Shown here: positions 1 to 47,491 of the stretch, piece by piece
How positions within the stretch are numbered: position 1 is the first letter of the stretch
How the letters are laid out: each line of letters begins with the position of its first letter
NCBI GenBank assembly: GCA_018711305.1
Contig: DVIL01000030.1
Span: forward strand, 1-47,491
Source: Candidatus Coprenecus stercorigallinarum
GTDB taxonomy: Bacteria; Bacteroidota; Bacteroidia; Bacteroidales; UBA932
Length of the DNA stretch: 47,491 nt
Direction: 5' to 3'
Translations under genes and position numbers: made by a program
Notes under the pieces: generated by a model
Told to the model about the DNA's origin: nothing
What the model saw: only the letters and a program-made list of their open reading frames with translations
Database searches by the model: none

Positions 1-783
1 GGCCACTGCGATGGCGGCGTAGGTCTCGCCCGAGGTCTCCTTTACATTGACTGCTGCCTCACCGGTGTCGGCTGTAGCCGCTGTTGACTTCTTGTTCAGT
101 TTGTTGACAGCGATGTGTCCGGTGAACTTGAAGATGAAGCAGAGGATGATGAGGGCGCAGAACACTACGAGCATGGCGGTCATGGTGAGAATCCATCCAC
201 CGGGATCTTCCTCGGCCATTATCTGGCTCTTGGTCTTCTCGTCCACGCCGGCGTTGTTGGTGCTGGGTGAGGTCCAGGGCATGATTCCCCAGCCCTCGCC
301 GCTGCCGTCGATGGAGCCGATGCCGTCCTCGATACGTCCGTAGGACTGGTCCACACCGAGGTTCTTGGGCACTGCTATCTTGTCGATGACAGTGCGTCCG
401 TCGCTGGCCACGAAGTAGATAGTATCAGACTCTTCCAGGGTGAAGTTGATGTGGAAGGTTCCGTGATAGGGGTTGTTGTCCGCCCAGAAGAGGATGTGCT
501 GGCGGGGAGGTATCTGGGTCAGCACGTCACCCTTGGGGATGATGTATTTCCTAAGGTCGTTCGGATCGTTTGTCAGGAAGCATCCGCCGATGTTCACCGT
601 ACCGTAGGAGGTGTTGAAGAGCTCGAACCAGCCGTTGTGGAAGCCGAAATCGTCCTCGAAGTTGGTCTCATTGTGGATGAGCAACTCGTTCAGACGCATA
701 TCGCTCTGGCTCTGGGCACTCATGGTGAATACGGACAGAGTCGCAGCAAGACCCGACACCAATATGAATCTAAGTTTGTTCAT
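1..783 (-). CDS. LTD-domain OadG-type decarboxylase subunit, C-terminus cut by window edge
   Basis: 261 codons are visible and the frame stays open to base 1, so the C-terminus is missing. Seen: a signal peptide (residues 1-23), a lamin-tail-like beta region (about 31-145, with LNELLIHNET and WFELFNTS), a linker, one transmembrane helix (about 196-219) followed by FKFTGHIAVNKLNKKS and a low-complexity tail. The single helix with a charged cytoplasmic tail is the layout of the gamma (OadG) subunit of sodium-pumping decarboxylases, which tethers the carboxyltransferase to the membrane. In Bacteroidales this subunit often carries an extracytoplasmic lamin-tail domain. It starts 18 bases after the decarboxylase alpha gene, which supports the role. 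The biotin carrier and beta membrane subunits would be expected just beyond the left edge. What the lamin-tail domain does is unknown. Confidence 0.8.
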   Translation of the reverse strand, partial: MNKLRFILVSGLAATLSVFTMSAQSQSDMRLNELLIHNETNFEDDFGFHNGWFELFNTSYGTVNIGGCFLTNDPNDLRKYIIPKGDVLTQIPPRQHILFWADNNPYHGTFHINFTLEESDTIYFVASDGRTVIDKIAVPKNLGVDQSYGRIEDGIGSIDGSGEGWGIMPWTSPSTNNAGVDEKTKSQIMAEEDPGGWILTMTAMLVVFCALIILCFIFKFTGHIAVNKLNKKSTAATADTGEAAVNVKETSGETYAAIAVA

Positions 784-801
784 TTCAGTCGGTTTGATGT
801 G

Positions 802-2364
802 TTACAAAGGAAGATTGTCGTGCTTCTTGGCAGGGTTGCTCAGTTTCTTGGTAGAGAGCTGCTCGAGAGCGCGGATTACGCGGAAGCGGGTGTTGCGGGG
901 CTCGATGACATCATCGATATAGCCGTAGCTGGCTGCCTTGTAGGGGTTGCAGAAGAGGTCGTTGTACTCTTTCTTCTTGGCAGCTGTAACTTCTGCGCGC
1001 TTCTCGGGATCCTCGATTTCCTTGATTTCCTTGGAGTAGAGCACCTCTACGGCACCGTCGGCACCCATAACAGCGATGTTGGCTGTAGGCCATGCGTAGT
1101 TGATGTCGCCGCGGAGCTGCTTGCAGCTCATCACGATATGCGATCCGCCATAGGACTTGCGGAGGGTAACTGTGACTTTGGGCACTGTAGCCTCGCCGTA
1201 TGCGTAGAGCAGCTTGGCTCCGTGAACGATGATTCCGCCGTACTCCTGCTGGGTTCCGGGCAGGAAGCCGGGAACGTCCACGAGGGTTACGAGAGGGATG
1301 TTGAAGGCGTCGCAGAAACGTACGAAGCGGGCTGCCTTCCTGGAGGAGTTGATGTCCAGAACACCTGCCAGGTACTTGGGCTGGTTGGCCACGATACCTA
1401 CTGATGTGCCTCCCATGTGTGCGAAGCCTACGATAATGTTCTTTGCATAGTCCTTGTGAACCTCAAAGAATTCTCCGTCGTCAACGATGCCACCGATGAC
1501 ATGGTACATGTCGTATGCCTCGTTGGGGCTGTCGGGTATGATGGAGTTGAGGGAGTCCTCGAGTCTCTCGATAGGGTCTGCAGTGGGTTTGTAAGGGGGC
1601 TCCTCAAGGTTGTTCTGAGGGATGAAGGAGAGGAGCTTGCGGATGATGGCGATGGCATCTTCCTCAGAGTCGGCTGCGAAATGTGCTACACCGCTCTTGG
1701 AAGCATGTACGGATGCGCCACCGAGCTGCTCCTGGGTAACCACCTCACCGGTAACGGACTTAACAACTGCAGGTCCGGTCAGGAACATGTAGCTGGTACC
1801 CTTAGCCATGATGTTGAAGTCAGTCAGTGCGGGAGAGTATACGGCACCGCCGGCGCAGGGACCGAGGATTGCGGAAATCTGAGGGATGACACCCGAAGCG
1901 AGGATGTTTCTCTGGAAGATCTCGGCATAGCCGGCAAGAGCGTTCACGCCTTCCTGGATACGGGCTCCGCCGGAGTCGTTCAGACCGATGACGGGAGCAC
2001 CCATCTTCATGGCCTGGTCCATGATCTTGCAGATCTTGAGGGCCAGTGTCTCAGAAAGAGATCCGCCGAATACAGTGAAGTCCTGGGCGAATACATATAC
2101 CAGACGGCCTTCGATTGTACCGTAACCTGTAACGACACCGTCACCGAGGAATGTGGTCTTATCCATTCCGAAGTTGGTGCAGCGGTGTGTCACGAACATG
2201 TCGAATTCTTCGAAGCTGCCTTCGTCGAGGAGCATGGCGATCCTTTCGCGGGCAGTGTATTTGCCCTTCTGGTGCTGAGAGTCGATTCTCTTCTGGCCAC
2301 CACCGAGGCGGGCCTTTTCACGAAGCTCTATCAGCGCTTTTACTTGTTCAAGCTGTTGGCTCAT
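802..2364 (-). CDS. mmdA: Methylmalonyl-CoA decarboxylase alpha subunit (carboxyltransferase)
   Basis: 520 residues, the usual length for biotin-dependent acyl-CoA carboxyltransferase subunits. Two crotonase-like halves are visible: the N-terminal half carries [10 protein letters not shown] and [16 protein letters not shown] (acyl-CoA site), the C-terminal half [28 protein letters not shown] (carboxybiotin site, only quoted in part by position about 365-395) and [11 protein letters not shown]. It moves the carboxyl group of methylmalonyl-CoA to the biotin carrier, giving propionyl-CoA; with its OadG and OadB partners decarboxylation drives sodium export. Propionyl-CoA carboxylase beta subunits look alike, but the epimerase upstream (34-base gap) and OadG gene downstream (18-base gap) favour the decarboxylase of the succinate-propionate route. 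Confidence 0.93.
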
Positions 2365-2398
2365 AACTTAATCTTTCTGTATTAATTAGTGTTTGGGT

Positions 2399-2815
2399 TT
2401 ATTTGTTCTTGGGATCCTCGCACAGTTCGGTGAGCACACCGTGTGTGGATTTGGGATGGAGGAAAGCGATGTTGAGTCCCTCTGCGCCTTTTCTGGGGGC
2501 TTTGTCGATGAGTCTCACGCCTTTGGCTTCCATCTCGGTCAGTGCATTCTGCACACCGTCCTTAACTGCGAAAGCGAGATGATGGATGCCTTCGCCTCTC
2601 TTCTCGATGAAGCTTGCGATAGTTCCGTCAGGTGAAGTGCTTTCCAGCAGTTCGAGTTTGGTCTGTCCGATTTTGAAGAATGCGGTTTTTACTTTCTGGT
2701 CGGGAACCTCTTCGATAGAGTAGCATTTGAGGCCCAACATGTTCTCATAGTAAGGAATAGCCTCGTCCAATGACTTTACGGCGATTCCGAGATGTTCAAT
2801 ATGTGACAGTTCCAT
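2399..2815 (-). CDS. mce: Methylmalonyl-CoA epimerase
   Basis: 138 residues, full length for the vicinal-oxygen-chelate family. Motifs: IEHLGIAVKSL at the N-terminus, GIHHLAFAV near residue 78 and LTELCE at the end; the two His and the final Glu are the expected divalent-metal ligands. It interconverts (R)- and (S)-methylmalonyl-CoA, feeding the S-epimer to the decarboxylase encoded next. The gene begins 24 bases after the YebC-family gene and ends 34 bases before mmdA, so co-transcription is likely. No promoter of the TAnnTTTG type is visible in the short gaps. Confidence 0.95.
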   Translation of the reverse strand: MELSHIEHLGIAVKSLDEAIPYYENMLGLKCYSIEEVPDQKVKTAFFKIGQTKLELLESTSPDGTIASFIEKRGEGIHHLAFAVKDGVQNALTEMEAKGVRLIDKAPRKGAEGLNIAFLHPKSTHGVLTELCEDPKNK

Positions 2816-2839
2816 AATAAGATTTATTTTAGAGTTGTT

Positions 2840-3574
2840 TTATTCCTCATCAGCCATTTCCATGGTATGGTAGACGTTCTGTACGTCATCGTCATTCTCG
2901 AGCTTGTCGATCAGCTTGAGGATGCCTTCCTTCTCTTCGGGAGTCAGCTTCTTGAGAGGTACGTTGGGTATTCTCTCGAAGCCTCCTGAAACGATGGTGA
3001 AGCCGTTGTCCTCGAGATATTTCTGGATGGCTCCGAAAGACTCGAACTCACCATATATATAAATAAGGCCGTCCTCTTCGTCCTTGTAGACGTCATCGAC
3101 ACCGTAGTCAATGAGTTCGAGCTCCAGCTCATCCATGTCCACGGGACCGTCTTTCTTTACCTTGAAGACGCATTTGTGGTCGAACATGAAGCTTACGCAG
3201 CCCTGGGTTCCGAGAGCTCCTCCGACCTTTGTAAAATAACTGCGTATATTGGCAACGGTCCTCATGTTGTTGTCGGTGGCTGTCTCGATCAGGAAAGCGA
3301 TGCCGTGGGGACCGAATCCCTCGTATACTATCTCCTCGTAATCACCGGCATCATGCTCTACAGCTCTCTTGATGGCCCTCTCGATATTCTCCTTGGGCAT
3401 GTTCTCGCTGCGGGCGGTCTGGATAAGTGTCCTCAGACGGGGATTGTTGTCGGGGTCCGGACCTCCGGCCTTGGCGGCTATTGTTATTTCCTTTCCGATG
3501 CGGGTGAAGACGCGGGCCATGTTGCCCCAGCGTTTGAACTTGCGTTCCTTTCTGAATTCAAATGCTCTTCCCAT
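2840..3574 (-). CDS. YebC/PmpR-family protein (transcription regulator or translation factor)
   Basis: 244 residues, normal family length. The N-terminus MGRAFEFRKERKFKRWGNMA followed by RVFTRIGKEI, then PRLRTLIQTARSENMPKENI and YEGFGPHGIAFLIE, is diagnostic of YebC/TACO1 proteins. Members have been reported as DNA-binding regulators and, more recently, as factors that relieve ribosome stalling; the sequence does not decide between these. It starts 2 bases after the stop of the TPR gene and is followed at 24 bases by mce, so it sits in the middle of an apparent five-gene transcript. Whether it controls that transcript is unknown. Confidence 0.92.
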   Translation of the reverse strand: MGRAFEFRKERKFKRWGNMARVFTRIGKEITIAAKAGGPDPDNNPRLRTLIQTARSENMPKENIERAIKRAVEHDAGDYEEIVYEGFGPHGIAFLIETATDNNMRTVANIRSYFTKVGGALGTQGCVSFMFDHKCVFKVKKDGPVDMDELELELIDYGVDDVYKDEEDGLIYIYGEFESFGAIQKYLEDNGFTIVSGGFERIPNVPLKKLTPEEKEGILKLIDKLENDDDVQNVYHTMEMADEE

Positions 3575-3576
3575 AC

Positions 3577-4257
3577 TTACTTCTTAACTTCTATGCGTGT
3601 AATGTATTTGTCGATCTCGTATCCCTCGTATGTCTGGGGATATTTGTCCTTGATGACACGGTAGTGGGTCAGGGCCTCATCGTATCTTCCCAGTTCCTCG
3701 CAGATGATGCCGGCTTTGAGCAGGTAGGTGGCGGTAAAGATATTGTCGCCTGTTCCGGCTGCCTGAAGATAGTACCTGAGAGCGTTTTCATAGTCCTCGA
3801 GCATCGAATATGCATCCGCCGTGCATGCGAGGGCGCGTGCTGTAAGCACCGGGTCCTTGCTGCTGTACCTGTTCAGGTATCCGATGGCTTCGGATGCGTT
3901 GCCGAGCTGGAGCTCGCATATACCTGCATAGAGATAAACCGCTTTGCCTGCCTTCGCTCCGTACTCGTCGATGATCTGGATGAAACCGAGGGAGTTGCCG
4001 TCACCGTTGAGAGCCTTGTCATAGTCCTCTGCCCTGAAGTACTGTTCAGCAACGAATGTCTGTCCTACCGCCTCGTCCTTGAGTGGCTTGGAATAGAACT
4101 GGATGATGAGTACCACTATTGCTGCAACAACGACCAGACCTGCTCCGATGTAGCCGATCAGCCTGCCGTTTTTCTTGAAAAATACTTCAGTCCTGGAGAC
4201 GGCCTCACCGACTGTCTCGACCTTTTCCTCCTTGGGATTGTTTACGTTCTTTGCCAT
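3577..4257 (-). CDS. Membrane-anchored TPR protein (YfgM-like)
   Basis: 226 residues. A charged N-terminal segment of about 30 residues is followed by one transmembrane helix (residues about 34-53, IGAGLVVVAAIVVLIIQFYS) and then tetratricopeptide-like helical pairs (AGICELQLGNASEAIGYLNR, ADAYSMLEDYENALRYYLQA, ELGRYDEALTHYRVIKDKYP). The single N-terminal anchor with a periplasmic TPR domain is the layout of YfgM, a chaperone-like partner of the Sec translocon. Sequence similarity alone does not prove that role. It is the first gene of the run down to the decarboxylase, with a divergent promoter region shared with recF. Confidence 0.8.
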   Translation of the reverse strand: MAKNVNNPKEEKVETVGEAVSRTEVFFKKNGRLIGYIGAGLVVVAAIVVLIIQFYSKPLKDEAVGQTFVAEQYFRAEDYDKALNGDGNSLGFIQIIDEYGAKAGKAVYLYAGICELQLGNASEAIGYLNRYSSKDPVLTARALACTADAYSMLEDYENALRYYLQAAGTGDNIFTATYLLKAGIICEELGRYDEALTHYRVIKDKYPQTYEGYEIDKYITRIEVKK

Positions 4258-4293
4258 TTTTGGAATAAATAATTCAAATTTTTATAATGGTTG

Positions 4294-4323
4294 CAAAAAT
4301 ACAACAATTTGTGTAAACGCAAA
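4294..4323 (-). promoter_or_regulatory. Promoter for the TPR-yebC-mce-mmdA run
   Basis: On the minus strand TTTG (4323-4320) is followed after 18 bases by TATTTTTG (4301-4294), close to the Bacteroidetes consensus TTTG-N19-21-TAnnTTTG. It lies 37 bases before the ATG at 4257. The spacing is one base short of the usual range. Confidence 0.55.
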
Positions 4324-4345
4324 GATAAAATGACAATAAATATTC

Positions 4346-4353
4346 TATCTTTG
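4346..4353 (+). promoter_or_regulatory. Possible -7 box for recF
   Basis: TATCTTTG fits TAnnTTTG and sits 16 bases before the first recF ATG. No good TTTG is seen 19-21 bases upstream, so the call rests on one box only. Confidence 0.4.
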
Positions 4354-4369
4354 TAGACATAATTGACTG

Positions 4370-5467
4370 ATGATGTATCTAAGGAGAATTATTGTAAAAG
4401 ATTTCAGGAATATTCTTTCAGCCGATATTGCTTTCTCCTCCAAAATCAACTGTATATGCGGGGATAACGGGGAAGGGAAGACCAATCTTCTCGATGCTGT
4501 CTACTACCTTTCGATGACCAAGAGCTTCCTTTCTTCCAATGACAGATACACCTATAATCACAATGCCGGAGAGGCTGTCCTGCACGGCAGTTATATGGAC
4601 GGGGACTCTGCTCTGGACATAGCCGTGGCAGTGCGGAAAGACGGTTCAAAGACGGTGAAGCGCAACGGCAAGGCGTACAAGCGTGTTTCGGAGCATATCG
4701 GTGTCATCCCGGCGGTGATGACGGCGCCGTCCGACATATCCCTGATACATGATTCCGGGGAGGAAAGGCGGCGTTTCATGAATATGATGATATCCCAGAT
4801 GGACCAGGAGTATCTCCGTTCGCTGATTTCCTACAACCGTCTCCTGAAGCAGCGCAATTCATTGTTGAAACAGGACGGGAACATGGATATTCTCATAGAT
4901 ACGGTATCGGAGCGTATGTACGGATTTTCGGAATATATCCGCAACGCCAGGGCCAGGGCAGCCGAAATGCTGGACAGCGGGGCTGCTGCATGTTACAATA
5001 TGATATCGGGTGGAAAGGAAAGTGTGAGGATCAGCTATCGTTCCGATATTTCCGGAGAACTCGGGACAAGAGAGGTGTTTGCGGCCAGTATGCAGAAGGA
5101 CAGGGTCATGGGTTATACAACGGCAGGGGTGCACAGGGATGACCTCGAGCTGACCATGGACGGATATCCCATAAGGAAGTGCTCTTCGCAGGGACAGCAG
5201 AAGTCCTTTCTGATCGCCCTCAAGATGGCCCAGTACGCTGTCATGTGCAACACACGGCAGGTCAGGCCTATCCTTCTGTTCGATGACCTTTTCGACAAGC
5301 TGGATGCCGGAAGGGTGGCGGCTCTTATCAGAACAGTGGTGGAAGGGGATTTCGGACAGATTTTCATAACTGATACGGATGAGGGAAGACTCCGCGGAAT
5401 AGTGGGGGAGATTACGGACCAAGGGCGGTTCTACAATGTCCGTGGGGGTGTTGTCACTGAAAAATAA
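4370..5467 (+). CDS. recF: DNA replication and repair protein RecF
   Basis: 365 residues, normal length. Walker A is GDNGEGKTNLLDA at about residue 32; the ABC-type signature region is around KCSSQGQQKSFLIALKMAQY and Walker B is ILLFDDLFDKLD. RecF is an SMC-like ATPase that loads RecA at gaps with RecO and RecR. Two ATG codons lie in tandem (4370 and 4373); either may be used. The next gene begins 6 bases after the stop, an arrangement with a DUF721 gene that is common in Bacteroidetes. Confidence 0.96.
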   Translation: MMYLRRIIVKDFRNILSADIAFSSKINCICGDNGEGKTNLLDAVYYLSMTKSFLSSNDRYTYNHNAGEAVLHGSYMDGDSALDIAVAVRKDGSKTVKRNGKAYKRVSEHIGVIPAVMTAPSDISLIHDSGEERRRFMNMMISQMDQEYLRSLISYNRLLKQRNSLLKQDGNMDILIDTVSERMYGFSEYIRNARARAAEMLDSGAAACYNMISGGKESVRISYRSDISGELGTREVFAASMQKDRVMGYTTAGVHRDDLELTMDGYPIRKCSSQGQQKSFLIALKMAQYAVMCNTRQVRPILLFDDLFDKLDAGRVAALIRTVVEGDFGQIFITDTDEGRLRGIVGEITDQGRFYNVRGGVVTEK

Positions 5468-5473
5468 GCGGTT

Positions 5474-5764
5474 ATGCAGAGAACAGGGGAAAAGCTCTTG
5501 GCTGAGATACTGAAAGACTATATAAAGGATGCAGGGATAGCTGACCGTTTGCGTGCGGTGGATGTATGTGCAGTGTGGAGGGAGGTGGTCGGTCCGAGGG
5601 TTGCGGCAGCATCGGACAATGTGTATTTTTCGGGGGGCGTGCTGTATTGCAGGATGACCTCATCGATAGTACGGAACAATGTGTACTACAGCCTGGACGG
5701 TATCCGTGCGGAGATGAACCGCCGGCTCGGAGGGGAGGAAGTGCGGAAGATCGTTCTGAGGTGA
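5474..5764 (+). CDS. DUF721 (DciA-like) protein
   Basis: 96 residues. The pattern MQRTGEKLLAEILKDYIKDA, then VCAVWREVVGPRVAAASDNV, a short strand GGVLYCRMTSSI and LDGIRAEMNRRLGGEEVRKI matches the DUF721 fold, a KH-like domain. The family includes DciA, the loader of the replicative helicase in many bacteria. Its position 6 bases after recF fits a replication or repair role. The match is to the short core domain only, and no extra C-terminal region is present. Confidence 0.85.
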   Translation: MQRTGEKLLAEILKDYIKDAGIADRLRAVDVCAVWREVVGPRVAAASDNVYFSGGVLYCRMTSSIVRNNVYYSLDGIRAEMNRRLGGEEVRKIVLR

Positions 5765-5809
5765 TCCGCGGTGAAGATATGGTTTTGACTAACTTATAGA
5801 AATGATACT

Positions 5810-7267
5810 ATGGACAGATTTATTGAAAACTTCAAGAAAGGTTTTCCCTTTCTCAAGCTTGTCGCAGCTGCTACACCTGAAAGAGGTATCCGTGTTATGG
5901 ACGAATCCGGGCAGAAAGAGGCGATAGACAGGTACGATGCATTTTCAGGGACTGTACTGAAATTCGTCCCTGCCTCCGGTGCTGCATCCCGTATGTTCAA
6001 GGACCTTTTCGAGGGACGCGATGCCCTTGCGGCCGGCAAGGAGCTGGCGCAGGATTCCAAGGCCAGAAAATTTGTGGACAATATCGGGCGTTTTGCCTTC
6101 TACACTCCCGACGGGTTCCGGGGTCTGTCCGACTACCGGATTCTGGACCATGTGATAGGGCAGGGGACTTCTGCTTCCGGTGCAGCCGGTCTCGATTACG
6201 GAAACAGGCCGAAGGGACAGGTCCTTTTCCACAGGTATGAGAACGAAGTGCGTACTGCTTTTGAAGAGCATCTCGTGGAGGGAGCGCTGTATGCCCGCAG
6301 CTCCTCCGGCCAGGTCCGGATACATTTCACCGTGTCGCCTGCGCATCAGGCCGGGTTCGAGAAGATTCTGCGGGAGACTGTGGCCAAATACGAGGAACGT
6401 TTCGGCTGCAAGTACGATATCTCGTTCAGTGTCCAGGACCCTTCGACTGATATCATTGCTGTAAATGAGGATAATACACCTTTTCTGAAGGCCGATGGGA
6501 AACCTCTCTACCGTCCTGGCGGGCACGGCGCCCTGCTACGCAACCTGAATGCTGTGGATGCAGATCTGATTTTCCTGAAGAATATCGACAATGTGGTACA
6601 TCAGAGACTTCTTGAGGAGACTGTAAGATGGAAGAAGGTGCTTGCCGGCAAGCTGCTTGAAGTCCGTGAAAAGATTTACGGATATCTTGCGGCACTGGAT
6701 GACATGATGGCGTCCGGAACGGAGAATGCCGCTTTGCTCAGTGACATCAGGGCATTTCTGGAGAAGGAGTTCTGTGTCACTTTGCCCGATGTGCCGGCAG
6801 ACATATACCCGCGTTACCTGCATGCCAAGCTGAACCGTCCTATCCGTGTCTGCGGTATGGTCAGGAACGAAGGGGAGCCGGGCGGAGGTCCATATATAGT
6901 CTATGACGCAGACGGATCCACTTCCCTTCAGATTCTCGAGGGAGCGCAGCTGGACATGAATGATCCCGCTACCGTGTCTATGCTGAAAGGTTCTACCCAT
7001 TTCAATCCTGTGGACGTGGTCTGCTGCACTGTGGACTATCTCGGCAGCAAGTTTGACCTGCAGCGCTTCGTGGATCCCGAGACAGGATTCATCAGTCACA
7101 AGAGTTATGAGGGCCGTCCTCTCAAGGCACAGGAACTGCCCGGGCTGTGGAACGGCTCGATGAGCAACTGGAATACGGTATTCGTGGAGGTGCCGCTGAT
7201 CACATTCAATCCTGTGAAGACTGTGCTGGACCTGCTGCGTCCCGAGCATCAGCCCGAAGCCTTGTAG
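5810..7267 (+). CDS. DUF4301 family protein, possible sugar-nucleotidyltransferase fold
   Basis: 485 residues and, as far as I can recall the family, full length. No characterised function. Seen: VPASGAASRMFK at residues 53-64, RPKGQVLFH at 133-141, YRPGGHGALLRNLN at 234-247 and FLKNIDNVVHQ at 255-265. In UDP-sugar pyrophosphorylases an N-terminal glycine-rich loop, a PPGHGD motif and a NIDN motif occur in the same order, so a GT-A-like nucleotidyltransferase fold is a reasonable inference. There is no signal peptide or membrane segment, so it is cytosolic. It follows the DUF721 gene after 45 bases and ends convergent with gtrA. The substrate is unknown. Confidence 0.8.
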   Translation: MDRFIENFKKGFPFLKLVAAATPERGIRVMDESGQKEAIDRYDAFSGTVLKFVPASGAASRMFKDLFEGRDALAAGKELAQDSKARKFVDNIGRFAFYTPDGFRGLSDYRILDHVIGQGTSASGAAGLDYGNRPKGQVLFHRYENEVRTAFEEHLVEGALYARSSSGQVRIHFTVSPAHQAGFEKILRETVAKYEERFGCKYDISFSVQDPSTDIIAVNEDNTPFLKADGKPLYRPGGHGALLRNLNAVDADLIFLKNIDNVVHQRLLEETVRWKKVLAGKLLEVREKIYGYLAALDDMMASGTENAALLSDIRAFLEKEFCVTLPDVPADIYPRYLHAKLNRPIRVCGMVRNEGEPGGGPYIVYDADGSTSLQILEGAQLDMNDPATVSMLKGSTHFNPVDVVCCTVDYLGSKFDLQRFVDPETGFISHKSYEGRPLKAQELPGLWNGSMSNWNTVFVEVPLITFNPVKTVLDLLRPEHQPEAL

Positions 7268-7279
7268 CGGCAAGGTGCT

Positions 7280-7672
7280 TTATCTGAACGTGAAGAAGAG
7301 ATTCATGGTGAAGTTCCAGACCATGACGATTGCCGTGGCGCAGAGCTTCGAGAAATAGAAATTCCATTTGAGGCGGTCGGCGAGCAGATATATCGTGAGA
7401 TTGTTGATGCCGAGGCCGATGAGTGAGATAATGAAAAACGAGAGATATTCCACCGGAATATCCTCGTTTTTGCTATGGAAGGTCCACAGCCTGTTCCAGA
7501 TATAATTGTTGGTGGCGGCAAGAACGAAACCTGCTGAATTGGAAAGGAACTTGTTCAGTTTCGCTTTCTCTTTCAGCAGGTACGTCACGCCGAAATCCAC
7601 TATCATGCCGGAGCAGCCGACTACTCCGAACTTGATGAATTTCAAAAGCAATATTTTGTCCAGTACAGCCAA
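7280..7672 (-). CDS. GtrA-family membrane protein
   Basis: 130 residues with four predicted membrane helices: FIKFGVVGCSGMIVDFGVTY, LSNSAGFVLAATNNYIWNRL, LSFFIISLIGLGINNLTIYL and FSKLCATAIVMVWNFTMNLF. The motif NYIWNRLWTF after helix two is typical of GtrA proteins. Characterised members act as flippase-like carriers for polyprenyl-linked sugars or in teichoic/arabinogalactan assembly. The start lies 6 bases after the stop of the deoxyhypusine-synthase homologue, so the two are probably co-transcribed. No glycosyltransferase gene sits beside it, so the substrate cannot be guessed. Confidence 0.9.
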   Translation of the reverse strand: MAVLDKILLLKFIKFGVVGCSGMIVDFGVTYLLKEKAKLNKFLSNSAGFVLAATNNYIWNRLWTFHSKNEDIPVEYLSFFIISLIGLGINNLTIYLLADRLKWNFYFSKLCATAIVMVWNFTMNLFFTFR

Positions 7673-7678
7673 ATGCCC

Positions 7679-8653
7679 TTACCAGCCGAGTACGTATGCG
7701 AAAATAAGAGGAGCAACGATGGTTGCATCGGACTCGACGATGAAGCGCGGGGTGTCTTTTGAGAGCTTGCCCCAGGTAATCTTCTCGTTGGGCACGGCGC
7801 CTGAGTATGAGCCGTAGGAGGTGGTGGAATCGGAAATCTGGCAGAAATACGACCAGAGGGGAACGTCCTTCCACTCGAGGTCCTGTGCCATCATGGGCAC
7901 TACGCAGATGGGGAAGTCACCGGCCGTACCGCCGCCGATCTGGAAGAAGCCTACGCCGGCTCCGCCCGAGTTGGCCCTGTACCATTCGGTCAGGTAGATC
8001 ATGGTCTCGATACCGTTCTTGATCATGTTGGTGTCAAACTCGCCCCTGATGCAGTGTGCGGTGAAGATATTGGCTGTGGTGCAGTCCTCCCATGCGGGTA
8101 CTACGATGGGGATGTTCTTCTCGCATGCGGCGAGGACCCAGCTGTCCTTGGGGTCGATCTCATAGTACTGCTCGAGCACTCCGCTGCGCAGAAGGCGGTA
8201 GATAACCTCCCAGGGGAAAAGTCTTTCACCCTTGGCCTTCATGTCGTTCCATACCTCTACGAGGTGGTGCTCCAGCCTTCTGAAGGCCTCCTCCTCGGGG
8301 ATGCAGGTGTCAGTCACGCGGTTCATGTGGTTTTCCAGCAGCTCATGCTCCTGCTCCGGAGTCAGGTCGCGGTAGTTGGGCACTCTCTTGTAGTGGGAGT
8401 GGGCCACGAGATTCATGATGTCCTCCTCAAGGTTGTTGGCCGAGCAGGAAACGATGGAGAATTTGCCCTGACGTATCATCTCTGCCAGAGAGATACCGAG
8501 TTCGGCGGTACTCATGGCTCCCGCCATTGCCAGCATCATCTTTCCGCCGCGGTTCATCAGGTCGTCGTATGCCTTTGCGGCATCGACGAGGGTGGCCGAA
8601 TTGAAATGGCGGTAGTGATGAGTGATGAATTTTGAGATAGGTCCTCTTTCCAT
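7679..8653 (-). CDS. Deoxyhypusine synthase-family protein
   Basis: 324 residues from the ATG at 8653. An in-frame upstream ATG at 8710 is rejected because that extension overlaps a TAAATTTG box and the family begins near MERGPISKFITHHYRHFNSA. The C-terminal ITWGKLSKDTPRFIVESDAT matches the region holding the active-site Lys of deoxyhypusine synthase (SWGKI in eukaryotes), and that Lys is kept. SGGAGVGFFQIGGGTAGDFP matches the NAD-binding glycine-rich part. Bacteria have no eIF5A, so the protein is unlikely to make deoxyhypusine; spermidine- or homospermidine-linked chemistry is the obvious alternative. It heads a two-gene transcript with gtrA and is divergent from ffh. Confidence 0.87.
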   Translation of the reverse strand: MERGPISKFITHHYRHFNSATLVDAAKAYDDLMNRGGKMMLAMAGAMSTAELGISLAEMIRQGKFSIVSCSANNLEEDIMNLVAHSHYKRVPNYRDLTPEQEHELLENHMNRVTDTCIPEEEAFRRLEHHLVEVWNDMKAKGERLFPWEVIYRLLRSGVLEQYYEIDPKDSWVLAACEKNIPIVVPAWEDCTTANIFTAHCIRGEFDTNMIKNGIETMIYLTEWYRANSGGAGVGFFQIGGGTAGDFPICVVPMMAQDLEWKDVPLWSYFCQISDSTTSYGSYSGAVPNEKITWGKLSKDTPRFIVESDATIVAPLIFAYVLGW

Positions 8654-8679
8654 TTTTTCTGTTGTTTTTAATCGTGCCG

Positions 8680-8728
8680 CAAATTTAGAAAAATCGAGGC
8701 AGTGTCTCACCTTTTTTTAATAAATTTG
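8680..8728. promoter_or_regulatory. Divergent promoter pair between the DHS-like gene and ffh
   Basis: TAAATTTG on the minus strand (8687-8680) lies 27 bases before the DHS-like ATG, and TAAATTTG on the plus strand (8721-8728) lies 33 bases before ffh. Both fit TAnnTTTG. Neither has a clear TTTG at the expected distance, so strength is uncertain. Confidence 0.45.
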
Positions 8729-8760
8729 CAGATTATTTAACAAATGACAAGTTTCGCCGT

Positions 8761-10095
8761 ATGTTTGAGAATTTAACCGAAAAATTAGAAAGATCATTCA
8801 AGATAATCAAGGGACAGGGCCGTATAACGGAGATCAATATCGCTGAGACGCTGAAGGAGGTGCGCCGTGCGCTGCTGGATGCCGACGTGAGCTACCGTGT
8901 AGCCAAGGATTTCTGTAACGATGTGAAAGCCAAGGCCCTCGGCCAGAATGTGCTGACCGCGGTACGTCCGGACCAGATGATGGTCAAGATCGTTCACGAC
9001 GAACTGGCGGCCCTGATGGGCAGCACGGCGTCCGACATAAATATAAAAGGTAAGCCCGGTATAGTGCTGGTGTCCGGTCTGCAGGGTTCGGGAAAGACCA
9101 CATTCTGCGGCAAGCTGGCACTCAACTGCAAGAGCAAGAGGGGGTTGAAAGTGATGCTGGTGGCCGGGGACGTGTACAGGCCCGCCGCTATCGACCAGCT
9201 GAAGGTGCTTGGCAGCCAGATAGAGGTGTTCGTCTACTCCGAGGACGGGGTAAAGGATCCTGTGAAGATTGCAAAGAATGCAATAGCATACGCAGCCAAG
9301 GAAAATTATTCCCTGGTCATCATCGATACCGCAGGCCGTCTGGCTGTGGACGAGGAGATGATGGATGAGATAGCAGCCATCAAGGAAGCCGTGAAGCCGA
9401 CTGAGACCCTCTTCGTGGTGGATGCCATGACCGGTCAGGATGCAGTGGAGACCGCAAAGGCCTTCAACGACCGTCTGGATTTTGACGGAGTGGTACTCAC
9501 CAAGATGGACGGTGACACCAGGGGCGGTGCAGCCCTTTCGGTCAAGGCAGTGGTCAACAAGCCCATCAAATTCATCAGTTCGGGCGAGAAGATGGAGGCT
9601 CTCGATGTGTTCCATCCTGACAGGATCGCCGACCGTATTCTCGGCATGGGTGATGTGGTCTCTCTCGTGGAGAAGGCTCAGGAACAGTATGACGAGCAGG
9701 AGGCCCGCAAGCTGGCCAAGAAACTGGCCAAGAACCAGTTCAATCTCTGGGATTTCTACCAGCAGATCCAGCAGATCAAGAAGATGGGCAACATCAAGGA
9801 TCTTGCGTCAATGATTCCGGGTGTAGGCAAGGCCATCAAGGACGTGGATATAGACAACAACTCCTTCAAGAGTGTCGAGGCCATAATCCTGTCAATGACC
9901 CCGTACGAGAGGGAGAATCCGGCCGTAATCAACGGCTCCAGACGTCGCAGGATCGCTGACGGCAGCGGTACCACCATCGCAGATGTCAACCGTCTTCTCA
10001 AACAGTTCGAAGGCACCCGCAAGATTATGAAGAATGTGGCTTCCGGCGGCGTCCGCAATGCGATAAGGACGGCTAAGGGAATGAGACGCAAATAG
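8761..10095 (+). CDS. ffh: Signal recognition particle protein Ffh (SRP54)
   Basis: 444 residues, complete. The NG domain shows [16 protein letters not shown] (G1), [17 protein letters not shown] and [13 protein letters not shown]; the methionine-rich M domain begins near residue 300 and includes [13 protein letters not shown] and [20 protein letters not shown], which bind 4.5S RNA. Ffh with 4.5S RNA delivers nascent membrane and exported proteins to FtsY at the membrane. It is the first gene of a plus-strand series; folD follows after 38 bases. Confidence 0.98.
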
Positions 10096-10133
10096 TTTTC
10101 AGAAAGGACAAAATATTAAATCAACAGTATCCT

Positions 10134-11027
10134 ATGATTCTTTTAAATGGTAAGGAAACGGCGGCAGCCGTGAAAAAAGAGATAGCATCCAGAGTGGCGG
10201 AGATGACATCCCGCGGGGAGAGACCGCCCCATCTGGTGGCAGTGCTGGTGGGGGACAACGGAGCCAGCAAGACTTATGTGGCCAACAAGGAAAAGGCCTG
10301 TGCAGAGGTGGGGTTCAAGTCCACTCTTCTGACATTTCCCGATACAATAACAGAGGCGGAACTTCTCGCCCGGATACAGGACCTGAACGAGGATGACGAT
10401 GTGGACGGTTTCATCGTCCAGTTGCCTCTGCCCAAGCATATTGACGAGAACAAGGTCATCAATGCCATATCCCCCCTCAAGGATGTGGACGGTTTCCATC
10501 CCGTAAATGTCGGCCGTATGGCTCTCGGCGAGGAGGCTTTCCTGCCGGCGACCCCATACGGTATCCTCATGCTGCTTGAACACTATGGGATAGAGACATC
10601 CGGCAAACATTGCGTAGTGCTCGGACGCAGCAACATCGTAGGACGTCCCATGGCCAACCTCCTTTCGCGCAAGGCCAATCCCGGAGACTGCACTGTCACA
10701 ATGTGCCATAGCAGGACAAAGGACATCGCCTCCTATACTAAAAGCGCCGATATCATTGTCGCCGCTCTCGGTGTGCCTGAATTCCTGAAAGGAGATATGG
10801 TGAAAGAGGGTGCGGTAGTCATAGACGTGGGCATCACCCGCGTGCCTGCCGACAATCCCAAAGGCTACCGTATCGTAGGGGACGTGGAGTTCGGGACGGT
10901 TGCACCCAAGTGCTCCTACATCACTCCCGTACCTGGCGGTGTAGGACCTATGACCATTATTTCCCTGATGAAGAACACTTTCAGGGCAAGGGAACTGAAG
11001 CTGTCTGAAAATAACAAAACTTTATAA
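10134..11027 (+). CDS. folD: Bifunctional methylenetetrahydrofolate dehydrogenase/cyclohydrolase
   Basis: 297 residues, full length. Signature motifs: [20 protein letters not shown] holding the catalytic Lys, [15 protein letters not shown], the NADP-binding [14 protein letters not shown] and the terminal [11 protein letters not shown]. FolD interconverts 5,10-methylene-, methenyl- and 10-formyl-tetrahydrofolate for purine and formyl-Met-tRNA synthesis. The TlpA-like gene begins 4 bases after its stop, which suggests one transcript with the next two genes. Confidence 0.98.
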
Positions 11028-11031
11028 GCCT

Positions 11032-11562
11032 ATGAGACGTTTACTTTTGATAATGGCCGCTGCAGCCATGCTGCTGGCGGTGTCCTGCAAGAACAATGAT
11101 CCCGACAAGGTAAAGGCCGGGGATACCCTTCCTGAATTCTCCCTGAGTTCCGAAGTCTACGGAGACCTTTCATCGGCCGACCTCAAGGGTAAGGTGACAT
11201 ACCTCTGCTTTTTTGCCACATGGTGTCCTCCCTGCCAGCTGGAACTGGCGGCCGTACAGGACACTCTTCTTCCCATGTTCCAGAATGAGGAGGACTTCCG
11301 TCTGGTAGTGGTGGGACGTGAGCATACCGATGCAGACCTGACCGAGTACAACAAGACCAAGAACTTTACATTTGCCCTCTATCCCGACCCCGAGCGTGAG
11401 GTCTATTCCCTCTTTGCTACCGAGACCATTCCCAGAGCATATCTGATAGACCGTGACGGAGTGGTGGTGGATGCCGCTACAGGATTCGATGAAGAGCATT
11501 TCGCCTCTGTCCTCAGATCCATCAGGGAGCTGCTGGATAACGGAGCATCGGTAGAACTTTAA
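11032..11562 (+). CDS. TlpA/ResA-like thioredoxin-fold lipoprotein
   Basis: 176 residues. A signal peptide with lipobox (AVSC, Cys19) is followed by a redoxin domain: LPEFSLSSEVYGDLSSADLK, then CFFATWCPPCQLEL with the CxxC pair at residues 65-68, and the cis-Pro segment TIPRAYLIDRDG. It should be a membrane-anchored periplasmic disulfide reductase, as in cytochrome c maturation or peptidase partner systems. No cytochrome gene is nearby, so the client is not known. It sits 4 bases after folD and directly before the M81 peptidase lipoprotein. Confidence 0.9.
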   Translation: MRRLLLIMAAAAMLLAVSCKNNDPDKVKAGDTLPEFSLSSEVYGDLSSADLKGKVTYLCFFATWCPPCQLELAAVQDTLLPMFQNEEDFRLVVVGREHTDADLTEYNKTKNFTFALYPDPEREVYSLFATETIPRAYLIDRDGVVVDAATGFDEEHFASVLRSIRELLDNGASVEL

Positions 11563-11577
11563 ATGTCCTTGTGCCCT

Positions 11578-13113
11578 ATGAAATACATTTTCAGAATATT
11601 GGCGGCTGTTGTGGCTGTCGCTGCCGTGTGCAGTTGTGCTGAGAAGAAGCCTCGTGTGGCTATCGTCGGAGTAGGAATCGAGTGCAGTACCTTTTCGCCT
11701 GCCCGTACCACCCTGGATATGTTCCGTCCCCTGTACGGAGAGGATATCATCAAGTCCTATCCCTTTTTCCGGGGAGAGGACAATGAACTGCTCGCCCGTG
11801 CCGACTGGGTGCCTACAGTTGTGGCGTGGGCCACTCCCGGGGGAATGGTAACCCGTGAGTGCTATGATACCCTGCTGAACCAGTCTCTCCGTCTGCTGAA
11901 ACAGAATATGCCTTATGACGGTATTTTCCTGGATATCCACGGCGCGATGAGCGTTGAGGGACTTGACGATCCGGAGGGAGACTATATTACGAAAATCCGC
12001 GAGGTGGTCGGGGACGATGTCCTCATATCCACTTCTATGGATCCCCACGGATGTGTATCCCCCCGTCTGGCCAGGAGTACCGACCTGATAACTTCGTACC
12101 GTATGGCTCCCCATACCGACAGGTATATCAGCCGTGAAAGGGCTATTGTCAACCTGTTGGACCGCCTCGAAAGCGGTAAGGGCAAACCGGCCTACAAGGC
12201 CTGGGTGAAGGTGCCTATCCTCCTGCCCGGTGAGAAGACTTCCACCCGTGTGGAGCCCGGCAAGTCCCTCTATGCTGCCATCGAGCCTATCGAGGCTCAG
12301 GACGGGGTGATAGACGCTGCCATCTGGATGTCCTATCCCTGGGCAGACGAGCCCCGCAATCACGGCGTGGTGATGGTTACCGGGGATGACAGTGCGCAGG
12401 TGGCTGCCGGAGCCAAGTCCCTGGCTGAACATTTCTGGTCGGTGCGCGACGATTTCGAGTTCGTGGCTCCTACGGCTTCCCTCGAGGAGGTTCTGGCCAA
12501 GGCCATAAAGAGCGACAAGAAGCCGTATTTTATAAGTGATATGGGTGATAACCCGACAGCAGGAGGAGCCGGTGACGTGACCTGGACTCTACAGAAGCTG
12601 CTGGCACGTCCCGAGTTCAAGAAGGCCGGCGGCAAGACACTCGTCTATGCCGCTATACCCGGACCTGAGATGGTGGCCAAGGCCAAGGAAGCAGGTGAGG
12701 GCGGTCATGTACGCTGCAAGGTAGGGGCTGCTGTCGATGACCGTTATGCTCCTCCCGTAATGCTTGACGGTACAGTGATCAAGATTCTGGACCGCGAGCG
12801 CAATGACCAGGTGGTAATCAGGACAGGCTCGATGCTCGTCATTGTGGGTGAGGACCGCAGTCCTTACCACTACAAGGGGGACTTCGAGCGACTGGGTATC
12901 GATCCCTATGACGTGGACATCATCGTGGTAAAGCTCGGCTATCTTACCGAGGAACTTTACGAGATCAGCCATGCCGGGGACTGGATGATGGCCCAGACCC
13001 GCGGAGGTGTGGACCAGGACCTGCTCCAGCTGCCCTACAAGCGTCTTGAGCGTCCCATCTTCCCGCTCGACCCCGATATGCCTGACCCTGATCTCGAGGT
13101 CGTATTCATGTAG
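11578..13113 (+). CDS. M81-family (MlrC-like) metallopeptidase, predicted lipoprotein
   Basis: 511 residues from the ATG at 11578; an in-frame ATG at 11563 exists, but the later start places the signal peptide at the N-terminus with a lipobox ending at Cys20 (VCSC). Family motifs include VGIECSTFSPARTTLDMF at the mature N-terminus, LDIHGAM near residue 120 and TSMDPHG, which carry the likely zinc ligands, and SDMGDNPTAGGAGD further on. MlrC degrades linearised microcystin in sphingomonads; most members have no known substrate. Export as a lipoprotein suggests digestion of an external peptide. The TlpA-like gene ends 15 bases earlier. Confidence 0.85.
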   Translation: MKYIFRILAAVVAVAAVCSCAEKKPRVAIVGVGIECSTFSPARTTLDMFRPLYGEDIIKSYPFFRGEDNELLARADWVPTVVAWATPGGMVTRECYDTLLNQSLRLLKQNMPYDGIFLDIHGAMSVEGLDDPEGDYITKIREVVGDDVLISTSMDPHGCVSPRLARSTDLITSYRMAPHTDRYISRERAIVNLLDRLESGKGKPAYKAWVKVPILLPGEKTSTRVEPGKSLYAAIEPIEAQDGVIDAAIWMSYPWADEPRNHGVVMVTGDDSAQVAAGAKSLAEHFWSVRDDFEFVAPTASLEEVLAKAIKSDKKPYFISDMGDNPTAGGAGDVTWTLQKLLARPEFKKAGGKTLVYAAIPGPEMVAKAKEAGEGGHVRCKVGAAVDDRYAPPVMLDGTVIKILDRERNDQVVIRTGSMLVIVGEDRSPYHYKGDFERLGIDPYDVDIIVVKLGYLTEELYEISHAGDWMMAQTRGGVDQDLLQLPYKRLERPIFPLDPDMPDPDLEVVFM

Positions 13114-13136
13114 TCCTTAGAGATTTCGCGACAAGC

Positions 13137-13245
13137 GGATAAAAAATAAAAGTCCCGGAAGACCAGGCCCTCCCACCGCTTTGCGGCGGGCCCCTCCCTC
13201 TAGAGCCGAGGGCGGCTAGTCTTCCGGGACTTTTATTTTTTATCC
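13137..13245. terminator. Bidirectional terminator with a perfect 27-bp inverted repeat
   Basis: Bases 13137-13163 are the exact reverse complement of 13219-13245, rich in A on the outer left and T on the outer right, so a U-tract follows the stem on either strand. The 55-base loop holds further hairpins (CCGC/GCGG around 13179-13188, GGCCC/GGGCC around them). It lies between the convergent M81 and flavodoxin genes. Confidence 0.9.
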
Positions 13246-13263
13246 TACTTTAGGCGCAGCAGT

Positions 13264-13761
13264 TTACAGCCTGTCCTTGAACGAGGCGAGCCAGGTGTCT
13301 ATCCGCTCACCGGTCTTTTCCGGCTCATTGTTGTCGTCTATGGCCGCACCTATGAATTCTCCTTCTTCGACGGCAGTGGAGTCTGAGTAGGAATAGCCGT
13401 CGGCCGGGATGCCGCCAATGAAATTGCAGCCGGTGCCTTCCAGCTCTTCCTTGAGCAGGTGCATACCGTTGCAGAAAGTGTCGGAGTATGCCATGGAGTC
13501 TCCGCAGCCGAACAGAGCCACGTCCTTCCCGGCCAGATTGACTGATTTGATAACGTTGATTCCGTCATTCCAGTCATCCTGAAGCTCTCCGTCACCCCAA
13601 GTCGAGGTCCCGAGGATAAGGACATCGTATGGCTCTACCTGTCCCTTGGTTATCGTAGCCACGTCGAAAACATCTTTGACATTCAGTCTGGAGGCTATGG
13701 CTTCTGCCACTGCCTGCGTCGTCCCGGTGGACGAACCGTAAATAATAACAATCTTTTTCAT
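13264..13761 (-). CDS. Flavodoxin, long-chain type
   Basis: 165 residues from the ATG at 13761; an upstream in-frame ATG at 13839 is rejected because the flavodoxin fold begins exactly at MKKIVIIYGSSTGTTQAVAE. GSSTGTT is the FMN-phosphate loop, STWGDGELQDDW and FGCGDSMAYSDTFCNG flank the isoalloxazine ring, and the loop at about residues 120-140 makes it the long-chain form. Flavodoxins carry low-potential electrons, replacing ferredoxin when iron is short. The gene lies 93 bases after hdeD on the same strand and ends at a strong terminator. FldA is the likely type, though the partner enzymes are not visible. Confidence 0.93.
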   Translation of the reverse strand: MKKIVIIYGSSTGTTQAVAEAIASRLNVKDVFDVATITKGQVEPYDVLILGTSTWGDGELQDDWNDGINVIKSVNLAGKDVALFGCGDSMAYSDTFCNGMHLLKEELEGTGCNFIGGIPADGYSYSDSTAVEEGEFIGAAIDDNNEPEKTGERIDTWLASFKDRL

Positions 13762-13828
13762 CTGTTGTGTATTTTGAATTTCACAATGCAAATGAAAAAG
13801 ATTATTCCCGGATTTGAAATACCAACTT

Positions 13829-13840
13829 ATTGCTAGCAAT
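13829..13840. repeat. 12-base perfect palindrome upstream of flavodoxin
   Basis: ATTGCTAGCAAT reads the same on both strands and lies 68 bases upstream of the flavodoxin ATG, just after the hdeD stop. It could be a regulator site for flavodoxin; nothing else in the sequence supports that. Confidence 0.3.
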
Positions 13841-13854
13841 TACCGGCTATAGCC

Positions 13855-14460
13855 TCAGTCTACTATCTCGGCATCGTGGAAGCGGAAGTGCTCGTGGATG
13901 CGGCGCAGACGTATGCTCAGGGCTATAAGCATGATGCCGAATACGATCAGGGCGCAGCCGGTGAGAATGACCACAGAGGCTGTTCCGAGCGTCAGGGGGA
14001 AGAATGTGATGCCCAGTGAGAGGAGCAGGAGTATCACGCCGCCAGCGATTACCCAGCCGCTGCCACGGATACGGAAGGAGTCCATGTCGCTGCCCAGACC
14101 GATAATCATGAAGCTGTGGAACATCATCCACACGCCAAGTACTACTGGCAGTACGACGAGGGTTACGCGCGGGTAGCAGCACAGGAACAGACCCATAAGC
14201 AGGTCGAGGATGCCGCCTACTATGCTGTAGCTGCGGGTTGTGAAATAGCTGCGGCTGGTGGTGCTGACCACTAACTCGACTATACCGGATATCAGCATCA
14301 GAACGCCGAACATGATGCTGAGTGTGAGGTAACTCTCTATAGGGTTGCAGAATACGACTATGCCTGCAATGATGGAGAGGATACCGGTGAGCAGGTAAAG
14401 CCACCAGTGGCGTACTGTCTTGGAGGCCTTTTCGGCCATTCTGTCGAGAAAATTTTCCAT
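13855..14460 (-). CDS. HdeD-family (DUF308) membrane protein
   Basis: 201 residues with six predicted helices in three hairpins, including WWLYLLTGILSIIAGIVVFC, LSIMFGVLMLISGIVELVVS, GGILDLLMGLFLCCYPRVTL and VILTGCALIVFGIMLIALSI. This threefold DUF308 layout matches HdeD, an acid-resistance membrane protein of E. coli; in Bacteroidetes the function is not established. The start at 14460 puts a short basic cytoplasmic N-terminus before helix one. A 204-base divergent region separates it from the C69 dipeptidase gene. Confidence 0.88.
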   Translation of the reverse strand: MENFLDRMAEKASKTVRHWWLYLLTGILSIIAGIVVFCNPIESYLTLSIMFGVLMLISGIVELVVSTTSRSYFTTRSYSIVGGILDLLMGLFLCCYPRVTLVVLPVVLGVWMMFHSFMIIGLGSDMDSFRIRGSGWVIAGGVILLLLSLGITFFPLTLGTASVVILTGCALIVFGIMLIALSIRLRRIHEHFRFHDAEIVD

Positions 14461-14608
14461 AACGATGGTTTTAATTAAAATGTTTAATAACTATATTGAA
14501 GATTGTATCAATAATCGTGCAAAAAGCTTTCCGGAAGGGTTCGGACGGTATTCTGCCATTTTTTCCGGAAAATTTGTCACTGCCTGTATCATATTTTAAG
14601 AGTTTTAT

Positions 14609-14616
14609 TACCTTTG
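14609..14616 (+). promoter_or_regulatory. Possible -7 box for the C69 dipeptidase gene
   Basis: TACCTTTG fits TAnnTTTG and lies 48 bases upstream of the ATG at 14665. The following leader contains TTTGGT/ACCAAA arms (14613-14618 and 14628-14633) that could fold. There is no clear -33 element. Confidence 0.35.
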
Positions 14617-14664
14617 GTGGCCAAAATACCAAACCACTTAAAAACGTATTAAGACTATACTTTT

Positions 14665-16251
14665 ATGAAAAAAATCCTATCACTTCTCTGCCTTGCGGCT
14701 GCGGCAGTATTCTGCTCCGGCGCGACAGAATTCCCTCAGCTGAATCCTTTCAGCTGCACAAGTATCATGGTTGGAAAGAAGGCTTCAACAGACGGGGCCG
14801 TCATTACTTCCCACACCTGCGACTCCCATTACAGGACATGGGTCGAGATTGTGGAGTCCATTGAGTATGCCAATGACACTACTGTCAACGTGTTCAAGAA
14901 CCGTCTCCACACAGAGTCGGCAAAGGGCAGCTACCGCATGAGTCTTAAAGGTTCTATTTTCCAGCCTGCAGGCAAGACATACCGTTTCGTGGATACTGCA
15001 TATCCCTGTATGAACGAGAAGCAGCTTGCCATGGGCGAGACGACCATATCGGGCCGCCGCGATCTGGTCAACCCCGACGGAATGTTCATGATTGAAGAGC
15101 TGGAGAAAATCGCTCTGCAGCGTTGTTCTACAGCCCGTGACGCCATCCGTCTTATGGGCGAACTCATCGAGGAGTACGGCTACGGTGACTGGGGCGAGTG
15201 CCTTACGATAGCCGATAAGAACGAGGTATGGCACTTCGAGGTGTTCGGTGAAGGCAAGGACAATATCGGAGGTGTATGGGCAGCTGTCCGTGTTCCCGAT
15301 GACCATGTGGGAGTGTCTGCCAACATTCCCCGTATCTCCACCCTCGACCTCAAGGATACCGACAACTATATGGCCTCTGACAACGTGTTCGAGGTAGCCA
15401 AGAAACTCGGCTACTGGGACGGTAAGGAGACATTCCGTTTCTGGAAAGCTTACGGAGGCGGCAGGAAGGCATTCAGCGTGCGCGAGTACTATATTCTCAA
15501 CAAGCTTGCCCCTTCTCTCGGTCTCGAGTATGATTCTGAGGAACTTCCCCTTACGGTGAAACCCGAGCATGCCGTTTCTGCCGAGGAAGTGATGGCTCTG
15601 CTCTCCGAGACTTATGAAGGCAGCGAATTCGATGTTACCCGCAATCTTCTGGTGGAGGTCAAGGACCGCGAGACCGGAGAAGTGGATACCGTCCTGTCCC
15701 CTGCAGCAAATCCCTGGATGAGCCGCGATACCCGCAACCTGCTCAATGCCCTTAAGCCCGGAGCAGTGGACGGCTATCGTCTCGTTGCAGTGCCCCAGTG
15801 CGCATATTCGACCGTAATCGAGCTTCACAGTGATCTGCCCGATGATATAGGAGGAGTGCTTTGGCTCGGTTTTGACAACCCTGCACAGAGTCCCCGTATC
15901 CCTGTCTACTGCGGCACTACCTCGCTGCCTGACTGCTTCAGCATCTGCGGCCAGTATGGCTACGATGAGAATTCGATAATATGGAAGTTCCGTACAGCCA
16001 ACAAGCTTGCCACCGTACGTTGGGGAGCAACCAAGGACCAGATCAATGAGGCAGTACAGTATTTCCGCGACAAGGGAACACGTGAAGAGGCATTTGTCCG
16101 TGACCAATACGAGCAGATACTTGCAGCGGAGGGACAGGATGCAGCCAGGGCATTCCTCACAGGCTATACGGCTGACTTTGCCGGAGCCACTATTCTGGCA
16201 TGGGAGGAACTTGCCCTGAGGTTCTGGTCAATGTTCGCCCGCGGATTCTAA
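14665..16251 (+). CDS. C69-family dipeptidase, exported
   Basis: 528 residues. A signal peptide (residues 1-20) is followed by the N-terminal-nucleophile region FSCTSIMVGKKASTDGAVIT, with Cys31 as the predicted nucleophile freed by processing. Further family features are VEIVESIEYANDTTVNVF and the stretch GDWGECLTIADKNEVWHFEV (about residues 173-192). C69 (PepD-like) enzymes cleave dipeptides with broad specificity; export here implies action in the periplasm on peptides from outside. The SDR gene starts 6 bases after the stop, so the two may be co-transcribed. Confidence 0.93.
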   Translation: MKKILSLLCLAAAAVFCSGATEFPQLNPFSCTSIMVGKKASTDGAVITSHTCDSHYRTWVEIVESIEYANDTTVNVFKNRLHTESAKGSYRMSLKGSIFQPAGKTYRFVDTAYPCMNEKQLAMGETTISGRRDLVNPDGMFMIEELEKIALQRCSTARDAIRLMGELIEEYGYGDWGECLTIADKNEVWHFEVFGEGKDNIGGVWAAVRVPDDHVGVSANIPRISTLDLKDTDNYMASDNVFEVAKKLGYWDGKETFRFWKAYGGGRKAFSVREYYILNKLAPSLGLEYDSEELPLTVKPEHAVSAEEVMALLSETYEGSEFDVTRNLLVEVKDRETGEVDTVLSPAANPWMSRDTRNLLNALKPGAVDGYRLVAVPQCAYSTVIELHSDLPDDIGGVLWLGFDNPAQSPRIPVYCGTTSLPDCFSICGQYGYDENSIIWKFRTANKLATVRWGATKDQINEAVQYFRDKGTREEAFVRDQYEQILAAEGQDAARAFLTGYTADFAGATILAWEELALRFWSMFARGF

Positions 16252-16257
16252 TTTTTG

Positions 16258-17073
16258 ATGAAGCCTGGAAAAGTAATACTTATAACGGGAGCCACTTCCG
16301 GATTCGGCAGGACCGCGTCCGGAATGCTCTCTGCCGCCGGTCATACCGTCTACGGTACCGGCCGCTCGGTACAGGAAGGGACACGTGACGACGGGGTGCG
16401 GATGCTGCGCCTCGACGTCACTGTCCCTTCTTCCATTGATGAGGCTGTAGGGAAAATCATCGCCGCCGAGGGACGCATCGACGTATTGGTTAACAATGCC
16501 GGGGCCGGTATCGGGGGCTCCCTCGAACTGGCTACAGAAGAGGAGAGGTGCTGGCAGATGGAAACCAATTTCATGGGTATGACACGTGTCTGCTCGGCCG
16601 TTCTTCCGTACATGAGAAGGCAGCGCAGCGGGCGCATTATCAACATCAGTTCCATAGCCGGGGTGGTTGCAGTTCCCTACCAGGGGTTCTATTCCGCCTC
16701 GAAGTTCGCAATCGAGGGGTACAGCGAGGCCCTTGCAGTGGAAGTGCGGCGTTTCGGTATCCGGATCTGTCTCGTAGAACCCGGGGACTTCCGTACCGGC
16801 TTTACCTCTTCCCGGAAAATGTCGGAGGCGACACTCGCCGATCCGGATTACTCCGAATCCTTCCGAAGGACCATGGCAGGTGTGGAGAAGGACGAGACCC
16901 GCGGCTGCGACCCGGCCAAAGTGGGCAAAGTCCTGTGCCGCCTCGTCTCCTGCCGACGTCCGGGATTCCGCACCCTCACCGGCAGCTTCCTGCAGACCGC
17001 CTTCGCCCGCGCCTCCCGCATTCTCCCCGGCCGCCTCACCCAGCTCCTCCTCACATGGTTCTACTCAGTATGA
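16258..17073 (+). CDS. Short-chain dehydrogenase/reductase
   Basis: 271 residues from the ATG at 16258; a TTG three bases earlier is in frame but less likely. Rossmann motif TGATSGFGRTASG, the NNAG motif (VLVNNAGAGIGGS), the catalytic Ser in INISSIAG and the YSASK motif (Tyr and Lys) are all present, so the enzyme should be an active NAD(P)-dependent oxidoreductase of the classical SDR group. The substrate is not predictable. The final 60 codons are richer in GC than the rest, with a run of Arg, Pro and Leu. It lies 6 bases after the dipeptidase gene and ends before a shared terminator. Confidence 0.9.
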   Translation: MKPGKVILITGATSGFGRTASGMLSAAGHTVYGTGRSVQEGTRDDGVRMLRLDVTVPSSIDEAVGKIIAAEGRIDVLVNNAGAGIGGSLELATEEERCWQMETNFMGMTRVCSAVLPYMRRQRSGRIINISSIAGVVAVPYQGFYSASKFAIEGYSEALAVEVRRFGIRICLVEPGDFRTGFTSSRKMSEATLADPDYSESFRRTMAGVEKDETRGCDPAKVGKVLCRLVSCRRPGFRTLTGSFLQTAFARASRILPGRLTQLLLTWFYSV

Positions 17074-17167
17074 TGTTTGGAATGATGATCGGAGCGAAGC
17101 GACATTCTCCCCTTACTGGGAAGGGGTTCGGGGGATGGGTAGACAAGGGGCGCTCCCTTGGGAGCAC

Positions 17168-17200
17168 AAAAAAGCCTCTGAAATGCTTCAGAGGCTTTTT
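17168..17200. terminator. Bidirectional terminator between SDR gene and tRNA-Lys
   Basis: GCCTCTGAA (17174-17182) and TTCAGAGGC (17187-17195) form a 9-bp stem with a 4-base loop, flanked by a run of six A on the left and five T on the right. It can stop transcripts of the tRNA on the minus strand and of the SDR gene on the plus strand. A second hairpin, GCTCCC/GGGAGC, lies just upstream near 17152-17165. Confidence 0.9.
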
Positions 17201-17203
17201 CCG

Positions 17204-17276
17204 TGCTCCCTCAGGGGCTCGAACCCTGGACCCCAACATTAAGAGTGTCGTGCTCTACCAACTGAGCTAAGGAAGC
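17204..17276 (-). tRNA. tRNA-Lys(CTT)
   Basis: A 73-base cloverleaf ending in discriminator A, with CCA not encoded. Acceptor stem GCTTCCT/AGGGAGC (one T-G pair), D arm with GCTCAGTTGGTAGAGC, anticodon stem CGACA/TGTTG around loop CTCTTAA giving anticodon CTT, and T arm CAGGG-TTCGAGC-CCCTG. It decodes AAG. Confidence 0.97.
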
Positions 17277-17292
17277 GTCCGTTTTGGGACTG

Positions 17293-17323
17293 CAAATGTA
17301 GAAGAATTGTTTCAAAATACAAA
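17293..17323 (-). promoter_or_regulatory. Consensus promoter for tRNA-Lys
   Basis: On the minus strand TTTG (17323-17320), 19 bases, TACATTTG (17300-17293): an exact match to the Bacteroidetes housekeeping consensus. The tRNA 5' end is 17 bases downstream, leaving a short leader for RNase P. Confidence 0.8.
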
Positions 17324-17350
17324 ATTATTTTATAAAAATTTCAACAGAAA

Positions 17351-20299
17351 ATGAGGAAGATTTTCACCATCCTGGTTGTGGCTGCTGTAACAGTGGGAAT
17401 TAGCTCCTGCTCGAAGAAAGACGGGAGACTCGTGGATTATGTGAACCCTATGGTCGGCACGGACTTCACCGGCCATACTTTCCCGGGAGCGACGGCTCCT
17501 TTCGGGATGGTGCAGCTGAGTCCCGACACCAGGATTGATACCTGGGAGGGCTGCTCCGGCTACCATTATTCGGATGACACCATTATAGGTTTCAGTCATA
17601 CCCATCTGAGCGGTACGGGTGTCCTCGACTACGGGGATGTGCTGCTGATGCCCGTCATGAGATACGAGCCGGATTCTCTGGACAGGGAGTGGTATCAGTC
17701 CCGATTCTCCCATAAGCGGGAGGAAGCTGCGGCTGGGTATTACTCGGTGCTGCTGGACCGCTGGAACATCCTGGCGGAACTGACTGCCGGTCCCAGATCC
17801 GGAATGCACCGCTATACCTTCCGGAGTACCGGAGGTGAAGGAGAGGCGCCTTCCATCCTCATTGACCTCGTGCACAGGGATCTTCTTCTGAGCTCGGATA
17901 TCCGTCAGGAGAGCGACAGGGTCATTACCGGGTTCCGCCGCTCGAAGTCGTGGTCGGAAGACCAGATGGTGCATTTTTATATGGAATTTTCGGAGCCTGT
18001 GGCAGAGTACAGGCATTTTGGAGAAAAAGGAGCGCTCGTCACATTTGCCCTTGGGACCGGACAGGTGACGGTCAAGGTGGGCATTTCCTCCGTATCATCG
18101 GAGAATGCCCGTGAAAATCTTCTGAGCGATGTGCCGGAGGACAGTTTTGATTTCGATGCCCGCAGGGCCGAGACGGAAGAACTGTGGGAGCGGTATCTTT
18201 CGAAGATAGATGTGCGCGGGGAAAACGGCAGAGGAGACCGCGAGAGGCTGCGGACCTTCTATACGGCATTGTATCATACCGCCATTGCCCCCAATATCTT
18301 CTCCGATGTCAACGGGGAATACCGGGGAATGGACAGGCAGATACACAGGGCTGAGGGATTTGACCGCTATACCGTATTTTCCCTCTGGGATACGTTCCGG
18401 ACTCTGCATCCGTTGCTGACACTGATCGAACGGGAGCGGACGGAGGATTTCCTGCGCACATTCCTGACCATTTACCGTGAAGGAGGAAAGCTGCCGGTAT
18501 GGGAGCTCAGCGGCTGGGAGACCAACTGCATGATCGGGTATAATTCGATGCCGGTGATAGCCGAGGCCCTGAGCCAGGGAATAGGCCTGGAGTATGCTCC
18601 GGAACTCCTGGATGCCATGGTGGAGTCCTCGTGCAAGGACGAGTTCGGCATACGGTTCTACCGCCAGCGCAATGTGGTGCCTGCGGAAGAGGAACATGAG
18701 TCCGTCTCGAAGACCCTCGAGTATGCCTACGATGACTGGTGCATAGCCCAGGTAGCGGATCTGGTTTTCCGGCAGACGGGAGAGAAGCGCTATGCGGATA
18801 TCCGGGACAGTTATCTGAAACATTCGGCCGGCTATATCAATGTCTGGGACCCGCAGACCGGTCTGATGCGCCCGATGATGAGCGGACGCTGGCTGACTCC
18901 CTTCGAGCCGACGGAGGTCAACAACCACTATACCGAGGCCAATTCCTGGCAATACAGTTTCTTCGCTCCTCATGACGTGAACGGGCATATCGGCCTTATG
19001 GGCGGCGATGAGGCTTTCTGCGCAAAGCTCGACTCTCTCTTTTCGGCTCCTGAGCGCACTACCGGACGTACTCAGGTGGACATCACCGGTCTGATTGGAC
19101 AGTACGCCCACGGCAATGAGCCCAGCCACCAGACAGCCTACCTCTATGCCTATGCCGGGCAGCCGTGGAAGACATACTCTATGGTCCGCCGTATCCTGGA
19201 CGAACTCTATACCTCACAGCCCGACGGTCTGTGCGGCAACGATGACTGCGGCCAGATGTCGGCCTGGTACGTGATGAGTGCCATCGGGCTTTATCCGGTC
19301 ACACCCGGCAGCGGAATCTATGTGCTCAGCGCTCCTGTATCCGGACATACGGTGATCTCTCTCGGAGACGGCCGCCAGCTGACTATCAAGGCAATATGCA
19401 AGGGCGGCGATATAAACAGCTGCAAGTATATATCTGCCGTGCGGCTCAACGGTCAGGACTATTCCCGCAGCTATATCCGGTACAGCGATATCAGCGAGGG
19501 CGGGGAACTGGAACTGACTTTAGTGCCTGAGCCGGATTACAGCTTCGGCACAGCGGTGGAGGACAGACCGGTATCGCGTCTGGACAAGTCCGGATTCGTG
19601 CGCAATCCCTGGTTCGAGGCCCCATCCGACATCTTCGACAAGTCGATGGAGGTAGCAGTGAACAGCGGCTCTCCCGACTGCAAGGCATATATCAGGGTCA
19701 ATGACGGCAGTTACAGGGAATATACCGGACCGGTGACATTGGACCGTACTACCCGCCTGAGCATTTATTCGGAAGCCCCGGACGGCAGCCGCAGTCCCGA
19801 GGTATCGGCCGTCTTCCACAGGATGAAGGACGACATGGACATCAAGACTTTCTGCGAATACAATCCCCAGTACAATGCCCGCGGCCCCCGTGGCCTGATA
19901 GACGGTCTCCGGGGCAGTGTCAACTGGAAGACCGGCGGATGGCAGGGCTATCAGGATACGGATTTTACGGCGATAGTCGATCTGCGCGGGGTGCGGGAAG
20001 TCAGCACCTTCGGCTCCGGATACTGCCAGGACGCCAGGTCGTGGATCTGGATGCCGAAGTATGTGGAGTACAGCGTCTCCGTGGACGGGGAGAATTTCAC
20101 CCCTGCCGGCAGGGTGGACAACACCGTGGACGCGCAGGACTACACCATCCAGACCCGTGACTTCGTGCTGGAGCTGCCTTCTCCGGTCGAGGCCAGGTAT
20201 GTGAAGGTGTTCGCGAAGAACTTCGGGACCATTCCATCATGGCATTTAGGGGCCGGAGGTGAGGGCTTCATCTTTATCGATGAGATCTGGGTCGAGTAG
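17351..20299 (+). CDS. GH92 alpha-mannosidase lipoprotein with C-terminal F5/8-type domain
   Basis: 982 residues. A signal peptide ends in lipobox ISSC (Cys20). The GH92 core begins at VDYVNPMVGTDFTGHTFPGA and shows WELSGWETNCMIGYNSMPVI, TEANSWQYSFFAPHDV, GNEPSHQTAYLYAYAGQPWK and GNDDCGQMSAWYVMSAIGLY, which hold the calcium and catalytic residues of calcium-dependent exo-alpha-mannosidases. After about residue 740 come a short beta domain and, from about 840, a discoidin-like module (LIDGLRGSVNWKTGGWQGYQ, RYVKVFAKN) as in F5/8 type C or CBM32 domains. It should trim mannose from host or yeast glycans at the cell surface. No SusC/SusD pair lies in the window. Confidence 0.95.
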   Translation: MRKIFTILVVAAVTVGISSCSKKDGRLVDYVNPMVGTDFTGHTFPGATAPFGMVQLSPDTRIDTWEGCSGYHYSDDTIIGFSHTHLSGTGVLDYGDVLLMPVMRYEPDSLDREWYQSRFSHKREEAAAGYYSVLLDRWNILAELTAGPRSGMHRYTFRSTGGEGEAPSILIDLVHRDLLLSSDIRQESDRVITGFRRSKSWSEDQMVHFYMEFSEPVAEYRHFGEKGALVTFALGTGQVTVKVGISSVSSENARENLLSDVPEDSFDFDARRAETEELWERYLSKIDVRGENGRGDRERLRTFYTALYHTAIAPNIFSDVNGEYRGMDRQIHRAEGFDRYTVFSLWDTFRTLHPLLTLIERERTEDFLRTFLTIYREGGKLPVWELSGWETNCMIGYNSMPVIAEALSQGIGLEYAPELLDAMVESSCKDEFGIRFYRQRNVVPAEEEHESVSKTLEYAYDDWCIAQVADLVFRQTGEKRYADIRDSYLKHSAGYINVWDPQTGLMRPMMSGRWLTPFEPTEVNNHYTEANSWQYSFFAPHDVNGHIGLMGGDEAFCAKLDSLFSAPERTTGRTQVDITGLIGQYAHGNEPSHQTAYLYAYAGQPWKTYSMVRRILDELYTSQPDGLCGNDDCGQMSAWYVMSAIGLYPVTPGSGIYVLSAPVSGHTVISLGDGRQLTIKAICKGGDINSCKYISAVRLNGQDYSRSYIRYSDISEGGELELTLVPEPDYSFGTAVEDRPVSRLDKSGFVRNPWFEAPSDIFDKSMEVAVNSGSPDCKAYIRVNDGSYREYTGPVTLDRTTRLSIYSEAPDGSRSPEVSAVFHRMKDDMDIKTFCEYNPQYNARGPRGLIDGLRGSVNWKTGGWQGYQDTDFTAIVDLRGVREVSTFGSGYCQDARSWIWMPKYVEYSVSVDGENFTPAGRVDNTVDAQDYTIQTRDFVLELPSPVEARYVKVFAKNFGTIPSWHLGAGGEGFIFIDEIWVE

Positions 20300-20346
20300 A
20301 AAAAATAGCGGCGGGTCTTCCTTCTGGGGCCTGCCGCTATTTTTTA
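20300..20346. terminator. Bidirectional terminator between GH92 and aldo/keto reductase genes
   Basis: AAAAAATAGCGGC at the left and GCCGCTATTTTTT at the right are reverse complements around a loop of about 20 bases. It begins directly after the GH92 stop codon and serves the convergent reductase gene as well. Confidence 0.9.
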
Positions 20347-20359
20347 GGGTGTGTATCTT

Positions 20360-21721
20360 TTAGAGCGTACCTTGTTTCAGTTTCTCCACGTAGGCGTTGA
20401 TGCGCTGCATTTCCTTGGGTATGTCGATTGCCTGGGGACAATGCTCGTTGCATTGCCCGCAGCCGATACAGTGGTCGGCCTGACGGAGTTTGGGTACGCT
20501 GCGGTCATAGCCTATAAGGAATGCGCGGCGGGCCTGACGGTAGTTGCTGTCGGAGCTGCTGACGGAGAGGTTGCCCTCATTGACGCACTTGTTGTAGTGC
20601 AGGAGCACTCCGGGTATGTCGATGCCGTAGGGGCAGGGCATGCAGTACTGGCAGTCGTTGCAGGGGATGGTAGGGTATTCGTGCATCTGGCGGGCAGTCT
20701 CCTCGAGGAAGGCCTTGTCATCATCGGTCAGGGGCACGAGAGGGGAGTAGGTGCGGATATTGTCCTGCAGGTGCTCCATGTAGGTCATGCCGCTGAGAAC
20801 CGTCAGGACCATATCGGGTGAGCCGGCGAAGCGGAATGCCCAGGATGCGACGCTGCTTTGAGGGTCCTGCTCTTTGAGGCGGGCGGCGATGCGGTCGGGA
20901 ACATTGGAAAGGCGGCCGCCGAGCAGGGGCTCCATGATAATCGAGGGGATGTTCCTCTTGCAAAGCTCTCCGTAGAGGTATTCGGCATTGACGTTGCCGG
21001 GTGTGGCATGGCCCCAGTCGAGGTAATTGAGCTGGATCTGGACGAAGTCCCAATGGATGTCATCGTGCATGGCCAGCACTTTGTCGAAGACTTCCTGCTG
21101 TCCGTGGAAGGACCAGCCGAGGTGACGTATGCGGCCTGCCTCACGTTCCTTGATGAGAAAGTCCAGCATCCCGTTGTCAATGTATCTTTTCTGGAAATCC
21201 TCCATGTTGCGGCCTATCGAGTGCAGCAGATAGTAGTCGATGTAGTCGGTCTGGAGGTCGATGAACGACTGGCGGTACATGGCCATCGAGCCTTCGCGGC
21301 TGGGGTCGCCGAAATTGGACAGCTTCGTGGCAATATAGTAGGAGTCCCTCGGGTAACGCTTGAGGGCTATGCCGGTGGCATCCTCCGAGAAGCCGCGCAG
21401 GTATGTCGGAGCCGTGTCGAAATAGTTTATACCGTGTTCTAAGGCGTAGTCAACCAGAGCATTGACCATCTCCTGGTCTATTTCCTGATTCTCTCCTTCG
21501 GCGGCATGTCTCATGGGCCACCTCATACAGCCGTATCCGAGCAGGGATATGCGGTCGCCGTTGAGATTGCGGTATGTCATTTTACCTTTTGGAACCTCTG
21601 CTGCCTGGCTGTGGTTCTTGTCGGAAGCGCATGCCGAGGCCATTACGGTGGCGGTGCCTGCGGCGCCTGCTATTTTGATGAAGTCTCTTCTTGAAAGTCT
21701 GTTGTTGCTGTCCATAATCAT
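20360..21721 (-). CDS. Aldo/keto reductase with Tat signal and C-terminal 4Fe-4S domain
   Basis: 453 residues from 21721; the in-frame ATG at 21715 would give 451 and is equally plausible. A twin-arginine signal (RLSRRDFIKIAGAAGTATVM) precedes the TIM-barrel aldo/keto reductase domain (YGCMRWPM, INYFDTAPTYLRGFSE, DYYLLHSIG). The C-terminal 90 residues hold two cysteine sets, CNDCQYCMPCPYGIDIP and CIGCGQCNEHCPQAIDIP, so it probably takes electrons from a ferredoxin-like donor. This fusion is common in anaerobes; substrates are mostly unknown. The TAAATTTG box at 21746-21739 on the minus strand may be its promoter. Confidence 0.92.
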   Translation of the reverse strand: MIMDSNNRLSRRDFIKIAGAAGTATVMASACASDKNHSQAAEVPKGKMTYRNLNGDRISLLGYGCMRWPMRHAAEGENQEIDQEMVNALVDYALEHGINYFDTAPTYLRGFSEDATGIALKRYPRDSYYIATKLSNFGDPSREGSMAMYRQSFIDLQTDYIDYYLLHSIGRNMEDFQKRYIDNGMLDFLIKEREAGRIRHLGWSFHGQQEVFDKVLAMHDDIHWDFVQIQLNYLDWGHATPGNVNAEYLYGELCKRNIPSIIMEPLLGGRLSNVPDRIAARLKEQDPQSSVASWAFRFAGSPDMVLTVLSGMTYMEHLQDNIRTYSPLVPLTDDDKAFLEETARQMHEYPTIPCNDCQYCMPCPYGIDIPGVLLHYNKCVNEGNLSVSSSDSNYRQARRAFLIGYDRSVPKLRQADHCIGCGQCNEHCPQAIDIPKEMQRINAYVEKLKQGTL

Positions 21722-21781
21722 TTAGTGTTGTGCCGATGCAAATTTAGAAAAAATGACTAATGCAGGTATCTAAAAAATGCC

Positions 21782-21789
21782 TATATTTG
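21782..21789 (+). promoter_or_regulatory. -7 box for the structured RNA
   Basis: TATATTTG fits TAnnTTTG exactly and places a start near 21796, about 11 bases before the outer stem of the RNA. The expected -33 position carries AATG rather than TTTG. Confidence 0.5.
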
Positions 21790-21796
21790 TGGCAAG

Positions 21797-21979
21797 AATG
21801 AATGAAGGAAGCGTTATGCTTTTCTTGTAAATCGGAAACCTGAGAAATTTTCAATTGACACAAGAGAAAGCAGAGCTCTTCCCACGCTATACAGCGTGGG
21901 ATGCTTTGTCGTATTTGTGTCAAGGTTTTCTCAGGACCTCCGATTTCATAGGGCATCGCAGTTCCACGCTTTCTTTTTA
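21797..21979 (+). ncRNA. Rod-shaped structured small RNA candidate (6S-like)
   Basis: The segment folds as one long hairpin with consecutive stems: 21807-21814/21966-21973 (8 bp), 21816-21819/21953-21956 (4), 21829-21835/21940-21946 (7), 21839-21847/21927-21935 (9), 21855-21863/21915-21923 (9), 21867-21872/21902-21907 (6) and 21881-21888/21893-21900 (8, loop ATAC). About 51 pairs in 167 bases, most of them Watson-Crick, broken by internal loops at 21820-21828/21947-21952 and 21848-21854/21924-21926. A U-rich run (21971-21979) follows the closing stem. The rod shape with a more open region near the middle and a TATATTTG box upstream resembles 6S RNA or the Bacteroidales-1 RNA motif; that identity is inference. 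The 81-codon ORF on the opposite strand is not credible. Confidence 0.65.
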
Positions 21980-22010
21980 TCAACCTCATTAAAAGTCTTC
22001 AGGAACTGCG
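21957..22010 (+). promoter_or_regulatory. Alternative pairing between RNA bulge and downstream sequence
   Basis: CGCAGTTCC (21957-21965), unpaired in the rod structure, is the exact reverse complement of GGAACTGCG (22002-22010), 18 bases before the lipoprotein ATG. Transcripts that read through could form this second hairpin. Its role is unknown. Confidence 0.4.
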
Positions 22011-22027
22011 GGACACCGTATTAAACA

Positions 22028-24460
22028 ATGAAAAAACATCTGATTCTGATGTGTGTCTGCGCAATGGGCCTTTCGGCCTGCAGTCTTGACGAAGTACGGC
22101 AGGACATTGACGCGCTGGAGAACAGGGTTGCCGCTCTCGAGGAGTGGCAGGCTTCGCTCAATTCTGACATTCTGGCTCTAAAGCAGCTCGTGGCGGGGCT
22201 CGAAGAGCGCAATCTCATTACGTCGGTAACCCCTGTACTGGAGCAGGGAGTGGAGGTAGGTTACCGTATCACCTTCCAGACGGGAGACCCTATCGTCATC
22301 TATCACGGTGAGGACAGCAGCTACATCCCCCTCTTCGGTGTGGCTGAAAACGATGCAGGAGACTATTGCTGGACTCTTGACGGAGAGTTCATAAAGGACA
22401 AGGACGGCAACCTGATACCTGCCTCGAGCGGAATAGCCCCTCAGGTACGTATCAATTCCGACAAAATATGGGAAATCTCTACCGACGGAGGCCAGACATG
22501 GAAATCAACCGGCGTACCGGCTACAGGCGAGAAAGGCGACACCGGTGATGCCCTCTTTGCAGATATCGACTACACCACCGATCCCGAAAGCGTAACCTTT
22601 ACCCTTGCTGACGGTACAGTGCTCGTCATTCCCCGCTGCATGGAACTCGGAATCGGCTTTGCCGACGGCAACGGCATCTATGCCATCTCCCCCGACAACA
22701 ACGTGATAGAGCTCATACTCACCGGTATCACCGCCGACAACTACAACGCCATCATCGCCGAGCTGAAAGCAGAGGACGGAACGTCCGACATCGATATCGC
22801 GACGAAGGCAGGGGACGAGGTTGTAGTCACTCCTCCGACCTTCAATGAGGCGGGAGTATACAACGGAGATGCTAAAATCACCATCAACAAGGAAGGCTCT
22901 GCAGGCGAACAGGCGCTCCTTAAAGTCACCCTGCTTGACAACGATGGCAATGAAGTGACGTCTTCCCGGGTAATCGAGTTCTATGGAAATGTTCTGGAGG
23001 CTGCAGCACAGACAGGTGGACAATTAACCTTGCAGGAAGATATGGTAATTTCAAATACAGTGGTTGTACCGGAAGGAAAGACTCTCGAATTGGATTTAGG
23101 AGGCCATACCTTGAGCAATACTTCAGATATTTGGGACGAACAGGGTGGTCAATGGTCGTATCTTTCAGTGCGTGGCGGAACTTTAATAATAAAGAACGGA
23201 ACAATAGATGCTAAGGAGAATGACTGCTATGCCATCGATGTCCAGGATGGAGGAAAGGTGATTATTGAGAGTGGAACATACAAGGGAAATGTACATGCCG
23301 TGTATGTGACTGAGGGTGAGATCGTGATAAAAGGCGGAACATTCAGCGTCAAACAGAAATTCTCGAACCCGACAAAAGCAGACGAGTTCGTCATCAATTG
23401 TCTTGATGAAAGTTATAGAAACGGAACAGCTTCTGTAACCATTACAGGAGGATCCTTTGAAAACTTCAACCCTGCCAACTGTATGGCCGAAGACCCCGGT
23501 ACAAATTTTGTCCCCGAAGGCTATTGCTCGAAGATATCAGATAGTCAGGACGGCAAGACCATCTATACCGTCACCCAGACCACTGAGACCACTACAGCAG
23601 AAGACTTCTCGGCAGCTATAGAAGCCCAGGCTTCGGAGATAGTGCTGGGGGCGGATGTTAATTTACAGCAGAATATACAACTATCGAAAAGACAGAAAAT
23701 CGATCTTGGAGGAAATACTCTCACAGTAAATAGTGTACAGGCGAAGAACGATAACTCAGAGTTACTTATCAGCAATGGTACAGTAAAATTGTCAGGGGCA
23801 TATGGTAATGGAATTGAACTTGTTGCGGCCAATACAACACTAACTCTTGACAATGTTGTATTGGATGCATCTGCAATATCGAACGCAGCAATAACAAGCG
23901 GAAGCAATGATGTGAGCGAGTGGTGTAATAATACTCTGATAATAAGAAATTCAACAATAAATGCTTCAAATAATCAAGCGGCTGGAATTCTTTTTGAAAA
24001 TGCTCATACAATTACACTTGAAAACACTACAGTTAATCATGACTACTTTGGGTTAACACAGAATGGTGTAAATCCCGGTTCTAAAGTTACCTTGAAAAAT
24101 TGCAATATTTCCGGGACTTATAGCGGAATTTATCTCTCGAATCATGCAAATGGAGCGAAGAATACACTTGTCGTAGAAGGAGGAAGTATTCACAGCGAAG
24201 AAGAATCCGCCATAGAAGTGAAAAAGACGGATATAACTGTTCGCGATTGTGTGTTGTCTTCAGACGCGGCTACTCAGAGTTATTCTGTGAACGGAAGTGG
24301 GTCAAATGGTATTGGCTATGGTATAGTTCTTGCGGGATATAAAGTTGGAACACCTTACGAAGGAACGACTGTCTTCGAGAATCTTACTTTCAACCTACCT
24401 GCTGAAAATGCTATTAACATATTGAAGTATAATGGTTCAGAAGGTGTTAGAGTAGAGTAA
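22028..24460 (+). CDS. DUF4988 lipoprotein with right-handed beta-helix
   Basis: 810 residues. Signal peptide with lipobox LSAC (Cys18), a coiled coil (about 20-60, VRQDIDALENRVAALEEWQA), then the DUF4988-type region with IVIYHGEDSSYIPLFGV and a short collagen-like GEKGDTGD, an Ig-like stretch to about residue 330, and two beta-helix segments (about 335-500 and 520-800) with repeated ELDLGGHTL, KNGTIDAKEN, TITGGSFENF-type strands. Such proteins are surface lipoproteins, some with polysaccharide-lyase or glycan-binding roles; no catalytic site is evident. The second half is visibly richer in A and T than the first. It lies downstream of the structured RNA and ends before its own terminator. 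Confidence 0.85.
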   Translation: MKKHLILMCVCAMGLSACSLDEVRQDIDALENRVAALEEWQASLNSDILALKQLVAGLEERNLITSVTPVLEQGVEVGYRITFQTGDPIVIYHGEDSSYIPLFGVAENDAGDYCWTLDGEFIKDKDGNLIPASSGIAPQVRINSDKIWEISTDGGQTWKSTGVPATGEKGDTGDALFADIDYTTDPESVTFTLADGTVLVIPRCMELGIGFADGNGIYAISPDNNVIELILTGITADNYNAIIAELKAEDGTSDIDIATKAGDEVVVTPPTFNEAGVYNGDAKITINKEGSAGEQALLKVTLLDNDGNEVTSSRVIEFYGNVLEAAAQTGGQLTLQEDMVISNTVVVPEGKTLELDLGGHTLSNTSDIWDEQGGQWSYLSVRGGTLIIKNGTIDAKENDCYAIDVQDGGKVIIESGTYKGNVHAVYVTEGEIVIKGGTFSVKQKFSNPTKADEFVINCLDESYRNGTASVTITGGSFENFNPANCMAEDPGTNFVPEGYCSKISDSQDGKTIYTVTQTTETTTAEDFSAAIEAQASEIVLGADVNLQQNIQLSKRQKIDLGGNTLTVNSVQAKNDNSELLISNGTVKLSGAYGNGIELVAANTTLTLDNVVLDASAISNAAITSGSNDVSEWCNNTLIIRNSTINASNNQAAGILFENAHTITLENTTVNHDYFGLTQNGVNPGSKVTLKNCNISGTYSGIYLSNHANGAKNTLVVEGGSIHSEEESAIEVKKTDITVRDCVLSSDAATQSYSVNGSGSNGIGYGIVLAGYKVGTPYEGTTVFENLTFNLPAENAINILKYNGSEGVRVE

Positions 24461-24487
24461 CTCCAGACGATTCAAGTACGATTTAGA

Positions 24488-24524
24488 GGGAAAGTTCCGG
24501 TTTATCCGTGCTTTCCCTTTTTTT
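24488..24524 (+). terminator. Rho-independent terminator after the DUF4988 gene
   Basis: GGGAAAG (24488-24494) pairs with CTTTCCC (24511-24517) and is followed by a run of seven T in 24518-24524. The loop can add a CGG/CCG pairing. Confidence 0.9.
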
Positions 24525-24556
24525 AGCCTCCCCTCACCGCACCCCACCTTCCCCGT

Positions 24557-24653
24557 ACCGATGGAGAGTGCCCGTGTTATGCCCGGAATCGGTGCACTCT
24601 CCCCGCCATTTACATATTGCAGGTGCCCCGAATATGCCTTTTGGGGTACCTGC
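24557..24653. repeat. Structured intergenic segment with overlapping inverted repeats
   Basis: GGAGAGTGC (24563-24571) pairs with GCACTCTCC (24594-24602). ACCGAT (24557-24562) can pair with ATCGGT (24588-24593), which interlaces with the first pair. A separate hairpin pairs 24619-24629 with 24643-24653 (GCAGGTGCCCC, one G-T pair). The last may end the NUDIX transcript although no T run follows it. Confidence 0.45.
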
Positions 24654-24673
24654 GTCAGGGGGTATGTGGCAGT

Positions 24674-25240
24674 CTATCGTTTCTCTGCGAAGTATTTCCA
24701 CAGGGAGCAGAGCATCGGTGCCTGGATGATGCGTCCGGAGCGCATTAGGCGCAGGACTTCGTCTTCGTACAGGAGGTGGACTGCGATGTCTTCCGTGGCT
24801 TCGAGATGCTGGCTGTCAAGACGGCGTACACCTGTGGCGATAAAGCTGTAGCATAGGTTGTTGCTGGTGCTTGGATTGGGCGCGGCAATCATGTTGAGGC
24901 GCCAGGATCCTTCGCCGTAGCCAGTCTCTTCGAGGAGTTCGCGACGGGCTGCCTGCTCGGGGGATTCCCCGGGTTCGCATACGCCTGCAGGAATTTCGTA
25001 GCCTACTTCGCCGCGGCCGTGGCGGTACTGTCTTTCGAAAACCATGCGGCCGTCATCGGTGATGGCGATGATGTTGACCCAGTCGGGGTATTCGAGAACG
25101 TAGAATTCCGGATTGACCACTCCGCTGGGCAATCTGACTTTGTCCCGGCGGGCAGTAAGCCATGGACGGCGGATGAGGTATTCGCTTTCGAGTACGGTCC
25201 ACTTGCCGACATCCTTTTGGGGTGTTTCCATTATCTGCAT
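24674..25240 (-). CDS. NUDIX hydrolase, ADP-ribose pyrophosphatase-like
   Basis: 188 residues from 25240; an in-frame ATG at 25231 would give 185. The Nudix box is intact: GVCEPGESPEQAARRELLEE followed by TGYGE. The preceding QYRHGRGEVGYEIPAG and the N-terminal strand-rich extension match ADP-ribose or nucleoside-diphosphate-sugar pyrophosphatases (MutT-family, NudF-type). It begins 10 bases after the mgsA stop, so it is probably the last gene of a recG-mgsA-nudix transcript. The precise substrate cannot be read from sequence. Confidence 0.9.
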   Translation of the reverse strand: MQIMETPQKDVGKWTVLESEYLIRRPWLTARRDKVRLPSGVVNPEFYVLEYPDWVNIIAITDDGRMVFERQYRHGRGEVGYEIPAGVCEPGESPEQAARRELLEETGYGEGSWRLNMIAAPNPSTSNNLCYSFIATGVRRLDSQHLEATEDIAVHLLYEDEVLRLMRSGRIIQAPMLCSLWKYFAEKR

Positions 25241-25250
25241 ATTAATTGGT

Positions 25251-25757
25251 TCAGAAACTCTGTACTGAGGCTTCTTTGAGCTCGCGGTTGAGGTATCCTG
25301 AGTAGTCTGTTACGATCCTGTCGTAGTCTTCGGTGAAGAGGGGGGATGAGATCAGGAAGTCTGCGGTGCTGCGGTTGCAGGCCGTCGGGATATTGTAAAG
25401 GTTGGAGATGCGGAGCAGTGCCTTTACGTCTACGTCGTGGGGCTGCTGCTGCATGGGATCCCAGAAAAATACTATCATGTCTATTTCCCCTTCCGCTATT
25501 AATGCCCCGAGCTGCTGGTCACCTCCGAGGGGACCGGATTTCAGCCGGGTGATATCGAGGTTTTTAGGAGTCTGCGTTGCCGTGTCCTGGCTTTCTGTGT
25601 GGTCTGCGGCTTCCAGAGCTTCCTGGACGAGGCGTCCGGTAGTGCCTGTGCAGATCAGCCGATAGTTTTCCAAGGTGCCGCGGTTGAAACGTACCCATTC
25701 AATGAGATCCCGTTTGCGGTTGTCGTGTGCCACGAGGGCGATGGTTCTTATTTTCAT
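25251..25757 (-). CDS. mgsA: Methylglyoxal synthase
   Basis: 168 residues. VAHDNRKRDL at the start, SGPLGGDQQLGALIAEGEID and FFWDPMQQQPHDVDVKALLR hold the His and Asp residues of the active site. The enzyme turns dihydroxyacetone phosphate into methylglyoxal and phosphate when sugar phosphates pile up. Between RLVQEAL and LDITRLKSGP there is an insertion of about 17 residues (Thr, Gln and Asp rich) compared with the E. coli protein. It lies 25 bases after recG and 10 bases before the NUDIX gene. Confidence 0.96.
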   Translation of the reverse strand: MKIRTIALVAHDNRKRDLIEWVRFNRGTLENYRLICTGTTGRLVQEALEAADHTESQDTATQTPKNLDITRLKSGPLGGDQQLGALIAEGEIDMIVFFWDPMQQQPHDVDVKALLRISNLYNIPTACNRSTADFLISSPLFTEDYDRIVTDYSGYLNRELKEASVQSF

Positions 25758-25782
25758 ATCAAAAAGGTAAAATTTTTAAAAT

Positions 25783-27897
25783 TCAGCTGATGGTGGAATA
25801 GTCTACGGTCTCTCCCTGTGTCTGCCGCAGCCGGTCCAGTCCTGAACGGAGCAGGGCGGAGGACGGTTTGCCGAGCAAAGGGTCTTCTGCAAGTATGTCC
25901 GACGCCGCAGCTCTGGCCTGGTTGAGAATAGGGGAGTCCTTGCTTATATCGGCGATATGCAAGTCGAATGCCAGACCGCTCTGCCGTGTGCCCTCCATGT
26001 CGCCGGGACCTCTCATTTTCAGGTCTGCTTCAGCGAGTTCGAAACCGTCATTGGTGGAGCACATCAGTTCTATCCGCTTACGGGAATCTTCGCTGAGCTT
26101 GTATCCTGTCATCAGCAGGCAGTAGGATTTCTCGGCCCCGCGTCCTACGCGTCCTCTGAGCTGGTGGAGCTGGGACAGACCGAAGCGTTCTGCACTTTCG
26201 ATGACCATCACCGAGGCGTTGGGTACGTCCACGCCGACTTCTATGACCGAGGTGGCCACGAGGATATCCGCCTTGCCGTCGGCGAAGAGCTTCATGTCGA
26301 AAGCCTTGTCCTCGTTTTTCTGCTGTCCGTGCACCACTGCCGTGACGAACTCAGGCGCCTTGAAATAGTCAACTACCGTACTGTATCCCTGCTCGAGATT
26401 CTGGTAGTCGAGTGTTTCGGATTCTTTGATAAGGGGATATACGATGAATGCCTGACGGCCCTTGCGGATTTCGCTTTTGATGAAGTCGTACATCCTGTAA
26501 CGCTGTCCTTCAGTTACGTGGATTGTCTGTACAGGCTTGCGGCCCGGGGGAAGTTCGTCTATCACGGATACGTCCAGGTCACCGTACAGGGTCATGGCCA
26601 GTGTACGCGGAATGGGTGTGGCCGTCATGACGAGGATGTGCGGAGGCTCGGATGCTTTGAGTCTCAGTCTTGCCCGCTGGTCCACACCGAAACGGTGCTG
26701 CTCGTCGATGACTACGAATCCGAGGCGGGAAAAGACGACGTTGTCCTCTATGACCGCGTGGGTGCCTATCAGAATCTGTATTGAGCCAGTCCGTAGCCCT
26801 TCATCAATCTCCTTTCTTTCCTTGGCTTTGGTCGTTCCGGTGAGAAGTGCCACACTGACGCCCGAGCCCTCGAGTGAACGCATGAAATTGTTCCAATGCT
26901 GTACTGCGAGGACTTCGGTAGGAGCCATGATACAGGCCTGATACCCGTTGTCCACCGCAATAAGGGCGGTCAGCAGTGCCACCATGGTCTTGCCGCTTCC
27001 CACATCTCCCTGCAGCAGGCGGTTCATCTGCCTGCCGGATACGGTATCCCGCCTTATTTCCTTGATAACCCTTTTCTGCGCTCCTGTAAGCTCGTATGGC
27101 AGACGGCTGTAGCAGTAATTGAACGCCGCCCCCACTTTCTGGAACAGTATTCCGGACGCACCGCTCATACGCACGTTCCTTTGCCTCAGCAGGGAAAGTT
27201 GGAGGAAAAAAAGCTCTTCGAATTTCAGACGGTAGCGGGCAGCTTCGAGACTGCGCATATCCTTGGGAAAATGTATGTTGGCAAGGGCAAATGCAAGGGA
27301 TGGCAGTTTCTGCGAGGCGATGACTTCCTGCGGCAGGGTCTCCTGGACGAGTCCTGATATTTTCTGCTGAAGGGTATGTTGAAGACGGGCGAATACCTTT
27401 ATGGAAATTCCGTTGTTACGGAGGCGGTCAGTACTGGAATAGATGCCTATGAGGGTGGAAGGCCAGGAGGAGGCCCCGCTCTCACCGACCGGGTCGAGTT
27501 CCGGATGGACCATATTCCAGCAGCCGTTGAACATGGAGGGCTTTCCGAATACGATATACTCCCTTGCAGGGGATATTTTCTCCTGGATCCACTTTACTCC
27601 CTTGAAGAATACAAGGTCGATCGTGCCGCTGTCGTCCTTCAGGGTGGCAATAAAGCGGGATGCTTTGCCGGCACCGGCGGTTGAGGTGCGTACGATTCTG
27701 CCTCTCAGCTGGATATATGCCATTGATGAATCTATCTCGGAGATGGAGTATATCTTGCTGCGGTCAATATAGCGGTAGGGGAATGTATAGAGCATGTCCC
27801 GGAAAGTGCGGATGCCGAGCTCCTTTTCAAGGAGAGCGGCCCGTTTCTCTCCGATGCCCGGGAGATATTTGATTTCTCTGTCAAGAATGTAGGACAT
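25783..27897 (-). CDS. recG: ATP-dependent DNA helicase RecG
   Basis: 704 residues, full length. The wedge/OB domain (about 55-150, including IDSSMAYIQLRGRIVRTSTA) precedes the helicase core with LLQGDVGSGKTMVALLTALI (motif I), VVIDEQHRFG (II), MTATPIPRTLAMTLYGDL (III), VVHGQQKNEDKAFDM (IV), ATSVIEVGVDVPNASVMVIE (V) and LHQLRGRVGRG (VI). RecG remodels stalled forks and branches Holliday junctions. A TAAATTTG box lies at 27909-27902 on the minus strand, only 4 bases before the ATG, so a very short or absent leader is possible. It is divergent from pdxA by 60 bases. Confidence 0.98.
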   Translation of the reverse strand: MSYILDREIKYLPGIGEKRAALLEKELGIRTFRDMLYTFPYRYIDRSKIYSISEIDSSMAYIQLRGRIVRTSTAGAGKASRFIATLKDDSGTIDLVFFKGVKWIQEKISPAREYIVFGKPSMFNGCWNMVHPELDPVGESGASSWPSTLIGIYSSTDRLRNNGISIKVFARLQHTLQQKISGLVQETLPQEVIASQKLPSLAFALANIHFPKDMRSLEAARYRLKFEELFFLQLSLLRQRNVRMSGASGILFQKVGAAFNYCYSRLPYELTGAQKRVIKEIRRDTVSGRQMNRLLQGDVGSGKTMVALLTALIAVDNGYQACIMAPTEVLAVQHWNNFMRSLEGSGVSVALLTGTTKAKERKEIDEGLRTGSIQILIGTHAVIEDNVVFSRLGFVVIDEQHRFGVDQRARLRLKASEPPHILVMTATPIPRTLAMTLYGDLDVSVIDELPPGRKPVQTIHVTEGQRYRMYDFIKSEIRKGRQAFIVYPLIKESETLDYQNLEQGYSTVVDYFKAPEFVTAVVHGQQKNEDKAFDMKLFADGKADILVATSVIEVGVDVPNASVMVIESAERFGLSQLHQLRGRVGRGAEKSYCLLMTGYKLSEDSRKRIELMCSTNDGFELAEADLKMRGPGDMEGTRQSGLAFDLHIADISKDSPILNQARAAASDILAEDPLLGKPSSALLRSGLDRLRQTQGETVDYSTIS

Positions 27898-27911
27898 ATG
27901 GCAAATTTAAG

Positions 27912-27919
27912 TAATTTTG
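27912..27919 (+). promoter_or_regulatory. Possible -7 box for pdxA
   Basis: TAATTTTG fits TAnnTTTG and lies 38 bases before the pdxA ATG in the 60-base gap shared with recG. No matching -33 element is seen. Confidence 0.4.
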
Positions 27920-27957
27920 CATCCCTGAATAAAAAGAAAGGAAAAATTTATTGAGCC

Positions 27958-29031
27958 ATGAACCGGAAAATCATCATTGGAATAACACAAGGAGACACAA
28001 ACGGAATCGGCTATGAGGTGATAATCAAATCTTTGACTGATGCCCGGCTTCTCGATCTCTGCGTTCCCATAGTATACGGGTCCTCCAGAGCCTTCGGATT
28101 CTATAAAAAGCAGCTGTCCGATGTGGAGAATCTCAACACGAATATCATAAGCACCGCAAAGGACTATCATCCCAAGCGGGTCAATATCATCAACTGCGTA
28201 CCGGACAATTTCCGTATCGACCCTGGCCAGCCGGCACCGGAAGCTGCCGGAGCGGCGCTCATTTCCCTTCAGTCAGCGGTGGCCGATCTGAAGAAGGGGG
28301 ATCTGGACGCCATTGTGACCGCTCCTCTTAACAAGAAAGCCGTTGCCCTTCATTTGCCCGGTTTCATCGGCCATACCGAGTATCTGGTTTCGGAGACAGA
28401 GGCGAGGGACGGCATGATGTTCATGATTTCGGACAAGCTCAGAGTCGGAGCGGTGACCAATCATCTGGCACTGTCGAGTGTGCCTTCAGTTCTTACTGAG
28501 GAAAAGATCGTCAGCAAGCTGAGGCTTATGAACGAGTCGCTCATGCGGGATTTTGCAATTGTACGTCCTAAAATCGCCGTTCTCGGACTCAATCCCCATT
28601 CAGGGGACGGAGGTATGCTCGGAAGCGAGGAGATAGATGTGATAAATCCTGCAATAGAGCAGGCGAACCACGAGAATATTCTGGCCTTCGGAGCCTATTC
28701 CCCTGACGGATTCTTCAGTACCCATCAGCAGTACAATTTCGATGCTGTTCTGGCCATGTACCATGATCAGGGACTTATTCCCTTCAAGGCTCTGGCTTTT
28801 GATACAGGAGTCAATTTCACGGCGGGTCTTCCCGTCGTCAGGACAGCCCCTGATCATGGAACTGCATACGAGCTGGCAGGTAAGGGATTGGCCAATCCGA
28901 TGCCTATGAAGTCTGCCATATATGCAGCCATCGATATCGTACGTAACCGCTGGAGTTACGACAAGATGAGGGAAAATGTCCTGCGTCCGTCCGCAGGCGG
29001 GAATCAGAATGGAGTGAGGGGACCGGTGTAA
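27958..29031 (+). CDS. pdxA: 4-hydroxythreonine-4-phosphate dehydrogenase
   Basis: 357 residues. IGITQGDTNGIGYEVIIKSL at the N-terminus, TAPLNKKAVALHLPGFIGHT, LGLNPHSGDGGMLGSEE, AMYHDQGLIPFKALAF and RTAPDHGTAYELAGKG are the PdxA motifs with the metal-binding His residues. The enzyme oxidises 4-phosphohydroxy-threonine with NAD on the way to pyridoxal phosphate. rnhA begins 9 bases after its stop. The protein is somewhat longer than the 329-residue E. coli form, mainly in the N-terminal half. Confidence 0.97.
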   Translation: MNRKIIIGITQGDTNGIGYEVIIKSLTDARLLDLCVPIVYGSSRAFGFYKKQLSDVENLNTNIISTAKDYHPKRVNIINCVPDNFRIDPGQPAPEAAGAALISLQSAVADLKKGDLDAIVTAPLNKKAVALHLPGFIGHTEYLVSETEARDGMMFMISDKLRVGAVTNHLALSSVPSVLTEEKIVSKLRLMNESLMRDFAIVRPKIAVLGLNPHSGDGGMLGSEEIDVINPAIEQANHENILAFGAYSPDGFFSTHQQYNFDAVLAMYHDQGLIPFKALAFDTGVNFTAGLPVVRTAPDHGTAYELAGKGLANPMPMKSAIYAAIDIVRNRWSYDKMRENVLRPSAGGNQNGVRGPV

Positions 29032-29040
29032 TGGGCGGAT

Positions 29041-29490
29041 ATGTGTACGGAAAAGAAGCTGTTGCCGATAGAAATATTCACTGACGGCTCTTCCAGAGGG
29101 AATCCCGGGCCGGGAGGGTACGGTGTGATACTGCGTTGCGGGGAACATTACAAGGAAATTTCAGGAGGTGTCCCCGAGACGACCAACAACCGTATGGAAC
29201 TCACGGCTGTCATAGTAGGTCTTGAAGCGGTCAGACGTACCAATGCGGAGATAGTTCTTTACAGCGACTCCAAGTATGTGGTGGATTCGGTCAACAAGGG
29301 CTGGGTTTTCGGTTGGGAGCGGAAGAATTTCGAAAAGAGGCTTAATGCTGATTTGTGGGTGCGTTTTCTGGCCGTCTACAGACGTCACAGGGTACGTTTT
29401 GTCTGGGTCAAGGGGCATGCTGACAATCCGATGAACAACCGATGCGACCAGCTGGCTGTAGCCGCGGCCACATCGGTCGGTCAGGATTGA
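29041..29490 (+). CDS. rnhA: Ribonuclease HI
   Basis: 149 residues. The four catalytic acids are visible in IFTDGSSRGNPGPGGYG (Asp), NRMELTAVIVGL (Glu), LYSDSKYVVDSV (Asp) and NNRCDQLAV (Asp); WVKGHADNPMNN is the usual C-terminal motif. It removes RNA from RNA-DNA hybrids. It follows pdxA by 9 bases and ends 8 bases from the convergent pseudogene. Confidence 0.97.
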   Translation: MCTEKKLLPIEIFTDGSSRGNPGPGGYGVILRCGEHYKEISGGVPETTNNRMELTAVIVGLEAVRRTNAEIVLYSDSKYVVDSVNKGWVFGWERKNFEKRLNADLWVRFLAVYRRHRVRFVWVKGHADNPMNNRCDQLAVAAATSVGQD

Positions 29491-29498
29491 TTCCCATA

Positions 29499-31230
29499 CT
29501 ATCTCTCCAGGGTGATATGATATTCCGACCAGTTGTCGTTCTCACCGAGACGGCGGTTGCCCTGGTCGCTGACTATCAGGATTCGGGTGCCTGTGCTGCG
29601 GGCGAACACTCCGGCCTGCTCGTAGACACGTCTCTCGAATTTCCTCCATTCGTCCTTTTTCATTTTCCTGCGGTCCCAGTCGTAGCGGATGATGGGGGCG
29701 GACTTCTGCGTCAGGCCCACCGACTCGAAGACGAAGTTGTTCTCAGTGTCCATGGCCTTGAGAATGAGTCCTGGAGCACCGGCTAATTTCCACGGGCCGT
29801 AGGGCAGGGGAATCCTGTCGGTGTAGTACACCTTCCAGTCCCGGCCTCCGTAGGTGCATGTGGCGGCCTGGCAGAGATATCCCATCACCGTGAGGGTGTC
29901 CTCGGGAAGATACTCCCAGGTGATCGCTGGGATGGCCTCGTCATATTCGATTACCTCCGTGGTATACGGGAGACGGTTCGTCTCCGTCAGGGTGCCGTCC
30001 TCATGGCCGAGCAGTAGGTCGAAGCCGATGAATGACTTCTCATAACCGGCAGCGAAGTACATGTGGGTATTGAAGGACTCGGTGTTCTTGGTGTCGGTCT
30101 CACGCAGGTTACGGCTGAAGAAGGCGTTGTACTTGCGTCCCATCTGGAGGTCCATCAGGTCTTCGTAGCTCAGGGAGTCGTCTGTCTCTGAGCTGCGGTA
30201 GTTGGTGTAGCGTTCCTGTACCATGAGGGAAAGGGGCTGCGGCATGCTCTCTCCGCATATCGCTGTCAGATCCAGGGATACACGGGATGAGGGCTTGTAG
30301 CTCAGGGCAGTGTATGGCCGGAAGGACAGCATCGGCTTGTCGTACCGCCATTCTCCGTCGGCTGAATGGAAGTATGTGACTCCGACGGGTACGGAGACTG
30401 TCCATTGGAACTTGTTCCAGTGCAGGAGCAGTCTGGGACTGGCGCCGGCTCCGAGCTGGAGAATCTGCCGGGTGCCGGAGCCGCTCCCGCCGGCCGTGTC
30501 CAGCACTGCACCGGCTTTCTGCCATTGTGCGTCAAATACGGCGTCCAGGTTGAACATCACGTGTGGAACCGTCAGCGCAATTATCGAGGCAGAGCCGTCT
30601 GTCCTGAGGACCTGCTGTCTCACTGTCTGGGAGAAGGTGTCGTCCTCTGTGTCCGCAACATGGAGCGAGCCCTCCCTGTCGTCATAGGACAGGTGCCAGC
30701 TGATGTCCGCTATGGCTCCGTTCTTCCGTTTGTAGTTGGCTGTCATGGTGTTGTCTACAGAGATGCTGTGGCCTGACAGCCGCTGGTCTATGGCTCCGTT
30801 CACGAGACCGTCGGCAGCAGGCAGGGATGCATCGAAGGACAGGTTGTTGTTAAGGTACTTCTTCCCGCTGTTGAGCTTGTAGACGAGGTGTCCGCCGATG
30901 TAATGCTGCCGGACGGAGGCGTGGTTGGACTCGCTGACGACATGTGTGGGAAAGCTGTCATTGTCCGTTGTAGATTATCTGCCCGTCTCCGGTAATCTCT
31001 ATGCCGGGCATTTTCCTCAGCACGTCCTCCAACACTACGTCCTCCTTGCTGGCGTAGGTGGATGCATAGAACGAGACGGTGTCCGACGCGCGTTCCACCT
31101 TCTTTGCCGTTACCACCACCTCCTCAAGGTTCAGGTTCCAGATGACTGAGTCCAGATCCTTCCGCACGGATTGGGCATTTCCGGTGGCAGTGAGCAGGAG
31201 AGCTGCTATGAAAGGAATCGCTTTATTCAT
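29499..31230 (-). pseudogene. TonB-dependent-receptor-like protein, internal deletion with frame change
   Basis: The first frame (31230-30958) gives a signal peptide and NLNLEEVVVTAKKVERASDT, EDVLRKMPGIEITGDGQIIY, then stops at NGQ. Such proteins normally continue with the plug domain. Instead the reading resumes one frame over at about 30960 as NDSFPTHVVSESNHASVRQH, leading without further stops through the outer-membrane barrel (ATG-initiated part 30803-29499) to a normal end at HITLER. About 570 codons remain where family members have roughly 800-900, so the plug and early barrel are missing. The reading-frame change and the lost domain both argue against a working receptor. The promoter is intact. 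Confidence 0.85.
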
Positions 31231-31257
31231 ATCCGGCGTTACTAAAAAAAATCGTTA

Positions 31258-31288
31258 CAAACTTAGTGTAAAAAACCGGATATACAAA
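31258..31288 (-). promoter_or_regulatory. Consensus promoter of the receptor pseudogene
   Basis: TTTG (31288-31285), 19 bases, TAAGTTTG (31265-31258) on the minus strand, 27 bases before the ATG at 31230. It is a full consensus match, so the remnant is probably still transcribed. Confidence 0.75.
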
Positions 31289-31317
31289 AATTTTTTAGTT
31301 TAAATGGGTGGCTGGAA

Positions 31318-31887
31318 TTATTTTCTGAGGGAAATGCGGCAGTCTTCCAGACTGTCAATGATTGCGAGACTCTGAACGTTGATCCCGATTTTACGCAGGC
31401 GGTCGCCGCCGCCCTGGAAACCTTTCTCGATGATGAATCCCATGCCTGCTATGGACGCACCGGACTGTCTTGCGAGGTCTATCATGCCCATGGCGGCGTT
31501 GCCGTAGGCGAGGAAGTCATCGATGAAGATGACGCGGTCGGCGGGGGTGAGGAAGTTGCGGCTGATGCAGACGGTGTAGGTGCGGTCCTTGGTAAAGGAG
31601 TGGACTTCGGAAATGAGCATGTCATCCATCGTGCTCGGCTTTTTCTTCTTGATGAAGACCACCGGCAGCTGCCTGATGTAGCCAAGCATGATGGCGGGGG
31701 CTATGCCGCTGGCCTCGATAGTGACTATTTTGTTGTAGTCTGTGTCCTCAAATCGGCGGCTGAATTCGCGGGCAACCTCGTACATCAGGTTCGGATCGAG
31801 CTGGTGGTTGAGGAAACTGTCCACCTTGAGGATGCCGCCCTGCAGGGAGCGTCCGTCCTGGAGTATGCGTTCATCGAGCAGTTTCAT
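31318..31887 (-). CDS. xpt: Xanthine phosphoribosyltransferase
   Basis: 189 residues, family length. [20 protein letters not shown] and [20 protein letters not shown] at the N-terminus, [20 protein letters not shown], and the PRPP-binding loop [20 protein letters not shown] identify Xpt. It salvages xanthine to XMP. A 49-base gap separates it from the divergent alcohol dehydrogenase gene, too short for a purine riboswitch of the usual kind, and none is seen. Confidence 0.96.
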
Positions 31888-31936
31888 GGGATGGGGTGTG
31901 AATAATTGTCGCGAATATACATTAAATTTGCGGTCT

Positions 31937-32974
31937 ATGAAAGCTTATACGTATCTGGGACAAGGAAAGGCTGCGCTGCTCGACAGGCCGGTGCCGCAGC
32001 TGCAGGGGCCGCGTGACGCCCTGGTGCGGGTGACACTCGGGAGCATCTGCACAAGTGACCTGCATATCCTGCACGGGAGCGTGCCCAGGGCTGTGCCCGG
32101 CATCACCCTCGGACATGAGATGGTGGGGGTTGTGGAGGCCGTAGGCTCCGCAGTTGGTTCTGTGCGGCCCGGCGACCGGGTGGCGGTCAACGTCGAGACA
32201 TTCTGCGGAGAATGTTTCTTCTGCCGCCACGGGTATGTGAACAACTGCAGCGACCCGCTCGGAGGCTGGGCTCTCGGCTGCCGAATTGACGGAGGGCAGG
32301 CCGAGTATGTCCGGGTGCCTTATGCGGATCAGGGACTGACCCGTATTCCGGACGGGGTGAGCGACTCTCAGGCGCTTTTCACAGGCGACCTCCTTGCCAC
32401 CGGATTCTGGGCGGCCCGCATTGCGGAAATAACCCCCGGAGAGGACACCGTCCTGATCATCGGGGCCGGTCCTACCGGTATCTGCACCCCGCTCTGCGCG
32501 ATGCTGCGCAGACCCCGCCGCATCATCGTGTGCGAGAAATCCCCCGAGCGCAGGCGTTTTGTCCTGGAGCATTATCCCGAAGTGACGGTAACGGATCCGG
32601 AGCATTGCCTGCAGACGGTCCGGAGTCTGAGTACCCATGGAGGAGCCGATGCCGTCCTGGAAGTGGCCGGTACGGAGGAAACCTTCCGCATGGCCTGGGA
32701 GTGTGCCCGTCCCAATGCCGTAGTGACCATTGTCGCCATGTATGACCGTCCCCAAGTCCTTCCACTGCCCGACATGTATGGCAAGAACCTGATATTCAAG
32801 ACAGGCGGGGTGGACGGCTGCGACTGCCCCGAGATACTCAGTCTCATAGCTGATGGCCGTATCGACGCCACGCCCCTCATCACCCACCGTTTCCCGCTCA
32901 GCCGCATAGAGGAGGCCTACAGCCTGTTCGCCTCGCATTCGGACGGGGTCATCAAGGTTGCCGTCGAGCCGTAG
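31937..32974 (+). CDS. Zinc-dependent alcohol dehydrogenase-family protein
   Basis: 345 residues from the ATG at 31937; an earlier in-frame ATG at 31742 would overlap xpt and adds no family sequence. Catalytic zinc ligands are in [10 protein letters not shown] and [12 protein letters not shown]; the structural zinc set is [18 protein letters not shown]; the Rossmann motif is [17 protein letters not shown]. It is an NAD(P)-dependent medium-chain dehydrogenase of the sorbitol/threonine/alcohol dehydrogenase group. The substrate is not clear. It ends 21 bases from the convergent hydrolase gene. Confidence 0.92.
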
Positions 32975-32995
32975 CTTATTGTGGTACAGTTGTTT

Positions 32996-33814
32996 TCAAT
33001 GTGTCTTGAGAAAGGCGTCTATGGCCGTGAAGTAATCTTCGGTATGGGTGAATGCGGCCTGCAGGTGCCGGCAGTCGAATTCCTTGAGGGTGACACGGGT
33101 GTCGGCGGTCAGGGGAAGGAGCAGACGCAGGGGGCAGACGGTGTCTCCGGTGGCGTGGATCAGCAGCATGGGCAGGGAGACATCCTTGGAATTGAAGCCG
33201 GGAGAAAGCAGTTGCGGTGCGGAGGGGAGGCGTACTGACTTGCCGCTGTCCTCGTTCAGGATTCTTACTGTCTCGGACGGGTCTGTGACGAATCCGTCCA
33301 TGATGCAGCTCCGTATCAGGGATTTGTTTCCAGGGTACTGCCGCAGATGTTCTCCTGTTATGATTGTTCCCATAGAGAGTGCCAGGACATCCACGGGCCT
33401 GTTGCGGACAGTGGCGACATGACCGAGCACCGCTCCGAAGTCCAGCAAATACTCGCTATGGTAGAGCAGGTCCTTGTCCGTTGCGAAATCCTGACTGTTT
33501 CCGAAGCCCCTCCAGTCGAACATCCAGACATCGTACCCGAGCAGATTCAGAGTGGCCCCGACACTCAGCCATTGTCCCATATTGCCTGCATCTGCGTAAG
33601 CTATCAGCACCGACCTGTCATTCCCCTCCTTTCCCGGCAGGTTCCAGATATGGATCCTGTACCCGTCCGAAGTCATGACCGAGTCCTCGGAGTACTCCAG
33701 TCCCAGGTCCTTAGGGGTGTAGGTGTATTCTTTCAATGGATTGATGGCGTATGCGCCGGCAGTGAGGCAGCACAGAACGAAGAGCGAGGCGAGTGTGCGG
33801 AGTGTTGTTTTCAT
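32996..33814 (-). CDS. Exported alpha/beta hydrolase
   Basis: 272 residues with a signal peptide (residues about 1-23, cleavage near AYA). An alpha/beta hydrolase core follows: YDVWMFDWRGFGNSQD (oxyanion side), the nucleophile elbow VLALSMGTIITGE (Ser), IHATGDTVCP (Asp) and CRHLQAAFTH (His). The first glycine of the usual GxSxG is Ala here. It is likely an esterase or lipase-type enzyme in the periplasm; the substrate is unknown. It is divergent from the small membrane-protein operon across 176 bases. Confidence 0.85.
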   Translation of the reverse strand: MKTTLRTLASLFVLCCLTAGAYAINPLKEYTYTPKDLGLEYSEDSVMTSDGYRIHIWNLPGKEGNDRSVLIAYADAGNMGQWLSVGATLNLLGYDVWMFDWRGFGNSQDFATDKDLLYHSEYLLDFGAVLGHVATVRNRPVDVLALSMGTIITGEHLRQYPGNKSLIRSCIMDGFVTDPSETVRILNEDSGKSVRLPSAPQLLSPGFNSKDVSLPMLLIHATGDTVCPLRLLLPLTADTRVTLKEFDCRHLQAAFTHTEDYFTAIDAFLKTH

Positions 33815-33927
33815 CGTATGTTTCTTGGTTGCTGATATTTTCCTCGAATATACACAAAAGTTCTGTAAAAGTTATTGAATCGGGTCGTTTGTCAGGTTCT
33901 GCAAGTTTCAAAAATTTGTTTGAAAAC

Positions 33928-33976
33928 TTGGAAATATGTAAAGAGTACTTTACTTTTGTGCAAGTAAAATTTACAT
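33928..33976 (+). promoter_or_regulatory. Promoter overlapped by nested inverted repeats (likely operator)
   Basis: TTG (33928-33930), 20 bases, TACTTTTG (33951-33958) makes a good promoter 33 bases before the ATG at 33991. Over it lie ATGTAAA/TTTACAT (33936-33942 and 33970-33976), GTAAAG/CTTTAC (33938-33943 and 33948-33953) and TTTACTT/AAGTAAA (33949-33955 and 33962-33968). A repressor encoded in the operon is the natural candidate to bind here. Confidence 0.65.
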
Positions 33977-33990
33977 AAAACAAATATGGT

Positions 33991-34458
33991 ATGAAAACAA
34001 ATCATTATCTTCTTCCACACAGGTGGCAGACGGCAGGATGGATACTCCTGGCTGTTGTCTTTGTAGTGGTGAATCTATTGTTCGGATTTGATGTCTGGAG
34101 TGTTATGGATGAAGCGGCTTTCAAGCTGCTGATTGCTGCGGTGTATGTCATAATCGGTGTCTCACTGCTGATGATAGCCTTTTCGGAAGAGAGGCAGGAG
34201 GACGAGTTTATCAGGTCCCTGCGCGGGCGGTCTCTTGTGGCGGCGGCCTGCGTGGCATTTGTGCTGTCCGTCATCTGGTTCTGCGTGAGCGGTATAAACC
34301 TTATGTATTTCCCCATGCACGAGGCTGATGATACGAAGCGGTGGGTATTCTACATGGTGGACAATTATCTGTCAGTCCTTCCTATATTCTTCCTCTACAT
34401 CGTCATCTTCAAGGTGAGCCTGTGGATTAATAGACGGAGGTGCCGCCATGAAGAATAA
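33991..34458 (+). CDS. Four-helix membrane protein, first gene of XRE-linked operon
   Basis: 155 residues with four predicted membrane segments: TAGWILLAVVFVVVNLLFGF, FKLLIAAVYVIIGVSLLMIA, LVAAACVAFVLSVIWFCVSG and LSVLPIFFLYIVIFKVSLWI. I do not recognise a named family with certainty; small membrane proteins of this kind, ahead of a 60-70 residue XRE regulator, are common in Firmicutes and Bacteroidetes. The last 11 bases overlap the regulator gene, so translation is probably coupled. The cytoplasmic loop between helices two and three is acidic (SEERQEDEFIRSLRG). Confidence 0.82.
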   Translation: MKTNHYLLPHRWQTAGWILLAVVFVVVNLLFGFDVWSVMDEAAFKLLIAAVYVIIGVSLLMIAFSEERQEDEFIRSLRGRSLVAAACVAFVLSVIWFCVSGINLMYFPMHEADDTKRWVFYMVDNYLSVLPIFFLYIVIFKVSLWINRRRCRHEE

Positions 34459-34639
34459 CATCCGCGTCGAGAGGGCCGTCCTGCGCATATCGCAGCAGCA
34501 GCTGGCAGATGCCGTCGGAGTCTCCCGCCAGACCATCTACGCCATTGAGAACGGCCGCTTCATTCCATCTACAGAGCTGGCCCTTAGGCTTTCAGCCTAT
34601 TTCGGTAAGACGGTGAACGAGCTTTTTCAGTTGGATTGA
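34448..34639 (+). CDS. Small XRE-family helix-turn-helix regulator
   Basis: 63 residues, one HTH domain and nothing else. ISQQQLADAVGVSRQTIYAI followed by ENGRFIPSTELALRLSAYFG is a textbook HTH_3 with YozG-like ending VNELFQLD. It overlaps the preceding membrane gene by 11 bases. The inverted repeats over the operon promoter at 33936-33976 are a plausible autoregulatory target; this is inference from position and symmetry. Confidence 0.92.
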   Translation: MKNNIRVERAVLRISQQQLADAVGVSRQTIYAIENGRFIPSTELALRLSAYFGKTVNELFQLD

Positions 34640-34668
34640 ATGCGGTTCTGACGAAAAGTCCCAAAGCT

Positions 34669-35037
34669 ATGGTAAAATGCGCTATGATGTTGAGCTTTAA
34701 ACAGAAATTGTGCCTGACAGCACTGTATGCCAAGAGTTTCCTGACGGTTTCAGAAATAGTGAGCCTGTCTTCGTTCATTGCTGTGGCTGCTATGGATGCG
34801 GATAAGTCCGAGACTGCCTCGGTTGCCGTGATTCTGTCGTTGGTGAAACTGTTTCTGACAGGGATTCTGGTGCTGCTGAAGAGGTTGGACCGCGGCGGAA
34901 GTGACCGCGGGTTTTTCTATATCAATCTCGGACTTTATCCGTCCCGGATGATGGTAGCGGCAGTGCTTCTTGATCTTGCGGTCTATGTTGTGGTGCTCAC
35001 CCTGATAATCGTGATTAAAAATGCTTTGCTGTGCTGA
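34669..35037 (+). CDS. Small membrane protein of XRE/ABC operon
   Basis: 122 residues from the ATG at 34669; a TTG at 34636 in frame is a less likely start. Three hydrophobic segments are seen, VSEIVSLSSFIAVAAMDAD (weak), VAVILSLVKLFLTGILVLLK and MVAAVLLDLAVYVVVLTLII. It begins 29 bases after the regulator and ends 10 bases before the ABC ATPase, so it may be the membrane partner of that ATPase, although it is very short for a permease. Not recognised as a named family. Confidence 0.7.
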   Translation: MVKCAMMLSFKQKLCLTALYAKSFLTVSEIVSLSSFIAVAAMDADKSETASVAVILSLVKLFLTGILVLLKRLDRGGSDRGFFYINLGLYPSRMMVAAVLLDLAVYVVVLTLIIVIKNALLC

Positions 35038-35047
35038 GACGAATAAG

Positions 35048-35767
35048 ATGAAGACGCATACGCTGCTTGCCGACAGCATAACCCTTTCTTTCGGGAGGAA
35101 GAATATCCTGAACGGAGCCTGGTTGCGTTCTGGGACGGGCCGGGTCACGGGGCTGCTTGGGCGCAACGGCAGCGGCAAGTCCTCCATGTTCCGGGCCGTG
35201 ATGGGGCCGCTGAAGGCCCAGAACTGCTTTGTGCGGATAGATGATGAGGCAATTCCGGGCTCAGGCTGCTGTGGCAGGAGGTCATGGATGTTAGGACACG
35301 TTGCCTGAGACATCTTCCGGAAGGGTTGCGTGTCCCGATATGTCAAATACCTTCCGCAAGGCAGTTTCCTGCCGCCGAAGATGACTCTGGGTCGGATATT
35401 CGAATATTTCGCAATGGATTACGGGGAGTTTGTCGAGGAATTCCCGAAATTCGGGCAATACAGGGACACACCGGTTAATGCTCTGTCTTCAGGGGAGGTG
35501 CGGATTGCCGAGATATGGCTGGTGCTGTGCTCTCCGGCCCCGTTCTGCATCCTCGATGAGCCGTTTTCCTTTCTGGCACCTGTGGTAGTGGAGCGGATAC
35601 AGGCACTGATCCGCCGTCAGAAACCTTTGAAAGGCATCATTCTCTCCGACCACAACTACAACGCGCTTCTCGAAGTGGCCGACGAGGTCCTCCTGCTCTC
35701 AGACGGCTATGTCCATCTCGTCCGCGACCGCAGCGACTTGGTGCGGTATGGCTACTGCCGGCAGTAA
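35048..35767 (+). pseudogene. ABC transporter ATPase, broken by in-frame stop or paired frameshifts
   Basis: The frame from the ATG at 35048 has Walker A (LLGRNGSGKSSMFRAV), reads into GSGCCGRRSWMLGHVA and stops at TGA 35306-35308. The same frame resumes as SRYVKYLPQGSFLPPKMTLG with the signature ALSSGEVRIAEIW and Walker B FCILDEPFSFL, ending at 35767. Between about 35263 and 35325 another frame reads RLLWQEVMDVRTRCLRHLPE, which looks more like real protein. So either two opposite frameshifts or a diverged local duplication (HLPEGL beside YLPQGS) has disrupted the gene. A split ATPase lacking the link between Walker A and the signature is unlikely to work. Confidence 0.8.
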
Positions 35768-37027
35768 CCGCAATGACCGTAATAATCTTCCGTGACAGAT
35801 TCAACCGAATACTGTCCCACAAATTTAACACCTCACTTAAATTACGGAATACTGGAGATCTACTGCAATAGGAGCGGAACCCATGAGCAGAATCCATGAG
35901 CAGACCTTGGTCTGATGTCTATGAAAAGTGGCATGGAAGTGGAATTCCGGACTCATATTGCCACTATGCATTTTCGTTGTATTGCAATTATTTGATTGTT
36001 AAAAGTTTATTTAATTACAAAAATGTAAGGAGGACCTTAAATAGTTCAAAATGGGGTCATTTCAAGGGGCTCCTTACCTTTTGTGATTTTGCAAACATAT
36101 TGAATATCAAAACTTTTTCATCTAACTAAAATATATAGTGATGTTAAGGCGGCAAGTCGCGGCAAGGGTGTTTTGCAGAAACACATTTCGGCGACTACCT
36201 GTATTCCGCAGGTGTACCATTTCCCCGTCTCTGACGGGCACCTGCGACGGAGAATACCGCCAAAACACACCGTACATGCTTTCTGAGGAGTATCGGCAGG
36301 ATGAACGCCTTCGCAGGTGAACCAAAATGGGCAAATACGGAACACCTGCGTTAGTTCGTTTCCATATTCACCTTTTGCAAGCCGTTCCGTGGCCGTTTTC
36401 CAGCCAATCCTCATTCCACACTGGCAGCGTTTCCCGCGATTCGGTGCCGTTGCGGCAGGTCCGTCTTCCAGTAGCCCTGTCGACAGGCGTCTCTGGTACG
36501 GATTCCTCGTCCGGTTCCTTTCCACACTGGCAGCGTTTCCCGCGATTCGGTGCCGTTGCGGCAGGTCGTCTCGCAGCAGCCCTTCCGGCAGGCTTTCTGG
36601 TAGGGATTCCTCATCCGGGTCCATTCCACACTGGCAGCGTTTCCCGTGATTCGGTGCCGTTGCGGTAAACGGTCTTGCCTAACGGCCGTCATAATAGCCG
36701 TGGCGGTCACTATCTAGATGGCCGCGGCAGGTCTACTGAGTTCAGTGCGTATCTACACACACACTTTGTAGACATATACTGTCATTTTGCATAGTCAAGC
36801 ATGCTGTCCGAGCGTATTGCATTTATTATCAGCTATTTAAATTTAAGCAGTTTGCTGGACCCCGTGCATTTTGCCGCAAAACCGACATTTTATCCCCAGT
36901 CCAGCAGTTGCTGATTTTTAAAGTGGTTGGTTGTCAGGCATTTCTCTAAGTTCCAACAGCTGGACATTCCCATAAGTCTCAGAGTCTTAAATCTTAGAAG
37001 TCTGATGACCAAATAGGATCATGGGTT
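35768..37027. other. 1.26-kb stretch without credible genes
   Basis: From 35768 to about 36130 the sequence is AT-rich and shows a short direct repeat (CATGAGCAGA at about 35882 and 35894). From 36135 to 36670 it is GC-rich and repetitive. From 36670 to 37027 I see no repeat, RNA or coding signal. ORFs on both strands (up to 168 codons) share their apparent protein repeats in several frames, which marks them as by-products of DNA repeats. Confidence 0.7.
36414..36665. repeat. GC-rich tandem repeat, period about 105 bp, 2.5 copies
   Basis: Copies begin at 36414, 36520 and 36624 with TTCCACACTGGCAGCGTTTC followed by a near-identical block ending GGTGCCGTTGCGG; spacing is 106 and 104 bases. The third copy is partial. 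A degenerate upstream piece at about 36372-36413 (GCCGTTCCGTGGCCG, then CCAATCCTCATTCC) may be the end of an older unit. Confidence 0.85.
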
Positions 37028-39310
37028 TCATGTATCTGCTGGCCTACTTGGCCGATTCCGCCTGAAATATGCCTCAGAGGTATCTGCAGTGGGGCTCTGG
37101 AATAAAGTCAGCGCATATTCTATCTGTGTATCGGATCCGGAAGCCAAGTCTTCTGTTTTTTGGGGGACAATGTGGTCAATCCGTACTCCATTGCGCTGGC
37201 ATTGGCTTCCGTCCGGATATTCGATTCCTGCGCCGCCGGTCTGGAAGACAAAGTCTCCCGGCAGGGAAAGCTGTACGACATTGCCGTCCGCTCCGGCTGT
37301 CGTGCTGCCGACCACTGTCACTTGCGGTGAGCACTGCATCTGCATTGCGAGGTATTCGGACGCGCTTTGGGTCCTGCTGTCTACCAGAAGCACGATTCTT
37401 CTGTCCGGACTGAAATTGTGTCCGCGTCCGGTAAAGTCGGATATCCTTCGGGTGAATGAGCCGGGCTTTAGAAAATCCGGTGTGACAGCAAGAGCTACAG
37501 GACTGGTGGAGGGCATGAGGGACATCAGCCACATCTGTATCATATTCATAGGATAGTTGCGCAGGTCTACTATCAGCCGGCGGTACTCCAGGCATTTCCG
37601 GAAATCATGCGCCGATATGTCTTCGGCATGGATGTATGCGACTGAGTCACCGATGACATCAAAAGGCGAAAGTTCGTTTCCTCTGAACCATGTCAGGGTT
37701 GATTGTCTTATTCCACTGGAGTATAACGCTCTCCTGAATTTTTTGAAAGGCATCATCTTCGGCTTGAGTGTCAAGATGTCTTTGCCCCTGATCACGGTAT
37801 AGCTTGCGCTGTCCCCGGCTGAGAATGATATGGACAAGGCTGTCTCTCTTTGGATACTGCCGGGATTGGAGGAGGGTATGACATGACTGTTTTTTTCTAT
37901 CAAGGACTCTACGGGCTTTCCGTTGATTGCAATGACGGCATCTCCTCGATGCAGGTCGCAGGTGTCTGAGCGGCATGTCCATGTTACAATGTATTTCCCG
38001 TCGGCATATAGCGTGGAGATAAACGGAGCGGCATACCTCATATTTTCGGGAATTGCAGCTAGTCTTATCAGTTGCCGTAGGAACCCGCCCGGCATGTATG
38101 CTGCAAAGGAATGTGAGTCATCGGTATATACTGCCATGGCTCTGAGGACATTCCCGTAGCTATCCCTGTCAGATGCCTGCACCACTGCCTGTACCGCATA
38201 CATGAGAGCCTCTTCCCATGGACGGTCGGCCAGTTGCCGGTAGGGATTGAAATACTGCACGTAGTTCCAGATGCGGAAGACAGACAGCAGTTTCAGGCCT
38301 GCGTCATCAAAGGACATACGTGGGTAGCTCCTCTCATTGCGGTCTTCTATGGTCTGAATATACGGGACCTGATACAGATACCGGCTCCAAGGGCTGCGTC
38401 CGGCAGCCGCTGTTATTCTCAGGATAGCGGAAAGTTCCCGGCCCAGTGCATATTCGTCGAATATCCATCTGAGAGCATCACAGGAAGATGTCCACGCTGT
38501 GTCCTCAGATGTCTGTATGTCTCCGAGACTGCGGCACCATTCTGCCAGAATACTGTTCCTCTCGGCCGGAGCAGCATTGCAGACTGTCGGAATCATCCGG
38601 AATAATTCTGAATCCCAGTCTATTCTCCCTTCCCTGACTGTCGGGTGAAAATATTTCAGGAAGCCCCAGACTTTCCCCAAAACCGCAAGGTTTTCCACCT
38701 GCTCCGTGGAAAGTTCCGGGTCGGCGAGACAGACTCCGCTGCCTCCCGGATACGTACGGTGTGTATTTTTAGCTTTTGAGGTCATGGCCCGCACAGTTGA
38801 CGGAAACGATACTGTCATTTCTCCTATATGGATGTCCCCGGTCCCTTTGATTTTAACTTCACAGTCAAATGCCGCAGCCTGCCTGCACAGCGGAGCCTCG
38901 AGCGAGAATTCCTGCCACTGACCGGGAGAGGCTTTTGACAGAACGCAGTGGAATTCCGCAATATGCTGAGAATTCTTTCGTACTGGACTCTCCCATAATC
39001 TTACCGCGATGTCCACTTCTCCATCGAGTGTGTCGATGCGGATGTGTCCGCTTACATTCATTTTCCCCTCGTGGGACTTTGCTTTTCCTGAAACAACGGT
39101 CAACGGATAGAAGCCGGACATCCTCAGAGTCGGACGGTTGTTGAATTGTACACTTGTATCCAGAGAAGAGGATGCGGTATCTCTCAGCCATTCCCAGGCA
39201 GAGGGAGGGAGCGTGGATACAGGCCTGAAATCGGTTGCGCTGAAGCTTTGTCCAATGGCAGGAATGCAGCAGATGCAGAGTGAAAGCAGGCTTATGGCCG
39301 GAAGTTTCAT
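37028..39310 (-). CDS. S41-type (C-terminal processing) peptidase-like protein, exported
   Basis: 760 residues with a signal peptide (MKLPAISLLSLCICCIPAIG). After an N-terminal beta domain there are helical blocks (GKVWGFLKYFHPTVREGRID, FRIWNYVQYFNPYRQLADRP, TDDSHSFAAYMP), a PDZ-like segment near residue 470 (DAVIAINGKPVESLIEKNSH) and the TSPc core with ILLVDSRTQSASEYLAMQMQ, where the Ser of SASEY is the likely nucleophile, and AGADGNVVQLSLPG. S41 proteins cut exported proteins or peptides. Its ATG overlaps the stop of the preceding S41-like gene by 4 bases (ATGA), so translation is coupled. Confidence 0.85.
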   Translation of the reverse strand: MKLPAISLLSLCICCIPAIGQSFSATDFRPVSTLPPSAWEWLRDTASSSLDTSVQFNNRPTLRMSGFYPLTVVSGKAKSHEGKMNVSGHIRIDTLDGEVDIAVRLWESPVRKNSQHIAEFHCVLSKASPGQWQEFSLEAPLCRQAAAFDCEVKIKGTGDIHIGEMTVSFPSTVRAMTSKAKNTHRTYPGGSGVCLADPELSTEQVENLAVLGKVWGFLKYFHPTVREGRIDWDSELFRMIPTVCNAAPAERNSILAEWCRSLGDIQTSEDTAWTSSCDALRWIFDEYALGRELSAILRITAAAGRSPWSRYLYQVPYIQTIEDRNERSYPRMSFDDAGLKLLSVFRIWNYVQYFNPYRQLADRPWEEALMYAVQAVVQASDRDSYGNVLRAMAVYTDDSHSFAAYMPGGFLRQLIRLAAIPENMRYAAPFISTLYADGKYIVTWTCRSDTCDLHRGDAVIAINGKPVESLIEKNSHVIPSSNPGSIQRETALSISFSAGDSASYTVIRGKDILTLKPKMMPFKKFRRALYSSGIRQSTLTWFRGNELSPFDVIGDSVAYIHAEDISAHDFRKCLEYRRLIVDLRNYPMNMIQMWLMSLMPSTSPVALAVTPDFLKPGSFTRRISDFTGRGHNFSPDRRIVLLVDSRTQSASEYLAMQMQCSPQVTVVGSTTAGADGNVVQLSLPGDFVFQTGGAGIEYPDGSQCQRNGVRIDHIVPQKTEDLASGSDTQIEYALTLFQSPTADTSEAYFRRNRPSRPADT

Positions 39311-40959
39311 AGGGTTTGGAGCAGGTCTTCAATTATGTTCACGGCTTCTTCATAATCATCGGTCTCGGTCATGATGTCCGGCTGTACTCCGATTCCATGA
39401 TGTCGGCTCCCGTCGAGGTTGACGGCTTTGATGGCGGTCATGCCGAAGGGAAATGCCGGGAGAATGAATGTGGTGGCGTCTCCGTTGGTTCTTGCAGTGG
39501 GCGTGCCTATGACAGTGCCGAGGCGGTATCCCTTGACGAGCATGAGCACGGTCTCGCCCCAGCTCATGGTCTCCGGGCCGCAGAGAAAGTATACCGGCAG
39601 GTCAATTCGGGGCGCAGCCGGTTGGACGAAATCGTCGCGGCTGTCCCACCGCAGGTGCATTCTGTCCGGAAAGCAGGACAATGGGGTGTGGAAGAGCGGT
39701 GCGGTGTTTAGCGGTGTGCCGGTCAGATGGGAGAGGACGCGGTCGAAATCCAGTGCGGGGTATTCCCTCAGGTCGAACAGCACCGCTCGGTATTTCCCGG
39801 AGTGGATGGAAGCCAGGTAGGGGAGGAATTCCCCGTAGCATTCCGCATTAAGCGATGGGTTGAATATCAGGATGCTGTCTATGGTCCTGGCCCAGACCTC
39901 CGTAGCATTGTCCGTCATGTCAGCCGCCGTGCTGTCCGGCTTCGTGGCAGTTTTCCCTCCGAAGTAGAAGGATATGATGCCGTATCCGGGATTAAGTGAC
40001 TGGGATATGGTCAGATGCGCGTCATGGACGGGACTCATGGCCCTGACCACGGCATTGTGGTAGACGGGAATGTCCTCGCGGGTGAGCATTCCGTTTTTCA
40101 ATGTGTCCACGGCCTCGAGTATCTCCGGCAGGCGGGATTCCCACCGCAGGCTGTCCTCCTCGTGGTAGGGGTAAAAATGCTGCACGATGTTCCATCTGGC
40201 GGCGATATCCGTCATGCGGAATGCCCGCTCGCCCATTATTCCGAACAACTGCTCCCGCTTTCCGCCGCCGTAGGACCGCAGGGTCTGCATCCAATGTCTC
40301 CGAGCGGTCTTTTGCAGGGATGCTGTCGCCTTTTTCGAGAATGCGCTGTTCGTTTCGGCGAGCGGAAGGTTCAGCCACAGGCTGTCGCCCACGCGGAAGG
40401 AATAGACGGAGTCGGGCCTGGGCAGCTCGGCTGTAGCTTCACCGGCAGCACTATCCTTCCGGGCGGCGGAGTATTGTACCAGCTCCCTGTAGAATGGACG
40501 GTAATCGCGCAGCTCCTTGTAGAGTATTCTTGCGTAGGAGGGAATCTGCACTTCTCCGCTGCCGTGGTGCAGCCAGTAGCGGTACTGTTCTGCAGGGACT
40601 CCGTCGGCGAGGGGGCGTGTCCCCGGCTGCGGGTACCGTGTGAGGGTGCTGTTAGGTGCCAGGACTCCGAGGTAGGGCTGCAGCGCCTCTTCCAGCGGCA
40701 TTCCCTGTTCCAGTGCCTTGAAGCACCGGTATTCGATGAAGAACCAGTCAAAGCTGTCCCAGCCGGCGGTGTATGGGTCGGGGGAGTAGTAGCGGACGAT
40801 GCCGGTGATGCGGGTGAGGGCCTGGAGGTCGCTTTTATGTGCTTCTGTGCCGTTAGTGGCAGGGCTGGCTGCGGACTGGAAGCATGCGCCGCTGAATATG
40901 AGAACTGATAGGGCTGCGGCAAGTGTTGTGTTTATGTAGTGTTGTTTTCGGCGGGTCAT
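39307..40959 (-). CDS. S41-like peptidase paralogue without a clear PDZ domain
   Basis: 550 residues. Signal peptide with a possible lipobox (FSGAC, Cys26). It repeats the helical signature of its neighbour (ARWNIVQHFYPYHEEDSLRW, PVHDAHLTISQS) and ends with a TSPc-like domain: YFLCGPETMSWGETVLMLVK with Ser in SWGE as the likely nucleophile, then TARTNGDATTFILPAF and GIGVQPDIMTETDDYEEAVN. Compared with the downstream protein the PDZ segment is not visible. Two coupled paralogues suggest they act together or in sequence on the same substrate. The XRE gene upstream ends 50 bases away. Confidence 0.83.
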   Translation of the reverse strand: MTRRKQHYINTTLAAALSVLIFSGACFQSAASPATNGTEAHKSDLQALTRITGIVRYYSPDPYTAGWDSFDWFFIEYRCFKALEQGMPLEEALQPYLGVLAPNSTLTRYPQPGTRPLADGVPAEQYRYWLHHGSGEVQIPSYARILYKELRDYRPFYRELVQYSAARKDSAAGEATAELPRPDSVYSFRVGDSLWLNLPLAETNSAFSKKATASLQKTARRHWMQTLRSYGGGKREQLFGIMGERAFRMTDIAARWNIVQHFYPYHEEDSLRWESRLPEILEAVDTLKNGMLTREDIPVYHNAVVRAMSPVHDAHLTISQSLNPGYGIISFYFGGKTATKPDSTAADMTDNATEVWARTIDSILIFNPSLNAECYGEFLPYLASIHSGKYRAVLFDLREYPALDFDRVLSHLTGTPLNTAPLFHTPLSCFPDRMHLRWDSRDDFVQPAAPRIDLPVYFLCGPETMSWGETVLMLVKGYRLGTVIGTPTARTNGDATTFILPAFPFGMTAIKAVNLDGSRHHGIGVQPDIMTETDDYEEAVNIIEDLLQTL

Positions 40960-41009
40960 GAGGATGTGAATTTTAATTGGAAATGTGATGCCGGTAGTGG
41001 CTGAGGTGC

Positions 41010-41222
41010 TTAATGGTTATCCGCGCGGTATTCGAGGATGTCGCCGGGCTGGCAGTCGAGGGCCCTGCAGATGGCTTCGAGGGTGGAGAAGCGGATGGCG
41101 CGGGCCTTGCCGGTCTTGAGAATCAATAGGTTGGCCGGAGTGATGCCGATTCTTGCTGCCAGTTCGCCCGAGGACATCTTGCGGCGGGCGAGCATTACGT
41201 CGATGTTGACTATTATTGCCAT
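41010..41222 (-). CDS. Small XRE-family regulator (Cro/CI type)
   Basis: 70 residues. MAIIVNIDVMLARRKMSSGE leads into ELAARIGITPANLLILKTGK and LEAICRALDCQPGDILEYRA, an HTH_26-type domain. Such regulators lie next to DUF2975 membrane proteins throughout Firmicutes and Bacteroidetes, and this one begins 45 bases after the DUF2975 stop. The palindrome at 41780-41798 in the promoter of that gene is a likely binding site (inference). It precedes the S41 pair on the same strand. Confidence 0.9.
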   Translation of the reverse strand: MAIIVNIDVMLARRKMSSGELAARIGITPANLLILKTGKARAIRFSTLEAICRALDCQPGDILEYRADNH

Positions 41223-41267
41223 GATGTTCGTTATGTGCAGTGTTTTCAGACCGAAATTGTCAGATAG

Positions 41268-41738
41268 TCAGCCGTTTTCCTCCGAGACCCTGACAGCGAG
41301 GCCGTAGATGAGGGAGAAGGCGAAAAGTATCAGCGGGAGGAGTAGGTCGGCATTATTGATTTGGAACAGCCTTTCCTGATGGAGCACGATACCTATGTTG
41401 GATTGGCAGATATTGTAGACGAGATTGATTGCCGCGGCTCCCATCAGAAGGAACGTATTGACTCTCGGGAACAGGACTCCGGAGCGGACAGCCAGCAGCG
41501 AGCGGATCATGAACACTGTCAGAAGAGCGTCGAATGCCAGTCCCGCTGTCAGCCAGCCCCAGAAGATGAAACGCTGCAGGCCGAGAATCTCTCCGTTCCA
41601 CTGGGCCCGTTCCATATTCTCCCCGTAAAGCCCGGCCATGCCGCCGCTCTGGATGATGATGTAAGCCGCGTTGATCAGGCATATCAGACAGACCAGCACC
41701 GTTGCAGTTACCAATAGATTTCTTGTGCTTCTTTTCAT
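41268..41738 (-). CDS. DUF2975-family membrane protein
   Basis: 156 residues from the ATG at 41738; the longer frame from 41798 is rejected because it would run through the promoter and operator. Four membrane segments are visible: NLLVTATVLVCLICLINAAY, FIFWGWLTAGLAFDALLTVF, TFLLMGAAAINLVYNICQSN and LLLPLILFAFSLIYGLAVRV. The pattern with SLLAVRSGVLFPRVN in the central loop fits DUF2975. Function unknown. It forms the usual two-gene unit with the XRE regulator. Confidence 0.8.
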   Translation of the reverse strand: MKRSTRNLLVTATVLVCLICLINAAYIIIQSGGMAGLYGENMERAQWNGEILGLQRFIFWGWLTAGLAFDALLTVFMIRSLLAVRSGVLFPRVNTFLLMGAAAINLVYNICQSNIGIVLHQERLFQINNADLLLPLILFAFSLIYGLAVRVSEENG

Positions 41739-41770
41739 GATTCGGTAAATTTTTATTGTTAATCGATATG

Positions 41771-41798
41771 CAAATATAGTTGTTTTATCGAAAAACAA
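41771..41798 (-). promoter_or_regulatory. Promoter and palindromic operator of the DUF2975-XRE unit
   Basis: TATATTTG (41778-41771, minus) is a -7 box 33 bases before the ATG. Directly upstream TTGTTTT (41780-41786) and AAAACAA (41792-41798) form a 7-bp inverted repeat around ATCGA, placed where a repressor would block the polymerase. Confidence 0.6.
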
Positions 41799-41931
41799 TA
41801 AAAATGCGAAATAATTTAATTGATTGCTGAATTCAATCTGGAATACTCTCCAATTTTTATCTGAAAATTTAAACAGCTGCTGATTATGGAGGTATCTATA
41901 TTGAAATAGCTCTTAGGGCAGTCATTCCAAT

Positions 41932-42112
41932 CCCACGTTGCTTTTTAGTTAGAATGTGAATTATTGATAATAAGACACTTGTCTTGGCGACAGTTTTCAA
42001 TGTGAGCCCATTTTCTATGAAAACACCGCATTTTTCGCTCATGTAGAATTTCGATATCCTGTCAACATTCTGATTTTCCGTAAATTCCATTACAACTAAA
42101 AAGCAACGTGGG
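41932..42112. mobile_element. MITE-like element, 181 bp with 19-bp terminal inverted repeats
   Basis: CCCACGTTGCTTTTTAGTT at 41932-41950 is repeated as its exact reverse complement at 42094-42112. The inside is AT-rich with no transposase. No target-site duplication is obvious at the two borders (AAT and GGA). A 64-codon ORF across the element and its left flank is not convincing. Confidence 0.65.
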
Positions 42113-42389
42113 GAAAAGGCTTCCTAATCCTTCCTTATAATAACCTTTTTCCCGGGCTGCGACGGATACTGGCTGACGGAGGGTACAGATGCCAAAAGAT
42201 GTATGGTCTGGCGTGGAATTCCCGGGACGGTTCGAGTGGAATTGGCGGATGATTCAGTGAAGGATTGACCGTGCTTGGCAGGCCCACAATCATCGGCGAA
42301 TTAAGAGGCATTTGGTTGCGTGGAGAGCGGAAGTGAGAATCGGGGTGGGAAAATTCCTATATTTGCAGATATAGCATAAAAGTCAGATT
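42113..42389. other. Intergenic stretch before the orphan gene
   Basis: No credible ORF, RNA or repeat is seen. TATATTTG at 42358-42365 fits a -7 box for the gene starting at 42390, without a clear -33 element. The stretch 41799-41931 on the other side of the element is AT-rich and equally empty. Confidence 0.5.
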
Positions 42390-43412
42390 ATGGAAAACAG
42401 CCGTGAATATTTCTTCGATCATCAGTCTTCCCGGATCGATGTCTGCCGGGAGGGCCGTGAGCCGGTCCCGGAGGCGGGATGCAGGAGCTTTATATGGGAT
42501 GACAAGATAAAAGGGATTACCCTGCAGGAGGATGTGTACAGCAACGGGAACGTAAATGAGGAAAGGCAGGTCAAGGTGAAAGTGGTTATTATCAAGAATG
42601 AGGACTGTGAGGCGTTTGCGGAGGCGAGAAGCAGATATTGTCAGTGGCAGGAGGGGGACGGCAATGTGTCGCCGTATATGAAGATGGACAGTGCTTCATA
42701 CCGGAAAATCTTGGAAATGTACGGTGAGGCATCCCGGAAGTCGGCCGGGGAGATAGCCGGGAAAATAGTGTACAGTATGGAGGTGGATTATTCCATGCCG
42801 GCAGGACGGGAAACGGATGTGCTTGCCTTGACAGTTCCCATAGACATCGAAAAGCTGGAGACGGATACAGTTTACCGGATAGGCATTATTGAAAACGGAG
42901 ATCTTCCGCTGCGGTGGAATGAATGGGCGTGCTTTAACTTCTTCCGGCTTGCAATGCCGGTGGAGGAAGCCTTTGTGCCTTACTCTGCATATCTGAAAGT
43001 AAGGAAGCCGATTGGCGGAAAACTGTATTTCGACAGAGCTGCGGATTACCGCCATTACAGCGAATTTTTTTCGGATATCCACTTTGACCGGATATGCGGC
43101 GAGGTGGAGGTCAATCCGGCGCTGGTGTGTTTTGACCTGGAGGTAAAATGCAGCAAGAAGGATATTCCATTTTTCTCGATTGTCCTGAGATCCGCTGATG
43201 AGGTGCTGTACCGCAGAATATGCCGGTTGGCCGATGTGGAGGGGACAGACAGAATAACCGTTTTCTGCCCGCTTTCGTCAGAGAATCTGCATGTGAAGGA
43301 TTATAAGGAGATTACGGCATCACTCCAAACATTCGGCCGAGGGATTGCGTCCTTCCGGTTTTTCACGGACAGGACGGAGCAGGGCAAATTCCGGTTCAAC
43401 CATGATGAATAA
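42390..43412 (+). CDS. Hypothetical protein, no recognised domain
   Basis: 340 residues, no signal peptide and no membrane segment, so probably cytosolic. I do not recognise the family. The composition is ordinary and codon use matches its neighbours, with strong third-position G and C, so it is a real gene. The middle (about 95-190) looks mixed alpha/beta with YMKMDSASYRKILEMYGEAS; the last third (about 200-340) is strand-rich with EVEVNPALVCFDLEVKCSKK and SIVLRSADEVLYRRICRLAD. A beta-propeller lipoprotein gene starts 24 bases after the stop, so the two may form one transcript. Confidence 0.75.
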   Translation: MENSREYFFDHQSSRIDVCREGREPVPEAGCRSFIWDDKIKGITLQEDVYSNGNVNEERQVKVKVVIIKNEDCEAFAEARSRYCQWQEGDGNVSPYMKMDSASYRKILEMYGEASRKSAGEIAGKIVYSMEVDYSMPAGRETDVLALTVPIDIEKLETDTVYRIGIIENGDLPLRWNEWACFNFFRLAMPVEEAFVPYSAYLKVRKPIGGKLYFDRAADYRHYSEFFSDIHFDRICGEVEVNPALVCFDLEVKCSKKDIPFFSIVLRSADEVLYRRICRLADVEGTDRITVFCPLSSENLHVKDYKEITASLQTFGRGIASFRFFTDRTEQGKFRFNHDE

Positions 43413-43436
43413 ATTATTTTTTAGTTGTAATAATGT

Positions 43437-44633
43437 GTGAGTTTTCATGGATTTGCCAGAAACATAGAATTTTTCACAATTGCAGCTGCGGTGCTCCTGT
43501 CGGCTTCCTGCGGCAGAGGAGGTCTCGGTGAGGACGGCATGGTTACATTCGATTATTCGCAGATGAAAGAAGCAGGGGATACCCTGCGGTTCTCGGACCT
43601 GGCCTCGGAGCCGGAGTTCATCGCGCTGGACAGCGATACCATAGATGCGTTTGAGATGGCATCGGTCCTTATTACGGAAAATTATATCGTAAAGGATGCG
43701 GAGTCAATGATGAGCAGGGCTCCTGTCAGGGTGTTCGACCGGCATACCGGGAAGTTCATCTGCAATGTGGGACATCTAGGGCGCGGTCCCGGGGAGTATC
43801 TGAATTCCTTGCAGACTTTTGTGGATGAGGACGGGGGCAGGGTGTGGATAATGGATGCGGCTGATCATATCAAGACCTATGACATAACGACGGGAAAATA
43901 TCTCGGAGAAGTTCCTCTGGCATATGAGCTGATGGACGAGTTGGTGTCGGCTCCGGCCAGTTTTATGGTGGACGGGCGGGCCGGTACGCTGACGGTCGTG
44001 GCGATACCTTACGAGGAGGATTCCAACCCGACCATAGCCTGGTGCCAGGACATGTCGGGCAAAATCCTGTGGGAGATACCGGAGACCGGAAGGGAGCGTT
44101 CGCGGCATCCCTCCAACACACTTGTCAGTACGTCGTTCAATGTGGACGGTGTGCTGGATGTGTCGTTCAGCTCTCAGGGAGACTGGCCTGATACCTTGTA
44201 TGTACTTGACGGAGATATGCTGCGGCCGGTATTTACGGTAAACACCAGGACATTGAAGGACGGCTCCAGCATGATGAACACGCTGTTGCCTGGCAAGGTG
44301 CTGTCCACCTTGATAGAAATGCGGGAATATATGCCGCGAATCATCATAGGGGAGCCAGTGGCAAGTGTCATTATTGACCTCAGGACAGGAGAAAGTGTAA
44401 GTTACCCTACCGAGATCCTCAATGACTTTCTCGGCGGATATCAGGGAGACAACTCTATCCAGTGCGGCTATCTGGTCCAGAGCATACCGGCGGAGGAGTT
44501 CCTGGAAGCAGCCCCTGAGGCCCTGAAGCAGGGGACACTGACCGGTTCTGCGGCAAGACAGGTCCGTGCAATCCTCTCCAGCCTGCAGCCCACGGACAAT
44601 GACGTGCTGATGCTGGCACGGCTCAGGGACTGA
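43437..44633 (+). CDS. 6-bladed beta-propeller lipoprotein
   Basis: 398 residues from a GTG start at 43437; no in-frame ATG precedes the signal peptide and the frame is closed by a stop at 43431. Lipobox LSASC gives Cys25. The body has the propeller repeats typical of this Bacteroidales family: FDRHTGKFICNVGHLGRGPG EYLN (split here), WIMDAADHIKTYDITTGKYL, and IIDLRTGESVSYPTEILND. These lipoproteins of unknown function are common in gut Bacteroidales and are thought to bind surface partners. It lies 24 bases after the orphan gene and ends 17 bases from the convergent esterase gene. Confidence 0.85.
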   Translation: MSFHGFARNIEFFTIAAAVLLSASCGRGGLGEDGMVTFDYSQMKEAGDTLRFSDLASEPEFIALDSDTIDAFEMASVLITENYIVKDAESMMSRAPVRVFDRHTGKFICNVGHLGRGPGEYLNSLQTFVDEDGGRVWIMDAADHIKTYDITTGKYLGEVPLAYELMDELVSAPASFMVDGRAGTLTVVAIPYEEDSNPTIAWCQDMSGKILWEIPETGRERSRHPSNTLVSTSFNVDGVLDVSFSSQGDWPDTLYVLDGDMLRPVFTVNTRTLKDGSSMMNTLLPGKVLSTLIEMREYMPRIIIGEPVASVIIDLRTGESVSYPTEILNDFLGGYQGDNSIQCGYLVQSIPAEEFLEAAPEALKQGTLTGSAARQVRAILSSLQPTDNDVLMLARLRD

Positions 44634-44650
44634 ACATTACAATTAGATGC

Positions 44651-45334
44651 TTACCTGACCATTTCTGCGATTGCCCTGGCCATGCGGCGTTCGGGGTGGT
44701 CGAAATGATTGCCTGGGTTCCATTTGAAGACGGTGTCGATGCCCCTGGTCTTTACTGCATCAACGACGGCAGCGGTGCAGGTGTCCACTTGGCTCATGAG
44801 GGGATGTCGGGTGTGGCTCTCCCGGTCTCCGAGAGAAATGCAGACCTTGCCGATGTGGCCGGTCGGGGCATTGTCCCTTATGAAATCCGTGAATCCGGGA
44901 TACCAGAGCGAGCCGGAGACACTCGCCACACGGGCGAAATTTCCGCTTGTCCAGCCAGCCCAAAGGGCGAACAGGCCTGCGAGGGAGTAGCCGGCAATCA
45001 TCGGAATCTGCTGCAGGATACCCATTGCCTTGAGACGGCCCTCTACCTCAGGCATGCATTCTTCCGTCATCCATTTCAGATGTGCTGTTGCCTGGCCCTT
45101 GTATGGAGCCTGCCCCTTCCAGACAGCCGGAGCGGGCCACGGAGACAACTCGTCGTCAAGTCCTCCGCCCGGATTGTTGACAGACACCAGCACCACCGGA
45201 GGGCAGCCTGACACTTCCCGACAAGCCTGCCATACATCCTCCCCGTTTCCGCGGAACGAGTGTATGTAGATTACCGGTATGGAGGTGGTGGGGGTCAGGC
45301 CGGCGGATTTGTCTGTCCATATAGTGTAATTCAT
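44651..45334 (-). CDS. Alpha/beta hydrolase, esterase-like
   Basis: 227 residues from the ATG at 45334; the longer frame from 45538 would overlap the upstream hydrolase and adds a sequence without family character. VIYIHSFRGNGEDVWQACRE starts the fold, the nucleophile elbow is IAGYSLAGLFALWAG (Ser), an acidic residue lies near SLGDRESHTRHP and the final His in WNPGNHFDHPERR. It resembles the esterase D/Fes group. No signal peptide is present. It begins 29 bases after the stop of the other hydrolase, so they are likely co-transcribed. Confidence 0.82.
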   Translation of the reverse strand: MNYTIWTDKSAGLTPTTSIPVIYIHSFRGNGEDVWQACREVSGCPPVVLVSVNNPGGGLDDELSPWPAPAVWKGQAPYKGQATAHLKWMTEECMPEVEGRLKAMGILQQIPMIAGYSLAGLFALWAGWTSGNFARVASVSGSLWYPGFTDFIRDNAPTGHIGKVCISLGDRESHTRHPLMSQVDTCTAAVVDAVKTRGIDTVFKWNPGNHFDHPERRMARAIAEMVR

Positions 45335-45363
45335 GGTCTTGTCGGGTGCAGTACAGTTGTCAA

Positions 45364-46308
45364 TCAGTCGGTGAGGTTCTGGCAGAACTCGAGGACGTCC
45401 TGCCATACGGCATCCTTTCCATTTTCGTTGAGTATCTCGTGGCGCATGGAGGGATAGAGTCGGGGTGTGATATGGGTGTATCCGGCTCTTTGCATGGTTC
45501 TGACCGCTTGCATGAATTTTTTGCGGCTCAACATGCAAGGGTCATCTTCACCGGAGATGAACAGCACCGGCATATCGGGGTTGCGTGGCTTCCACCCTGA
45601 GATGCTGTAGGCGTCCTGCATGAGAGAGAAAAGGTTGAGGAAACCGTGTGCCGTGAACTGGAAGTTGCACAGCGGATCGGCATCGTAGTTCCGTACAATT
45701 TCCGGATCAGAGCAAATCCATGCGTTGGGAGAGCCTTCACTACTGAATCGGCGGTTGAAGGAACCGAAGGCAAGGGACTGGATGATCTTCGGACGGCATT
45801 TTTCTCCTGCCAGAGAGGCATAAGACCGTGCGACCAGCTTTCCGATTCCCGCTCCGGAATTGCGGCTGGGGCTTCCGCAGACGATCAGACCAGATATCAG
45901 GTCATCATAGCGTTTTGCGTATGAGCGGACAGCCATAGATCCCATACTGTGTCCGAACAGTATCAGCGGCAGTTCAGGATGTTCTGTGCGTGCTCTGCCA
46001 GTGACGGCATTGATATCATCGATTATGGCAGTCCAGCCTCCTTCGTAGAAGTACCCGAGGTCTTCGGAGGAGCGTATGGATTCTCCGTGTCCCCGGTGGT
46101 CGTGGATGATGCTGTAGAATCCGTTTTCCGCCAGATATTCCATAAACGGAAGGTATCTTTCCTTATGTTCGCACATTCCATGCACTATCTGGACAATGCC
46201 TTTAGGAGTTCCTATAGCTGGTCCGCACAGCAGGATGCTGATCTCCAGTCCGTCCGATGGAGATGCGATCTTTTCTTTCTTTATGATGGTGTGTTCTGTA
46301 TCTGTCAT
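45364..46308 (-). CDS. Lysophospholipase/monoacylglycerol-lipase-like hydrolase
   Basis: 314 residues without a signal peptide. GIVQIVHGMCEHKERYLPFM and IHDHRGHGES are typical of the Hydrolase_4 group; ILFGHSMGSMAVRSYA holds the nucleophilic Ser, FISGEDDPCMLS the Asp and YPSMRHEILNE the His. These enzymes cut monoacylglycerols or lysophospholipids. It is followed by the esterase-like gene at 29 bases; lgt ends 66 bases upstream on the same strand. Confidence 0.92.
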   Translation of the reverse strand: MTDTEHTIIKKEKIASPSDGLEISILLCGPAIGTPKGIVQIVHGMCEHKERYLPFMEYLAENGFYSIIHDHRGHGESIRSSEDLGYFYEGGWTAIIDDINAVTGRARTEHPELPLILFGHSMGSMAVRSYAKRYDDLISGLIVCGSPSRNSGAGIGKLVARSYASLAGEKCRPKIIQSLAFGSFNRRFSSEGSPNAWICSDPEIVRNYDADPLCNFQFTAHGFLNLFSLMQDAYSISGWKPRNPDMPVLFISGEDDPCMLSRKKFMQAVRTMQRAGYTHITPRLYPSMRHEILNENGKDAVWQDVLEFCQNLTD

Positions 46309-46374
46309 AATGATTCTGTCTCTATCGAAAAGTGTGCCATCCGTACAATCTGCAATTGCAGTAATTTGTGGCGA

Positions 46375-47082
46375 TTATCTGAGTGGCTTTAAGGAAGATT
46401 GTATTGCCGCAGGAGCACCTTTTTCAGCACTCCATATCAGGAGCATGATGCCGGTCAGTATGAATGGTACGCTCAGCCATTGTCCCATGTTGAGGACCAT
46501 GCCTGCTTCGAAGGCGGACTGGTCCTGCTTGATGAATTCTATGAGGAATCTCATGCCGAACAGAACGATGAGGAAGATGCCGAAGATGGTACCTGTGTGC
46601 AGCTTGTCGAGTCTGGTACGGTACAGCCACAGCAGTATTAGCCCGAGGATGCAGTAGCTGAGTGCCTCGTATATCTGGGTCGGATGATGCGGCAGGCCGT
46701 CTGTCCAGGGGTCTCTTACGAATATGAATCCCCACGGGAGGTCTGTGCAGGTACCGTATATCTCAGAGTTCATGAGGTTGCCAAGGCGTATCATCATTCC
46801 GGCGAAGCAGACGGGAATTACGAGACGGTCGATGATCTGGATATATCCGAACCCATATTTCTTTCCGTATTTGTGTACGTACCACCACATGGCCAGCAGG
46901 ACGCCTATCGCTCCTCCGTGCGAAGCCAGGCCGCCTTCCCTTTTGTAGAACGAGCGCATGATGTAGTAGCCGATAGGGAATATTCCGGCTACAAAAAACA
47001 GACTGTACCATCTTATGCCGAAGTCTCCGATAGTGAAGATAAATGGGTTGACATCCCATGTGACTGCGAGTAGGTTGAGCAT
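46375..47082 (-). CDS. lgt: Prolipoprotein diacylglyceryl transferase with internal deletion
   Basis: 235 residues where the family has about 270-290. The N-terminus (TWDVNPFIFTIGDFGIRWYS) and the later motifs SHGGAIG, MIRLGNLMNSEIYG, HHPTQIYEAL and RFLIEFIKQDQ are normal. At residues about 48-52 (SFYKREGGLASHGG, DNA near 46931-46940) the sequence jumps from the end of the first helices straight to the HGG motif. The segment with the conserved GARLGH helix, about 50 residues, is absent, in frame. Lgt attaches diacylglycerol to lipobox cysteines, a step all the lipoproteins in this window need. Loss of a membrane helix should disturb the fold, so activity is doubtful. A TATCTTTG box lies at 47124-47117 on the minus strand. 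Confidence 0.88.
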   Translation of the reverse strand: MLNLLAVTWDVNPFIFTIGDFGIRWYSLFFVAGIFPIGYYIMRSFYKREGGLASHGGAIGVLLAMWWYVHKYGKKYGFGYIQIIDRLVIPVCFAGMMIRLGNLMNSEIYGTCTDLPWGFIFVRDPWTDGLPHHPTQIYEALSYCILGLILLWLYRTRLDKLHTGTIFGIFLIVLFGMRFLIEFIKQDQSAFEAGMVLNMGQWLSVPFILTGIMLLIWSAEKGAPAAIQSSLKPLR

Positions 47083-47154
47083 GCCGGTTCGTTTTTCTGT
47101 CTGTAAATATGCTTGTCAAAGATAATGGAAAATCTTCAATGTAATGCATATGCC

Positions 47155-47491
47155 ATTGTGAATTGCTTTCAGACTTTGTATCTTTGACGGACTGCAAACA
47201 GCCGGTCGTGGCTCACATGGATGATGATGTCGGTTGTGAATTGCTTTCAAACTTTGTATCTTTGACGGACTGCAAACAGCTAGCGGCTGCAGGCAGTAGC
47301 ATCAACCCGGGTTGTGAATTGCTTTCAAACTTTGTATCTTTGACGGACTGCAAACAGCTCCGGCCTTTTCCGCTCTCTTTTCCGAAGCGTTGTGAATTGC
47401 TTTCAAACTTTGTATCTTTGACGGACTGCAAACAGCACAGATCAGAATGATTAAAATAGATACGTGTTGTGAATTGCTTTCAAACTTTGTA
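47155..47491 (+). CRISPR. Type II-C-like CRISPR array, cut by the window end
   Basis: Five repeats start at 47155, 47233, 47311, 47389 and 47466; the last is cut after 26 bases. The full repeat is 48 bases, beginning GTTGTGAATTGCTTTCAAAC and ending GACTGCAAACAGC. Spacers are 30, 30, 30 and 29 bases (47203-47232, 47281-47310, 47359-47388, 47437-47465). Repeats two to four are identical; the first differs at position 1 (A) and position 18 (G). Length and sequence match the repeats of Bacteroidetes Cas9 (II-C) systems. No cas gene or tracrRNA is in the window, so they must lie to the right or elsewhere. Confidence 0.95.

What the first reader, a model, noticed from the sequence alone, without database searches (positions are those of the whole stretch)
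21797..21979. Rod-shaped small RNA, possibly the 6S RNA of this lineage
Seven stacked stems, about 51 base pairs in 167 bases, with a promoter-like TATATTTG just upstream and a U-rich end. Nothing in the neighbouring genes explains such a structure. Length, single-rod shape and an open middle region agree with 6S RNA or the Bacteroidales-1 motif. If it matches neither, it is a new small RNA class.
Basis: partly seen in the sequence, partly recalled or inferred. Interest (0 to 1): 0.75.

Follow-up and report, generated by a model that had tools for sequence, protein, structure and literature searches.

The report
Portable structured RNA leader of Bacteroidota
The rod-shaped RNA is real but is not 6S RNA: it looks like one copy of a widespread, apparently undescribed family of folded messenger-RNA beginnings that gut and related bacteria carry in front of many unrelated, mostly exported-looking proteins.

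Summary
The rod exists (RNAfold -77.6 kcal/mol, z -9.15), but it is not 6S or Bacteroidales-1. No Rfam family matches at the rod in the window or in 25 homologous loci, and three 6S-type models find nothing over cut-off in the host genome.

Comparison shows a 5' leader of the gene at 22028 (810-aa DUF4988 protein) and a large family: model R1 matches 112 of 393 genomes of the order, and 14 genomes chosen for having copies hold 4-19 matches each. Among 201 distinct copies a TAnnTTTG box lies 40-60 nt before the rod in 147 of 196 (shuffles about 3). An ATG lies 40-70 nt after it in 124 of 195, against 5 of 148 on the divergent side. The rod covaries. The 171 downstream proteins form 106 clusters and look exported more often than controls (92 of 125 against 157 of 561). 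That the leader controls translation is inferred; its signal is unknown.

The parts
21782..21789 (+). TATATTTG, promoter -7-like box (TAnnTTTG)
   Evidence: Read. In the family a TAnnTTTG starts 40-60 nt before the rod in 147 of 196 copies and 20-40 nt before it in 18; shuffles about 3 each. The window belongs to the second group (25 nt).
21807..21972 (+). Rod core, match of covariance model R1
   Evidence: 149.4 bits, E 1.9e-35. R1 was built from 18 copies including this one, so its score here is by construction.
21804..21814 (+). Closing stem P1, 5' strand (pairs with 21966-21976)
   Evidence: Window fold. The family P1 columns pair in 98.4% of cells but are nearly invariant.
21829..21836 (+). 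Stem P2, 5' strand (pairs with 21939-21946)
   Evidence: Window fold. In A6, 8 of 8 pairs of this helix have double changes.
21839..21847 (+). Stem P3, 5' strand (pairs with 21927-21935)
   Evidence: Window fold. Family forms CCUGAGAAA/UUUCUCAGG and CGUAGGAAA/UUUCCUACG; 4 of 8 pairs with double changes.
21855..21864 (+). Stem P4, 5' strand (pairs with 21914-21923)
   Evidence: Window fold. 5 of 5 counted pairs with double changes in A6 (helices 5 and 6).
21870..21909 (+). Distal arm P5 with apical hairpin 21880-21901
   Evidence: Window fold. 6 of 13 pairs with double changes; 97.9% of cells paired (helix 7).
21958..21965 (+). Pseudoknot 5' arm GCAGTTCC inside the rod, next to P1
   Evidence: Complementary to 22002-22009. 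Own arms score 14.29 against 11.71 (sd 0.16) for swapped arms, n 200; 7 of 7 columns with double changes.
22002..22009 (+). Pseudoknot 3' arm GGAACTGC in the tail hairpin loop
   Evidence: As above.
21995..22014 (+). Tail hairpin P6 (21995-21999 with 22010-22014, two or three G-U pairs)
   Evidence: Read. The family helix is weaker on A6: 58.3% of cells paired, 6 of 6 pairs with double changes, tail alignment ragged. The window's own nested fold prefers another short hairpin at 22007-22020.
22028..24460 (+). Downstream gene, 810-aa DUF4988 protein with lipoprotein-like N terminus
   Evidence: ORF; PF16378 E 6.4e-28. Its ATG is 55 nt after the rod end, within the family mode.

Best explanation
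The rod is the main part of a cis-acting 5' leader RNA transcribed with the gene at 22028, and belongs to a large multi-copy family of promoter-plus-leader modules in Bacteroidota. Shown by comparison: a conserved, covarying rod; a pseudoknot in which the rod's last internal loop, directly beside closing stem P1, pairs with the loop of a tail hairpin; a promoter box at a set distance before it; and a start codon at a set distance after it, in front of many unrelated, mostly exported-looking proteins. Inferred: the pseudoknot arm ends a median 22 nt before the ATG, near the edge of a ribosome footprint, and the phylum lacks Shine-Dalgarno sequences, so forming or opening the tail pseudoknot most likely sets how well ribosomes load. 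The signal (second messenger, protein, sRNA, temperature) is unknown; unrelated targets suit a global signal better than a pathway product.
For: Family-wide layout: TAnnTTTG 40-60 nt upstream in 147 of 196 (shuffles 3.0); first ATG of an ORF of at least 60 aa 40-70 nt downstream in 124 of 195, divergent-side control 5 of 148. Structure: 59 pairs on 81 sequences, 90.8% of cells paired against 82.2% shuffled, 40 pairs with double changes against 27.5. Pseudoknot: 14.29 against 11.71, sd 0.16, n 200; 14.07 against 10.76, sd 0.24, in the 108 copies without the commonest arm; arm end to ATG median 22 nt in 127 placed copies. 171 proteins in 106 clusters; no Pfam family in more than 4 of 106; exported-looking 92 of 125 against 157 of 561. 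Lack of Shine-Dalgarno sequences: passages of PMC9723704 and PMC7366714.
Against: No transcript, probing or reporter data. Some copies pair poorly at the pseudoknot (e.g. L023, L094, L059, L129, L032), and 71 of 195 do not have an ATG in the 40-70 nt bin. Helix P6 is only 58.3% paired on A6. The window lacks the 5' hairpin printed for many relatives. No coherent gene function or ligand emerged.
Confidence: 0.6

Rival explanations
1. A constitutive mRNA-stabilising or translation-enhancing leader: 5' hairpin and rod shield the message or present the start codon, with no signal sensed.
For: Very diverse targets with no common pathway; promoter and leader conserved together as one block in genome G329.
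Against: Detailed conservation of internal loops and a covarying pseudoknot is more than a stabilising stem needs.
Confidence: 0.22
2. A mobile DNA repeat (MITE-like) or recombination site whose palindrome works as DNA; nearness to genes is incidental.
For: Multi-copy, found on plasmid and phage-labelled records; three copies are followed by a shared non-coding TTTGATACCG-containing sequence.
Against: Orientation and spacing to ATG, a promoter box at set distance and RNA-type covariation with G-U pairs. Target duplications were not searched for.
Confidence: 0.08
3. A free or processed small RNA of a new class that happens to lie upstream of genes (UTR-derived sRNA).
For: Compact stable rod with its own promoter box.
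Against: T-run at the rod end only in 31 of 200; the pseudoknot reaches beyond the rod towards the ATG.
Confidence: 0.08
4. The 6S RNA (or Bacteroidales-1 RNA) of this lineage.
For: Length and single-rod shape; no 6S model finds a candidate over cut-off elsewhere in the host genome, which is 94% complete.
Against: No Rfam match at the rod; several copies per genome in relatives; patchy presence; constrained spacing to ORFs; no large open centre.
Confidence: 0.02

Closest known systems
6S RNA / Bacteroidales-1 (RF00013, RF01685, RF01693)
   Same: Length near 180 nt, single-rod shape, Bacteroidetes
   Different: No model match; multi-copy in relatives; ORF at constrained distance; tail pseudoknot
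Multi-copy second-messenger riboswitches such as c-di-GMP-I (recalled, not tested)
   Same: Works-like comparison: structured 5' leader with several copies per genome before unrelated, often exported proteins
   Different: Structure unlike any Rfam model at the thresholds used; ligand unknown
Flavo-1 (RF01705)
   Same: Widespread Bacteroidetes RNA motif
   Different: No cmscan match in 25 homologous loci (11 at gathering score; 14 at E up to 1). Flavo-1 hits are reported as indistinctly sense or antisense to transcribed regions (passage of PMC9723704)
Uncurated human-microbiome candidates of Fremin and Bhatt 2021 (PMC8040213), e.g. HMP2_1881 and HMP2_4078
   Same: Bacteroidetes; HMP2_1881 (108 bp) lies near radical SAM domains and was expressed, HMP2_4078 (109 bp) is palindromic and near phage domains (passages); some leaders here precede HxsD, a gene of a radical-SAM-containing system (TIGR03976; system recalled)
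   Different: Sequences not seen (supplements not readable here), so overlap is neither shown nor excluded

Membership tests
6S RNA (RF00013, RF01685) and Bacteroidales-1 (RF01693) | Match to the family covariance model | tested here: not met
   No match at the rod; no match over cut-off in the host genome
6S RNA (RF00013, RF01685) and Bacteroidales-1 (RF01693) | Large single-stranded central bubble in a rod | tested here: not met
   Largest internal loop in the window MFE is 7 by 3 nt (read)
6S RNA (RF00013, RF01685) and Bacteroidales-1 (RF01693) | Housekeeping gene present throughout the lineage (recalled) | tested here: not met
   112 of 393 genomes of the order (at most 7 candidates scored per genome); 13 of 19 of the genus, 3 of them strongly; 4-19 matches in 14 chosen genomes
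6S RNA (RF00013, RF01685) and Bacteroidales-1 (RF01693) | Binds RNA polymerase and templates pRNAs | not testable with these tools
   Needs biochemistry or small-RNA sequencing
cis-acting structured 5' leader | Conserved, covarying RNA structure | tested here: met
   pseudoknot
cis-acting structured 5' leader | Between a promoter and a start codon, same strand | tested here: met
   147 of 196 and 124 of 195
cis-acting structured 5' leader | Co-transcribed with the gene | not testable with these tools
   No RNA data
Metabolite riboswitch | Targets share a pathway | tested here: not met
   106 clusters, no Pfam or NCBIfam family in more than 4 of 106
Metabolite riboswitch | Binds a ligand | not testable with these tools
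   Needs in-line probing
MITE-like repeat | Terminal repeats and target-site duplications | not tested
   Block edges were seen but duplications were not searched
MITE-like repeat | Insertion independent of gene position and orientation | tested here: not met
   Downstream 124 of 195 in the 40-70 nt bin against 5 of 148 divergent

The most novel reading that the evidence does not exclude
A Bacteroidota-wide, portable translation-control module: one pseudoknotted RNA leader, carried with its promoter in front of over a hundred unrelated protein clusters (mostly exported-looking), that opens or closes ribosome access in a phylum without Shine-Dalgarno sequences in response to one global signal. 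It would define a hidden post-transcriptional regulon of accessory genes, including genes on mobile elements.
Probability: 0.35. Interest if true: 0.9.

Novelty: new variant of a known kind. Interest (0 to 1): 0.72.

Why it matters
If right, many accessory genes of gut bacteria share an RNA-level control that I could not find in Rfam 15 or in the full-text searches made. It would make directly testable how translation initiation can be regulated in a phylum without Shine-Dalgarno sequences.

Tried and rejected
6S and Bacteroidales-1: rejected by models, copy number and context. Anti-phage defence theme: a PADLOC scan of 106 cluster representatives gave 33 families, the 25 shown each in one member. 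Pathway theme: no Pfam or NCBIfam family in more than 4 of 106. Terminator at the rod end: the pattern scan marks the apical hairpin (21880-21901) and a site at 21653-21667, not the rod end, and the T-run is not conserved. Co-inheritance with DUF4988: of 23 loci with homologues, one has a rod (L300, 46.6 bits). Alternative helix UCUUGU/ACAAGA: own against swapped 15.83 against 13.97 (sd 0.40) in divergent copies but only 14.22 against 13.81 and 14.51 against 14.02 in the two closer sets; relatedness is not controlled, so it stays a lead. Column-wise counting of it was given up because the columns are misaligned. Literature: full-text searches found no description. PMC9723704 and PMC8040213 were seen as outline and passages, PMC7366714, PMC2864571 and PMC10994844 as passages; no supplement was read.

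Rows dropped. A1 used 18 of 25 copies then in hand: L015, L024 and L025 (truncated or divergent) and four near-duplicates were left out by hand. Of 135 matches were analysed (an edge-cut duplicate and an antisense echo dropped); of 81 (two cut at contig ends, two antisense echoes and one weak hit dropped). The 209 became 201 distinct. A6: 139 copies below 93% similarity and scoring at least 60 bits, 100 printed, 81 aligned; the 19 left out were chosen by eye, some with odd tails, so A6 leans towards the structure. Its nested structure was predicted on A6 itself and P6 was placed by hand. The swap test used 200 copies without that choice; related copies are not independent in it. The 171 proteins leave out copies without an ATG-started ORF of at least 60 aa within 150 nt, and repeated N termini. 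The exported-protein rule is a simple hydrophobicity and lipobox test, and control ORFs may include spurious ones. One search scored at most 7 candidates per genome; counts include some opposite-strand echoes and weak matches. The shared block from about -78 to about +42 is clear in G329 (14 of 15 pairs at each edge); in G241 it is mixed, and in G098 and G441 similarity covers little more than the rod on the 3' side.

Full report
What was checked. The strand 21797-21979 folds far better than chance (z -9.15, 0 of 200 shuffles as good). Rfam at gathering score gives one match in the whole window, a tRNA. Around the rod at E up to 10 it gives five chance hits, four on the minus strand and one on the plus strand outside the rod, all of eukaryotic or archaeal-type families (the type is recalled).

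The family. The region is single-copy in the host genome (model search adds only an antisense echo). At DNA level 10 of 99 relatives including the host carry it, three of them in more than one place. It also occurs in 2 phage-labelled and 5 plasmid records and 11 viral contigs with an exact 20-mer. An alignment of 18 copies gives a 48-pair consensus rod, 15 pairs with changes on both sides. Covariance model R1 matches 112 of 393 genomes of the order and 10 of 296 in a phylum sample, the host plus nine listed as same class. In the genus 13 of 19 match, three strongly (149 bits or more) and the rest at 59 bits or less. In 14 genomes chosen because they have copies it finds 4-19 matches each, some weak or antisense echoes. 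Rods of 25 random copies fold with z -8.7 to -4.2.

Anatomy, 5' to 3'. First a TAnnTTTG box, 40-60 nt before the rod in 147 of 196 copies against about 3 in shuffles. Many printed relatives then show a short hairpin and a GACAT motif (read by eye, not counted; not seen in the window). Then comes the rod P1-P5, a tail hairpin P6, and the ATG. On 81 sequences, 90.8% of cells of the 59-pair structure are paired against 82.2% in shuffles, and 40 pairs have double changes against 27.5; sliding the partners by 1-3 columns drops pairing to 38-46%. P1 is nearly invariant, while P2, P3 and P4 exchange pairs freely.

The pseudoknot. The rod's last internal loop, directly beside P1, is complementary to the tail loop (window 21958-21965 with 22002-22009). 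Arms of the same copy fit much better than swapped arms: 14.29 against 11.71, sd 0.16, n 200; and 14.07 against 10.76, sd 0.24, in the 108 copies without the commonest arm. All 7 columns show double changes, 84.4% of cells paired. Some copies fit poorly (e.g. L023, L094, L059). P6 itself is only 58.3% paired on this alignment. A divergent long variant in the genus (L285) keeps the arms AACTCC and GGAGTT (read). A further pairing, UCUUGU with ACAAGA, is supported mainly in divergent copies and overlaps rod stems; it may be an alternative fold.

Context. The first ATG of an ORF of at least 60 aa lies 40-70 nt after the rod in 124 of 195 copies; the divergent side gives 5 of 148. Where the arm could be placed (127 copies) it ends a median 22 nt before the ATG. 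The 171 downstream proteins fall into 106 clusters, the largest of 15. No Pfam or NCBIfam family covers more than 4 of 106 representatives, and PADLOC gives scattered single hits. They look exported more often than controls: 92 of 125 against 157 of 561, odds ratio 7.2, by a simple rule. The window gene is a DUF4988 protein with a lipoprotein-like start. Of 23 loci with homologues from its taxonomic family one has a rod, so leader and gene come and go separately. In genome G329 the block shared by copies runs from about -78 to about +42 in 14 of 15 pairs, that is, promoter to end of P6, with no detected similarity beyond; G241 is mixed, and G098 and G441 show shorter blocks.

Interpretation. 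A free 6S-like RNA does not predict spacing to start codons, several copies, or a pseudoknot reaching towards the ATG; a cis-acting leader does. Control of translation is the simplest mechanism for that position in a phylum without Shine-Dalgarno sequences (passages). A constitutive stabiliser is not excluded, no RNA data were available, and the signal is unknown.

Novelty. No Rfam 15 family matches at the rod in the window or in 25 homologous loci. The full-text searches found no description. PMC8040213 lists thousands of uncurated candidates, among them Bacteroidetes ones near radical SAM genes (passages), so earlier partial detection is possible. I call it a new family within the known kind 'structured 5' leader', unusual for the breadth of its targets.

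Noticed in passing
L045, L122, L134 just after the rod: Three copies are followed not by P6 and an ORF but by a shared sequence containing TTTGATACCG, as if a mobile element ended or inserted at the rod's 3' end.
   Followed up: partly
L098, L099, L119, L120, L138, L147 between P6 and the ORF: A second repeated stretch, GGTTGCGCCCGACACG-AATAAGGGAT-like, lies between P6 and the start codon in these copies (read by eye).
   Followed up: no
L020:5725-7339: Two leaders 1.45 kb apart, nearly identical in their 5' half but different in the 3' half, before different genes: possible duplication with recombination.
   Followed up: no
window 21807-21972, P1 and P5 strands: P1 and the apical stem repeat the same AGCGU/ACGC sequences, so their strands could swap partners (P5 3' strand AGCGTGG with P1 3' strand CCACGCT). 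Seen by eye only.
   Followed up: no
L285 and other long variants in the genus: Several genus members carry a longer, weaker-scoring variant (about 190-220 nt); L285 keeps the complementary pseudoknot arms.
   Followed up: partly
whole host genome (G000): None of three 6S-type Rfam models finds a hit over cut-off in this 94% complete genome, so its 6S RNA remains unidentified.
   Followed up: partly
L026, L049: Leaders precede a DarT-like gene (L026) and a gene related to lincosamide nucleotidyltransferases (L049 by its protein start; family), so accessory genes of very different kinds carry it.
   Followed up: no
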